In this document: positions 1 to 64,000 of the stretch, one piece after another | Position numbering within the stretch: the first letter of the stretch is position 1 | How the letters are laid out: each line of letters starts with the position of its first letter | Source of the DNA: Cladocopium goreaui | Lineage: Eukaryota; Sar; Dinophyceae; Suessiales; Symbiodiniaceae | Length of the DNA: 64,000 bases | Assembly (NCBI GenBank): GCA_947184155.2 | Contig: CAMXCT020000434.1 | Location: 165,633-229,632, forward strand | Reading direction: 5' to 3' | Translations under genes and position numbers: made by a program | Notes under the pieces: generated by a model | The model's input: only the letters and a program-made list of their open reading frames with translations | What the model was told of the DNA's origin: nothing | Database searches by the model: none

Positions 1-121
1 TATCATAAAAATTATCCAAAAATTAAAATATTAAGTATCGAATTTGTGTTTTATAGTTAAAAAATATAAAAAGAATTCAAAATATGGATTTTTTAAAATT
101 CGATATAATTCGGCTATTAAA

Positions 122-186
<65 letters not shown>

Positions 187-816
187 AAAAAAAATAAGAA
201 TCTTATAAAATGGGATATATAATAATCATATATAATAGTCAAATAAGGTATATTAAAAGCACGGCACAAAGATTTTAAATTATAATCGTCAAAGCTATAG
301 GACAACAAAAACGATCTATGCATAATTTAAATTTCGATTGATTGCCAAATCTGTTTTATTTTCCTTATTAATATTTCTGTGTTAAAATTCTTTTGGGGCT
401 CATCTTACTACGAAATAATCGTAAGTTGAGAGTCAAAAATGGTCTAAGGGTCCAAGCCATAAGTTAATATGACCCAATATGAATGGTAAAAGAGGGCTAT
501 AGGGTTTCCTATATGACCCAAAAACAATCCACATAAATTACTACAAAATGCAGTTCCAATTTTCAAATACTAAGTTAGAAAAATAAAAAACCGCTACAAG
601 ATATAGTGCATGCATGCTCGCTAATAACAAAATCCTAGGCACGACTCCATTTTTTGCATAAATTCTCTCCTCAAAATAGGATGGTATCCAGTACGTATTC
701 ACCCTATTAGCAAATATATTAAGAGATAATCTTGAAAATCTAAAGCTAATTAGATGAGGTAATCGGAACATTGCATTAGAAAGGAACAAAAAATAAAGTA
801 AAAGTCTTGTTACACT
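1..816. other. AT-rich left end, no gene recognised
   Basis: This stretch is visibly much richer in A and T than the rest of the window and stops where the duplicated unit begins at about 817. No open frame has convincing protein composition; a 100-codon minus-strand frame at 541-843 is hydrophobic and unsupported. It may be AT-rich intron or intergenic DNA, or an insertion whose left end lies outside the window. Confidence 0.5.
123..185. repeat. 63-base A homopolymer
   Basis: Sixty-three consecutive A, then a single C and eight more A. The length is unusual for a genomic homopolymer. It could be the A-tail of a plus-strand retroposed sequence lying to its left or an expanded microsatellite. 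Runs of this length are error-prone in sequencing, so the exact count is doubtful. Confidence 0.85.
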
Positions 817-1199
817 CTCCTCCAAAATGGCTCCCAGTTCCATTCAGCGCTGAATTGTTTCGAGTGGTTCCCGCACCTTTGGATTCCCGCAACATCCCGC
901 AACTGCTTTGATGCCCTGTAAAGCAAGTGCAATTGCCATTTGATCAAGGCATTGGTAGCTGGTAGTTCCTATAAAGTAGGCTCCACATGCATCGAAACAT
1001 CCTCCAAAATCCCAACCTTAGGGGCTTTCCAACAAATCTGCCAGGTTTTTGGGTGTCGGATTCTCAGACCCAACATGTGCCAACTGACAGTTCCGCCATC
1101 AAAATGACCAAAGATTATCAAAGGGGCAGGGGTCACATTCGCCACACATTCGCCCCTACCCCAAAAGGGGTCACATTCGCCCCTACCCAAGTATCCTTC

Positions 1200-1580
1200 C
1201 CATTGACTGTGTGATTCAACCTTTTACAGTACGACCTGGGGACAAGGGACTTTTAGGGGGTACTGGGGAACATTTAGGGGGGACTTGGGGACGTAGCTTA
1301 AGTCACTTCCCTCACCATTGAATATGTCACTCGACCTTTTAGGGTAAAACCTGGGGACACGGGACTTTTAGGGGGGACTGGGGAACATTTAGGGGGGACT
1401 TGGGGACATAGCTTAAGTCATTTCACTCACTATTGAATATGTCACTCGACCTTTTAGGGTAAAACTTTTAGGGGGGACTGGGGAACATTTAGGGGGGGAC
1501 TTGGGGTCATAGCCTACTGTAAGTCACTTCCATCCCTATTGAATATGACACTCAACCTTGTAGGGTAAGACCTGGGGACA
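1200..1580. repeat. Tandem repeat, about 120 bp unit, 3-4 copies
   Basis: Successive units contain AAGTCACTTCC, ATTGAATATGTCACTC, CCTTTTAGGGTAA and GGGGAACATTTAGGGGG in the same order, with deletions in the third and fourth copies. The array lies inside the TIR element at 1124-2377. Confidence 0.8.
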
Positions 1581-1589
1581 CGGGATGTT

Positions 1590-2200
1590 ATATTGAAATG
1601 GATGTTACAACGTACATCCAGAGCGTCTGGGAAGTTGATTGAAATGGCTGTTACAACGTAGCATCCACAGCATCTTGGAGTTGCTTGAAATGGATGTTAC
1701 AACGTAGCATCCAGAGCGTCCGGGAAGTTGATTGAAATGGATGTTGGAACGTAGCATCCGCAGCGTTTTCGAGTTGCTTGAAATGGATGTTATGCTGCAA
1801 CGTAGCATCCAGAGCGTCTTCGAAGTTGATTGAAATGGATGTTACAACGTAGCATCCAGAGCGTCCGGGAAGTTGATTGAAATGGATGTTGGAACGTCGC
1901 ATGCACAGCGTCTTGGAGTTGCTTGAAATGGATGTTATGTTGCAACGTAGCATCCAGAGCGTCTTCGAAGTTGATTGAAATGGATGTTACAACGTAGCAT
2001 CCAGAGCGTCTGGGAAGTTGATTGAAATGGCTGTTACAACGTAGCATCCACAGCGTCTTGGAGTTGCTTGAAATGGATGTTATGTTGCAACATAGCATCC
2101 AGTCCAGAGCGTCTTGGAACTGACTTCCAGGGCGTGTGGCAAGTTGATTGAAATGGATGTTACAACGAAAATTCCAGTGTCTTGGAGTTGCTTGAAAGCG
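1590..2200. repeat. Minisatellite, about 45 bp unit, over 10 copies
   Basis: The unit contains ATGTTACAACGTAGCATCCA, then GAGCGTCTGG and AAGTTGATTGAAATGG, alternating with a variant that has CTTGGAGTTGCTTGAAATGG, so a roughly 90-bp higher-order period is also visible. Long frames on the minus strand are a product of the repeat, not genes. Confidence 0.85.
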
Positions 2201-3295
2201 ATTTTCCAACATAACACGTGAAAATGACATTGCGAGGCTCTGAAACTGTTGCGCCTGCCACACAAAAGCAGGGGTCACATTCGCCCCTACCCTAGGGTCA
2301 CATTCGCCCCTACCCCCAACTGAGGTAGGGGCAAATGCGACCCCACATGAGGTAGGGGCAACTGCGACCCCCGTGCCTTATCAAAGATTGCAGGTGCTGC
2401 CGCCATTGTTTCTTCAGTCTCTTGCTCAGCTCCGCAGCTCCAGCGAAAGATCCTGGGTTTGCGAAACTTGATGGCTGTATATGACTGTGCTTTCCTAAAG
2501 GCTTCTGATAAGGTCCCCAGGATTTTCGGTTCCCAGGCTTGCCTTCCACCTGTCTTCAAAACTGTGAGCCTTCGAGCTAGTTGAAGATTCAAAGACTTTG
2601 GTGAACTCCTGGGGAAAAAAACAGAACAGAACCAACAGAACCCAACTGCATATCGACCCCCCAACACCTCGAACGTGGACCCTTCCCTCAACCCGGTCTT
2701 GATTCCCGCTGAGCATCTTAGCCCCTCGTCCCAAAGAGGTGCAGGGCGCGTTCACCTCTTTGGGGCAGCGGCAGAAGTGCTGATGTACCTCGCTAGGAGT
2801 GGTGGGGTTGGGGAGATCGCACATGGGATGGCTCAATCGTACCTTGGGACGGTGACCCAATGGCTGGTGAGTTTGAGGATCTAAACGCATCCAATGTCTC
2901 GCAAAAAGAATGTGAGTGGCAACATCCACATGTTACCCCACGAAGGGGTTAAATTTGAGGCCCCACAACCACCACCCAAGTTGCCCAAGTTTGATCTTCA
3001 TCCAAGCTGCATGAGGCAAGCTATCAAACTCATAGCACTCTTTGGCCTCGAAGCCACCCCGGGCATCTTCAAACATCGAACAACATTTGTCACCTCACCG
3101 TGCCAAACAGTTCCCACTTTCAGTAGCCTTAAATCACCTGATGTAAAGTATCTACTGATTCCAACGAACTTTGAATCTTAAATTCATACAAGAGTACGCT
3201 TCACGCCTCACACCCCATTTCTGTTCTTGTTTGCGGTTAGCTTATCCAATGACGAACAGCCCACAGCTTGAGCCGTTGAAGCCACGAGGAGGTGC

Positions 3296-3379
3296 CTCCA
3301 GCATCACCCACAACTGCACTGCCCGGATGGCCGCATCGCCCCAGCGGTAGAGCCACCCGCCCCAGGAGTCAATGCAGTC
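3296..3379 (-). pseudogene. GT15-like glycosyltransferase exon, copy A (splice acceptor lost)
   Basis: This is the copy A counterpart of the exon at 19917-20003. It encodes the run D-S-W-G-G-W-L-Y-R-W-G-D-A, matching the GG..Y.RWGDA motif of GT15 (Kre2/Mnt1-type) mannosyltransferases. It is one codon shorter than copy B (one Trp missing). On the minus strand the intron end is TTGG instead of AAAAAG, so the acceptor AG is lost, and the donor side reads GAG|GCACC (GC donor) where copy B has GAG|GTACC. The exon is therefore probably not spliced correctly. Confidence 0.55.
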
Positions 3380-3790
3380 CCCAAGGTGAATCGAATACAC
3401 CAGAAAATGTGGGAAATCTACAGGAAACATCATAGGAACATCCATAGGAAAATCTATGAACATCTATGAACATCTATGAACATCCATGAACATCTACAGG
3501 AAGAACATTGAACAAATCATGGTTTCTTATAGTTAAGACGGAACGTCTACAGCAAACCATGGAGTTCGCCAGCACGTATGGGGGCTTCCCGCAGCCCCTT
3601 CAACCAATTCTGGGACGAATGGGATCTGGTATGAGCCACCAAGAGATGAACCACGAACGACTAAACATGGGTATGTTGATACAATCATTGCTTTCTCCTT
3701 CCTGACATCCGCCATATTATATTTGTGGCTGTTGGGATGGCCCCAATAGAAGTCGGACGGCAGGACAGCTTGGGTGCCCGGGCCGTAAAC

Positions 3791-3849
3791 CTCCGCAGAG
3801 CGTCTGTGTGGAAGCTGTGCAGAATTATCATCTCCTGCATGCTCAAGTG
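3791..3849 (-). pseudogene. GT15-like glycosyltransferase upstream exon, copy A
   Basis: Counterpart of the exon at 28868-28932, shorter by six bases (two codons, in frame). On the minus strand it is bounded by TTCTCAG| and GGAG|GTTTAC. It encodes S-F-H-T-D-A-L-R-R, where copy B has S-F-R-T-D-A-L-R-R. Because the next exon's acceptor is broken, the gene copy is called a pseudogene. Confidence 0.5.
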
Positions 3850-3923
3850 CTGAGAAGTTCAACGATCAAAGAATACATCTTCACCGGGTTGAGATTCAAA
3901 TCCTTGTTTTTGCTGGTTAAACA

Positions 3924-4150
3924 AGCTCGTTACATTGCATGTCAATCCCTACCCATCCACCCTTATTGGATGAAGCCAGCAGCAGCAGACACCTTTTGAC
4001 GAATGGTGGAAAGGTCGCAGGTACACAGACCAGCATACAAGGACAAGGGGGAAAGTAGGCTGTGACCTGACACAGACAGCACTACACAAGCACACCACCA
4101 CGGGGTTACAAGCACAGGTAACCAAGTGTACCTGCCCCTAAGACAACACC
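3924..4150 (-). repeat. Split direct repeat B2 (element 3' end)
   Basis: A 227-base copy of B1 at 4368-4584, differing mainly by a ten-base tandem insertion near 3950. Its outer end abuts AAACA at the host junction, its inner end reads AGACAACACC. About 25 G/C-rich bases separate it from A2. Confidence 0.85.
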
Positions 4151-4176
4151 ACCCAAGATGGGCAAGGGCGGGCGGG

Positions 4177-4362
4177 AGACAAAAAACACCAGACACCCGA
4201 GCAGTTCTCACACACCACTAGTCCAAGCTGCACACTGGCAGCTTGAGCCAAAATGGCATGTGGGAACTGCAAGATCGACCACGCTGGGAGGTGGTGTGTT
4301 AAACCTCCCACCCACAACCATGCAATTTCACTCGCAATGTTCTTACATACATTTGTATTTCA
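4177..4362 (-). repeat. Split direct repeat A2
   Basis: Direct repeat of A1, which lies at 12160-12190 plus 13153-13307. A2 is uninterrupted and shows the pre-insertion state of the LINE target, with a single GACACCCGAGCAGTTC at 4192-4207. It ends at the AAACA core (4363-4367) joining A2 to B1. Confidence 0.85.
4242..4257 (-). other. Dinoflagellate spliced-leader relic in A2
   Basis: The plus strand CTTGAGCCAAAATGGC is the exact reverse complement of the last 16 bases of the conserved 22-base dinoflagellate spliced leader (…GCCATTTTGGCTCAAG). It is in the element's sense orientation. The next six leader bases toward the 5' end do not match, and no GT donor follows, so this is not an SL RNA gene. 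The likely source is reverse transcription of a trans-spliced transcript. Confidence 0.7.
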
Positions 4363-4367
4363 AAACA

Positions 4368-4584
4368 AGCTCGTTACATTGCATGTCAATCCACCCTTAT
4401 TGGATGAAGCCAGCAGCAGCAGACACCTTTTGACGAATGGTGGAAAGGTCGCAGGTACACAGACCAGCATACAAGGACAAGGGGGAAAGTAGGCTGTGAC
4501 CTGACACAGACAGCACTACACAAGCACAACACCACGGGGTTACAAGCACAGGTAACCAAGTGTACCTGCCCCTAAGACAACACC
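4368..4584 (-). repeat. Split direct repeat B1
   Basis: A 217-base copy of B2, starting AGCTCGTTACATTGCATG and ending CCTAAGACAACACC on the plus strand. It directly follows the recombinase ORF downstream end and joins A2 through AAACA. Confidence 0.85.
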
Positions 4585-4836
4585 TTTACCTTGCCACCCG
4601 TCCCTTCAGCGGCTTCTGTGCTGCCTTTTTCTCTCTTTCTACTCAAAGCGTCTCTATGTTACTGTGGGACTTTGTCACCACGAAAAGGGGATAGAGCTGT
4701 CGATGAAGTCCTCGGCAATCATGTCTGGCCTGCACTTCGAACAAATGGCGACAGCTTCTCCTACCTGTTCCCTCGCCGACAGAGGCTTTGCCAGCCTTCC
4801 CGCGGCAGCCCATCTCCAGCCACCACACCGGGTGAC

Positions 4837-6162
4837 CTAGTTGAGCGGATTGCCAACCCACTCACTGCTGTCACTCTTCGCGGTGGCATGCACCATGAGA
4901 GTGGACAGGTTCAGGACCAGTTTCGGTCTGGCTTGGTCCCTGATTTCCTGTACCATGGTTCTTGTATTTTGATCGTTGGTCCTGACCTCGGTCTTGACCA
5001 GTTCGATCATTTTTTGTATCTCTTCAAATTTGGCGGTTTGCTCCAGGGTTTTGCGTGCCACTCCTTCCCACGTAGTTAAGGCCACTTTGTTCTCGGGCAT
5101 CTCCTCCAAAGCGTCCTCCACATAGCCTTGGACCGCACTGGATCCCCAACGGCCGAGCCATTGGACCATTGCTAACGGGTGACCATGCCTCTTGACAGCG
5201 TCCTTGGCCCCTGACCTTCTTAAAGAGTGGCCCGTTACCCTTTCAAAGTTCAGGGCTGCCAGTCTGTGCTTTGCGAGGTTGACTGACTTGCAGGCTTCCT
5301 CGGCATCCTTTCTCAGAGCCGCTATCATTGCCTCTTTGCTTACCATCAGGGCGGGACACCCAACTTGTCCAACCACGGTAAACTCTCTCAACTCCTCTTC
5401 CTCCTAGCCCATGCCCCGAAGAACTTTGGTTCTTCCCGCCATGACCTTCACCGTGGCGTGAAAGGGGCAGTCTATTTCGCCTTCCTCTTCCGGCGGCCAC
5501 GAGCAAACGCACGATCTTGTGCGCCTCGCTCCCTTTCCTGCCGGGTCAGTCTTTGACATAGAAAGGAGCAACGTGACCTCTCTTCTTTCCAGGTCTAGTG
5601 AAGCAGACCCCATCAAGAGGTGTGCGAGCTCTGTTTCTCGCAGCAAGAACGCAGAGCCCATTCCCCAAAGCTCCGGTCCTGCTTGTGGCTGCATTTGGCT
5701 TCGAGTGAAGCCATGCCGACCTGCCTCCTGCCATACCCTCCATAGCTTCGGGGGTATCTCTTCGGCCTTCACCACAGGGCCAAGAGCTCTGGTCAGAGCC
5801 CTCTCTGCGTCTTGCATCGCCAGGTCCAAGGATGAGTCCCATTGATAACCTTTTCGCAGATGCACTTGTTTTGCTTCCGCCAGGTACGTCGCCCCTGAGG
5901 CGAAGTCGGCCGCCCGCAAGACCGCGGCCACTTCCCCGATCACTGCAGGGGTAAGTGGAAATGGCTCCAAGTTTCTTGCCTCGGCGATCTGCACCACCAA
6001 CCTGGCCTTGCTTTCTTTGGCAATCGCTGTTGACTTTGCATAGACCAGCTCCCCATAGTTGATTCTCGCCTGCTTCATCAGATCTTCCGAGGCGGCGACC
6101 ACCAAAGCCTTTGCCGCCGACCCCCTCGCCCTTGTTTTGGGCGGTGCCACCACAGGGCCCAT
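4837..6162 (-). pseudogene. Tyrosine recombinase of the YR retrotransposon (amber-interrupted)
   Basis: This site-specific recombinase would integrate the circular cDNA by strand exchange through a 3'-phosphotyrosine. Read from ATG at 6162: an N-terminal helical core-binding region (about residues 70-130), the first catalytic Arg in L-L-R-E-T-E-L (R175), a beta-hairpin Lys in M-S-K-T-D (K204), then an in-frame TAG at 5406-5404. The same frame continues to 4837 with H-S-L-R (His and second Arg of the HxxR box), the G-R-W box and the nucleophile Tyr in Q-G-Y-V-E-D. All catalytic residues of the family are present on the two sides of one stop. The stop precedes GAG GAA GAG and is probably a point mutation, although the Gag stop has the same TAG-GAG context. 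The C-terminal tail is coiled-coil-like. Confidence 0.8.
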
Positions 6163-7146
6163 GGTCCTCGCGGCGTGGTAGGTGCCCTGAGCTCCACCGG
6201 CTCCAAGCGGTGCCCCTCGCTGGGTAGCGTTCTCCTCCTCTTTACACTTTTGCCTTCGTCATCTGACAAGGCCGCTTCGTCCTCTTTGGGCTCCGCTTTG
6301 ACAACTGACCTGTCCACATCCGCCAATGTGCTCCCTTCCCCGTGCGGGTGAAGATCGCTACTTCCGGCTGACGGGAGCCCCATTTCGTCTTTTGCCTCAT
6401 CATCATTTCCCGGAGGCTTGGCTGCGGCATAGGCTTTCATCACTGAGAAAGGCATCACTGGCCTTTCTCCGTGAAGCGCACAATCCTTCCGCTTTACCTC
6501 GGCCCACCAGGCCATTTCGAGGTGGCGTCCTTTGTCACCCAAGATCCTCTCTGCCAGTGCACCCGCCAAGTCATTCTCTGTTTCCATCCCAGGCTGCGCT
6601 AGCATAGCACTTCTCTTTCCAACAGCACACTACTAGCTTCGCCTGTTCTTCCGACTCATCTGACCCGCAGGCACACTCCAGGCAGATCCACTTAAAGGGT
6701 GCTGTATGCATTCTTGTAATGCACGCACCACACAGCTCGATACCGCACCTGTTGCAGTACCCAATTACTGGCTTCCTGGAGCAGAGCCGACATACCCTCT
6801 GGGCCAATGCCGACCACGGATCGAAGCCATCGTTCTTGGGAAGGCGCACTGGCCCATTGGCGTAGTCTTCACGGGACGCCGTCACTTCTTTCTGCCTTGA
6901 GTTGAATCTTTCTGCGACCAGATCTGCCTTCCTTTTCGACAGCTGCTTTTGCGACGGGCGATCTCTACCTCCCGCGCCTGCAAACCTCCTCTGCTGGCTT
7001 GCTGGAAGCAGCCGCGCGGCCCACATATCTATTCTGAGAGCAAGAACCACAGCAGCGCTACTGCACCGAACAGCGCTGCCACCAGGTAGGAGACTACCTG
7101 ACCCACGAAACCGCGCACTGGCGGGCGAGGGTATGCGCTGAAACAC
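6078..7146 (-). pseudogene. Zinc-finger and linker region upstream of the recombinase (frameshifted)
   Basis: Two overlapping minus-strand frames, 7146-6571 and 6605-6078, read as one protein broken by a frame change near 6600. The first part holds a cysteine cluster with four C-x2-C pairs and a His (…C-R-L-C…C-N-R-C…C-G-A-C…C-L-E-C), like a small RING, B-box or PHD-type zinc-binding fold. The second is acidic and Lys/Arg-rich (a likely nuclear localisation run K-R-R-R) and leads, after another frame change near 6170, into the recombinase. It probably forms the N-terminal half of the recombinase ORF. The exact family of the finger is not identified. Confidence 0.55.
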
Positions 7147-7479
7147 AAGGTGTGTAGGGCTGCTATGTTGCCCCGATGTGTGGCGCTGCCTCTCGGCATT
7201 CGCGGTGGCTGCACGGTGCCACGTGACTACTGGGCTTGGGCATAAAAGAAACTGCAGACCAGTGCTTGCTATGCCCTTGGATCAACTACAAATCTGAGAT
7301 CCTAAAGAGCGAAATGAAGAAACACTAAAATGAAGGAGGAAGAATTTTGAAAGGGGGGACAACCCTGTGTGGAGCCTACCAGAGGCCAACAACACTGCCA
7401 CACCTTTGACTCGAGTCTCCCTCACGTCCCTCTGGGAGCCGCTTTCCTTTTCCCTGCCTACACCTCTGCTTCGAGAGGT

Positions 7480-10295
7480 TTAGGTAACGTTCCACCAGGT
7501 TTCTCTTGAACCTGTGTCAAGGCGCGTCACAGGCACCAAAAGTGCGGGCACAGCCGCACCACGGGACAGCCGACTCAGGGCATCTGCCAAGTAATTGGCG
7601 GCCGATCGGACATGGTTACCTTGCCGCAGGTCAATGTCAAATTGACGAAGCACACAGGCCAGTTCTGCAGCTACGGTTACCATACCTGGTGAGGAGGCCC
7701 GAAGATTTAAAGCCGTATGCAGGACGCCTGTGTTGTCAGTCGTCAGGTGCACAGCCTGACTTGCGATCTGAGGCCCAAACAGCTTGGCTGAAATGGCCAC
7801 TGCCAACAGCTCCCACTCGGATTGCCAGGCTGGGTCTCCTGTTTTGGCCCCCAGCAGCGCCAAATCCCATTCTTGGATTTCGTCTGCCCACCAGGCGACT
7901 GGCTGCCGGCCATACCATAATATACCCCCAAATCCAAACACTGATGCATCTGTCTGTATTTGCCACAGTGAACGCGGGCGCCAATGGAAGGTGGCATTCA
8001 GGGAGCTGCATTGAGTCATCCTGTGCAATGTGCTTAGCGCCAAGTACACCTGCTTCATGAACACCAAATTCTTGCGCTCTCTGGCACGCTTTGTCACCCT
8101 GGCTTCGCATTCGGTGACGCACCCCCAGATCATTCCAACCCAAGGCCTGGCCAGCTTGACAATTGATGTGAGCCAACCTAGTAGTCCAGCCATCGACCTG
8201 AGTAGTTGAACGGGGACTACTCCTTTGTGCTGTAGTAGTTCTTCCAGAGCCCTTTGGAGCTTTTCCAGCTTCTCTGGCGAGAGTTGCGCCACCAAACAGC
8301 CGTCTTTCAGCTGCAGCTGGAATCCGATCCACTGTACGGTGGTCCCTAGCTGCATCTTGTTCCAACTCAGTTGGCAACCCAAGGCCTGCCACAGCAGGAG
8401 TGGTATCGCCAGGTTCACTGACCTTGCCAAGGCATCTGGTCCCTTGACCACGAGTAAGGGATCGTCCACATAGCAGTGTATGCGGACGGTATCCCAGCAG
8501 GCCGCCTGTGAAAGCCTCACCAGGGCTGCGGCCAGCCTTGACCACAACAGCGGCCCGCAGGCCAGGCCGAACGCAACTACTTCTAAGATGTAGTAGACAG
8601 ACCCACTGGCCTTGACTACTACATGTTTGCGCTCCCTGGGCGCCAGTCGGCATTGGTAGAAGGCATCGCGGAAGTCGTTTACTGCGAGGTGAACGACTGC
8701 ATTGTTTTCCTCTTGCATCATTGTGGCCCAGTCGTTTGCGACGTCGCTCACTCGCGGGAGAACGACCCGCTGCCTGATGCACATCAACCCGTTTATGCCA
8801 GATCGGCGGCAATCGACCACCAATGGGGTCTTCACGCCCCCTCCCGGCGCGTGTTGCATAGCCCGCTTCGGCCACTCGCTCCAATTCTTCTAGAGCTGCT
8901 GGCCCTGCCTCCTGGAAGGACTTGTAATTTTCTGCTTGGTCTACATCGCACCAGTCGGTAAGCAGTGGGAACTGTCTTGATAGTTCCACAGCTTTTGTAT
9001 CCCCCTCTGTCACTGGGAATACGTTGTTTGTTGACTCCAAGCTCCTTTTCTATTCCCAGCGGGAAACCTTCTCTCAGCCAATTTGCCACATCCTTCTCTG
9101 GGTCGTGGCTCATTTTCAACAAACTTTCCAAGAGAGTCACTCGTATCGGAGAGGGGGCTTCCGGTTTTACTCCTGCCAGCGATGACAACGCACTGGCTGC
9201 CGCTTCCACAGTATCTTCGTGAAAACCTGTGAATGGCGCCCCCGACGCCAGTGCATGCAACTCCCGAGTGTTCCCCTTGATGACCCCCAAGAGCACATGA
9301 CGCACACTGGCGCCCACCTTCCACGCTGCGGCTTTGCTCTGGATGGCGCCATAGGGGTTCCTCAGCCCCCCTACTGCCTGGTTGTTTTCCATCTCTCTCC
9401 TTTCTCGGTTGCTTGCTGGCTGCTTTGACTGTACCTCTGGCCGCACTGCTCTGAGTGCGTTCCCTTCCACTCTGATGGCTTTCTTTTGCAACGTCACCAG
9501 TCCTTCCTCCGTCTTCAAGAAGCGGACAAGTGACTGCGCCCATGCCCAGCAGAGTCCAGTGGGGTACTCGGCTGCCAAAGCAGTTTTCCACACTTCCCTG
9601 GGAGGATCGAAGAAATAGTCCAGGGTCCTTCCAGCCAGCCCTCCTGGCATATGTTCGTGGGGTCGAGCTTCCACGCACCTGGCACAGACGTCCGTCATCC
9701 AAACTGCGTCTGTAAGAATACCAGTCGGCTTTTTGGTCTCTGCTCCATACGGGCATTGGTCGAGCCCCACCTTTCTCATTCTTTTCATATGCCTCTCTAA
9801 CGTTGGTTGCTCCCAGATGAACGAGTCCTCTGGGTTCTCCAGCGAGGCGGTGTTTCTTGCCGCCTGAGCTTCGTCTAACAGGACCGCCGTTCTCTCGACG
9901 ATTTTGTTGCCTTCCACAGTCAAAGGGTCTCCCCAGCCCTCTGGCTGTGCCTGAGACCGAACAACTTTGGTGGCCCCGAACTTGTCCGACCTCCGTGCCT
10001 TTGTGAAAGACTTGCAAGGAGGCGCCAAGTGAGTGTGGTCTGCTTCTCTGACCCATGCTCTTGCCCTTTCGAAATCCTCGTCCACCAAGATATCCCAACT
10101 TGTGGTCCAAGAGTCTTGGTGGTTCATAACTTCGACCAATTCTCCACCAGCCAATTCGACGGCCCCCGAAAATCCTGCTTGCCCGGCAAACAGCTCCAGA
10201 AATTTGAAGCGCCGGACGCTTGACCCTTCCAGCCCCCTTTCCACGCCAACACTGGGCGCGCCGGAGGCGGAGCTTTGCAGGACGGGGGCTACCTC
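7480..10295 (-). pseudogene. MTase-like domain fused to reverse transcriptase/RNase H (YR retrotransposon Pol)
   Basis: One long coding region in three frames (frame changes near 9045 and 8865). It follows the Gag stop in the same frame and has no ATG before its first motif. From 10244: motif F-L-E-L-F-A-G-Q-A-G (SAM binding, residues 15-24), A-P-P-C with the presumed catalytic Cys at residue 77, S-L-E-N-P (like motif VI E-N-V), and C-P-Y-G…K-K-P-T; together these resemble a C5-cytosine methyltransferase. The RT part starts about 9040 and holds catalytic Asp in N-D-F-R-D-A-F and Y-V-D-D (8472-8461). RNase H follows with D (T-D-A-S), E (S-E-W-E), D (T-D-N-T) and L-A-D-A-L-S-R at its end. Whether the MT domain is active is unknown. 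Confidence 0.8.
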
Positions 10296-11900
10296 CTATT
10301 TCTTGTTTCCTTTTCCTTTTGGCGGGTCCTTCTTGCACTCCCGATTTTGGTGTGCACCCAAACAGATCTGACATCGGTGCGCTCGGTTTGCCGCACAGGG
10401 CTCCGAGCAAGCGTCCGGGGTAGCTCCTTTCGCCCAAGTATAACACAGCTCTCGCCCTTCTGGCGTGCTGTGGAAGAGCCCTCCCCATTTCTTTGGATGG
10501 GTTTTGTTCGTAAAACGGTCCTCCACCTTGGGCTTCGTGGCCTGCTTCTTTTCTTTGTCTGAGCCTTCTCCTGGACTCTCCTTCTTTCTTTTCTTCGTCT
10601 TCTTGTTGGCCGGCGACGTCGGTCCCAAAGGAGCTGTTGCACCCAATGCCGCTTCCACGTTGGCCAATGATGCTTTTGCCCCCTCTGACACTGGCTCGAG
10701 TGTTGGTTGCACTTGGCTCCCCATTCTTGCCAAGAAGGCGACCGCTGGCCTCCTGACATTGGAATCCCAGTATTGGTGATCCAACGCCGCGGCTTGAAAC
10801 ACTCCATCCCAGGGGGTTGCCGGGTTGAAGTCCACGTCCAGCGGCACTTTGCCTTCGTTGTGCGCTCTTTGCAGGTTCCTTCGAATGTGTTCGAACCTTT
10901 CGGCTCTCATTCGATCCTCGGCTGGCATTAGTAGGTGCCAGCACTCCGGAAACTCCTGACAGAGCTCTTTGAACGCCTCGAAGTATCGCTCGAGGGAGTG
11001 AGGTTGGACCACAAGCGGCCTCCTCGTCACCATGCCTCGGGTAGCGCTCACTGGCGCTCCCCCAGCCGGTGCCGCCGTCGCATTGTAGCGCAGCATGAAT
11101 AGCACTGCACGGTAGACTCTGAAGCAGGCTTGCCACGCCTGAAAGTGAGGCGGTCCCGGAATATCGGCCGCTTTCCACGTGCCATCCAGCTGAAAGGAAT
11201 AACTTTTCGTTTTCATGGCTCGTTGTATTCTTCTCCCAAAGGGTGTCAGGATGGAGAAGTCTGCGTAAGGGCTTTCGTCCCTCACCACAACCTTGTCTTC
11301 CATCGCTGCGACCTGAAGATCGGTCGGCTCCACTTCTGGCAATGGGTCCGCACCAGTGATTTCCCGATGGTTTTCGTAGTAGATGCCCATCTCTGCCCTT
11401 GTCTTTGTTGCCACTTCTGTGTCGTCTGTCTGGTCCAACACATTTGACAACTTCACCTTCTTTGGTGACGGTTGGTTCTGTGCAGCCAATGCCGGGGCTG
11501 CCAGTGGCATTCCACTCACTGGTGGACTTGCCCCAACCGCGGCCCTGACCGCCGAGGAGGACTCTGCTCCTGGCAGCATAGGGTCCAAGTCCTCCAATCC
11601 CACGGCCTGCCTGGCCACCCGCCACGCCAACGCCATCTGGATCGTCTCTGTGACGTTGGGATCGCGTGTCGGAGGCGGACTGCCATCCGCCGGGGCGGCA
11701 CCAGAGGGGATCCGCAGGCCCAAAATTGTTTTCTGCAGGACGGAGGCTGGGACCATGGCCAAGATCCGGACACTGGGTGGATTGCCAAGATGTTTGGCAA
11801 ACAACGCCCATAGATCTGCGTCCACAGCTGCGAAGGTGACCACATCGGCCAGTGAATTCAGCGTAGCCAATTCGGCCGGTGAAGCAAGTAAAGATGCCAT
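10296..11900 (-). CDS. Gag-like protein of the YR retrotransposon
   Basis: A 534-residue frame starting with ATG at 11900, the first ORF after A1. The N-terminal half is helical and Ala/Pro-rich, the centre carries a conserved-looking region with many aromatic residues (…S-P-Y-A-D-F-S…R-R-I-Q-R-A-M), followed by a very basic Lys-rich stretch. The C-terminus has a zinc-knuckle-like cluster, C-Q-I-C-x3-H-x4-C, preceded by C-x3-C, suited to binding the element's RNA. The frame is intact, unlike the downstream ORFs. It ends at a single TAG (AAG AAA TAG GAG) that separates it in frame from the MT-RT region, so Gag-Pol could be made by stop readthrough. Confidence 0.7.
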   Translation of the reverse strand: MASLLASPAELATLNSLADVVTFAAVDADLWALFAKHLGNPPSVRILAMVPASVLQKTILGLRIPSGAAPADGSPPPTRDPNVTETIQMALAWRVARQAVGLEDLDPMLPGAESSSAVRAAVGASPPVSGMPLAAPALAAQNQPSPKKVKLSNVLDQTDDTEVATKTRAEMGIYYENHREITGADPLPEVEPTDLQVAAMEDKVVVRDESPYADFSILTPFGRRIQRAMKTKSYSFQLDGTWKAADIPGPPHFQAWQACFRVYRAVLFMLRYNATAAPAGGAPVSATRGMVTRRPLVVQPHSLERYFEAFKELCQEFPECWHLLMPAEDRMRAERFEHIRRNLQRAHNEGKVPLDVDFNPATPWDGVFQAAALDHQYWDSNVRRPAVAFLARMGSQVQPTLEPVSEGAKASLANVEAALGATAPLGPTSPANKKTKKRKKESPGEGSDKEKKQATKPKVEDRFTNKTHPKKWGGLFHSTPEGRELCYTWAKGATPDACSEPCAANRAHRCQICLGAHQNRECKKDPPKGKGNKK

Positions 11901-12190
11901 AGCACAGAAGCTTCCAATGCATCAATCCTGCTTAGGACTGAAAGGAAAGTCCCGCACCGACGGCCGGGGGGGGCTGACCTGATGCGGCGTAGCCCTCCGG
12001 GAGCCTTTGGGACACCGCCCAAGGCAGCCGAAGCACAGGCCACACGCGCAGCCCCACACCCAGCAGATCACCAGCAAGCCGCACAGGACCCACTGAGGAT
12101 TAAAGCCGGCGGAGGACAAAGTCGCGGGTGTCCAAAGAATCAGCTCGGTGCCCATCAAAAGACAAAAAACACCAGACACCCGAGCAGTTC

Positions 12191-13136
12191 AGCAGCAGTA
12201 GTTTTGCCTGTACTGGTCGAAGAACGCGCCGACAGCAGCGCAAGAACAGCACAGGGAGGCAGCGCCGGAGCGCTGCGACACCACCCTAAGGAAAAGAGAC
12301 GGGTACCTAAGTAGGTTCCAAGGAGCAACCTTAGCCCAACAGGGAGACACGACCCACCAGCAGTCTCAAACCAGATCATCCATCCCCTTTGGGGTACCTA
12401 AGGGACCAAATGGTCTGAACCACTTTTCCCATCCAAACAGCATGCTCAGAAGAACCCCCCATTTTCCACCATCCGAAACGTTTAAGGATGGGGTCCTTCG
12501 CCACCAGGTTGCTGGGTCTAAGTTCACATTCCCAGCATATATGGTCCCAGTTCCCAAGTCCACCACAGTTCCAGATACAAGAGGTATCAAAAGGACCTCC
12601 GTTCTGAAAGCATGCAGGGCTGCACGCCGCACCAAGAAGCACCGTACGAAAGGAAGAGTTGACATCCAACAACTTTCTCATACCTTTAAAATCAAATTGT
12701 AAGAAATCCTGAATGGTATAATCAAAATCCTGATTGTCATGTCTGTCCTGGTCAAGAAATTTAACAACCATGAACCACCTCCATCCATCCCGAAGTCTAT
12801 GTTGCAACTCCGAAACCCAGTCCACATCCGGCAGCCTAAGGTCAATTTTACAAAAAGAACCTTGGATAGCCCAAACCCAGGGCTGTTGAACTTGCCAGCC
12901 CTTATCATCCATCCACTGTTTAAAGGCATCCAAAGGACTGCCACGTTTAGCATCCCATTCCAACTGGAAGTGGTGTTTCAAGTAATGAACAACCCTAACC
13001 AGATTAACTCCAACCAAACAATCAACATGAGTCAAACCCCCAACCAAGATACTACGCAGATACTTCGAAGCTCTGTACAAGGATCTCTGGCCTCTACACA
13101 GGGCCGCCCAGACCCGATCCGCGCTACGCTGAGTAG
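12191..13136 (-). mobile_element. 5'-truncated LINE (non-LTR) fragment
   Basis: The fragment is flanked by GACACCCGAGCAGTTC at 12175-12190 and 13137-13152; A2 has this 16-mer once, so it is the target-site duplication. A minus-strand frame (13080-12376, 234 residues) is Trp-rich and ends in a cysteine-histidine cluster C-x3-C-G…H-I-C-W-E-C, resembling the C-terminal zinc-binding segment of LINE reverse transcriptases. No RT catalytic core remains, as expected for 5' truncation. There is no poly-A tail; the presumed 3' end reads CTGCTGCT on the minus strand. The element family is not identified. Confidence 0.65.
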
Positions 13137-13186
13137 GACACCCGAGCAGTTCTCACACACCACTAGTCCAAGCTGCACACTGGCAG

Positions 13187-13202
13187 CTTGAGCCAAAATG
13201 GC
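13187..13202 (-). other. Dinoflagellate spliced-leader relic in A1
   Basis: Same 16 bases as at 4242-4257, CTTGAGCCAAAATGGC on the plus strand, at the same place within A1. It lies about 105 bases inside the element's 5' end and in the sense direction of Gag. Confidence 0.7.
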
Positions 13203-13312
13203 ATGTGGGAACTGCAAGATCAACCACGCTGGGAGGTGGTGTGTTAAACCTCCCACCCACAACCATGCAATTTCACTCGCAATGTTCTTACATACATTTG
13301 TATTTCAAAACA

Positions 13313-15430
13313 AACTGGTCTCCAGCAAAAAAAGGCCGTTGAACCAGTTCCACCACGTCCCTCCAAAGCTTTCAGACTCTAGTCACTAGTCTGCCATTCT
13401 CACGAGGATGCTTAAGGATTAAAAATTGAGCCATCCAGCAAGGCAAACCAAATCATGGTCTCAACCTGTAACCTCTCCGAACTCTTTGACAAATTGCAAA
13501 GAGTGGATCAGACTGGAGCCCAAGGCTCTGTATCTCCACAAACCCTGGGAACATTTTGGGACTTTTGCAGTTTTTTTTTCTGATTTATTTTGTGATTTGG
13601 ATATCTTTATGGGCCATACCACCATACCCCAGTAAACCTCCCCATCCGTCGATCCATTGCCATCCCAGGCTCCGTCAAGGGCACGTTCAGGCGAGCGCAC
13701 GTGAGGGGTGAGCATTCACCTCAATCGCAGCCAGCAGTAGTTGGCCGCGATCCAAAACCAAGGGGGTACCAATTGGGCACCAATGAGGTACTACTGTCAT
13801 GGGAAACTAATAGACCATAGTGGTGTCAATTATTGATGAGTTTCAACTAATGACTAATATAATATAATCTAATATCAAATATCCAATTCTTGAAGGGTCC
13901 GTAATTTTGGGCCATGGCCAAGTTACTGATCTGTGAGATGCGCAGGAGCGTCTGTAGATTGAAGAACTAGATGCAACTTAGACTCGTCTTCGTGAGACGG
14001 CCATCTGTTTGATCAGCACGTCTTGAGGGAGAAAGGCGTTCCAAACAGCAAAAGTGGATTGAATGTAATGAGTGTCTTCAAGCATGAGCCCCACTTCCAT
14101 GGGCTAAACCCATCGTCGTTTCCGGTCTACTCTCAAAAAGGCTAACTTGGTGGGCGGGGAATTTTGGACATGGCTGAACAAAACAATACAATAAACTGTA
14201 TACAATTCATTCCCCTCCCACAACCATCATCAGGTTTGCCGCATGGCTCAGTTGCCGAGCTGCTGAAAGGATCCACTCAAAGTGGGTGTTCTGCGACGTC
14301 CCGCAAAGCCGTCTTCCGTGCCTGGTGGATTCATCGGTGCGTGGTAAAACCATCAAGATACCCAAAATCATCTATAATCATCTACAAATGGGGACCCTCC
14401 ACTCCCATGTTTGATTCCCAGAAAGTGAGCTCGGCTCAAACATGCTCAAACATTTGTGTGTGCCAAGGTGTACCAAGGGGTCACACTCACTGACCTGAAG
14501 TAGTAATTTCTGGTCAATCCATTGTAAGATCTTGGGCTGAGGGATTCGATCATTCGAAACCATGCCAAGTTCGACGATGGCAAATGCACCCCGTCTACAT
14601 CATCCTACCGTGTAAGGTTAAATTGGCCACAGGCACCTCATGAAAATCTATGAAAATCTGCTATCCCATGTAGTCATGGTCCATGTACATCCCACCGTCC
14701 TGGGATTGGTACCACGAGACCGCAGCTCGCACGCCCACATCTTCCTTGGCCAGGTGACCATACGGTGCACACGGATTCTAACTTAGCTGCCAAATCTGCC
14801 AAACCTATCCATGGAAGAAGTTCTTCAGATTTTATTCTGGCCAATGGGCCGATGGTTCAGTGGTAACTGGATGAAGCATCGACCTCGATGAGGGGAGTTT
14901 GGAGTTTGGAGATCCGTAAACAAGTCATGAGAGCTAGCATGTGTTTGTCCAAGACACCTCCAGGACGTACCCGTATCCATTGTATCTGGCTGCCACTGGC
15001 TGCCACTCTGGCAGCGTGGTAACGCCAAAGAAGGGCACGATTCGCAGCGTAGCCTTGGAATGAACTCACATTGCATGCTGGCGATCAGAAAGTGGCGGTG
15101 GCTCTTGCGGTGCCAGGCAACAGCATGCTCCCCACCACCCAGCCCACTTTTTGAAAGCAATTCGCCAAGATGCGTAAGCAACATTCGGCATGCAATGGCG
15201 CGTATGGCCGGAACATTCCCGGTGGGCAAGAACGGTTTTGTTCCTGAACAATATGGGGATGGGTCAAATGTTAAGCCCTATGAGATCACAGATTTTAGTA
15301 TATGTTGAGTATTAACCATCTACTTATTGAGGTACCCAATTTTGACCCATAGCCATATCAGGTTTAGAAAATGTTGTAAGTTTGGCCAGTTTGGCCGGAT
15401 GAGCCCTCCCTCAAGGACAATCGGAGAATC
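13313..15430. other. Right part of duplication copy A, then intergenic DNA
   Basis: 13313-14325 pairs with 29011-30005 of copy B. From 14325 to 15430 I see no convincing coding segment, RNA gene or named repeat. The 14260-14325 segment corresponds to a possible exon in copy B (29915-30000) but has a one-base deletion. Confidence 0.5.
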
Positions 15431-17635
15431 TCAAGCTGACATCAGCTCGGCGGCTGTGGCAGCATCTGCTTCATCTCCGCCATTGCAAGTGTCGAAGACA
15501 CAGTTCACGAAGACCTGGTCGGCAGGTCGCCATGTGAAAACATGTGAAACCCCGACCTTTGTACAAGGGGAAACCTAGATGTTGAAACCCTGGTGGCCCA
15601 TTGATCACAAGTCATATGAGTCATATTTTCTTTTTCATGATTCATATGGGTGAAAAGGAATTTCTCGAACCCCGGGCCATAGTTGGTCTATCCCCACCTC
15701 GGAATGGACATTCGGGAAATGCTTGGCACACATGGTGGTGGCCTCTTCGCTGCAAGGCCCTTGCAGCACCGACAGCTCAGTAGGTTTGCCTTGCATCTTA
15801 CTTTCCAAATCCACGCTGGCCTCTTCACTCCCTCCCAGGGACTGCCAAGTCTCTTCAACCTTGCGGGAGCGGGACTTGCAAGACTTGCGGGGCTTACCGG
15901 GCTTCCAGGGCTTGCGGGGCTTGCGGCGGGACTTGGCTTGCGGGGCTTGCGGGACCTACGGGACTTAGGGCTTGCGGGACTTGCGGGGCTTCCACTTGCG
16001 GGACCTGCAGGACTTGCGAAACTTGCAGGACTTGCGGGGCTTGGCTTTTGGGGCTTTTGGGGCTTTTGGGGCTTGCTTGCGGGACTTGCGGGACTTAGGG
16101 CTTGCGGGACCTGCGGCACTTAGGGCTTGCGGGACTTGCGGGGCTTGCGGGCCTTCCGGGGCTTGCGGGACCTGCGGGATTTAGGGCTTGCGGGACTTGT
16201 GGGGCTTGCGGGACTTGCCAATCTACACAAGAAACCACATCATGCCAACATGCATCCTCCCGACCTTGAACTCTGAGTCTGCTTTCATGCTCATGTCCTG
16301 GTCAAGTCGGAGAAGATGGTTCCCTGTCTTGATGCTGCCAGGAGCAGTCCCCAATTGCCCACCGACATGCGCCAGCTCGCTCTTTCTAAACATGTTCACC
16401 TTGAAATCCATGTGCTTGCCAATTCGGCAATTGCTGACGAGCTTCGCGATCTTTCGGTGCTCTTGCTTCATGGTGATGGTCTGCATGAACACGTCTTTGA
16501 ACTCTTTGTGCTTGCGAGCTCCCTTGGCCTTGAACTGGATGGGTGATGTGTCGTTTCCGCGAAGCGTGTGCCATGCACAGTCCTTCACGGTCATTTCCAT
16601 CGTTTTGCCAGACGTCTCCTTGAGAAGTAGCGCTTGTGTTGTGAACCTGCAAGAAGCCCGAGGATGTCTATCATTGTCTATTGCTTTATCATGTGTTCTC
16701 ATGTTTATCATGGTTTATCGCGTTTTATCATGTTTTATCTGCCCATATCTGCCCCACCTGGGCCCTCCATAGGCAGCCAACAGCTCCAAGTCCGCTTGTC
16801 CTTTCTTGAAGCTCCAAGCCCTGAAAGTGCCCTCTCGCAGCAACGTGTAGCGAGCGCCATGAAGAGTTTGAATGTGTGGGTCTCCATTCACAATCCCCGG
16901 ATCATTATTTTGGACAATGCAAGAGCACATTCTCTGCAAAGTACGCCCCGGGATAGCATCTCCTCCTCCGCTCACTGCACAATTCATGAAACTTCGATCT
17001 GAAATCAAAAAGAGTTGGGCCTGTTGTCCGCCGCCCCAATCAAATCCGTGAAAGTACAAGATTCCGAGGTTCTTGGACCTCTGTGGAACACCAGACGCTT
17101 GGAAGACCTGTGTAGTTAAAACCTGGTAACCTGTGTTCAAATTTGTGAATGCCTTTTCAAGGTCTGTCTGTGTGGCGCTCTTCATCGTGTCTAAGTCGCA
17201 AATGCCCGACACTGCTTCACAAGCATCATCGCAGCTTTGTGAAGAAACTCCTGACAGGGAGTGCGTAGAGTCCGTAGAGCAGAGATTTTGCAAAACATCT
17301 TCACCAAAAAAAACTCGAAACTTTCCCAAGAAACATCACATATGACGGGGTGTTTTGTTGGGAGGATGGCCCATGGTCCAAGCATATATGTATGTATATA
17401 TACGTCCTGACTCGGCTCTAGGTTCCCACGAAATGAACATTGACAGAATGACTATGAACCAGCTATACCCAAAATTGCTGCCCTGAGCGCCTAGAACCCA
17501 GACAGAAGTCGAGCTTTGAGACTTGGGCAACTGCACAAGGGCATTGTCTTCGTGACAAGTGTCATTTGTGCATCCCACGGCATCCTGGAAGAATCCCGAA
17601 CTCAGCAGCAACATCCACAGGATCATCCACGCCAT
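15431..17635 (-). CDS. Secreted VWD-domain protein, five exons
   Basis: Exons (minus strand): 17635 to about 17500, about 17300-16758, 16646-16265, 15859-15698, 15514-15431. Exon 1 starts with ATG and a signal peptide (M-A-W-M-I-L-W-M-L-L-L, cleavage likely after A-V-G), followed by Cys pairs. Exon 2 is Cys-rich and ends in the VWD signature N-G-D-P-H-I-Q-T-L…Y-T-L. Exon 3 continues the VWD fold (…E-M-T-V-K-D-C-A-W-H). Exon 4 holds W-Q-S-L-G-G-S and two Cys. Exon 5 has N-C-V-F-D-T-C-N-G-G-D-E and ends at TGA (15433-15431). The last three junctions fit AG|GT…AG|G and keep frame. It should be an extracellular or cell-surface protein; the partner is unknown. The exon 1/2 junction is the weakest. 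Confidence 0.7.
15860..16220. repeat. CTTGCGGGA minisatellite inside a VWD-gene intron
   Basis: GGACTTGCGGGGCTTGCGGG-type units of 9 and 15 bases repeat for about 350 bases and fill most of the intron between exons 3 and 4. Both strands give open frames (Leu-Ala-Gly or Ala-Ser-Pro repeats) that are by-products. The intron's acceptor CGCAAG is itself one repeat unit, so the array runs up to the splice site. Confidence 0.85.
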
Positions 17636-17639
17636 TGAG

Positions 17640-18690
17640 ATTCTCTATAGGGAACAGTTCGAAATGAGATTTGAATCGATTTGGACACTGTTTGTCACTT
17701 GAGCAAAGAGCGGTGCCCGCCAAGCCGCGCAAGTGCAGATCACAGATTGCAAAGAGGAAAATGCAGATGGTCACTGTACTGTGGCAACATTGCAGTAGCA
17801 TGTGATTTTACATCATGCGAATCATGTGCAACGTTGCCACATTGGGTGGCAACATCTGGCCACAAAAATGGTGCTGTTTCCCATGCGGGTTACCAAATCC
17901 TGATGGTCCTCCCTGAATCGGAGTGAGCTCCAACTGAGCTCAGGGCACATCCGAGCCATGCCCTCGATGCGAAATGCACCCCCTCTAGCTCCATCCTGAA
18001 ACGTGAGACGCTTAGAAGCCGCAAATGTGGCCAAACCTTTGGCATGCAATAAACAAAAGTCAAGGGCAGTCAAGGGCAGTCAAGGGCAGTCAAGGGCCTA
18101 AAGTGCCCTCAAGTTTTGCAACCCTCTCGAGTGTACAAACAATCAACAGCAGCAACAACATACTGTGCGAGTAGTTTCCGCACCTCACAGAAATTGGCAA
18201 CGGTGCAGAGGTCTTGTGATATCGTGATATACATTCCAAAGCTGGTACAGCCGCTAAATCCCATGCAGCTTCGGGGTGCCGGGCCCTTGCTTTGCTCGCC
18301 TTCATGGCCTGATACGCCTACAGACTCTCACTTAGCTACCAACTGTTTCCACCAGATTTTTTCATCAAATCTTCGTGGAGTCCGTGATGGCCAATGGTCA
18401 CTGGGTGAAGCATTTCGAGTTCAGAAATGTTCATCAAATGCCAAAATCTATCCAAGAAAGTCTACTGTAAATGCCAAGGCACCACCTTCCCTGCAAAGAA
18501 AAGTATCATGCATCTTTGCAGCCACAGGGCTGCAACATCTGCAACGCAAGATAGCCCATGCAGGTGCACTGAAACTGGATGCAAACCAAGTCTTGCTGGT
18601 ATGTGCTTATTCTAATCTTATTCTGCCATCCTTTTGTCCTTTAAAATTGCATAGAACTTGGCTCGCACTGCTACACTCTATGGCCGTGGA
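17640..18690. other. Intergenic region upstream of the VWD gene
   Basis: No reliable gene found. It should contain the promoter of the VWD gene, but no core element can be named. A short tandem of GTCAAGGGCA (four units) lies at 18059-18098. Confidence 0.4.
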
Positions 18691-19916
18691 TGCCTCCTCC
18701 AAAATGGCTCCCAGTTCCACTCAGCGCTGAATTGTTTCGAGTAATTCCCGCACATTTGGATTCCCGCAAATTCCCGCAACATCCCGCAACTGCTTTGATG
18801 CCCTGTAAAGCATGTGCAATTGCCATTTGATCAAGGCATTGGTAGCTGGTAGTTCCTATAAGGTAGGCTCCACATGCATCGAAACATCCTCCAAATCCCA
18901 ACCTTAGGGGCTTTCCAACAAATCTGCCAGGTTTTTGGGTGTCGGATTCTTAGTTCCAACATGTCCCAACTCACAGTTCCCCCATCAAAATGACCAAAGG
19001 TTATCAAAGATTGCAGGAGCTGCCGCCATTGTTTCTTCAGTCTCTTGCTCAGCTCCGCAGCTCCAGCGAAAGATCCTGGGTTTGCGGAACTTGATGGCTG
19101 TAGATGACTGTGCTTTCCTAAAGGCTTCTGATAAGGTCCCCAGGATTTTCGGTTCCCAGGCTTGCCTTCCACCTGTCTTCAAAACTGTGAGCCTTCGAGC
19201 TAGTTGAAGATTCAAGGACTTTGGTGAACTCCTGGGGAAAAAAAACAGAGCAGAACCGACAGAACCCAAGTGCATATCGACCCCCCAACACCTCGAACGT
19301 GGACCCTCCCTCAACCCTGTCTTGATTCCAGCTGAGCATCTTAGCCCCTCGTCCCAAAAAGGTACAGGGCGCGTTCACCTCTTTGGGGCAGCGGCAGAAG
19401 TGCTGATGTACCTCGCTAGGAGTGGTGGGGTTGGGGAGATCGCACATGGGATGGCTCAATCGTACCTTGGGACGGTGACCCAATGGCTGGTGAGTTTGAG
19501 GATCTAACGCATCCAATGTCTCGCAAAAAGAATGTGAGTGGCAACATCCACATGTTACCCACGAAGGGGTTAAATTTGAGGCCCACAACCACCACCCAAG
19601 TTGCCCAAGTTCGATCTCAATCCAAGCTGCATAAGGCAAGCTATCAAACTCATAGCACTCTTTGGCCTCGAAGCCACCGCCCCCGGGCATCTTCAAACAT
19701 CGAAGAATATTTGTCACCTCACTGTACAAAACAGTTCCCAATTTCAGTTGCCTTAAATCGCCAATAATACATATATATATAATAGTATCTATTATCTTCA
19801 TGTATCTACTGATTCCCATGAACTTTGAGTTTCAAATTCACCCAAGACTACGGCTTCACGCCTCACACCCCAGTTCTTGTTTGATCCGTTGAAGCCACCA
19901 GGTACCTCCCAGGTAC

Positions 19917-22900
19917 CTCCAGCATCACCCACAACTGCACTGCCCGGATAGCAGCATCGCCCCAGCGGTAGAGCCACCAGCCGCCCCAGGAGTCAATCCA
20001 GTCCTTTTTGGGAAGTCCGGAGGTCACAAAAATTGGGAAATCTATGGGACCTATTGGAAAAATTAAAATCAGCTTAAATCCATATAGTCTATATAGGAAA
20101 ATCGCTTAAGATCTATGAACAGCAATGTTTTTTCTTATATATATATATATGTATATATATATAAATATAAATATAAATATAAATATAAATATATATCGTG
20201 AAACTTCCACAGTTTATTGTCCTGGTGAGCTTGACGGTTGGACCTCAGCTGCGATCTTGGCAGTCCTTGTTTTCCCATAGTCTTACATGTGAGGGAGGTT
20301 GTTTACCATTTGCACCTTGGCCGCAACTATTGGTTCACCTCCAGCGGTGGGCAGCGGTGCGGATTGAGCCATTGGTGGGAAAAGCAGCAGAGGCGTTGCT
20401 GCTGGTGGCTGCTGTTGAAGCGAGGCTGCTTCGCATTGGTAGCAGAGCCTGCGGGCTGGCGCTGGAGGAGGACTTCCAGAAGGAAAACTTGGTTGAGAAG
20501 GGCAAGTACCTGGTGAGGCGACTGGGTAGTGAAAATAAAGGTGGAAGCGTCTTGGGAAGATGCCAGACGGGGCTGAGGGACAGCCTGGTGGAAGCGTGAG
20601 TGTGGAAGAGAAGACGAGCAACTTGTGGAGCTTGTTGCCGAGTTTCGACCCTAGTGTCGATAGCGCCAAAGAGTATGCGGACAAGGTGAAGTTTCTATGG
20701 GGCATATGCCCTGTGAAGGACAGAAGTATGTTGGCACCAAGGTTGGCTTTGCAGTGCAAAGGGACTGCATGGAGTCAGGTGAGAGCCATTGATGCGTCGA
20801 AGTTGACAGACCCTGAGACTGGTTACAAGGTACTGTTGAAAGCTTTGGAGACCTGGGAGGATGCCGAGGAACTTCAGACCTTTGACAAATTTGAGAAGGC
20901 GTTTTACCGAGTAGTCCAAAAGACAGACGAGTCAGCAATGTCGTTTGTCAACCGAATCAATGTTGCTTTCGAAGAAGTGGGCTCTGAAACAACCGTCCAA
21001 CAAGTTCGAGCCTTCGTGATGTTGAGACAGAGTGCCTTGACTGTTGAGGACAAGAAGCGTGTGGTCTCTATGGCAGGCAACTATGATCCGTCGGCAGTGG
21101 AAAAGGCAATGAGGTCCCTGTCGACCAAAGTGCTTGGGCAGACAGATGCTGGACGCAAGAAGGTGTATCCAGCCAACTTTGTGGAAGAGGAGTTGGATGA
21201 AATTCACTATGCAGCTGAAGAAGAATGTGATGAAGAGCAAGCCTTAGCCATGCTCATCGAGGAAGGTGATGAGACAGCACTTGCCATACAAGAGTTCGAG
21301 GATCAGGTGATCCATGTTTGTCAGGATTCACCTGAACTGGCCATGGCGTTCTCCACGTACCAGGAGGCACGACAGAAGCTTCGAGACAAGTTTCGCAGCC
21401 GAGGGTTTTGGCCCCTTCGTCATGGAAAAGGGAAAGGCAAGAACAAGTCAAAGAAGGGCAAAGGCCCCAGAAAGTATCAGAGTCTTGCAGAGCGCATAGC
21501 AAGCTCTACCTGTCGCGCCTGTGGAGCACGAGGCCACTGGAAGGATGAGTGCCCGCTGAAGGACAAGAATGTGACTGCAGATGCGAACGTGATCCTCACG
21601 GAAGAGCTCTCAGGGGGTGGTGAACTTCTTGATGAACTTCCTGGCCATGATCTTGCCAATTGGCAGGTGGGGATGTGTTCAAAATTTTGGTTGCCCACGA
21701 TGGTGCCACCTGAGTACCATGTTGATAATGAAGAATTCAGTTTAATAGGTTCCCATGAAATGATTTTGCATGCGATCAACATTCCCAAAGGGAAGTCATG
21801 TTGTGAAAAGAGTTTGAAATATTTTCCCAAACTGAAAGAAATGTTTCGTCGAGCAATTGAGACAAGCTTCAGTGTCACTGGCAGGTCCCCTGAGTCAACT
21901 GAGGAAAGTAGGAATGGCAGCTTAGGTGACTCAGGCACTGGGATCATAGATACCGGTGCAAGCAAGTCCGTGATCGGCGAAAAGCGAGTGAGTGCACTTT
22001 TGACTACTTTGAAGGCAGAACACCGTGAGATGGTTAAGTGGAAGGAATCTGAAACCGTTTTTAGATTTGGTAACAATGGTGTTTTGAAGAGTGTTGGTGC
22101 GCTGTTTGTACCGTTTGGGAAACAATGGATGAAAATTGAAGTGGTTCGAGGAACCACGCCTTTCCTCATTTCAAATGCCTTTCTTCATGCACTTGGCGCA
22201 GATGTTCTGGTGAGTAAATCCTGTTTGGAAGTGTCTTCTTGGGGAAAATCCATGACACTCACCAGAAATGCCAAGGGGCTGTTTATTGTCAAGTTGGCAG
22301 ACTTGATTGATGCGGCTAGCATGAGAAGTAATTCAGAAAAGTTTGAGGAAGTCATCACTTTGGCAAGTAGTAGAATTGAAAATCGAAGTAGGGAGGTTTA
22401 CTGCACACACAAGCAGCAGCAGCAGCCAAACACAATGTCAAGTACATCTTCGACGACTGCTACAGCTGCTGTGGCTCAACCTCAAGTTGACCGAGAACCA
22501 GATCGGCTTCAAAGTCAGTCCGCTCTTTCTCAAGCTGACAGCCATGACTCTTCCAAGTGCCTCGGGAACGCCATTTCCGGGACTCCAGACAGAGATGCTA
22601 GATGCGATGCTGTCCGGAGAAGTGGATGCCTCTCTGGCCTTCGAAGATCGACAACTACCAGAGATCAAAAGTCGTCGCCCTCCAGGTGTGATGACCTTGA
22701 GGGAGTGGGGTCAGTTGAAGTTCCCGGAAGGGAAGTGGCGGCACAAGTCCTTCTTTCAGGCATACCAGGAGGACCCAAAGTACGGCAAGTTCATGAAGGA
22801 GCACAGGAAACTGGTGTCAGCTTGGGCACTGAGTTTTCAGGCTTACGTGGAAGCCATGGACAGGATGCAGGAAGATTGCTCGAAGGCCTTCTACCAGGAG

Positions 22901-25900
22901 TATGCCAGACAGTGGGCCAAAGCCGAGATGTCCAAGATGTATCCGAAGGCAGAGATCGAGAAGAGTCAAGGACCAGAGTGGGAGCTGTTGACAGGAGGGG
23001 TGACATCGCGTCCGATGAGCACGATGTCATCACCAAGTCAGAAGCGCCCCATGGAAGAAGAGCAGTCGCAGATGGCGATCGAGGTGCAGCAGAAAGAGGA
23101 GATGATCACTCGCATGGCGATCTTGCAGCGCGAGATGGACAAGATCAAGGCCGACTTGGAGGGAGTCTGAATGAGAGGTCTAGCGTAGAGCAACTCGAGA
23201 CAGATCAGCAATTGACCAACCAATTGCTCAAAAAGATTGAACTAGCAATGGGAACAATTGAAGCAGAGCTGACCTGTCTTCAAAAGATATGGCCGACGCT
23301 GACCGACTCTCAGACTTTCCAGAAGTTTGGAAGTGATCTTCTGGAGATCTATTGTGAAGAACATTCTCAAATCACAGAACAAGCTTGTAAGCTGGGATTG
23401 AAGGCCAGAAGATTCACTTTCAGTGATGGAGATCTTTCTACACCAGAAGGTCAAGCTGCGCTTTGGAAAGTTTTGGAGGAAGAGCGACCGAGAGAAGTCT
23501 GGATGGCACCAGAATGTAAATATTGGGGCAACTTCAGTCGCAGAAACATGGGCAGGAGCAAAAGCACAGAACAAATGATTTCAGAGGGTCGCAAGAAGCA
23601 ACGTGTTCATTTGAAGCTTTGTAATGATGTTTATTGGTATCAGATGGATTGTGGTGGTCAATTTCATTTGGAACAACCCCAAGGGTCGGAGTTGATTTAT
23701 CAACCGGAAGTCTATGATATTTACTGTGGGACCCTGTGTACTGTTTTTGATATGTGTGAAGTTGGAAAACTACTTGCCCCACATGCGATGCGACGAGTGT
23801 CTGGAAACAATTTCCTTAGGAAAAGGACGCATGTCTACACTTCCTCAAAGATTTTCCATGATGCATTTGACCACCGATTGTGTCCTGGGCATCATAAGCA
23901 TGCTCCAATTGCTGGCAAGATCTATCATTTGGGTCGGTGGATTTCTCTCTCGGAATATGCTGCAAGGTACACCTCCGGTTTTGGTAGGAATGTGGCAAGG
24001 TATGTTTCCTGTAGGTTTGATGAGAAGCCACTGGTTTTGGATGAGTTGCATGTTTGTGATGTTGATGAAGCTTTTGTTGCCGGAGTTGTCAAAAGAAAAA
24101 GAGTGTCCGCTGCAGCAGTTCCAGAGAGCTTAGAAGAGCCGGTTTCAGCAGAAGTGAAGCGTCCAAGGTATCACTGCAAACAGACACCAGCAGGTGACCA
24201 CGGATGTGCAGCCGGTGAATATTGGGATGGCATTTTTAAGAAAATTGAAACCATGGTTCCACGGGTAGGCAAACGTGTTTTGGATGATGATGGGGTTTTA
24301 GCTCAGATTCAGAAGGGGGCCCCAAACTTGAAGGTTCAGAGGGTTGAAGCCTGTAGGGGAACTGAGAGGTTGCGCCTTCCTGGAGCTGATGCGGACCCAG
24401 AAACCATCCCGTTGAGATTGACCGTGGTCAAAGACCGCATCACGGGTCAGTCAATGGTACCTGGCCCAGCTGAGGAATGGGCTGCTCTGCCAAAAAGGCA
24501 GCAAATTCGAAAGGGTCAATCTGCAAAGATGAGCCTCACCATTTTTGGAAGTTTTCCAAAGTCAGGGGAGCTTGAGACAATGGGGTCTGATAAGGAAGCA
24601 GGTACTGGGGATGATGGTGAAGATGTTGTTGTGGTAAGTAAAGACCCTCCCAAGAATGTTCCGGTTCATGGACCAGGGTACATGTTGTTGAATGGTGATG
24701 AAAAGGCTCAGATTCGGAGGTTGCATCACAACTTAGGCCATCCACATCCACAGAAGTTTGCCTGGTTTTTGAAGGAAAGGCATGCGGAACCTCATTTGGT
24801 TCAAGGAGCTCTGGATTATCAGTGCGACAGTTGTGCGGAAACAAAAGCTGGTCCAGACTCCACCCGTCCTGGCACAATTCATGAGAATCTGGGATTCAAT
24901 CAAGTGATTGGTATGGACACTGCTGTTTGGACTAATAGTGTTGGTAAGAACTTTCAGTGTTCTCATATCACTGATGAAGGGACTTTGTTTCATGTTGGTT
25001 CTCATGTTGTCAGTGCGGACACAGATTCTCAAATTCGAGTCTTTGAGAAATGTTGGATGTTATGGGCTGGCACTCCACAAGTTGTGTATGTTGACCCTGG
25101 CACGGAATATACGGCAGAAGCATGGCAGGACAGAATGCAACGGCATGACATCCATGTCAAAGTCAGTGCAAGTGAAGCACACTGGCAACTGGGGAGAGTG
25201 GAAATTCACGGATCAGTTGTGAAGAAGATGTTGAGTCGCATGGATTTGGAGTCACCAATAAACTCGGTTGGGGAGTTTGAGCAGGCTTTGGTTCATGTGT
25301 TCAATGCCAAGAACAGTTTATCCAGAGTGAAGGGATACTCTCCCGAACAAGCTGTCCTTGGAATTGCCAAAAGATTGCCTGGGTCCGTTGTCTCTAGTCA
25401 GGGGGTAGGAAGTATAACTCTGGCTGAAGGGACTGGTCCCGAGAGCGAAGCCTTTCGAGCCAGTCTGGAAAGACGCAGCAGTGCACGCAGAGCTTTCATA
25501 GAAGCTGATAATTCATCCAGTCTTCGTCGTGCGCTTTTGAGGCGGACTCGGCCAATGCGAGGACCCTTTGAAATAGGAGATCTTGTGTTGTATTGGCGTA
25601 GGAGGGGTGCCAATCTACGTAGAGATCGTGGTCGCTGGTATGGGCCAGCGAGTGTTGTTGCAGTCGAAGGGTCCAAGAATGTTTGGTTGAATCATGCTGG
25701 AAAGCTAGTGCGCACAAGCCCTGAGCAACTTCGTGCAGCCAGTTTTCGGGAGTGGAAACAGGCCAAAGAGTTGCTCACAGAGTCTGGCCCAGGGAACTCA
25801 GATTTACAGAGAGCCCTCAATGATGGCAGTTTCATTGATGTAGATGGGGAGGATTTTCCTGACTGGGAAGCTGAAACAGAGGGATATGACCCATCAATTG

Positions 25901-28900
25901 GGGAGCCCGAAGGAGAGTTGTCAGTTCAGCCACCTGGGACACCTAATGGGGAGTTGAGCAATCAGTCTGAACCGCCTCAAGGAGTGGAACAGTCAGAGAA
26001 TGAACTCCCTGATTACGTGCGTGTGCCGGTTCCAGAAAGTGTCAGTGAGTCCGATGGTGATGCCTCACAGGCGGGCGTCAATCTTGAACCAACGGATGAC
26101 CTTCTGTTTGGAGATGACATCACCATGTCTGCAGATGATAGGTGTTGCCAGTTCTGGGAGATTGAAATTCCTGTTGAAAACCATGAAGAGCATGCACTGT
26201 TTTGCGCTGGATCAGCAGATGAAAGTGTGTTGTTGGTGACTGGAGCAAAGAAGAAACGAGTTGAAGTCCGTTTGAGTGATTTAAGCAGTGCTGACCAACA
26301 GCGCATGGCGGTGGCCAAGCACAAAGAAATAGGCGCCTGGCTCAAACATGGAACTGTGAGAAAAGCATCCAAAGGAAAAATTCCTGAGGAAGCAATCATG
26401 CGCTGCCGATGGCTGCTCACCTGGAAATCAGCCTCACCTGAGGATCACCCCAAGGATGTGAGTGAGGGTCGTAAGGCAAAGGCCCGGTTGATTGTTGTTG
26501 GATACGAGGATCCTGGAGTTGGGGTGGTTCAAAATGATTCACCCACACTCACCAAAGATGGAAGACAGATGGTGGTGCAACAGGTGAGTAGTCATGGTTG
26601 GGAACTAGTTTCCTTCGATGTCTCAACTGCCTTTCTTCAAGGCGAAGGAGACGGCCGCTTGCTTGGTTTGTATCCCACCCCGGAGTTAACAGAAGCCCTT
26701 GGGTTGGAACCTGGTGATCAGTGTCAATTGGTAGGTAGTGCGTATGGTCGTGTTGATGCTCCTTATTTGTGGTATTGTAAGTTTCGTGACTCGTTGTTGC
26801 AAGAAGGTTTTAAACAGTGTACTTTTGATCCTTGTGTTTTTACTCTTGTTTCTGTTGATGAAAAGGGGAAAGAAAGAGTTCATGGTTCCCTAGGGGTTCA
26901 TGTCGATGATGGCATTGGGGGTGGGGACAACATGTTTATGGCAGCCTTGGAAAGAGTCAGAAAGCGTTTCAGTTTTGGATCATTTGGAAAAGGGTCCTTT
27001 GTCTTCACGGGCATAAGGTTTCAGCAGTGGGATGATGGCAGTGTGGAGTATGATCAGATTGACTATATAGAGAAGATTAGGCCAATTGAAATCCCAAAAC
27101 AGAGACGTACCAATGCTGAAGCTGCGCTGAGCCCGAGTGAAGTGACGCAGTTGCGAAGTCTTGTTGGAGCTCTGCAATATGCAGCAGTCCATACCCGTCC
27201 CGACATTGCGGCCAAAGTTGGAGAGATCCAAAGTAGGGTGGCAAAGGCAACAGTCGATGACATGATTTTTGCAAATCGAGTGTTGCATGAGGCAAAGGTT
27301 CACCCTGTGACTTTAATGACATTGCCGATTGCCCCTGAACAAGTGACTTTCTGTGCCTTCTCCGATGCCTCGTTCCTTTCAGGAAAAGAGAAATATGCCC
27401 ATCAGGGAGGTTTGATTTTTGTCACGACTCCAGAGTTGCTGGAGAACAAGAGATCAGTGGTAGCACCAGTAGCTTGGATGAGCAAGAAAATTCAACGGGT
27501 GACTAGGAGCACCTTGGGGGCTGAAGCAGTGGCATTGAGTGGGAATGTTGATCGTTTGTTGTGGTTGAGGATTTTGTGGCAGTGGTTGAATAACCCCTCG
27601 ATTGAATGGCAGTCCCCCGAGAAAGTGTTGCACGAAGCCCGACAAGCTGCTCTTGTGACCGACTGTAAGAGTGCCTATGACCTTCTGACTCGCACGGCCG
27701 TTCCACAGTGTGAGGAGCATAGGACCACCATTGAGTGTTTGCTCATCAGAGAAAGATTGCAGGCCAATTGCGTAGTGAGATGGGTTACATCAAATGCTCA
27801 GCTTGCAGATTGTTTGACAAAGAGCATGGATGCAAGCGTTTTGCGACAGTGTTTGAAGAGTGGTCGGTATTCTTTGTTTGATGAAAATCGAGTGTTGCAA
27901 CAGAGATCTGACAAGCGACAGCGTTTGAAATGGGCCAAAGAAGTGACGTCCAAGTCTCCAGAAAATGAGACAGTTTTGAAATGTACAGAAGAAGTCCGGC
28001 AGGACACATGGGAACAGGACTCAAGTGGCCAGGTTATCCGCGTACATCATGTCCCAAGATATCAGTTGTTTTCTCCTGTAGGAATTCTGGATTGTCCTGT
28101 TGATCTTAGAACCTTGGGGTTGGAGAGAGTAACTCATGGTTGTGATTCGAACGGGCATAGATGGTACAATAAGGATTTTTGGCCTGGCACGAGAGGACAT
28201 GCAAAGATGTCAAACCTCTGGACAGGTAAGACCAAGTAAGGGGTGTGTGAAACTTCCACAGTTTATTGTCCTGGTGAGCTTGACGGTTGGACCTCAGCTG
28301 CCATCTTGGCAGTCCTTGTTTTCCCATAGTCTTACATGTGAGGGAGGTTGTTTACCATTTGCACCTTGGCCGCAACTATTGGTTCACCTCCAGCGGTGGG
28401 CAGCGGTGCGGATTGAGCCATTGGTGGGAAAAGCAGCAGAGGCGTTGCTGCTGGTGGCTGCTGTTGAAGCGAGGCTGCTTCGCAATATATATATATAAAT
28501 ATATATATATATTGAACAAAATAGGGTTTCCTATAGTTTAGGACGGAACATCTACAGCAAACCACAGAGTTCGCTGCCGCCCTTTCAAGGGATATGGTAT
28601 GAACCACCACATGGGGATGTTGACCAGCAAGAATCTGATGGTCCTTGTTCCCTTCTTTTAAGGCCGAATATCAAAATTGAAGAACCTGGGACCGAATCCG
28701 CTGCTCATCCTAGAATCTGTTCTTTGGGTATACACCCAATTTTGGACCTTTAGAATGGATATGATCCAAAATGAACACCTTGCAATCATCTGTTTCTCCT
28801 TCCTGGCATCCACCATATACTTGTGGCTCTTGGACGGCAGGACAGCTTGGGTGCCCGGGCCGTAAACCTCCGCAGAGCGTCTGTGCGGAAGCTGTTGATG

Positions 28901-28932
28901 TGCAGAATCATCATGTCCTGCATGCTCAAGGG
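19917..28932 (-). CDS. GT15-like glycosyltransferase, two exons flanking a copia-filled intron (partial)
   Basis: Upstream exon 28932-28868 (TTCTCAG|…GGAG|GTTTAC) and downstream exon 20003-19917 (AAAAAG|G…GGAG|GTACC). Joined, codon phase is kept and the product reads S-F-R-T-D-A-L-R-R then D-W-I-D-S-W-G-G-W-W-L-Y-R-W-G-D-A. This resembles the FRS.aYr…GG.yYeRWGDAp block of GT15 (Kre2/Mnt1) alpha-1,2-mannosyltransferases, Golgi type II enzymes using GDP-mannose. The intron is 8864 bases, most of it the copia element, against about 410 in copy A. Further exons probably lie upstream (possibly 29.9-34.5 kb) and downstream, but I could not join them. The family call rests on this one block. Confidence 0.5.
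20199..20435 (+). repeat. Copia 5' LTR
   Basis: Begins TGAAACTTCCACAG and ends GCTTCGCA, with TG…CA ends. Identical by eye to the 3' LTR except GCTGCGATC here for GCTGCCATC there. Confidence 0.93.
20437..20447 (+). promoter_or_regulatory. Primer-binding site, initiator tRNA-Met type
   Basis: TGGTAGCAGAG starts one base after the 5' LTR. It is complementary to the 3' end of a eukaryotic initiator tRNA-Met ending CUCUGCUACCA, the usual primer for many LTR elements. Confidence 0.75.
20560..28239 (+). CDS. Copia Gag-Pol polyprotein, 2559 aa
   Basis: Single uninterrupted frame from ATG at 20560. Gag N-terminus, then a zinc knuckle C-x2-C-x4-H-x4-C (residues 318-331) after a Lys/Gly-rich run; aspartic protease D-T-G-A (464-467); integrase zinc motif (His1389/1390/1394, Cys1422 and Cys1425) and catalytic D1453, D1512, E1548 with exactly 35 residues between the last two; RT with D2020 and V-D-D (D2116, D2117); RNase H with D2269, E2322, D2368. 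All catalytic residues are present. It is far longer than typical copia proteins (about 1300-1500 aa) because of long segments between protease and integrase (residues 600-1380) and after RNase H. Residues about 660-870 have odd Arg/Gly/Ser/Asp-rich composition where another frame is also open. Confidence 0.92.
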   Translation: MPDGAEGQPGGSVSVEEKTSNLWSLLPSFDPSVDSAKEYADKVKFLWGICPVKDRSMLAPRLALQCKGTAWSQVRAIDASKLTDPETGYKVLLKALETWEDAEELQTFDKFEKAFYRVVQKTDESAMSFVNRINVAFEEVGSETTVQQVRAFVMLRQSALTVEDKKRVVSMAGNYDPSAVEKAMRSLSTKVLGQTDAGRKKVYPANFVEEELDEIHYAAEEECDEEQALAMLIEEGDETALAIQEFEDQVIHVCQDSPELAMAFSTYQEARQKLRDKFRSRGFWPLRHGKGKGKNKSKKGKGPRKYQSLAERIASSTCRACGARGHWKDECPLKDKNVTADANVILTEELSGGGELLDELPGHDLANWQVGMCSKFWLPTMVPPEYHVDNEEFSLIGSHEMILHAINIPKGKSCCEKSLKYFPKLKEMFRRAIETSFSVTGRSPESTEESRNGSLGDSGTGIIDTGASKSVIGEKRVSALLTTLKAEHREMVKWKESETVFRFGNNGVLKSVGALFVPFGKQWMKIEVVRGTTPFLISNAFLHALGADVLVSKSCLEVSSWGKSMTLTRNAKGLFIVKLADLIDAASMRSNSEKFEEVITLASSRIENRSREVYCTHKQQQQPNTMSSTSSTTATAAVAQPQVDREPDRLQSQSALSQADSHDSSKCLGNAISGTPDRDARCDAVRRSGCLSGLRRSTTTRDQKSSPSRCDDLEGVGSVEVPGREVAAQVLLSGIPGGPKVRQVHEGAQETGVSLGTEFSGLRGSHGQDAGRLLEGLLPGVCQTVGQSRDVQDVSEGRDREESRTRVGAVDRRGDIASDEHDVITKSEAPHGRRAVADGDRGAAERGDDHSHGDLAARDGQDQGRLGGSLNERSSVEQLETDQQLTNQLLKKIELAMGTIEAELTCLQKIWPTLTDSQTFQKFGSDLLEIYCEEHSQITEQACKLGLKARRFTFSDGDLSTPEGQAALWKVLEEERPREVWMAPECKYWGNFSRRNMGRSKSTEQMISEGRKKQRVHLKLCNDVYWYQMDCGGQFHLEQPQGSELIYQPEVYDIYCGTLCTVFDMCEVGKLLAPHAMRRVSGNNFLRKRTHVYTSSKIFHDAFDHRLCPGHHKHAPIAGKIYHLGRWISLSEYAARYTSGFGRNVARYVSCRFDEKPLVLDELHVCDVDEAFVAGVVKRKRVSAAAVPESLEEPVSAEVKRPRYHCKQTPAGDHGCAAGEYWDGIFKKIETMVPRVGKRVLDDDGVLAQIQKGAPNLKVQRVEACRGTERLRLPGADADPETIPLRLTVVKDRITGQSMVPGPAEEWAALPKRQQIRKGQSAKMSLTIFGSFPKSGELETMGSDKEAGTGDDGEDVVVVSKDPPKNVPVHGPGYMLLNGDEKAQIRRLHHNLGHPHPQKFAWFLKERHAEPHLVQGALDYQCDSCAETKAGPDSTRPGTIHENLGFNQVIGMDTAVWTNSVGKNFQCSHITDEGTLFHVGSHVVSADTDSQIRVFEKCWMLWAGTPQVVYVDPGTEYTAEAWQDRMQRHDIHVKVSASEAHWQLGRVEIHGSVVKKMLSRMDLESPINSVGEFEQALVHVFNAKNSLSRVKGYSPEQAVLGIAKRLPGSVVSSQGVGSITLAEGTGPESEAFRASLERRSSARRAFIEADNSSSLRRALLRRTRPMRGPFEIGDLVLYWRRRGANLRRDRGRWYGPASVVAVEGSKNVWLNHAGKLVRTSPEQLRAASFREWKQAKELLTESGPGNSDLQRALNDGSFIDVDGEDFPDWEAETEGYDPSIGEPEGELSVQPPGTPNGELSNQSEPPQGVEQSENELPDYVRVPVPESVSESDGDASQAGVNLEPTDDLLFGDDITMSADDRCCQFWEIEIPVENHEEHALFCAGSADESVLLVTGAKKKRVEVRLSDLSSADQQRMAVAKHKEIGAWLKHGTVRKASKGKIPEEAIMRCRWLLTWKSASPEDHPKDVSEGRKAKARLIVVGYEDPGVGVVQNDSPTLTKDGRQMVVQQVSSHGWELVSFDVSTAFLQGEGDGRLLGLYPTPELTEALGLEPGDQCQLVGSAYGRVDAPYLWYCKFRDSLLQEGFKQCTFDPCVFTLVSVDEKGKERVHGSLGVHVDDGIGGGDNMFMAALERVRKRFSFGSFGKGSFVFTGIRFQQWDDGSVEYDQIDYIEKIRPIEIPKQRRTNAEAALSPSEVTQLRSLVGALQYAAVHTRPDIAAKVGEIQSRVAKATVDDMIFANRVLHEAKVHPVTLMTLPIAPEQVTFCAFSDASFLSGKEKYAHQGGLIFVTTPELLENKRSVVAPVAWMSKKIQRVTRSTLGAEAVALSGNVDRLLWLRILWQWLNNPSIEWQSPEKVLHEARQAALVTDCKSAYDLLTRTAVPQCEEHRTTIECLLIRERLQANCVVRWVTSNAQLADCLTKSMDASVLRQCLKSGRYSLFDENRVLQQRSDKRQRLKWAKEVTSKSPENETVLKCTEEVRQDTWEQDSSGQVIRVHHVPRYQLFSPVGILDCPVDLRTLGLERVTHGCDSNGHRWYNKDFWPGTRGHAKMSNLWTGKTK
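22544..23170 (+). CDS. Overlapping +1-frame ORF in the copia element, 208 aa
   Basis: An ATG at 22544 opens a 208-codon frame to TGA at 23170, inside the polyprotein ORF. Its product has ordinary globular and coiled-coil composition (M-T-L-R-E-W-G-Q-L-K-F, D-P-K-Y-G-K-F-M-K-E-H, A-W-A-L-S-F-Q-A-Y-V-E-A-M, then a Glu/Gln/Lys coiled coil), while the polyprotein frame there is low complexity. Either this is a real overlapping gene, or the polyprotein once used this frame and two compensating indels shifted it, or a frameshift or splicing event is involved. I recognise no family. Confidence 0.45.
   Translation: MTLPSASGTPFPGLQTEMLDAMLSGEVDASLAFEDRQLPEIKSRRPPGVMTLREWGQLKFPEGKWRHKSFFQAYQEDPKYGKFMKEHRKLVSAWALSFQAYVEAMDRMQEDCSKAFYQEYARQWAKAEMSKMYPKAEIEKSQGPEWELLTGGVTSRPMSTMSSPSQKRPMEEEQSQMAIEVQQKEEMITRMAILQREMDKIKADLEGV
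28234..28243 (+). promoter_or_regulatory. Purine-rich tract before the 3' LTR
   Basis: AAGTAAGGGG ends four bases before the 3' LTR and contains the polyprotein stop codon. It is a short, imperfect candidate for the plus-strand primer. Confidence 0.45.
28248..28484 (+). repeat. Copia 3' LTR
   Basis: 237 bases, TGAAACTTCCACAG to GCTTCGCA; same length as the 5' LTR with one visible substitution. Host AT repeat resumes directly after it. Confidence 0.93.
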
Positions 28933-30599
28933 CTGAGAAGTTCAAAGATCGAAGAATACATCTTGGCCGGGTTGAGATTCCAGGAAATCATTGTTTTTGC
29001 TGGTTAAACACACTGGTCTCCAGCAAAAGGGCCCTTGAAACAATTCCACGTCCCTGCAAAGCTTTCAGACTCTAGTCTGCCATTCTCAATGCTTGAAGAT
29101 AAAAAGATTGAGCCATCCAGCAAGAAAAAACAAATCATGGTCTCAACCTGTAATCTCTCCGAACTCTTTGACAAATTGCAAAGAGTTGATCAGAATGGAG
29201 CCCAAGGCTCTGTATCTCCACAAACCCTGGGAACATGTTGGGACTCTTGCAATTTTTTTCTGATTTATTTTGTGATTTGGATATCTTTATGGGCCATACC
29301 CCGGTAAACCTCCCATCCGTTGATCCATTGCCATCCCAGGCTCCGTCAAGGGCACGTGGCCCTTCCAGGCTGGCGCACCAAAGGGCAACACATGCCCGCG
29401 CTCCAAGGCTGAGTTCACCTCAGCAGGGTACCAGTCACCGGAGGCACCAGCACAATTGGACTAGACCCATACCAGTGGTGTCAATATTGTCAATTAGTAA
29501 TGTCAACTAATGGGATACCAATAGACCCATAGAGTGGTGTCAATTATTGATGAGTTTCAACTAATGACTAATATAATCTAATATCAAATATCCAATTCTT
29601 TAGGGGACTGCAATTTTGAAAAAATGGCCGCGTCACTGATCATCTGTGAGATGCGAGGATCTGGAGATTGAAGACGGCCATCATCAGGGCGTTTTGAGGG
29701 AGAAAGGCTTCAGGGCGTCAGCAAAATGGATTGGATGTACTGAATGTCATCAGGCAATGAGCCCTAGAAATCCGTAGGCTGATTTGAAGAAGGGTAACTC
29801 TGGTGGGCGACGCGTTTTTGGACATGACTGAACAAAACAATACAATTAAAAATCATACTCAATCTATGTCGTTGATGGATCAGAAGATAGCATTTACTCC
29901 TCAGCCAACACCAGATCTGCACCCAGAGTCTGTTGCCGCTGCCGAGCTGCGGAAAGGATCCGCTCAAAGTAGGTGTTCTGCGACGTCTCGCTAAAGCCTT
30001 CCTGGCGCGAAAAGGCGACTTGCTCTGGTCCGGATTTGGGACCCGTGCTGCTTATTTTAGGTGGTTGAAATATGTTGAAATCCCAACATTTTGTCATTTA
30101 GTGGGGCACTGCACCAAATTACCAAAAAATCATGGATTACAATGGATTATGGATTATTTCACCATAGTAAATCTTCATGTTTGTTCTCTGGGTGATCTCC
30201 CATTAGTGCTACCCCCATCTCCAACAGCTCTCCTCAAAGGCCCTGTCGCTGTTCAGCACGCCACCTTCATCTTGGGCCATCGCCGCAGGTGGTCGGTCTT
30301 TGCCTCGGAGAGCTGACCGGCGAGCTGATGGTGGCCATGACCTCACTGAATCACCATCCTGCTGGCATGGTACTAATAGGAGTTATTGTTACTGAACATA
30401 CTGTATTAACCTATTAGTACCATTAAGTCATTTGAATTCATGGTACTAGGAATTATTGCTCGTTATTACAATCATTATTTGGAAGACTCAGCATTGTAGA
30501 CATAGTAATAATATGTAATAATTCTCAACAATAATCACAACAACCACAACACCAACTAAAACCAATATATTATAAAAATACCAGTCATCGTTGTCATCG

Positions 30600-33500
30600 T
30601 CACCATCACTGCACCACTCAAAAGACTCCACCGCCGCCATCACTTCTCTCCTCCGAGGTGCTTCCACCCAGTTCCGCCGCCTCAAACAGCAGCGCAATGT
30701 CGAACAAGTTTTTGATCACCGGTGCGTCCTGCACAACCAGCGAAAATCGTGGAAAGTGGTGAAGAAAACATGTCGAAACCACCAAATGTCAGAATTTCTC
30801 AGTGAATTGCACTCCAGTTGGCGTTGATCCAGTTATATCCAGTTATATCCAGTGATATCCAGTGATATCCAGTGGTACGTGGGACTTAAAATCGGGGCAT
30901 GGTAGGACCTAAGGAAAAAACATCTGTTGATCTGTTGGGATAAATCATGATCGAAACTGAGGAACCCTGACTGGTCAGTGGAAGAAAGCAGTCGACATGG
31001 ATAGGTTTTGATCAAGGTGACTTTGCTGGTGAATTACTACTCACTACTCATCATTTTCCGTGATTTGCAAAGAATCCAACCCTCGCATCTACAGCTCGAG
31101 TACTAAGGAAATGCTGTCCTGTATTGATGGAAATAAGAGGCCCAGAAGCCGTATTTGACAGCTGAGAAGTCTGGTTGAGTTACCGTAAGATTCAACAAGC
31201 AGCATGGTTCCCATCGAAGATCATCAATAGGGTCGAGATAAAAAGTGCTACCCACGTGATTTTAGCAAAAACAACAAATAACATCTAACAGTCTAGTCTG
31301 AACGGGAAAGGTTGTTGGTTCAATGGGTCCTCTCGTCCCACGTGGGTGTACCCGAAGATGGCGTTTTGACGTTGCATGGTAATGGCAAAATCTTCTTCGA
31401 CTTCACCTGGGTCTTCACCAGATATTGATTGGTACTGGGCCATCACCATGTCGAGTTTTCCATGTTTTCCCGGGTATAAATTGGATCAGAACCCCAGGAA
31501 TGGGGGAGGATTCATGATCAGCTGGGTTAGAAATGCCACTTGATCTAAGCAAAGGCGGCCAAAGGTGTCTCTATCGTGGAAAGTGTACACGGAATCATTG
31601 AGCGGTCCTCCTTGGCGCCATGGTAATCTTTCACCAAGTAAAAGAACTCGTCAAGGCAATGGTACATATCTCAACCCCAGGAATGTTCTCTTATATGTGT
31701 AATAGAGTCGGGATGTTCACTACCCAACTCTGCCAGTTGAGTTTTGACCCACACATAATCTTCCACCAGCTGACCCGTGAAATAAGAATCCGAGTCCAGC
31801 CATAGCATCCAATCCTAAGCGCTGCACAGGCATGGTCGTTTGGGTGGATGTCCCTCACATTTATGGAGGCGACAAATGACATCAAGGGATATCAAATGGT
31901 CAAATGATCTTCCGTACCCGGTCCGTAGCCTTTCGTTTTATGGTTCCATGATGTTCCATGCAAAATTCTGAGGCTGCTCATGGGAACAAGGACAGTAAAT
32001 TCATTCTGAGGATAGCTGCACTTGAGACGCAATCGGAAAGCTGCTCAAGGCCCCCTGAAACCCTGAAACTTTGGTCAGGGTGGGTTTGGACTGCCATCAA
32101 CTTGCACGAAAATAACTTACCAAGGAGGTACAGATCTGCAACCGTATGCAACCACAAAATGGAAGGAGACAAAGATCACTGGTGACCAAAATCAAGGCTG
32201 ACACGGGCTGAACAAATCATCCCAGCAACGAGGCCATGGCAGAATCCGCCATGTCTCAATTTCCATTGCCATGTTTGTTTTTACTGGAGGGTACCCTCTG
32301 GTAATCAAACATAGCAATGGAAAAGCCACCATATAGAATCATAAATGAATCATATAGATTGTTTTTCTCATGAAAACCTCCATGTATATAATGTTGTTTT
32401 ATGTTGTTTTTAGGTTTTCTAATGCAATGTTGGATAACCGAAAGGCAAACCATCCAAATGTGGCGTTCTACCTCTCCCCTGAACTCAGCCCAAGCTTCAA
32501 AGCCTTGCAGTGCAGGTTGATCTAGGACAAAGGTGGCCTTGAATCGACCTCGGCAACGCAATTTCGGTGAGAATCGCACCCCCCCTTGAAGCGCGCACAC
32601 ACACAAACACATTTTGGGTTACCCAGAAATGTGGTGCGAAAAATGTGATTCTCTCAACTATCATGAAACAGTGGAATTTACGATCTTTCCTGATGAAATA
32701 TCAAAATCACCTGATCATCCCACGAATCGTAAGTGGTCAATAACCCTGCTGATCGTAAGTCCGTAAGTCCCCATTTCGTGCGTCCCATTTATAAATGGCC
32801 CGTAATTCCATTTACTCACCACTGAATCGATCCATGGGGTGATCCTCCAAGTGTGGAGGTGTTCACAGGAAAATCATCTACAGATGGATTTTCCACCCAT
32901 ATTTCCCAAAAACATCCGTCATTTACATCTTTATATCCATTTACATCCATTTACATCCATTTACACTTCTGTATACCACCATTTACATCCATTGACCCAC
33001 CATTTTCATGACACCGGAAGGTGAAACCTCTGTGTCTTTCTCCTACCCCCAACGGCCCCAACCCCATCCACCCCATCGAGCTGCACATCAGACGATAGCT
33101 CTCAGAGACCGTGGCCTGGATCAATCTGCCAGGCCCTGTCGGTAGTCTCCCAGGCTTCCTTAAACCAGGCTCTGGTGGCGGCTACCCGGGTCCAAAAAAT
33201 CACACAAGAATCAGTCATGCATCATTTTTGGAGATCATTTGAGATCTTCATGGATTCATGGATGTTATCATGGTTCATAAATTCTATGATATAAGATAAT
33301 GGTCATTAATAATGGTCATTAATAATGGTCATAAAATGGTCATATTAGCTGGCTATAATCACTACTTTATCCCTAGCTATAGCTGGAACTCTCCGATGTT
33401 TTCATCGATGCATTGGATCACCAGGCGGCTGGAAGTAGCGATCCACGTCCGCGAACCACACGCGATTCTCCGAGGAGCGACGGATCTCGGCGACCTTTTT

Positions 33501-35870
33501 TGCGGCCACCGATGTGGCCACCGGTGGCAGGAATCATCCAGCGATTTGGATGGTGATGAGGCATGGAGATACGACCAACAAACATGGGATCTTGACCAAG
33601 AGTGACAGTAGCTTAGTAAACTGCAAACATCGTGTTTTCCTTCTGCTAATAATCCACTTCAAGCCCTCTTTGTACAACTTCGCTTCAGCCCTCCCAGATA
33701 TGTCACCGCACACCTGTCGCGGAGATAGACCTTGGTGAAAGATCAGAACTGGATGATCAAAGCGAGAATTGAACTTCTCCCACCAGTTCCTTGGTCTGCT
33801 GATCCACTGTCTGTGGTGGAGACCCTGCTCTTCACAGATGATGCAAAAATATGCAAAAATACACTTCCCAACTGCTGGTCCCAACCCCCGACCTGCTGAT
33901 GTTTGAATGAATGACCAGTTACTGACCAGTTGCTAGCCATAGATCACTTTAGAGTTGCATAGAATTGCATGGCATAGATTATGATCATAGGCCAGTTGCT
34001 GGGAAACCATTTTCATGGTAACTCATTTCCTACCAGGCCTACCAATCACCCTGTTTCAAAGGGACTGGATATCATCCCATCGTTGGCCAAAAAAGCATTT
34101 TGACCATGGGATGGCATAGCTGGCACCAAATGTTGGTGAAGTCCAGAAAATCCTCTGAAAAATCGCCATGAAAAACCATTCTGATCATGTTTAAAAATCA
34201 CAGTTTTAAAATGGTTTAAATTACATTAAACCATTTGTTAAACCAATTTAAACCATCCAAAATCACCATGTCTGGTGAGATCTTTGTTGGTGAACCATCG
34301 CGACGTGAGTCTCGGCGACATCCCAAGCTTCGACAGCACGAAGTGCAGCTCGTGCAGCCGATGCTGGGAGGCCATCGTCACGATCACTGTGCCACCGTCA
34401 ATGCCTTCCGCCAGGTCGTTCGCGTCGCGGAGGCCTTGGGGCGATGTACTGCCGATGTGGTGATCATTTTTGGGGGAGGATGTGAAGGAAACCTGTTTTC
34501 CCATGATCTCCCATGAAAATCCATGGAATAGATTGGGAATTTGGCTTCAATCATCAAGTTTCAGGAGGTTTTCCAACAGAATTTGCTCTGGAACAATTTG
34601 AGAGACACTCATGCCACTTGAAGCACGCCCCCCGGCGGGCCGGGGCAGCACAACCTCGTCCCAAACGCGGCGCCTAGTTCCGGCCGGTTGCAAATGGCTC
34701 CCCGCCAGGGAGGAAAGCACTCCTGAGTGGAGGTGTGAGTGGCACTGGAAAAGGAAAAACGACCAAGAATCGCGGCCAAGAATCCAACAAGAATCCAACA
34801 AGCAGAAGCACCTTCCAAATCCAAGTTCACTACACTTTTTGACCTTCCAAGTTTTGAATTCTTTGATACATCGAAAGGTACCCGGGATTGCAATCCTAGG
34901 CACACAGAAGCCTTGTTCCAGCAAACAGTGACCGCGATTGTCGATGGCATGTTGACCTCAGCATGGCCGATGAATAGCGGTTGAAATCCAAAGCTGATTC
35001 ATTACATGTGAATGGATTTTGAAACATAATATTAATTAATGGATTTTGATTCAACAACCAAATTTAATTTACACTTTGGATTTTGAATGAATCTCTTTAA
35101 TTCTCAGCAATATACAGGTGGGAAGTCCAGATTCCAAAAGCTTAGAGAGGCACAAACCCACAAAAAGTGCACCTCAAATGTCTGGCATGTTGGAAATCGT
35201 TTCCCAACAAGGCCACTCTGTTCGAACTGGCCATGGTTTGGTAGAAATTTGGTTCAAATCCTGCCGGTTTATCGTCTTTCAGCAGGTCAACAGATGGAAC
35301 TCCAAAATTGCATAAACTTGCCAAATTATTTGAGTGTTGAACAATCATTCCAGCCCATTTTTGGTGGTTCCATGTCAGTCAAGATTCTTCAAGTAGTTTT
35401 TACCTTTCCCCTGCAGCCATGTGACGCCCTGGGATGTGTGGCCAGTTGGCAGGATCGGGGACCTTATGTTGCATGGCCCGGGGGCTTTGACAGGTCGGCT
35501 TCTCGTAGAGGTGCCTGGCCGCTGTGTCCCCCCAGACACGATTTGCTTGACGCTCAACAGGTTGACCCCCACCAGCCCCCCCAAAGAAACAACATGATCC
35601 AAAAAAACGAAAGATACCCTCTGGTAATTTAACATAACTATGGAAAATCACCATTTTTCATGGGAAAATCCACTATTAATGGCCATTTTCAATAGCTATG
35701 TTAGTTTACCAGAGGGTAAATCTTTGGCATTCCCAACTTCCACAGAGATTGCTGTCGCGCACAGCGAGCTGTGCCTCTTTTCGGGCGGGAGCTTCTTGAC
35801 CAACTGATCCGCTGGCATCTGCGGCAAGTCCAAGGACTCGGCCCAGAAGCGGCTTATCGTCTGATAGCTT
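30600..35870 (-). CDS. Exon-like segments of an unidentified minus-strand gene, cluster 1
   Basis: Short GC-richer segments with natural protein composition stand out of AT-rich intron-like DNA. Approximate positions: 30622-30722 (…N-L-F-D-I-A-L-L-F-E-A-A-E-L), 33424-33505 (V-A-E-I-R-R-S-S-E-N-R-V-W-F-A-D-V-D, acceptor AAAAAAG|GTC), 34285-34460 (G-G-T-V-I-V-T-M-A-S-Q-H-R-L-H-E-L), 34620-34735, 35435-35570, and 35765-35865 (R-F-W-A-E-S-L-D-L-P-Q-M-P). They may be upstream exons of the GT15-like gene in copy B, since they lie 5' of it on the same strand, but no family motif proves this. The DNA between is otherwise featureless apart from small TIR elements. Confidence 0.4.
32292..32446. mobile_element. 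Small TIR element, TACCCTCTGGTAA family (diverged)
   Basis: Left end TACCCTCTGGTAATCAAACA; the reverse complement of the right end is similar (CCTTTCGGTTATCCAACATT). No coding capacity. Weakest member of the family by TIR match. Confidence 0.5.
35615..35718. mobile_element. Small TIR element, TACCCTCTGGTAA family
   Basis: Perfect terminal inverted repeat TACCCTCTGGTAA … TTACCAGAGGGTA, continuing imperfectly inward (AACATA / TATGTTA); 104 bases in all. MITE-like, no ORF. Confidence 0.75.
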
Positions 35871-37039
35871 TGGATGGTGGTACTGTTGGATTTCTGAACA
35901 TTTCTAAAGGGTTTTTTGAACTATAAATCTGAAATCTGCAACTTCGGAGCACCAAAACTTTCGAGCAGGTGGATTCGTGGGGTGCCCAAAGCTTGGCGTC
36001 ATGCCCATCTAATAAGCATCAAATCAGCAGCATCACAGACCTAACCATCAACCAATCCTCCTTTCTGGTTTACCTCCGAATGTTGGTCGGCTGGTATCCG
36101 CCTTGTAGATGGTCAATCTTGCATGTTTGTATCACTTACAATATTGTTGTAACTACCTAATATATCCTAATATGTTGCAGACTGGTAAACCATGACGAAC
36201 CCAACAGTAAACCTCCAAGGGGGGATGGTTGCAATTCAACCAAATTCTGGGTCAATCCCACCTGACCGGCTGCCAATCCACTTGCTTCCAATATGAAACA
36301 TCCCCCAGAACCCTTGGTTTCGTGTTGGACCAAACGATAATAAGCAGGGCCATTGGGCCATTGAAAGGGAAATTGGGGTATGGATCATTTTTCCGAGCAG
36401 GTTTCCTCATGGTCGTGTTCCTTTACTGGAGGGTAAGCCATCATATGTCCCATGTTATCCCATTGAAATCCCATGAAATCCCATGATTTTTGAGGGTAAA
36501 CCATGGTCAACCCCCAGCAATTCCCCAACCATCTCCCCATCTGCCGGGCCATGTAGTCGCTGCAGGGCCACTCCGCATCTCCCAGCGACTCGGCCTGTGC
36601 GGGGATGACTCATGCATTACTCTCTGAAGTGCTGTCGCTATCACTCAGCCTCCTCCAGGATGTTCACTCCGGACTTCATCAGGTGCAGCGTGCTGGACCT
36701 TGAGCCCATAGGCCCATGACCATCCACACCATGTTGGGGTGATCTGGACATCATCCCTGGGACACGTGAACCGAGAACCTGTGCCCCACGTCCCATTTAG
36801 ACCAAACTACCAAACTTGGAAGTCCTACAGCTCTTCAAACAGGGGGCAACCAAAATCGACATAACCAACCTCAACCATGCCCAACCATCCTCAACCATCC
36901 TCAACCATCCTCAACCAACAAACCTTCCCAGCAAGTCACACGCATCCAGCACCCCGACGCCAGATCTCTTCAATGGAGCTGCAGGCCCCATTGAGGTCCA
37001 AGGGATCGCAGAAGCGATGGGCCTTGGTGGCGGATCGAA

Positions 37040-37230
37040 GTTGATGATGGAAGTTGATGTAGATGATGTTTGACATGTAGATGAAGTTGATGTGGATGAT
37101 GTAGGTGATGTAAAGGATATACTAGATATGCAGGAGATGTAGATGATGTATGTGATCTAGAATGTAGATGAAGTTGATGTAGATTATGTAGGTGATGTAA
37201 AGGATGTAGCAGATGTTGTGTAGATGAAGT
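37040..37230. repeat. Degenerate GATGTAGATGA repeat
   Basis: GTAGATGAAGTTGATGTAGA-like units with 6-, 9- and 12-base spacing. Low complexity; open frames on the minus strand (His/Ser/Leu-rich) are not genes. Confidence 0.7.
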
Positions 37231-37649
37231 GAACAGTTGAACTTGGGAGCAGTACTTTGGAAAAACCAACTTTCGCAGGAGCTTTTGGGAATCAAAGCCT
37301 AAACCAAAACGGTCGCAAAAAAAACGCTGACCAAGTCAAAGTTCTAGCATTTAATATCCCCATGAAACATGGTTGAGTTCACGCCCCCAGTGCAATTGTT
37401 GCCCCAAACCCTCTATCAAGACCAGATGGCCACGTACATTCCAATGATTTCCCATTTATTCTTGGTCAGACATGGTTGGTTGAATCTCCATTTCCTGATG
37501 GTAAACCTCCCCAGGTATCTATATGATACATATATATATATACATACATACATACATACATACATACATAAATGATACATATTATCCATGATTATCCCAT
37601 TTTGTCCATTAAGATATCCCACATTAACACTTTGAAAAACCTCCCCGTT

Positions 37650-40600
37650 GGTCCCGTTGGTCCCGTTGCCCAGTCGCTATGGACTTCTCCACGAAGATGG
37701 CCCTTGCGCCGTGCACGAAGAGAAGGACGTAGCGATCGCTGAGGAGATCCACGGTGCTCTGCAGGGAGCAATGCGTCAAGAACAGCAAGCCTCGGAGCTT
37801 TCGCCAAAAAAATCTGGGGAGATCAATGCCGAAATAATGGGAATATCATGGAATATCTGATTTCGAATTCGGTAATGTATATGTTCATGATTGTTAATGT
37901 TAACATATGTTAAGATGATAGTGGTTTTGGTGGCTCATCCCAGGAATCGAGGGTGATTAAGTGCTGAGTTCGCCGGAGCCCCTGGTTCGCCCAGTGGCGT
38001 TGCAGCTTGTGTTTGTCGGTCATCTCTTCAGCTACGAAGTGAAGCTCGAAGCGGATCTTCCTCGGTGAGATCCACGAGGTCAGTGAGACCTTCGGAACCG
38101 CAGGAGGTGATCTAAATCTTAGAGTTCGAACAACATGAAAGTCATTCGGAGTGCAGGTAGGCCATCAGTGGGGAGGTTGTACATTTATAGAGTTCTACAC
38201 CAAATACATCCAAATACAAGCCAGATCAAGCAAGTGTATGTAAGTGTACTGTTTCTATCTGTTTCCAGGGGGGCACAAACACCACACTGAAGCAGCCCAG
38301 CATCTCGTAGTTTGGGATCACCCGCGTGGGCGGCGCATATAGCGGATTGATCCTGGTGTCCGAAGGGGCAGATGCTTCCCTGAAGTGCTGACCTTTGGAA
38401 ATCATTGTTCCAAAGTTTACCCTCTGGTAATGACTAACATAGCTATTGAAAATGGCCATAGAAATAGTGGATTTACCCACTGAAAATGCTGATTGTCCAG
38501 TTCGCTATGTAAACGTTTACCAGAGGGTAACAGGCCTTCTGTTTTTCCAAGTTGTCTATTGTATTGTGGTAGGTTTCAACCTTGGAACTCGAGATGTTCT
38601 CAGCATGGAGAGGTTCCCAATTCTTACCCGTCCACACAGAGATGCTTCGATGATATTCTTGACACCATGAGCCAGAAAATCTGGCATCAAAATATTCATC
38701 CGAGTAGCGGCACCACCAAGACATAGGCATTCCCCCGCACTGGAGGAATCATGTCCTTGGTGGCATGGCAACTGTGGCTGTGGGATGCATGGCCAATGAC
38801 TGAAACAACGTGGCGCAATCACCGCGCCGAGTCACGGCCATGTCGAAGCAATTGCCGGCTTGGGGAGAGACCACCACCACATCTGAAGTCTTAGGTGTTA
38901 CCGTGATGCCGCCACCCTGGCGATGGTAAGAATGGGTTAAAATGGGTTAAAATGGGTTAAAAACAAGCTTGACTCACTGCTTGCTACGCCGGGGTATGCC
39001 GGGGTCGAAACCCAAGGGGAAGACCCATGGCCCATGGTCCAATGGTTGAGAAACCTGCCCGTGCTCCGGTGCCCTCTTTCGCACATGGAGACGTCCCACA
39101 GCGGCACCTGCTTCGGGCTCAAAATGACCTGGCCACCCGCCGCATTCAGAAATGTACATAGAGGGTCTGTGGAAGTTTGGTTAGGAGCCATGACACCTTG
39201 AAGCTTCTTAGCTACAACAATATCCAAACATATCTAAAAGTCCAGTTTGAAAATGCCCTTCTGCACACTCACCTCAAGTGGGTCTGAAGTCTCAGAAACC
39301 AGCTATCCTCCTGAACGGTACTTGAATTTGCCACATGTCTTGTCCCATCCTGAAAGGTCTGTCTCAAATTAAGGCTGAACTTCCACCCCGAAAACATCCG
39401 AACTCCCATCCCCTGGTAGGTCAGTGCAGCACCAGGCCTTGCCATACTTCTTGCTGGTGACCTTTCCCTCCTTGTCAAACTCTAAGCCTCTAGCTGAGAT
39501 GAGCTGTGCAGGGCCAAGGGATGAAATCATATTTCCTGGAGATGATATGACGAAAGCAAGGAAAAAGATGGCTTGAAAAGCATGTGCAGCATCATGCAGC
39601 TGAAAAGTTGATTGAATCGTGAAACACTTCCACTTGGGTTCCTTTAGTACTGAGAGGCATCTTGGCCTTCGCCTTATTTAATAATTTATGATGAAATCGG
39701 GTCAGGTGCACGACCGCAAGACCCAACCTCCGAAGATCAACTCTGCCTGATGTCTCTTGAAAGATAAACGGGATGTCTGGTGATGATTAAAGCATTGCCC
39801 TACAGCTACATCCCCATCGGCTTCCCCACCCAAAAAGACCTTCATATAACCGGTCCCAGTTTCGAAACGTGTCGTTGCCAGGGCTTTCCATAATGCGCCC
39901 CTGGATGGAACCGATAGAAGTCACCTTTGTCAAAGGAAGGGCGGTGAATGACCATCAGGAGTGAACCTATTCTCAAACCTTGTCAGCTTGCTTAGATACT
40001 TATGCTACTTATGTTTCCCACGTATGGCTGAACATGGAACTTGTATATCATCAATCAGCCATCCAGTTCTCAAATCGGGTCATCGAAACCGAGTGATCTT
40101 TGCCTCCTACCCTGCCATGGATCAACATTCTGGGGCTTGGGGTCAAAGCAAAACGACCCTTTTGATTGATACTCAAACACGGGTGCTAAAATCCTACATG
40201 TTCATTTGCTTCACGCCTGATTTTACCCTTCAAAACTGGTGTTGTTCCAGTCTGCCATGTTCGGTTACCAGGTGCCATCAATGGGTAGCCCTCACCGCTG
40301 ATTTTCGCCAGCCAGGCAGCATTTTCCAGGTCGCTGATCATGGTGATGATATCCCAGGCGCCCTCTTCCAGGCAGCGGCTGGGGTCGTGCAGCAGCGGGA
40401 TGTCCTTGGCTCGCCGGATTCGGAGGACGATGACCATGACGATGACCATACTTTCAAATACCAGGGCCCCCTTTGGGCCAAAACCATCCAAAACCATCAA
40501 AACAAACACACAGACTTTTCCGAAAAACTTTCTCCAGGACTCCAGGCTGGTGGGTTTCCCCAGGCTGGTTCTGGGTTTAACAACCCCCAAAAACGGCGAC

Positions 40601-40705
40601 CGATACGCCAGGCATCCGGCGACACCTCGCACTTCTCCTCCGTCATCATGTAGTAGGGCGCCGGCCGCAGCGTGGCGGCCACCCGGCTGCTGTCCTGGGG
40701 ATTTC
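37650..40705 (-). CDS. Exon-like segments of an unidentified minus-strand gene, cluster 2
   Basis: Approximate segments: 37655-37800 (L-L-F-L-T-H-C-S-L-Q-S-T-V-D-L-L-S-D-R), 37970-38085 (I-R-F-E-L-H-F-V-A-E-E-M), 38270-38385 (N-P-L-Y-A-P-P-T-R-V-I-P-N-Y-E-M-L), 38735-38890 (V-V-V-V-S-P-Q-A-G-N-C-F-D-M-A), 39055-39165 (A-A-G-G-Q-V-I-L-S-P-K-Q-V-P), 40265-40425 (R-R-A-K-D-I-P-L-L-H-D-P-S-R-C), and 40590-40700 (A-P-Y-Y-M-M-T-E-E-K-C-E-V). All read on the minus strand and are more GC-rich than their surroundings. I recognise no family. They are likely consecutive exons of one gene, but splice junctions were not all resolved. Confidence 0.42.
38418..38529. mobile_element. Small TIR element, TACCCTCTGGTAA family
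   Basis: TACCCTCTGGTAATGACTAAC at the left and GTTTACCAGAGGGTA at the right; 112 bases, between two exon-like segments (38270-38385 and 38735-38890). Confidence 0.75.
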
Positions 40706-41114
40706 CTGGAAAAATTCGAACAGTTAGGAATGTTCTAGCAAGAACTTTAATAAGAGACGCCAGTGACTAATGAGGATTCCCAATTCATGGGTTGGATTAT
40801 GATCATCTATATAAATATATACTGTAGATGATATATATATATATACATATGTCAACTTTATGTCAACCTATAAAGGGTAGTAAAGTCACCTTTAGTCATC
40901 AACCAATAAGGGTTTGGAACACGGCTCAATCTGGGTTGGAACCTGAAAATGTTAGGGGGAAAGAAACAAGATCCACATCAGGGGGTATGCCCAATGTTCA
41001 GACACACCCATAAATAGAATTAATCATCTCCGTCCAACACCAGCAAATCAAATCGTATGGCCCCACAACATATATAACACATGTTCAGTCCAACCCGGAC
41101 GTTGCTCCACACTT

Positions 41115-41162
41115 ACAGTCATCGTCATCATCATCATCATCATCACCATCATCATCATCACC
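41115..41162. repeat. (CAT)n microsatellite
   Basis: ATCATCATCATCATCATCACC-type trinucleotide run, encoding poly-His in one frame by chance. Confidence 0.85.
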
Positions 41163-41519
41163 AGTGTCAACTCATGTGGAATGGGGTAATACCATCAACT
41201 TATATGTCTTATATTCATGAAGGAATCATAAATCCGCCGCCCACTATGACAAATATCCCGGCGGAAGCGTTACCGGCGTACGAAAATGATGAAAATGACT
41301 ATTTCGTCACAGCGAGGAGCGATTTTTTCAGTCAAAACTTCTCCAAAAAAAAGGTCCATCTACTTTGTGAATAACAACCCTTCCATGACTTCAGCCTGAA
41401 AAAGGGCAACCGCAACTTTTTCTCACATTTTCTTCAACGTGCCAGCGGTGGCTTCCATCAGGTTTTTCCCTGTGCACTCCCACCGCCACTGGAAAGAGCG
41501 CATGCATTTCCATATTTGA

Positions 41520-42075
41520 GGATTGCCATTGAAGAAATGCCAATGAAGATCATAGAGCGTAGCATCAAAATCATGTGGAAATGCCAATGACGTTATCATC
41601 CCACCCCACCCCACCCCACCCCACCCCACCTCAGACTATCGGATGCGGATGTGTGGAATTGCCATTGAAGATCATGGAGCGTAGCATCAGGATCATGTGG
41701 AATTGCCATTGAAGATCATGGAGCGTAGCATCAAGATCATGTGGAAATGCCAATGAAGATCATAGAGCGTAGCATCAAGATCATGTGGAAATGCCAATGA
41801 AGATCATAGAGCGTAGCATCAAGATCATGTGGAAATGCCAATGAAGATCATAGAGCGTAGCATCAAGATCATGTGGAATGCAATTGAAGATCATAGAGCG
41901 TAGCATGCATGTGGAAATGCCATGAAGATCATAGAGCGTAGCATCAAGATCATGTGGAAATGCCAATGAAGATCATAGAGCGTAGCATCAAGATCATGTG
42001 GAAATGCCAATGACGTTATTATCCCACCCCACCCCACCCCACCCCACCCCAGACTATCGGATGCGGATGTGTGGA
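41520..42075. repeat. 44-bp satellite array bracketed by a C-rich repeat
   Basis: About ten units of a 44-bp sequence containing GAAGATCATAGAGCGTAGCA, then TCAAGATCATGTGGAAATGC and CAAT. Each side ends in TATCATCCC/TATTATCCC followed by (CACCC)n and AGACTATCGGATGCGGATGT (41584-41655 and 42010-42073), so the C-rich block is itself repeated. The units share GAGCGTAGCATC-like words with the minisatellite at 1590-2200. Confidence 0.85.
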
Positions 42076-42089
42076 TTTGTGCGACGGTA

Positions 42090-42510
42090 ACGAGTCCGTT
42101 GGCACAAATATGTTGAATGGTGTAATCACATCAACTCGTCTTCATAAGGGATCGACAAATCCACCACCCCTATAACAAATATGTTGAATGGGATAATCAC
42201 ACCCACTTATCTTCATAAGAGATCAACATCCGCCACCCCCTCTGACAACTATGTTGAATAAGGAATAACAACAACTTATCTTCATAAGGGGCCAAAAAAC
42301 CACCACTCCCTCCGACAAATATGTTAAATGGGGTAATCACGTCAACTTATCTTTTTAAGGGATCGACAAATCCACCACCCCCTTTGACAAATATGCTGAA
42401 TCTGATCATCGCATCAACATATCTTCATAAGGGATCAACAAATCCTCAACCCCCGTGTAGCAAATATACTGAATCTGATAGTAGCATCGACTGATCTTCA
42501 TAAGGGATGA
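42090..42510. repeat. Degenerate 75-bp tandem repeat
   Basis: Five or six diverged units with ACAAATATGTTGAATGG, then AATCAC, then AACTTATCTTCATAAG and GGATCAACAAATCCACCACC. The same words also occur singly at about 41165-41260. Continuous with the arrays on both sides. Confidence 0.7.
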
Positions 42511-42620
42511 TGATATGATGGTGATGGTGATGGTGATGGTGATGAGGATGATGATGGTGATGAGGATGATGATGGTGATGATGATGGTGATGGTGATGAT
42601 GATGATGATGATGATGATGG
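42510..42620. repeat. (GATGGT/GATGAT)n microsatellite
   Basis: Trinucleotide-based run of GATGGTGATGGT and GATGATGATG. No coding meaning. Confidence 0.85.
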
Positions 42621-42684
42621 ATCACATATACATCTACATATTGAAAGTCCACCGACATGGCATTTCAAAAATACGCAACCCTTC

Positions 42685-45600
42685 CGCAGTTCCGGCGCGG
42701 AGCACAGGTCCTCCAGCTTTCCAAGGATCTCCGGGAGCCAGATCTCACTGCTGGAGAATGCAACACCCTCCCACCTTGGTGGATGGTGCAACCAGTTGTT
42801 AAATAAATGGGCATAGTTATAAGATGTTATAAGATGTTATAATATGTTATAAGATGATATAACATGTTATAAGATGTTACAAGTTACAGGTTATAAGTAT
42901 TTATAAGTTATAATGGGATTTGGTTGGCCTGAGTCGACTCTTTTACAACCTCTCAGGCTCCTTGTGCCAAAGCTCCCGAATTTGGATGCACGTCGGATTC
43001 ACTGAACTTCAGCACGCGCCCCAGCTATCTTTGTCTACGGATGAACCCAAGCTCAAGTTGTTTTTGAAACGTTGTGACTCGTTGTGACTTCATATAACAA
43101 AATGACATGTGGCCACAGTGCATCTTAAATGATGTAGATCAAACCTGAGAGAACCAACGAATAGATTGAATAGCCGGGGCGCCCACAAACGTCCAACCCG
43201 CAACCACACCAAGGCCCCGCGCCAGAAAGCTTTGACATAATCCTCCCCGCTGCAGTGTGGCAGCCTCGGACTTCAAATCATCAAAAACACCTCGTTTTTA
43301 TTGTCCATCTACATCAAACTATCCAAGTTCTCCAATTCTGTGTCCATATATCCGTATATATATATATGTGTATGTATATATATATAAATATGTGTAATCT
43401 AATCTAATCTAATCTAATCTAACTAACCTAACCTAACCTAATCTAATCTGATCTAATCTAATCCAATCCATCCATCCATCTGTCTATCTATCTATCTATC
43501 TATCTATCCATCTTTCTATCTATCTATCTTTCTATCATTTTCTATCTATATCTATATCTATCTATATATATATATCAATTACATTCACTTACAGTGTTTG
43601 TATATATACTATAGAACTACTACAGTATCTCCAGGTTTACCAACTCCATCTACCGCCCGGCAGCGCTTTTTCGGGCGCATGGCCACGGCATTGGAGCCCG
43701 GTGGTATCCACACGCCCGTGTGGCGGCTCAACGCAGCATCCAGGTGGAGGAAATTATCCTTGGCGCCGAGGATGGGAAATCGGGAAATCTCTGTGGAAAA
43801 CTTGGAAAATTAAGAGTTCACCCATATGAAAAGTTAGAAAACTTGGGGTTTACCGCGGTTTACCCATGAAATTGGGGATTTACATGGATTTACTATGTTT
43901 ATCTTGGTTTATCGATGTTTTAAATACTAGTTGTGTTCCCCAGACGTCCCAATGATCCCAATATGTCTTCGTTCCCTGGGCTTGATGGTACAGTTGCCCA
44001 GTCTTGGTTCATCACATGCCCACTTTGCTTACACCCACTGTCGCGCCAACGGTAATTTGACATGGCAACAAGACATCATCACGTTCAATGGACAAATTTG
44101 TCCAATGAGGGACGTTTCCAGAGTTGGTTTTGTTGACCAGCTTGTAAGCAAGTTGCTCACTATGGATAATGGGTTCAAATTGGACGGTTTCACATTAAGA
44201 ACTATATATAGATATATATATATATATATGCGTGTATATATATATAATATCTATATAGGCTCAAGGCTGGGGGTTCCCCGGAGCTTTCAGGAACCCTCAG
44301 TTTTGAGCCTAGAGATGGGGGGTGGGGGGGTGTAATAACGTCATGTGGAGCGCGTTGCATTGAGAGTTGTGGAAACCTTGAGGATGTTGCTTCGTTGAAG
44401 ATGTTGTTACGTTGCAAGTATCGTTGTTGTTTACAGAAGGGGGGTGGGGGGGGGCGGGGGGGTGTAATAACGTCATGTGGAGCGCGTTGGATTCAGAGTT
44501 GTGGAAACCTTGAGGATGTTGCTTCGTTGACGATGTTGTTACGTTGTAAGTATCGTTGTTGCTCTCGCTCCAAGCAACTGCTTCAAAAAGCCTTTGTGGA
44601 CGTGAAGATGAAAAAGGTGTGATGTTCATTTAGTCCATGGTTCTCCAGTGATTTATGACATTTTCTAGTTATCAACAAAACGACCAAAAATGCATGAAAC
44701 CGCAATTCCAATGGTTAGAATGTTGCACACATTTTTTGCCATCCATGGAAGATGTAAATTTATCATTTTTCTGCGCGGACAAACGTCAAGTTTATCCGCG
44801 CCGACATTGAAACTTTGGCTGATCGAACACTTTCAGAGAAAAGCATAAAACACTGTAAAACACAGTGTAAAATCAACATTTTCCATATCCATACAAATAA
44901 AATGCAATTGGCTTCCGGGGAACCCCCAGCCTTCGCCCTATATACATATACATGTATGAGGTTATATGAGATTAGTCCCAAGTCATGGGGGCACCCCCAG
45001 TTCTCATCCAGTCGTCATGGATGACCATGACTTAGTATTGAGACGGTCTTGGGGACACCCCATTTCTGTCGCAGTCACAATGAGGCGTAGCAGCTGCGTA
45101 GACCAGTGGAAACTGAAACCCATTAAGGCCTCGGGCTAGCAGCTCGCTTCGAGTCAGAAGCCGTTCATGATTATCATATTACTATCTTTGTACCATGATT
45201 TAATGGTTCTACATGGTTTTTCTATGTTTATCATGATTTAATATTAACCGATTACTAATCTGCGTATGGTTGCTTATGCTTACTATGTCATGATGTATTA
45301 TCATTGATGATGATATTACTTGTCTATAAGTATTCAGAAGATTATACTGGTTTACTATGTTTATCATGTTTTACTATGTTTATCGTGAAGGACTGGCTAT
45401 GATTAATTTAGTGACGGCCAGCACTTGCGCTATGCCCCAAGGTCTTTCGGGATTATTGTTGGAACCCTTATTTTTGTTGACCCTTACAGTACTTTGTGGC
45501 TTTCAAGTATTTGAGAATCTAATGACTAGATGGCTCTGGGTTTGCGAACTCAGAGACGTCGTTAATGACCCTCTGCGGTGAATCTGCTGTCCCCAAAACT

Positions 45601-47065
45601 GGTTTTCGTTACATAAACTTTCAAAAAAAAAAACATAGAAACTCCCTAAGATTGCTAAATTAACCCGAAAGAAACCCTTTAAAGAAACCTTACATGAACC
45701 CTAAAGAAGCACTCAATAAACCCTATATGAAAGTGTATATAGTGAAGTACCTTTGGGGCGTAGCGCACGTGCTGCGTTGTTTTTTAGTTGGTACAGGCTT
45801 TTTCAATAAACAATGATTATCATGAATACTGATTGAATAAGATTGATCAAGCGGTCCTTCATGACAATCATTGTTTTCACAGTAAAAAATACTGTACCTA
45901 CTAATATATGAACATCATTGTTTATCGAAACGACATGTAATATGCTTTGATTATCTTTTAATTTATAAGTAAACTTCTTTGGGTGATAGTAGCTGTGCAA
46001 TGGAGATAAGTTTCTGATAGTCTAGAAGCCGCGGATGTCTGTACATAAGGGTTACAGCAACTGAAGTCCATGAGTTTGGTCCCTCAAAACATTGGTTTTA
46101 AAGTTCAATTGGTGATAGTTGCTGCTACAATTTTAATGCAACCTAAAAATACTCGGAATAGATGAACAATGATGAACATAGGCGGTGCAATCCTCCTCAG
46201 AAAAGTAATCAATACAGTCAATACATATCAAAATTGTACTTGAAACTGCCAACCCCACGGCTACCTTTTGCATCAAAAAGTCAGTTCCCTTGAAAGTCAT
46301 CTACTGTGGGGAAAATTCCTATTGGGGGCTTCAACATGCTTCAACCAGGGTGGCCTGGCAGCCTTCCGAAACCCAGCCATTGCTGCCAGGACTCCCTTCC
46401 GTCTTCAAACTCCATGGTCAGCAGGTTCATCTCTCGATCAATTTCCAGCCACACTTTGCCAACCACCTGGGGTCTGAGTTTTCTATCCTATTGAACTTGG
46501 ATGAACGTGGTATTTTTGGGCCAACCAGAGGTTTTTTCCTCAATCATCTCAATCTCACCAATCAACCAAAGATATCGACGGCCTCCCGACACCAATTTTC
46601 ACCTTCCTTCACCCGGACATTTCTGATGATAGAGAACTGGAACTTGAAATCATTTTGCGGTGGTTACCCATATCTAAGCCCTCATTTCCAGTGACATCCG
46701 TACTTGTCCATCAACCAAAATAACCAAGCATTCTCATTTCTCATGGCTTATCGGTTTATCCCCCTAAAAATATCTAGAAACAAAAGCCCGAGAAGAGGCG
46801 TTCTCAACACCAACCCGACCCTAATCCCATAAGAATATCCAAACACCATACCTGTATTGATCCCTGGTCATCCAAGCACCTTCTCGTTCTCGAGGATGGG
46901 AATTTTCAGCAGCGGCAGTTTCCGCGCGCTGCGCATCTCGCTCTGGAAGACATCCACCGACCCCAGGCGCTCGGTCCGCCGCAGCAGGGGTTCCTCCGAG
47001 GCGTTCCCCCAGGAAGCATCCTTCAGCGGGTTGCCAGGGATCTCCTCCAGCACACCTCCGTGGAA
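42685..47065 (-). CDS. Exon-like segments of an unidentified minus-strand gene, cluster 3
   Basis: Approximate segments: 42690-42765 (S-S-S-E-I-W-L-P-E-I-L-G-K-L-E-D-L), 43640-43770 (F-L-H-L-D-A-A-L-S-R-H-T-G-V-W-I-P-P), 46880-47060 (E-I-P-G-N-P-L-K-D-A-S-W-G-N-A). They lie in line with clusters 2 and 4 on the same strand. 44600-46870 between them holds no exon that I can support. Family unknown. Confidence 0.4.
43340..43600. repeat. AT, TCTAA and TATC microsatellite cluster
   Basis: An (AT)n run, then variable pentamers AATCTAATCTAACCTAACC, then tetramers TCTATCTATC. The TAACC words resemble telomere-like sequence only by chance; the period is five, not seven. Confidence 0.8.
44312..44560. 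repeat. Two direct repeats of about 120 bp
   Basis: GGTGTAATAACGTCATGTGG, then AGCGCGTTG, then AGAGTTGTGGAAACCTTGAG and GATGTTGCTTCGTTGA occur at 44328-44434 and again at 44461-44560, separated by a G-rich tract. Confidence 0.8.
44600..46870. other. Non-coding, intron-like DNA
   Basis: No exon, RNA gene or TIR element recognised. Much of it is AT-rich with short repeated words such as TTTATCATG. Confidence 0.4.
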
Positions 47066-47099
47066 GCTGGGAAATCCACCAGGTAGTTCGATGATTCCA

Positions 47100-49740
47100 C
47101 CATTTCACCAACATGAGTCAGGTATAAAGGAAAAACGATGGCTATGGATAGTTTCCCTGGCTTGTTGGAGTGACCCTACTTCACACCGGGAATTTGCCTT
47201 GTGACAGGTGGAATGGGTTCAATCAGAAGGAGAAGGTAAAAAGAAAGAAGGAGAAAAAGAAGAAGAAAGTTTTGAGGAGTTCAATCTCTTCATGGTGGTT
47301 GTCAGCTTGTTGGTGGGCGTAATATTCGTAATGACCTTGGTTTTTCCAATGGATGTGGGAGGGGTGAGCCGTTGGAGTAAGTCGTGTTCCCGTTTTGCCA
47401 ACGCAAGGAGAGGATGGCCGAAGTCACCCTGTTGAAGTTCTGCTGCTCCAGAAAGCACAAGTTCGAGTGAAGATCCACTAGGAGTTCAGCGTGCCCGGAT
47501 CAGAGCCGATCCATCATGTTTTGCGAATGAGTATAACACTTTTGACCAGGTGCAGCTCTCTTCTCAAGTCCTGACTACAAGGTATGGGTCAGTTTATCAT
47601 GGTGCCCCAAGCTGCGGCTATCTCACTTCACCCCAAACTGGAACGGCATGTGAATCTCGCTGGTGTCATCTTTGCCGATATGTTTGCATGAAAGCCCGAA
47701 GCAGCCACCACCTGGAGTAATTATTCATTTGAATGGCTGGGGCACTCCTGCACACACCGATACCAGATGCCCTTTTCCAAGAAACTCAAGGGAATTTCAA
47801 ATGTGTGCTCAGTGCCGGCCAAATTTGACATAGCGGCTTGAGTCTCAGAAGTTGTAGAAGCTTGCGGTCCCTACAAAAGGGGAGTGCAGACACGCACAAA
47901 TCAAGAAGTGTAACACTCCCATATTCATGTTGCATTTTCCAATTCTGCGGTTGCCGTAGCCGCCTTTTACAATCAAGTCCAAGCGGAAAATCAGCAGCTT
48001 GCCGTGCAGCCATAGGCGGTATCTGGGAAACAGGTGAAGTATCTGTTCTTATCAGTGTGACAACTGGGCAGGTGGTGCAGTCGATCCAAGGCCATAGCCT
48101 CTTTAAGTTCAACCCCAAACAAAAAGTCAATTGAATCCATCATCCCATTTTTTGGGGGAAACCGTCCCAGGGCAACAGCACCAGACTCCCACCTTGGAAG
48201 CCTAGACACTACTGGCAGGTGCAAAGCCCATCGTCAGAATGGCCCGGGGCTGCTGCGGACGAAGCCCCAGTTTCCTGCTGGGGTTGTCAGGCCGCTGGTT
48301 GAGCCACCCCAAAAATATGACATCCCAAATGGTTGAAAATCAAGATTGGAACCAGCAACCAGCTGAAATCTAGTTATCAGCCCATGTTTCTCGATTCCCA
48401 CTACTTCCACTCCTTGGTCCCCAAACGAGTATGGGTCAAGGTGACCCCAAAGTCTGGAGACATAGGTTATTAGCGTTATTAACCTCTGGATCCTCAGGCA
48501 TAGAACCTTTGGAACCCTTGGCCCAGTCACTGCCCATCAATCAGCAGCCAGCGCGTGGCATTGAGCAGCTGAGCCGAAATCGAACGCTCCCGGGCTTTCC
48601 TTGGGAGGTGACGCAAGATGGGATCCCCATGGCTGTGGCCAGAATGGAGCGTACGCTGGTTGCCCAGGAGGTTGAAAACAAAAACCAGCGCACGGTGGAG
48701 CCAGAAATGCGGAGCCAAGGTGCGGATCGGGATACAGCGGATTCGACACATATTGCCCATACCTTGGCCGCGGTGATCCAGAAATCGGAACTAGGGACTT
48801 TGGACCAGCATCACTTGCCAAGCTGGATTGGACCAGCAGGAATTGATAGGAATTGTCTACCTCGCAACCAAATGCACCAAATGCCTTCTGGGGAATTAGC
48901 CCAGGTGGGGACTTACCACTGTGTTCGATGGAATGGAATGCCACATTTCAGAATCAATGAAATTTGGCCAGAAATTTCGTACAGCCTATCCCCAAATCCA
49001 CCTTTTTTAGTCATCATATTCCGGCCCAAATCAATCACAAAGATCTTCGTGCCCAGATACAAGGTCTCTAGTCGCGACCAAAAGCCTGTTGGGGCACCGC
49101 TGAGACCGTGAGGAGCACTACGGTTGCAGGGTTCCCAGCCAAAATGGATGCCTTTGGATGCAAAATCGACTTCACAGATATACAGTCTTGAGTCTCTTGA
49201 GAGACATCTGGTTCGCATACAAAGCTAATCTCTCTGGTTGAGTTCCTGTGCAAACCCGGATGAACAACAGGGCTGTTATCATGAACTGCTTAGTTGGCCC
49301 GCCTGTCGCATAATTCAAAGTCATTATCACTTAAGAAGTCTTAAGAATTAAGATGTCGAGTTTCAACGAAATTTCGAACACGCAGAATCGCATTTGTTGT
49401 GTCCGAAGCTCTTTGCGTTTAGCCCAGCTGAGTCGCTAAACTTCAAAAGTTCGGCAGTACCAAACGGTAGATGTACACATACGTGTCTATAAGAAAGTTT
49501 GCCCGGTTTTTTGGGTCATCAACCCATTTCAAAAATCCAAGAATCCAATATTTGAATCCCCATTGTTGATCCCTAATTACTAAAAAAAAACATATTTTCC
49601 CACTGATCATCCCATTGCAACCATCGTGTTTAGCATACCATACCCTTCAAGTCCATAATGTCCATACTCTATCATCATTTTCCCATATTTTCGCCTTTTT
49701 TGCACATCAAAATTGCTATTTTGAGGCTGTTCCCACACTC
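47100..49740. other. Non-coding or undetermined
   Basis: Two long opposing frames at 48431-49111 (plus) and 48537-48944 (minus) overlap each other. Neither shows a domain, and codon choice does not favour one. A minus-strand exon in the 48.5-48.9 kb region cannot be excluded. Confidence 0.35.
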
Positions 49741-49744
49741 TTGA

Positions 49745-52700
49745 CACGCACCCATGGCTGGACAGCGCCCTCCCATCGGTGGCGGCCAGGTAGGCCAGGG
49801 CGCCGGCGCTGTGTCGCAAGACCCGCATGGCGACGCCTTCGGGCAGAGAGCTGCCCACGCACTTCAGGTCCTGGAAAAGCACCGGGAAATCCACTGTCAA
49901 AAAATCCATTTTCACCATCCAAAAAAAAAAACATGTTCCGGTCCAAAATTGGAAACTTTGACCATCAAAAATAGGTGTTGCCATGAAACATTAGGTATTT
50001 ACCATGGAAAATTGATAGTTTATCATACACAATTTGGATTCAGTTGGCATCCAACAAGCAACAGTAGGTGGTTAAGAACTCAGAAGTGGGGTATGTTGTA
50101 AGCATGGTTATACCAACACCCCAACTGGGAAGACCACTGAGGATCGGAGTAGACCTTCCAACGGTGTCAGGTCCCGTCCTTAAACGTGGACAAGCCCATG
50201 TGTTTTCGGATGGCTAACAGGCCTGACACCGCGAGACCGCTTTTCATAGGGGGGAAATAGGCAAACTAGAAGTAACTAAAGGCATCTAAGGACTAAGGAG
50301 GTAGAATATAGTAGAATGACCTATTTCCCCCCTGTACAGCAGCTACACCTACAAGTTGGAGCAACCCTGGAACTCTTCACTGTGAAAAAAGTGCAACTCT
50401 TCGACATCGCAGGTCATAACATGTCACTAACATGTCACAACTGCCATCAAGATCATCAAGCACTGCCAAGCACTGCCAAGCACTGCCAAGCACCAGCATC
50501 CACGAAGAATTGGATGGCACCATAGACATTGTAGTTGCCTTGGTCGGAGCTTCGGTCGGACTGGCGATCAACTCGATCAGGATCCAAGAGATTTCTCATC
50601 CATGGAGATTTCAACATGTCAGGCGTTCCTCCAACAGGAATTAATCAGCCTATCCCTGTACTTTACCAGTTGATGCTTACTTCCCATGGTCCATACCCCC
50701 ATGGAATAATCTCGATGTTTTATGCATTCATAGAACAAGAAGCAGTTATAATCACATCAAACTCCTATTTGTCATGGTTAAATGCCTGTCCAATGAAGAA
50801 TCATCAGCCAGTTTGCATTTTGATATATTTTAACATGATAATCCCATATAATCCCATGAGAATTCCCAGGGTTTCACCGTTGCACCCCCTCCCTTCCTCC
50901 AGCTGGCAGTAGTCGTGATAGACGATGGTCTCCACACAGCAGGCGATGTGCCGAAGCACCGACATGGTCTCGCCGACCACGCTGAAGAAGTCGTGCTGCG
51001 CATCAATGACCGCAGCCTAGCAAAGGGCCCATCGAATCAACGGAAAATTTAGGAAATGGAAAAACCATTGGCAAAAAAAACATTCGAAACCATATGGTTT
51101 TACCGTTCTACCGTGCAAAGTAATGTAAACGAAGTATGTAAACGTGATATTGCTGATGCAACCAAACTATCCCAAATTCATATCTGACATATCTGATACA
51201 TGACCACCAACACATCAGGGCATAGTAGGTATCTACTGATAGTAGGTAGCCCAATCTATGGGTGGATCCACTGGATAGCTTCGATCAGGTCGCAGAGATG
51301 TTTTGCTCCACCAAAACGCTCAGGCCAAAGGGCAGCTTGGCATCCATGTGAAGTTTCACCTTGGCCGAACAGTGAAGTTTCACAGGGCTGTACCTCTTCC
51401 ACCGAAATCTGGGACTTAGGACTTTAGGACTGTTCTAACCGTAAAATAGGTATCCATTCACACACGCTCTACAACAAGTCAGTAGGGCAAGAACCATAAA
51501 ACATCCCCCTCGAAGCACATTGGAAATTGCTAGAGTCCAACAAGTCCATCCCACTGCAATTCTCAGACTTGCAAATTTTGCCGTTAAGAAAGGCCCCTTC
51601 CATACAGTTGCAAGATATTTAATCAGCGTCCATGCTGACAAGTTCACAATGTTGTTGAAGCTGCTGCCATCACGCCTGCAGTGCAGGAAGGAGGGGACTC
51701 CACACTTCTTGGGACAAACCCTGCAACTTGCCCTCAAAACCAGGCCTGATTTGGACTAGAATCGTTGCTCCATTTCTCCATTTCATCACATTTTAGATCA
51801 AAGATTGTTGATTACTTAATGATGAAATGGATCTAAAATGGAGACATTTCTCCATTTCATCACATTTTATCCAACAAGACATTTTATCCATTTCGCCTAG
51901 TCATATTGGTCACAAACTGGATATTTGAATTCTATCCCAGTGGCTGGTGATTCAGTTTCTTCATCGCCCGAACATCTCGCCACGGTGCTTGAAGAGTCTT
52001 CGGGGATCCAAGTGGAATCCAAACTGGCGCTTGGAAAAGTCCTTGGCCCAGCGGTGATGGTGGCCAACCCATGGTCACGGTGCGTGTCTGACAATGGGAT
52101 CCCATTACGACTCAGTCAGTTTTCGATGGAAAAAATGAATGATGAACTTCATTGGATGTGGGGGTACCTTATTTTCAGACAAACTCACGTTTTTTATGGC
52201 GTTTTATGGGATAAAAAAAATCTGAAACACCAGCTATTTTGCTGTGAACTACAGGGTTCTGCTCGGGTTTTCATCCATACCTGGGTCTTCTCTGCGAAAC
52301 AAACCACCGAGCTGTGTTCTATTGAGCTAGGTTCGGAGCAGGTTTGCAGTTCAATAGTTCAATGATATATGAATGAGCTAAATGTTGGTAGTTGGTTTCT
52401 GTCCAAAAAAGTGAAGGTGCCTCCTAAATAAACATGATCTGGAGAACTGGAAACGATGCACTACCCCAGGCTACCCGTGTCGAGTGTTGAGGTCTGTGAA
52501 AATGTGGACAAACCCACATTGAATCCGCAACGAGTACAGCAAGTCATCAGATTGCAAGCATCCGTGGAAGTCAGGTCAACTTCACCCCATGGTTTGTCAA
52601 TTTCCTGGAGCGCGGCACTAGAGGCCCCCGAAGGTTAGTTGGTTTCCACTGGAAGATTCGAATTTCAGGGTTTGGGCAGTCAGACAGTCAGACCCTATTT

Positions 52701-53060
52701 TTTTTGGAACAAAGACTGTTTTTCCCTCTTTTCTGATTTGTTTCATTTTGTTTCATTTGAAACTGGGGTTGGTGTGTTTTTTTCCCCGGTGCATCCCGGT
52801 GCCAAAAGTGCAGAAACCGCGGACCATCGGAAGTGAAGAAACCGTGAAAGTGCTTGGAATAAAAACGCTGAAAGCAGTTCCCAGGTTTCTGGAAAGGATT
52901 TACCGCCCAAAAATGTCCCTGAACCCATGATTTTTTTCCCAATGTTCACCCATTTTCCACTGAAATGGCCCGGCTGCCGCGACACTTCGGCCAAGGAACC
53001 CAGAAGACCTCGGTGGCCACCACCGTGCCGAAGTTCACTGCCAAGGCCTCACTGGTCAAG
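49745..53060 (-). CDS. Exon-like segments of an unidentified minus-strand gene, cluster 4
   Basis: Approximate segments: 49750-49890 (S-L-P-E-G-V-A-M-R-V-L-R-H-S-A-G-A-L-A), 50895-51015 (A-V-I-D-A-Q-H-D-F-F-S-V-V-G-E-T-M), 51255-51345 (F-G-G-A-K-H-L-C-D-L-I-E-A-I-Q-W-I), and 52965-53055 (A-L-A-V-N-F-G-T-V-V-A-T-E-V-F-W-V-P). Helical, moderately hydrophobic pieces, each 25-45 residues, typical of a highly fragmented gene. The family is not recognised. Confidence 0.42.
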
Positions 53061-53779
53061 TTACATGGGATTCATGGAGATTCATGGAGGTTAATGGGGA
53101 CCAATGGAGATTGATGAAGGTTAATTAATGGGGAACCTAATGGGGATTAAATAATGGGGTATATGGGTGAGTCAGGATGAACGGTGTCTGGCCATACCAT
53201 CATGAATGGAATTGCCAAATTTTCATGGATTGGTGTGACTTGTGGAATCATCTAACATTGGCAATTTACCACCGTTTTGACCATGACACATATGACCGTT
53301 AAGAATCTTGGATACCTGGCAAAAAATCAATGTCAGCTGAATATCTCAATGTTTGGTCCAATACTTGGTTTCCGTTACGCTTCAAGGTTCGCCCTACTGA
53401 AAAATGAGACATAAGCAGCACGCACGAAGGTGGCATGTTCATCCCTTTTCAGGTGCATCGATCGGTTTCAGGGTTCTCTGTTTATACCACACAAACCGGC
53501 GGGTAAAATGTGTGATGGATAGATCCCAAATGGAACATGAATTCAACTCCCCTAGGGATGTATCAAAAATGGTGCAGGATCAGCGGATCAAAATACAACT
53601 AGTAAAAAGTGAGGTGGTCAAACATACATGCCAAAACCAATCGAATGATGACCAGCCGGAGCCAACTACCACTCCCAAAACAAATCGGGATTCGTGCTGC
53701 TTTGTTCTTTAAGCACAGCGGATGCGAAAAGTAGATGGCCATTTTGGCCGATGATTGAAAAGTTTGAATGCCTGTCTGA

Positions 53780-56590
53780 CTAGTCATTAGTCAGGTTCCG
53801 CCAGCCAATCTTCCGTGGAGCAGCTGGGTCCAAGGGACGTGATGGAGGCTCGAAACGACTGAGTGCATCAGCCAAATCATTGAGGTGTCCAGGGATGTGG
53901 ATGGCGATTTCAGCATACACGTGCCAGCGTCCGCTCAGTGCCTTGGTGGCATTTAACCGGACCACAATTGGAGGGCAAATGCGATGCAATGCAGCTAGTG
54001 AGGATGAACTGCGCGAGCAATTGCCATACAGCAATGTGTCATTGCATGTCTGTGCCGACCCAGCGCCGGCAGTGTATCTCACTCAAGTGGCCATCAACCA
54101 GCAGTGGGCTGACATGAAGTTCCCGAATCGTTCGTTGAAAAAGATAGTCAAACCCACTGTGGTTGCTGCATTTGAGGCGAGCAAGCAGACTCATCGGAAC
54201 AATGCTGCGCAGCGTCAAGAGGCGGCCCTGCCGTCTATGTCTTAGACACTATATACCACACGTTGCTCAAAGAGGATAAGCGGTATTTCGCCACGACCAG
54301 ACTGCTACAGTGAGCCGAACTATCACTTCCACTGCACAACCTTCACTTAACATCATTTTGTTGCTGTCCCGCAAGTTTCACCTTTTCAATTGATTTGTTG
54401 CTCGTTAGTTTCACTCTTGTTTCACTTTGTAATTGCTTCCTGATACAGTACAGTCTCCTCATATTACGTGTTCTGGGGTCAGTCTTCTTGGCACATACCT
54501 GGCCCTAAAGTAGCTGGGATTGCACCGAAACTGTAGATTTTGTGTGCTTTGGCTTCTGGCAGTGAAATCCTCAGCTGAAACCAGACGCATGATCCATCAG
54601 GGAAGAAAGCTACACCTCCCAAACCTGCATAGTCCATATTGCCCATAGCATCTGCTGTGGCCTGATCAGGCAAAGTCTGCGGTTGTACCATGGAGATGCA
54701 AAATGGGGAAAAGGACAAGATGGCCTGCCACGCTACTATAGCATCGACAGCATCTTGATTCAGCAATCGGTGGGGGGGTGATGGATCAGAAATGCCAAGC
54801 CATACCTCCCTGGACTTCACAGGAAGGTCTCTGCTTTGGTGACAACATTGGTGTTGGCCACACGTCGCAAACGGATGCCCGCAATCAAACTGTGATGCCG
54901 GGCTGACATAGGTGATGCGAGTACCAAATCATTCGAAAATCCATCAACAAGTTCAGCGAAAGTGACATGATCAACCCCCACCATTATGAGTGGACTGTTC
55001 CTCAATGCTCTGTATAGAGGAGACCAAACATGATGCCCAAAGCGGGGCTGACTGCTTGTCGAGCCATGCAAACAGATCGTCCACGTACTGCCAAAGTGCA
55101 TGTTTGTGGCGGTCAAGGATGGCATGCGAGGTGCGAATCATCAGGCCGGCCACTCGGCCCTACGCCCAACCACTCACCCTGGCGCCGAAATTCAAAGTGA
55201 TGTATTGGTAAAGGTCATCGCCCACATAAAAACAGAATAGGCCACGATCATCTGGATGTACCAAGTGCGCCGGTGCGCTTTTTGAGACGTCCAATGTCAA
55301 CTGGATGATCTGTTCACGAGCCGTTGATGATGGTGCACAGCGCAGCAAGTCACTGATGCGTGGGAGCAACATGCGAGTGGGCAAAACTGTGTTGGTCACA
55401 TTGGAGACAGAGCTATCAGCAACCAAGCGAGGGGAGCCGCTCTCAGCAATCACTAAGCCTAATTTGCCCACTGCCACTCTAGCGTATCTCGACTTGAGCT
55501 CCTCCACAATCTGTGGAACCAGGGAAACAAATCCAGCTGCAACTTCTTCGGCCACCAATGACTGAAGCGCTCATCCAAGCTGAATTGCGTTCCACCAAGG
55601 GAATGACATCTGGCAAAATCGCAGTGTTGGGTAGCCATGCTGGGGACGGTGACAGCTGAGAATGCAAGTTTGACTCCATGCGCCAGGGCATCCAGAAAGT
55701 CAAGGCCTAGATCATTCCAACATGATGCGAGCAATTTCCACAGCCTGAGTCTGAATGGTTGACCTGATGCAACATGCATCACATCTGGTGCACGGTCAGC
55801 AACTCCCAGGATCTCAAGCATGTCTGAAGCATAGGGCTGGATCTCACCAGGTGCCCCTGAAGATGAGCCACAATCTTCAAGCACTCTCTTCAATCACACA
55901 GGCGTTGAAACCACTTCTTGCGAATAGCAATCAATGGTGAGATGCCTGGGGCCTAGAGGCCTAGAGAGGCAGTGTGCAAGGCTGTGCTTGGCAAACCACC
56001 CCCATCTTCAATTCTGGAGGCTACACGTGGCCATGGGAATGTAGCTGGCAACCGATCTCTCCACTCACTCAGCTTGCAAGCCATGCCCTTATGTGTAGTG
56101 TATGGAGCAATCACCGCAGCCGGCACCGGATAGCCGCAATAGATTCGTGAGCGCTGGGTCCTTGATGCCAGGCTTGTTGGAGACAAAACACCACGTCTTG
56201 GCCCAATTTGTGCCAAACTCGCAAACTTGGCGTGTGCTGCAAATGGGGTGGCAATATGGACCCATGTAAACACAAGCTCATCCAGCCATGTCATACTGGT
56301 CAGGGTTTTCCATAAGCCTCGCTCTGTCGTGCACAATCGAAGATTCCTGCACTGCAAGTTGTTGGGCGATTGTGTTCCCAGGCACGCCATCAAGATGTTG
56401 TGGGGTCTGGACTGGTGGTGGTCCGGGTCTGCGAAGTGTGGCCCGGCTATGCTTACAGCAGCATGGAGCTGCTAAAGCTGCGCCAATGAGGCCACTTTCT
56501 CCCAGGCAAAGCAAGTGGTGAAACGTGTCGTCATTCAGAATGTCATTTCCGTGAATAATGTCAACAGGCTGTGCCAGAATATGCCTCAAA
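53780..56590 (-). pseudogene. Decayed MTase-RT-RNase H retroelement
   Basis: Minus-strand pieces in changing frames, in this order: MT-like (56589-56278: G-L-I-G-A-A-L-A-A-P-C-C-C, then P-P-P-V-Q-T-P-Q-H-L-D-G and M-E-N-P); the MT C-terminus about 56240-56100 (C-E-F-G-T-N-W-A-K-T-W); RT (55558-54990: L-V-A-D-S-S-V-S-N-V, L-T-L-D-V-S-K, F-G-A-R-V-S-G-W, Y-V-D-D-L); RNase H start (54820-54530: A-D-A-M-G…A-G-L-G-G-V-A) and end (54040-53815: L-A-D-A-L-S-R-F). Stops and shifts are frequent. About 420 unrelated bases (roughly 54065-54480) separate the RNase H halves. Its terminal repeats were not found. Confidence 0.65.
54066..54245 (+). other. Plus-strand ORF fragment inside the decayed retroelement
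   Basis: A plus-strand frame with natural composition (I-N-Q-Q-W-A-D-M-K-F-P-N-R-S-L-K-K-I-V-K) ends with TAG near 54243. It lies in the segment that splits RNase H, so it may be part of a later insertion. No family recognised. Confidence 0.3.
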
Positions 56591-56640
56591 AAAACCTTTC
56601 GTAGGGCTCAACCTCCAGAGTTGTCGTGACGGGAGCACCA

Positions 56641-57041
56641 TGAAACCGCAGGACCCATTCCCTGCTTGTGAGCGTGACTTTGCTCTGTCAGATGCAGATG
56701 CCAAAAAGATTGCCACCGTTGAGAAGGCCTGGCACCAAGGAGTGGCGTCGATCACGAAGAAGAAGCAGAAGAGCACCAACTGTCGCTTATCTGCACCTGA
56801 CTCGCGTGCATTCATGCAGCACTGGCTATTTGCAGAGGACTGCCTGCCAAACTTGCTGTTGAAAGATGTTGACGAAATTGCTCTGAAGAACGATGTGAAT
56901 CGGAACGCTCAAGAGCTTGCAGCCAAGGCACTTCAGACTGCGGTTGACGTTGTTTTATTTTTATTGCAGTTGACGTTGTTTCATTTTTGTTGCACAGAAC
57001 GATATAGAAGCGCCTGCCAATCACGAGATGATATTTTTTGA
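56641..57041 (+). other. Unrecognised plus-strand ORF next to the decayed retroelement
   Basis: ATG at 56641 opens about 100 codons of ordinary, mixed composition (D-A-D-A-K-K-I-A-T-V-E-K-A-W-H-Q-G-V) before a low-complexity tail. It starts where the minus-strand MT remnant ends and may be an exon or ORF of the same or another repeat. No function can be assigned. Confidence 0.35.
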
Positions 57042-57409
57042 GCAAATGAAGTACAGGCAACGAGTGTATAGAAGAGTGCATGATGCTCAAGCTTTCCCAT
57101 AGGATCACTCATTCTCATGGCTAGGAAGCCAGGATCGTTCCCACTCCCACCAACTCCAGCTTAAGCGTCCCAGGAACCTGGTTCGATTGAAAGATACTTG
57201 TTGTTTTAAAAAAATATGCTATTTCTCGATGTTTTGTCGACCAGTAAAAAAAGTGTGGAACATCTCGGTGTTTTAACGTCTGATGGTGATAGGGAGACAC
57301 TAAAACCATGAAGTGTTCTAAGGTTTTTGGGCACTCACCAAGCAGCCGTCTCAGGTTCTAGAAAGTCCAGCGTTTGTCCAGAACAAAATGTTTAAGAGTT
57401 GATAACTTG

Positions 57410-58030
57410 CACAGCTGGAGGTGCAGTTTCTGCATGTCTTTTCGGCTGCTGGGGAACTGCTGGAGCTGGCATTGAGCGCCTGGAAGGACTTCTAGCTGGG
57501 ACTGCATCTTGCTCAGATGAACGCCTTTCCATTCATCTCAACCTGAGCTTCCTTCAGTCTCAGTTCAGCCTCTCAATTTCCAGCTGGTTCATCTTGATCT
57601 CTGCCCCTTTTTCTGCCAGTATGAGCTTTAGCTGGTAGTTCTCCTCAACCTGGTGGTGCCATCTGTCGGCCACGCCCATAAAGCTCCTCACAACCTCTTT
57701 CGGCGCTGAGGACATGGGTGCTCCGGCTGCGGCTGTGTGGCCTCAGGTATTGAGTTCTGGAATTGGGCTGTCAGGAGTCCCTTGTTCCACAGCTCGAAGC
57801 ATCTGTGATGTCGATGGAGACTCTGGAGCTGGACTAGCTTGCAGCTGTCTTCTCCAACTCCTTGCTCGAGAGTTTCTAGCCCTCTCCGATTCTTCATCCA
57901 TCATGTCAATTTCTCTACCGCTCTGAAGTACTGACACTCTCATGGTGTCACTCAAAAGCATCCCTTTTTTGAGCCTTGGGAAACCGCAAAATGATATGCA
58001 TGGTGATACATGGTGATACATGGTGTATTC
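57410..58030 (-). pseudogene. Decayed coiled-coil protein fragment
   Basis: From about 57960 the frame reads an acidic/Arg-rich segment (E-E-S-E-R-A-R-N-S-R-A-R-S-W-R-R), a Ser/Pro linker, a TGA near 57742, then in the same frame M-S-S-A-P-K-E-V-V-R-S-F-M-G-V-A-D-R-W-H and a coiled coil (…A-E-K-G-A-E-I-K-M-N-Q-L-E-I-E-R-L) to another TGA. The frame alignment across the stop suggests a once longer protein. It could be an element-encoded protein; the family is not recognised. Confidence 0.4.
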
Positions 58031-58129
58031 CACTGCATTGATGATAACAGATTTGGGTATTCAACTACCCATCCAAGACTTCCTCAGTCCGGCCCCGGTC
58101 AGGTCCCCCTAGCATCCCCAGGCTGTAGC

Positions 58130-58258
58130 CCAAGCGACTGCTGTGGTGGTGCCTGAGCCAGCACCAATGTCCAGCGCAGTGGTCTGCGCATATCTATCGC
58201 TTCGGAAGAGGTCAATGATATCCTGTCGCTTTGCAGGGTGTGGCTGGTTTTAGCCTGG
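58130..58258 (-). CDS. Exon with a SAM-methyltransferase motif I
   Basis: The minus strand reads K-R-Q-D-I-I-D-L-F-R-S-D-R-Y-A-Q-T then A-L-D-I-G-A-G-S-G-T-T-T-A. The second run is a canonical class I SAM-binding motif (hydrophobic-D-x-G-x-G-x-G). A stop follows about ten codons later, so a splice donor must lie before it. The exon at 58435-58545 is probably just upstream in the same gene. Which methyltransferase family this is cannot be told from one exon. Confidence 0.5.
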
Positions 58259-58434
58259 TCTTCATCTCGCCCCAAAAATAGAAACACGACTTTCGGCCGG
58301 GATGTTTCAAACCGTTTTGGAAATTAACTTCTCCAGTTTTCAATCCTTTCTTGGAGCATACCAGTTCAGGGGGGTGTTTCATATGATCGTCACTAAGTGC
58401 CTTCACCAGTCCTGTTTGAACTTTGAAGACGTCA

Positions 58435-58545
58435 GCCCCGAGATCAAAGTCTGGTGCGACAGCTCGCGCGCATCCGGAAAACGCCGCTTCGCCAAGCACG
58501 GCGTGGGGCTGCCTGGCTGCCCCAGTTGCAACATGCAGAGTTGAG
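58435..58545 (-). CDS. Exon-like segment upstream of the methyltransferase exon
   Basis: The minus strand reads G-A-A-R-Q-P-H-A-V-L-G-E-A-A-F-S-G-C-A-R-A-V and continues D-F-D-L-G-A-D-V-F. GC-rich against its flanks. Probable upstream exon of the gene that includes 58130-58258. Confidence 0.4.
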
Positions 58546-58954
58546 CAACTCAAAATGAGGTGGTTAACCGTTCGGTTAACCATTCAAAAATGGTCTTAAG
58601 GTAATTTAAGTATCAAACATTTGGAAAACTAAGTGATTTAAGTGGTAAATCCCCGCTCAAAACCAAACCTGGCGATGGATAATCACCAGTTTTGGGTTGC
58701 CAGCAGCTAGCTGTGAACTCGTCAGATTACACCGCAGGTCCCAAATAGCTGGGATTTATGGATTCTGCCTGAACTCACCACCAAGGGCCACCAGAGCCAT
58801 GGCACCATGGATCTTGGGGGATTCCATGACAAACTTGCTGGTTTTTGTCGGTTTTGAACTCCAATAACTAGGGTTTAGGGATGTTTATGCCAGCGGGGGG
58901 GAAAACCGCGCCAGCGTTTTTGGCCGTTTTTGAAAACACACATATTTCATTCGT

Positions 58955-59515
58955 AACATGCACATCTCACGTTACGTCACTGGGTTGGGGGGGTGGGGAT
59001 GTTAACGTTCATGTTAACTTGCGTCAAATGCACATCTCACGTTACGTCACTGGGTTGGGGGGGTGGGGATGTTAACGTTCATGTTAACTTGCGTCACATG
59101 CACATCTCACGTTACGTCACTGGGTTGGGGGTGTGGGGATGTTAACGTTCATGTTAGCTTGCATCACATGCACATCTCACGTTACGTCACTGGGTTGGGG
59201 GGCGGGGATGTTAACGTTCATGTTAACTTGCGTCACATGCACATCTCACGTTACGTCACTGGGTTGGGGGTGTGGGGATGTTAACGTTCATGTTAGCTTG
59301 CATCACATGCACATCTCACGTTACGTCACTGGGTTGGGGGGGCGGGGATGTTAACGTTCATGTTAACTTGCGTCACATGCACATCTCACGTTACGTCACT
59401 GGGTTGGAGGGGGGGTGGGGATGCTAACGTTCCTGTTAACTTGCGTCAAATGCACATCTCACGTTACGTCACTGGGTTGGGGGTGTGCGGATGTTAACGT
59501 TGATGTTAACTTGCG
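58955..59515. repeat. 70-bp satellite, eight units
   Basis: Units contain ATGCACATCTCACGTTACGT, CACTGGGTTGGGGGGGTGGG and GATGTTAACGTTCATGTTAA. They are nearly identical, so the array is young or homogenised. Each has a partial palindrome around GTTAACGTTCATGTTAAC and a G-run of 7-8. Open frames through the array are artefacts. Confidence 0.9.
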
Positions 59516-59554
59516 ACTATCTAAGTCTGCCATACCATGCAGTCCCCCGACCAG

Positions 59555-59660
59555 ATCCAACGGCCATGTTAACCCAAAGTTGATGCGAAGCATCCGGGTG
59601 TGGCAGTGGCGTTGGATGAACTCCACGACCAAAGGTCTGATGAAGGTCACAGGTCAAGCC
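59555..59660 (-). other. Exon-like segment inside the TIR element
   Basis: The minus strand reads T-F-I-R-P-L-V-V-E-F-I-Q-R-H-C-H-T-R-M, then L-R-I-N-F-G-L-T-W-P-L-D-L-V-G-G-L. It looks like a genuine coding segment but lies inside the putative TIR element, so it may be a captured gene fragment, a host exon with inverted repeats in its flanking introns, or chance. Confidence 0.3.
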
Positions 59661-59929
59661 TTGAAGAATCTTATGGCAATGTGAGTGGAAAAAAAATCGC
59701 GCGAGTTTTCAGGCACAAATTCCCTGTAAATTACAGGTCATCGTCGGTCATCGTTAAAAAACCACTTCAAAATCCCGGGGATTTTTAAGACCATTTTGGG
59801 GAATGAATCAGCAGGTTCGCTATGGCGAACACGACATTTTTTTTTCAAAACGCTCAAAAAGGCTGGCGCGGTTTTCCCCCCTGCGGGATGTTTATGGATG
59901 TTTATGGTAGGTGTATATATTGTCCCGTC

Positions 59930-61230
59930 CTCCGTCTCTCCCCCCCCTCCCCCCCGCCATGGGTTGGGTCCCCAGGTAGCAGCCCCAATTCCCTTCTATT
60001 TGCAAGCTATTGGCATCATTTCTGAGGTCCAGCTTCGTATTTGCTAGGTCTTTGCAGCATTTCTGACTACCAGCCTCGCATTTACTAGGTACATGCTACC
60101 TTTTAGGCGACCTATGTAGCACACATACTCCTTCAAAGTACCTACGTGCTACCTATAGTCATATATACATGTGCTATGTATCTACTGTATCTACTTCCTA
60201 TTTACTACCTGTGTACTCTGACAACACTACCTGTGTTTAACATATACCGTACCTACCATACATGTCAATGATGCCATGCATACCATACCTATCATATCTA
60301 TCATATCTATCATACATACCACACATACCATACATATGAAATGTAATTACCACACCTACCATACATACAATAGCAAACATACATGCCATACATACCATAC
60401 CTACCTTACATAGGAAATCTTCCATACCCATCATAGTAATCATACATACCATACAGACCATACATACTGTCATATCAAACATACCATACCCAACAGACTT
60501 ACATACCACACCTACCATCCATACAATACCAACCACTCATGCCATACATACCATACCTACCATACGTACCAAACATACCATACTTTCCAAACATGCCATA
60601 CCAGACCGACCATACACACCATACATACCCAACATACCATACCACACCCCCACCACACCACAGGGGGGGGAGGGGGACAGTGCCACACCGCCACCACACC
60701 ACAGGGGGGGAGGGGGAAGATCTCATATGGGGCCAGTATATGGGACCCATCCCATGGGGGGGGAGGGGAGGGGGGGGTGGCAGGGCCTGGTGCATATATA
60801 TATATATATATATATGGCACTTGATATGGTTTATAAACCAAGTTATAACTGGGAGGGAACCACCTTGTGTGGGAGGATAGGGTTGACTTTGCAGCTGTCT
60901 TTGCAATGTTGATTTGATCCCAGAAATCATTGAAATTGGGGCTCTCTTACCGTGTTCACCCGCGTATTTCGGTGCCTTCAGCATCTCGCAAAGTTGACAA
61001 ATGACATGTGTCCTCCTAAAGCTTAAAAAACTGGCTGCAGGCACATATGTATTGGGACATGGCCCAACCATGCATGGTCACCCCTTGCTGCAAAGGCTGA
61101 GAGTTTATGGGATTCTCTGCCCCTTCGCCTACAAAACATGGGAATTCGCCATAAGATACTCCTCATGATGACCCTACCAATAACGAGCATGAGTCAAAAA
61201 TTTAGATGGCAGAACTCCCGTTTGTCCATA
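59930..61230. repeat. Low-complexity region: CATAC repeats, G-rich tracts, (AT)n
   Basis: 60235-60650 is a degenerate ACCATACATACC pentamer-based array; 60660-60780 has several G8 runs; 60795-60814 is an (AT)n run. No gene recognised. Confidence 0.75.
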
Positions 61231-61399
61231 AATTTTAGCAACAAACCACATCAAACCATCCAAGTTTCGGAGTTGTCATCACCCCAAACTTGAATTCCGA
61301 ACCCCGACTTGGAGTTTGAAGTATATGGCCCAAGTGGTGGCCCACGGCACAAAAGTATCCAAACCCCCCCGTGTTGGGCCCCTTTTTGGGGCCCCAGGC

Positions 61400-63349
61400 A
61401 CAATGCGAGGCGGCCGCCCCGTCATCCATGAAGTCCCCAATCTCAAAGACGGGGCTAATGGATTCACATGGACTCACAAATTGCTTGGTATTGAAACCAT
61501 CTACCCTCCGGCAACATGGTTTGCTGGAAAATACCACATTTACTGAATTTATACTTTAAAAAAACTTTGATGATTTTCCCGTTGAGCTTCCATTTATAAA
61601 GTATGTTCCATTGCCACGTTTGATTGCCGGAGGGTATATATAAAATTATATAAACATACAAGACTTTTAAACAATGAAGCCTGCAAGAAAAATAACACCA
61701 TCCAATTCTTTGGGGCCAAACGATTTTCCGAACAATTTTCCAATTCGAGTTTAAAGAAATGCAATTTTCTATGGAAAAAATAAGCTGTGTTTGGTAGTGA
61801 ACCATCCACTTGGGAAAATTAATCTGAATCATACCCAATATTCAATAGACTTGGGAAGATGATCGAAGGAAGTCCTGGCTACGTCCCAAAGGGGGGAAGA
61901 GAATGGACCCCTATGCAGTCCTCATTGTTTCCCTGCGCAGTTGCATGCCATCTGGCAATTGCCGAGATGTATGGATTGTGCACTTTGGATTTCACAAGGC
62001 AATTGCCGAGTCCAACAATCTTTGGTAATGTCAACCCCGGATTAATAAACCATGGTTTATTAATTAGGGGGCACCCTCCAATAGTCATAATCCAATACTT
62101 AAATGGTACCCCCCCAATGGTATACGGAAAAAACCCTGTTGGTCACCAGAGTCATGACTTGGATCCACCAATATGACTGCTGGTATCTGAGGTGCTCGGA
62201 GGCTGCCAGATCTGCCATGGACATCATGGAGGCCTCCACGGTTGGCGGGCAGAGATGGTGAATGTTGGTGAATCATCAAACATTGGGACGTCTGTCAGTC
62301 ATCAGGATTTAGCATGAATCATGATTGAAGCATATGAAACCATATGAAAAACCATATTTAACTATGGAAATAGCTGGGTTATGAAAGCTATGTCAAGATA
62401 TGTCATGGACATAGCTGGTAGTTGTGGATGCTCATCCTGCTCCTTTCAGATGCTCTTTTGCCATTTTGTTGGGGACCCCTTCGTGAAAAAATCCATAAAA
62501 GAATCCCAAATCAAAATTCGATGTGAATCTAGTTGTACATATTTCAATTAGTGAGAATATGAAAAGTTGTGCACAATGATCCCGATAAGTGTAGGCCTCT
62601 GACAAGGATGCTTGACAACCCCCTACGAAAAATGCAAACGGCACATATCACATCCCAGTATAGTGGGCTCGTGGGTAGAACCCGTCAGGCATGGCATTCT
62701 CATATGTTTAAACTCTGAGTGTCCAAGTTGTGACAAAAGGTTTGGCAAGTCCTGAACGCTCTCTTGGTTGCTTGTTACAGTCTGGTCAAGTCAGATCAGT
62801 CGCACCTGCGAATGAGTACAAATGAGTACAAATATGCTTGAAGGATCTTGAAGGCACCTTCCAATTCCAAGGTGTTTCTTGGATTCCACATTTGACCAGG
62901 ACTCAGTGCTGACCAATCTCAGACCTCCAGTTCGGGATCTCCCTGAAACTGGTGCGTTCGCGTAACTTCCGCCAAGTACCTGACCCACAAAATCCGCAAG
63001 GACTGTCACACCTATATTGGATAGTTCATGCTTAAAATCACCGATCCATCTGCAGTTTTGGGGCCTTAAATTCATTTAAATTCTGCCCCATACCCTCCTG
63101 TACTCAAACATGGCAATGGAAAATTACCCAATTAGTTCCATCGGGCACATCCGGGATTTCCAACCGCTACGTCGCTACGTTTGATTTCCGAAGGGTGCCC
63201 AAGTGCAACGGGTCCACAACCAGCGATGGACTCGGCCGCGCACATCGCGCGCTTGGCGATCATCGCCCACAGCACCGGCGGTGTCTGGTCCTTCTTCTCC
63301 GTCGGCAGCAGATCGCTGCCGCCGAAGAGGAAGGGGCTCACCTCCGGCA
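61400..63349 (-). CDS. Exon-like segments of an unidentified minus-strand gene, cluster 5
   Basis: 63349-63198: acceptor CGCAG|, P-E-V-S-P-F-L-F-G-G-S-D-L-L-P-T…V-L-W-A-M-I-A-K-R-A-M-C, likely GC donor GG|GCACCC. Others: about 62900-63060 (W-I-G-D-F-K-H-E-L-S-N-I-G-V-T-V-L), 62170-62245, and 61400-61500 (P-V-F-E-I-G-D-F-M-D-D-G-A-A-A), the last preceded by GGAGGGTAG, the end of a small TIR element. Family unknown. Confidence 0.42.
61502..61636. mobile_element. Small TIR element, TACCCTCCGG variant
   Basis: TACCCTCCGGCAACATGG at the left; GATTGCCGGAGGGTA at the right. 135 bases. On the minus strand its end (GGAGGGTAG) would serve as the acceptor of the exon ending near 61500. Confidence 0.65.
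63091..63196. mobile_element. Small TIR element, TACCCTC variant, abutting an exon donor
   Basis: TACCCTCCTGTACTCAAACA at the left; GTTTGATTTCCGAAGGGT at the right, about 106 bases with imperfect TIRs. Its right end is immediately next to the proposed exon end at 63198. Confidence 0.5.
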
Positions 63350-64000
63350 CTGCGACGTTCCGAGTTTTAAGGCCCAAAAACTGATGGGAAAATGATGAAC
63401 TTGCCGCAAAAGGGTTGCAAGGTTCCAAGGTGGCCCAAAGTTTGATGTGGATGCCAGCTTTTTCTGATCTTTGAAGGTCCTGAAGAAGTTCCAAATCCAT
63501 TTCCTTCATTTGTCCATCCCATATCATCCCATATCCACCAGCTGCCCAGCTACTGTCTCGATGGCTGTCAAGTCCATCTCACAGATCCTCGGTGATGAAA
63601 CACCCCAAATAGGGATGGGAATGGCTAGTTAAAGAATGTTTAAGATGTGATTTCACCCTTGTGGCTATGACTGACATATAAAATTGACCGATAATTGGTT
63701 GGAGCAAGCCTGTAAACTTTGGCAGCGTATGGAGTGGAAACATTGCAGTCACTCAAGCACCAATCCTCTAACACCATAACACCAGCCACCCAAGGCACCT
63801 GGTTCTAAGCATCGGTGGCACATTGGAAGGGTTGTCGGTGCCAAAATAACCTGACAGCCGGGACGCTGCTTGATGGTTTCATTGTGTGTTTCTACCCTCC
63901 GAAAATTCTGATCATCATCCGAAACCGGATTGAACCGGACCAGTCTTGTCAAAGCCACAGTCGGCTATCTTTGGGTATCTATAGTCTCTCTTGCTGTCTT
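63350..64000. other. Right end, no gene recognised
   Basis: No exon, RNA gene or repeat that I can support; probably intron of the minus-strand gene. Confidence 0.35.

Follow-up and report, generated by a model that had tools for sequence, protein, structure and literature searches.

We identified a tyrosine recombinase (YR) retrotransposon with split direct repeats at positions 3920-13308 of the window, that is, the whole 64,000-nt stretch of DNA analysed, exactly where a first-pass annotation had placed it, and found that 13 insertions of this and related elements all agree with a clean insertion at a single, constant point of the internal repeat junction. On its sequence features, the element is classed as a SymbioDIRS-type YR retrotransposon with split direct repeats, an architecture that is already known. 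We give an even chance to the full reading developed below, in which the circle-junction site of such an element would recombine with an A-arm half-site in the target by the exchange of one strand, followed by replicative resolution. Target choice and end completion in DIRS/Ngaro-type elements are still mostly model, and a single genome that offers many families, empty sites in tandem repeats and a leader tag where the RNA is likely to start would make both steps testable. Should the half-site rule hold, far less target information would suffice for these recombinases than site-specific recombinases usually require.

In the window orientation, the order of the parts is A1 B1|A2 - minus-strand frames - B2. 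Host sequence ends at 3919 (GGTTA|AACAAGCTCG), followed on the plus strand by the outer left repeat A1 (3920-4150), the internal copy B1 (4177-4363), which ends with TTTCAA at the internal junction, and the internal copy A2 (4364-4584). The outer right repeat B2 (12160-13308, plus strand) consists of the parts 12160-12190 and 13153-13308, and host sequence resumes at 13309 (TTTCAA|AACAAACTGG). The repeats are colinear, as had been claimed: 3919-4150 matches 4363-4584 with one mismatch and one 10-bp gap, 4192-4367 matches 13137-13312 with one mismatch in 176 positions, and the inner part of the B repeat is the same at 4177-4207 and 12160-12190. The right-hand outer repeat is present as annotated, but is split by a later nested insert of 946 bp (12191-13136, unstranded), which is flanked by 16-bp target-site duplications (12175-12190 and 13137-13152). 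Read on the coding strand, the order is the PAT/Ngaro plan; the split-repeat plan proposed earlier thus stands, but its A and B labels are swapped relative to the coding-strand names, with the frames on the minus strand. No inverted repeat of at least 20 bp was found within 3500-14500 of the window.

In the window copy (C434), gag, pol and YR are all encoded on the minus strand, and the copy is broken, with pol split over two frames and a stop inside the YR region. A gag-like ORF of 541 aa from stop to stop (10296-11921) is named by its position and has no profile match. The methyltransferase-like part of pol (8832-10295) is in a different frame from the reverse transcriptase (RT) and RNase H part (7480-8889), which matches Pfam RVT_1 above the cut-off (1.7e-10) and RT_RNaseH below it (0.0095). 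Upstream of the YR lies a B-box zinc-finger stretch (6571-7281; Pfam zf-B_box, 24.8 bits, cut-off 24.1), and the YR region itself (4837-6258) is formed by two stop-to-stop stretches that share a frame and are separated by a stop, its catalytic residues being taken from the alignment of relatives. The relative C5948 has uninterrupted gag-like, pol and YR frames of 554, 963 and 825 aa, respectively, measured stop to stop. No Pfam methylase match was found in the window copy; the methyltransferase part of C5948 matches phrog_363, a DNA methyltransferase (4.8e-7), and the pol of C907 lies above the cut-off of Pfam DNA_methylase (C5 cytosine; 23.1 versus 22 bits). No Dam profile occurs among the profile matches of the window copy and its relatives, and none of their YRs has a Pfam match. 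PHROG integrase matches to the YR are weak (4/14 and 2/14 relatives, with best values of 0.0083 and 0.005). We compared the YR profile with those of Cre, lambda Int and HP1 Int, and it aligned with Cre without a gap from H289 over R292 to Y324, while a second alignment covered the first catalytic arginine. Since the E-values of these alignments are weak (0.094 and 0.019) and their probabilities low, the YR is identified by its residues, its putative catalytic Arg, HxxR and Tyr lining up with those of Cre.

SymbioDIRS-Dnmt3 elements of Symbiodinium have been described as A-coding-B-A-B elements with a methyltransferase and a YR (de Mendoza et al. 2018, PMC5890265). The window element has in common with them this order of parts, a methyltransferase in the pol frame with RT, a separate YR frame and, to judge from this likeness and from the leader-like sequence described below, probably a dinoflagellate host; the available portion of their description gives no target site, junction or spliced leader (PMC5890265). 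Features of this type found here are the split direct repeats (window copy and relatives), RT with a weak RNase H match, a YR recognized by its residues, and, through the relatives C907 and C5948, a predicted cytosine methyltransferase in the pol frame. With PAT/Ngaro elements the window element shares split direct repeats in the A1-ORFs-B1A2B2 arrangement, RT-RNase H and YR; however, Ngaro elements are described, in the portions of the sources available, without a methyltransferase, which relatives of the window element have (PMC4157794, PMC8547959). The methyltransferase of DIRS-group elements is described as Dam-like (PMC3783388), whereas in place of the Dam-like adenine methyltransferase of PAT the relative C907 gives a match of the cytosine type. 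DIRS1-like elements are reported to integrate at a matching 3-bp junction and to leave no duplication (PMC3266345), and the window element resembles them in being a YR retrotransposon that lacks a target-site duplication and whose internal junction would rebuild the ends. However, they have inverted terminal repeats instead of direct split repeats, and an identical 3-bp sequence at target and termini (PMC3266345), where eight of our 13 insertions share no base.

We searched the genome that contains the window (1.17 Gb, 6202 contigs) and read, or attempted to read, the ends of 22 related elements, half of the 44 contigs among the 50 matches listed, with 47 of 2739 first-look candidates scored. 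Thirteen independent insertions from nine families gave both ends, although, coming from a single genome and having similar arms across families, they are not fully independent. The other nine elements were left out of the counts: C5948 is without a right end, C2044 has the same flanking bases as C3241, C759 has a right end only, with another B|A junction on its left, and C2240, C3403, C176, C284, C218 and C6047 have no split repeats in the pieces examined. Left ends have the form host|A-start and right ends the form B-end|host, and B-end plus A-start gives the internal junction. This junction is readable inside the copy in 12 of the 13 insertions; C1726 lacks A1 and B1, and its junction was taken from its own two ends. 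The first-pass annotation had regarded the internal junction as a relic of a circle junction, and its presence beside the element as a rare sight; as it is readable in 12/13 insertions, seeing it there is not rare, and the relic claim fell with this count.

All 13 insertions are compatible with an insertion point on the A side of the junction, exactly so in eight and within an interval, positioned by the rule, in the other five, and none is compatible with the B-side point six bases away. Target and junction share no base at the insertion point in eight of the 13, and 1, 2, 3, 4 and 6 bases in C3813, C907, C1247, C4878 and the window copy, respectively. These counts bear on the earlier proposal that the circle junction recombines with a matching AAACA-type core. 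AAACA is indeed present at both host junctions (3919-3923 and 13308-13312), at the internal junction (4363-4367) and at the unoccupied site (29006-29010); however, it occurs 123 times in the window, so that only its position carries weight. The 6 bp shared by the window copy, for which a random site has a probability of 0.0025 of at least six matching bases, and the shorter homologies of four other insertions would suit such a core, but the window copy is the extreme of the 13, and the eight insertions with 0 bp of contiguous homology refute the core as a general rule. In addition, AAACA is absent from both host junctions in C1726, C4691 and all the other insertions, an outcome that the annotation itself had named as speaking against its claim. 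We therefore reject AAACA as a general core and regard exchange at a matching core as very improbable.

The insertion point was also examined at empty sites. The paralogous unoccupied site in the window (28783-30001, plus strand) has its joint between 29006 and 29007 (GGTTA|AACACACTGG), and the joined flanks of the window copy align to it with 72% identity overall and 84% over the 120 bp around the joint, without a gap there; the single spanning match is gap-free near the joint (1/1). The predicted flank alignment and the insertion without duplication were thus borne out, with a usable empty site. Because A1/A2 and B1/B2 are nearly identical, against 72% identity between the paralogs, the window insertion is much younger than the duplication that supplied the empty site. 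AA as a 2-bp core was also considered and set aside; it predicts two more A's than the paralog has at this site, a difference of two bases that so diverged a paralog cannot settle. The joined flanks of C907 match unoccupied DNA at 119 of 120 positions without a gap, and the best ungapped matches reach 95.8% for C1247 and 93.3% for C4878, with 19/22 and 76/77 spanning matches, respectively, gap-free near the joint. In C4691, joining the flanks yields an open frame of 206 residues, which we take to belong to a copia-type element; 10 residues on either side of the joint are covered in 32 of its 42 homologs, of which 30 are gap-free there. The empty sites therefore support clean insertion for five insertions (C907, C1247, C4878, C434 and C4691). 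For C5754, all three spanning matches are gapped near the joint (0/3 ungapped), and single array units read TTTTTCTTGGCG by eye, as the rule predicts. No spanning empty-site match was found for C1726, C3241, C448, C735, C303 and C297 in the part of the genome searched.

In its layout, the internal junction is similar to a recombinase site, with two inverted arms flanking a spacer of 8 bp. In the window copy, the proposed site at B1|A2 (4352-4369, plus strand) would consist of the arm TTTGT (4352-4356), the spacer ATTTCAAA (4357-4364) and the arm ACAAG (4365-4369), with the insertion point after 4363, 1 bp from the A arm. Across the junctions of the 13 insertions, an inverted copy of the A arm ends 7 bases before the insertion point, giving the 8-bp spacer, with 45/65 matches; the second-best offset, two bases away, gives 34/65 and the rest 10-25. 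By eye, the inverted arm is hardly visible in the C297 junction. In the targets, the inverted arm gives 20/65 matches against 11-22 at other offsets, and hence no B arm is found in them. However, the targets do match the A arm at positions +2 to +5 (38/52), compared with 13.5 expected for window DNA and 16.0 for shuffled targets (0/20000 draws each) and with 25 at the next-best offset of a sliding control. The match is retained with one insertion per family (27/36 and 26/36, 0/20000 each) and in the eight zero-homology insertions alone (22/32). The two nulls and the sliding control thus rule out chance as the source of this likeness. In the four insertions from families with A at +3, the target has A as well; six of the nine other targets have C at this position. 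The likeness between target and element is a degenerate half-site, N-A-A/C-A-A, just to the right of the insertion point, and AAACA in the window copy is this half-site plus the preceding base. The left side of the targets matches B at 50 positions versus 39.3 expected (P 0.03, 11 insertions), a likeness that the sliding control, with 51 and 53 at other offsets, does not confirm.

The half-site also bears on the possibility that the YR is not the integrating enzyme, and that a linear cDNA with fixed ends is blunt-joined into a break by host end joining. Absence of duplication and constant ends need no recombinase by themselves, but end joining leaves both the half-site likeness at a fixed offset and the absence of target loss at the empty sites unexpected, and we consider it quite unlikely. 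We infer instead a half-site target and the exchange of one strand. The element's DNA copy is probably circular, and its B|A junction would be the recombinase site, with short inverted arms (TTTGT / ACAAG in the family of the window copy) around the 8-bp spacer, and genomic targets would offer only the degenerate A-arm half-site. In circle and target alike, recombinase on the A arm would cut and exchange a single strand where the spacer meets that arm. The second exchange would fail or leave no trace, and replication of the joint would produce an insertion that neither duplicates nor deletes target bases and does not depend on homology in the spacer.

The cut made by Cre lies 1 bp into its 8-bp spacer, and YRs make staggered cuts. 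If both strands were exchanged across a non-matching spacer, boundaries would be expected at either edge, whereas the A edge fits 13/13 insertions and the other edge 0/13; a target with the A half-site alone would permit the A-side exchange only. The same end product would result if the YR exchanged both strands reciprocally, in the ordinary way, across a non-matching spacer and one-sided mismatch repair or segregation came afterwards. Bacterial YR elements tolerate non-matching spacers, and the ends of C907 and C297, where the first position past the insertion point has the element's base at the left end and the target's at the right, fit the one-strand exchange and are also compatible with reciprocal exchange and repair. 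However, such an exchange predicts several repair outcomes where a single one is seen in 13/13 insertions, and the targets have no B arm for the second cut, and we judge it unlikely. Returning to the one-strand exchange, YR cut polarity provides a basis for naming the strand; by this polarity it would be the sense strand that is exchanged, a point against a plain first-strand cDNA circle. Asymmetric exchange and replicative resolution are known from recombination by integron integrases (PMC4792948). The likeness concerns this proposed mechanism only and implies no membership, for integrons, unlike the window element, are a bacterial cassette system with single-stranded partner sites (PMC4792948). 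Half-site insertion without a matching core was not found in the open-access literature searched.

The B repeat of the window copy contains, on the minus (coding) strand, the spliced-leader-like 16-mer GCCATTTTGGCTCAAG at 13187-13202 in B2, with a second copy at 4242-4257 in B1, which we take to be the 3' part of the dinoflagellate spliced leader. A gapped search found leader-like sequence in B2 of all nine families, 77-144 bp from the tip, with a summed score of 124 against 63.1 (sd 3.2) for the null (0/20000) and 55 for the opposite strand; the A-side stretch of C3241 runs into B1 and is void as a control for this score. The leader-like sequence, located in the 5' terminal repeat, probably marks the 5' end of the element RNA, whose start would then lie about 100 bp inside the element. 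On the simplest reading, a trans-spliced RNA would be copied with its outer tip missing, and the internal B1 would restore the tip. Dinoflagellate retrogenes are known to carry leader remnants (PMC12014239, PMC6050394). In the literature searched, no paper joins spliced leader, DIRS, dinoflagellate and tyrosine recombinase, and leader-like sequence in the corresponding terminal repeat of each of the nine families is unreported there; the available portion of the SymbioDIRS paper leaves the spliced leader unmentioned and refers to trans-splicing once, in general terms (PMC5890265). That single-strand half-site integration and integron-like replicative resolution go together, in a eukaryotic retrotransposon group, with a host spliced leader that serves as the RNA 5' end and is renewed in each cycle, and that the internal repeat junction supplies the lost outer tip, is a tentative proposal that we find possible but, on balance, doubtful. 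The weakest family for leader likeness is that of C735 (P 0.008), and ungapped 16-mer matches, which are less clear than the gapped search, range from 11 (C907, C735 and C303) to 16. In the window copy, the B repeat extends 65 bp inward beyond the leader-like sequence (4177-4241).

Two related elements in the same genome, C1726 and C5948, are members of the window element's own family and have the A-ORFs-B form: their left side carries just one A, and the A1-B1 part of the split direct repeats is missing; B is only partly present in C5948. A B-box-like zinc finger lies upstream of the tyrosine recombinase (YR) in the window element (6571-7281, minus strand), and in C5948 such a finger and the YR share one open frame.

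The left end of another relative, C759, is a tandem of repeats, where the B|A junction, namely, the joint of the B1 end and the A2 start, is present twice with a spacing of 624 bp, and the copies of a 592-bp repeat are 99.5% identical. This tandem perhaps originated from an insertion into a pre-existing junction, or from unequal exchange. Tandem or simple repeats flank several insertions (C5754, C4878, C1247, C907 and C3813), and since these insertions sit in such repeats, units of the arrays can be used as empty sites, i.e., unoccupied counterparts of the joined flanks.

B2, the outer right repeat of the window element, harbors a nested insert of 946 bp (12191-13136), which is flanked by a 16-bp duplication and contains a minus-strand ORF of 234 aa. 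The insert is probably a truncated non-LTR element, although no profile matched. The terminal repeat of the window element also contains a spliced-leader-like sequence on the coding (minus) strand, at 4242-4257 and 13187-13202, and in all nine families with usable insertions, such a sequence lies in B2 in the coding orientation, at a distance of 77-144 bp from the tip.
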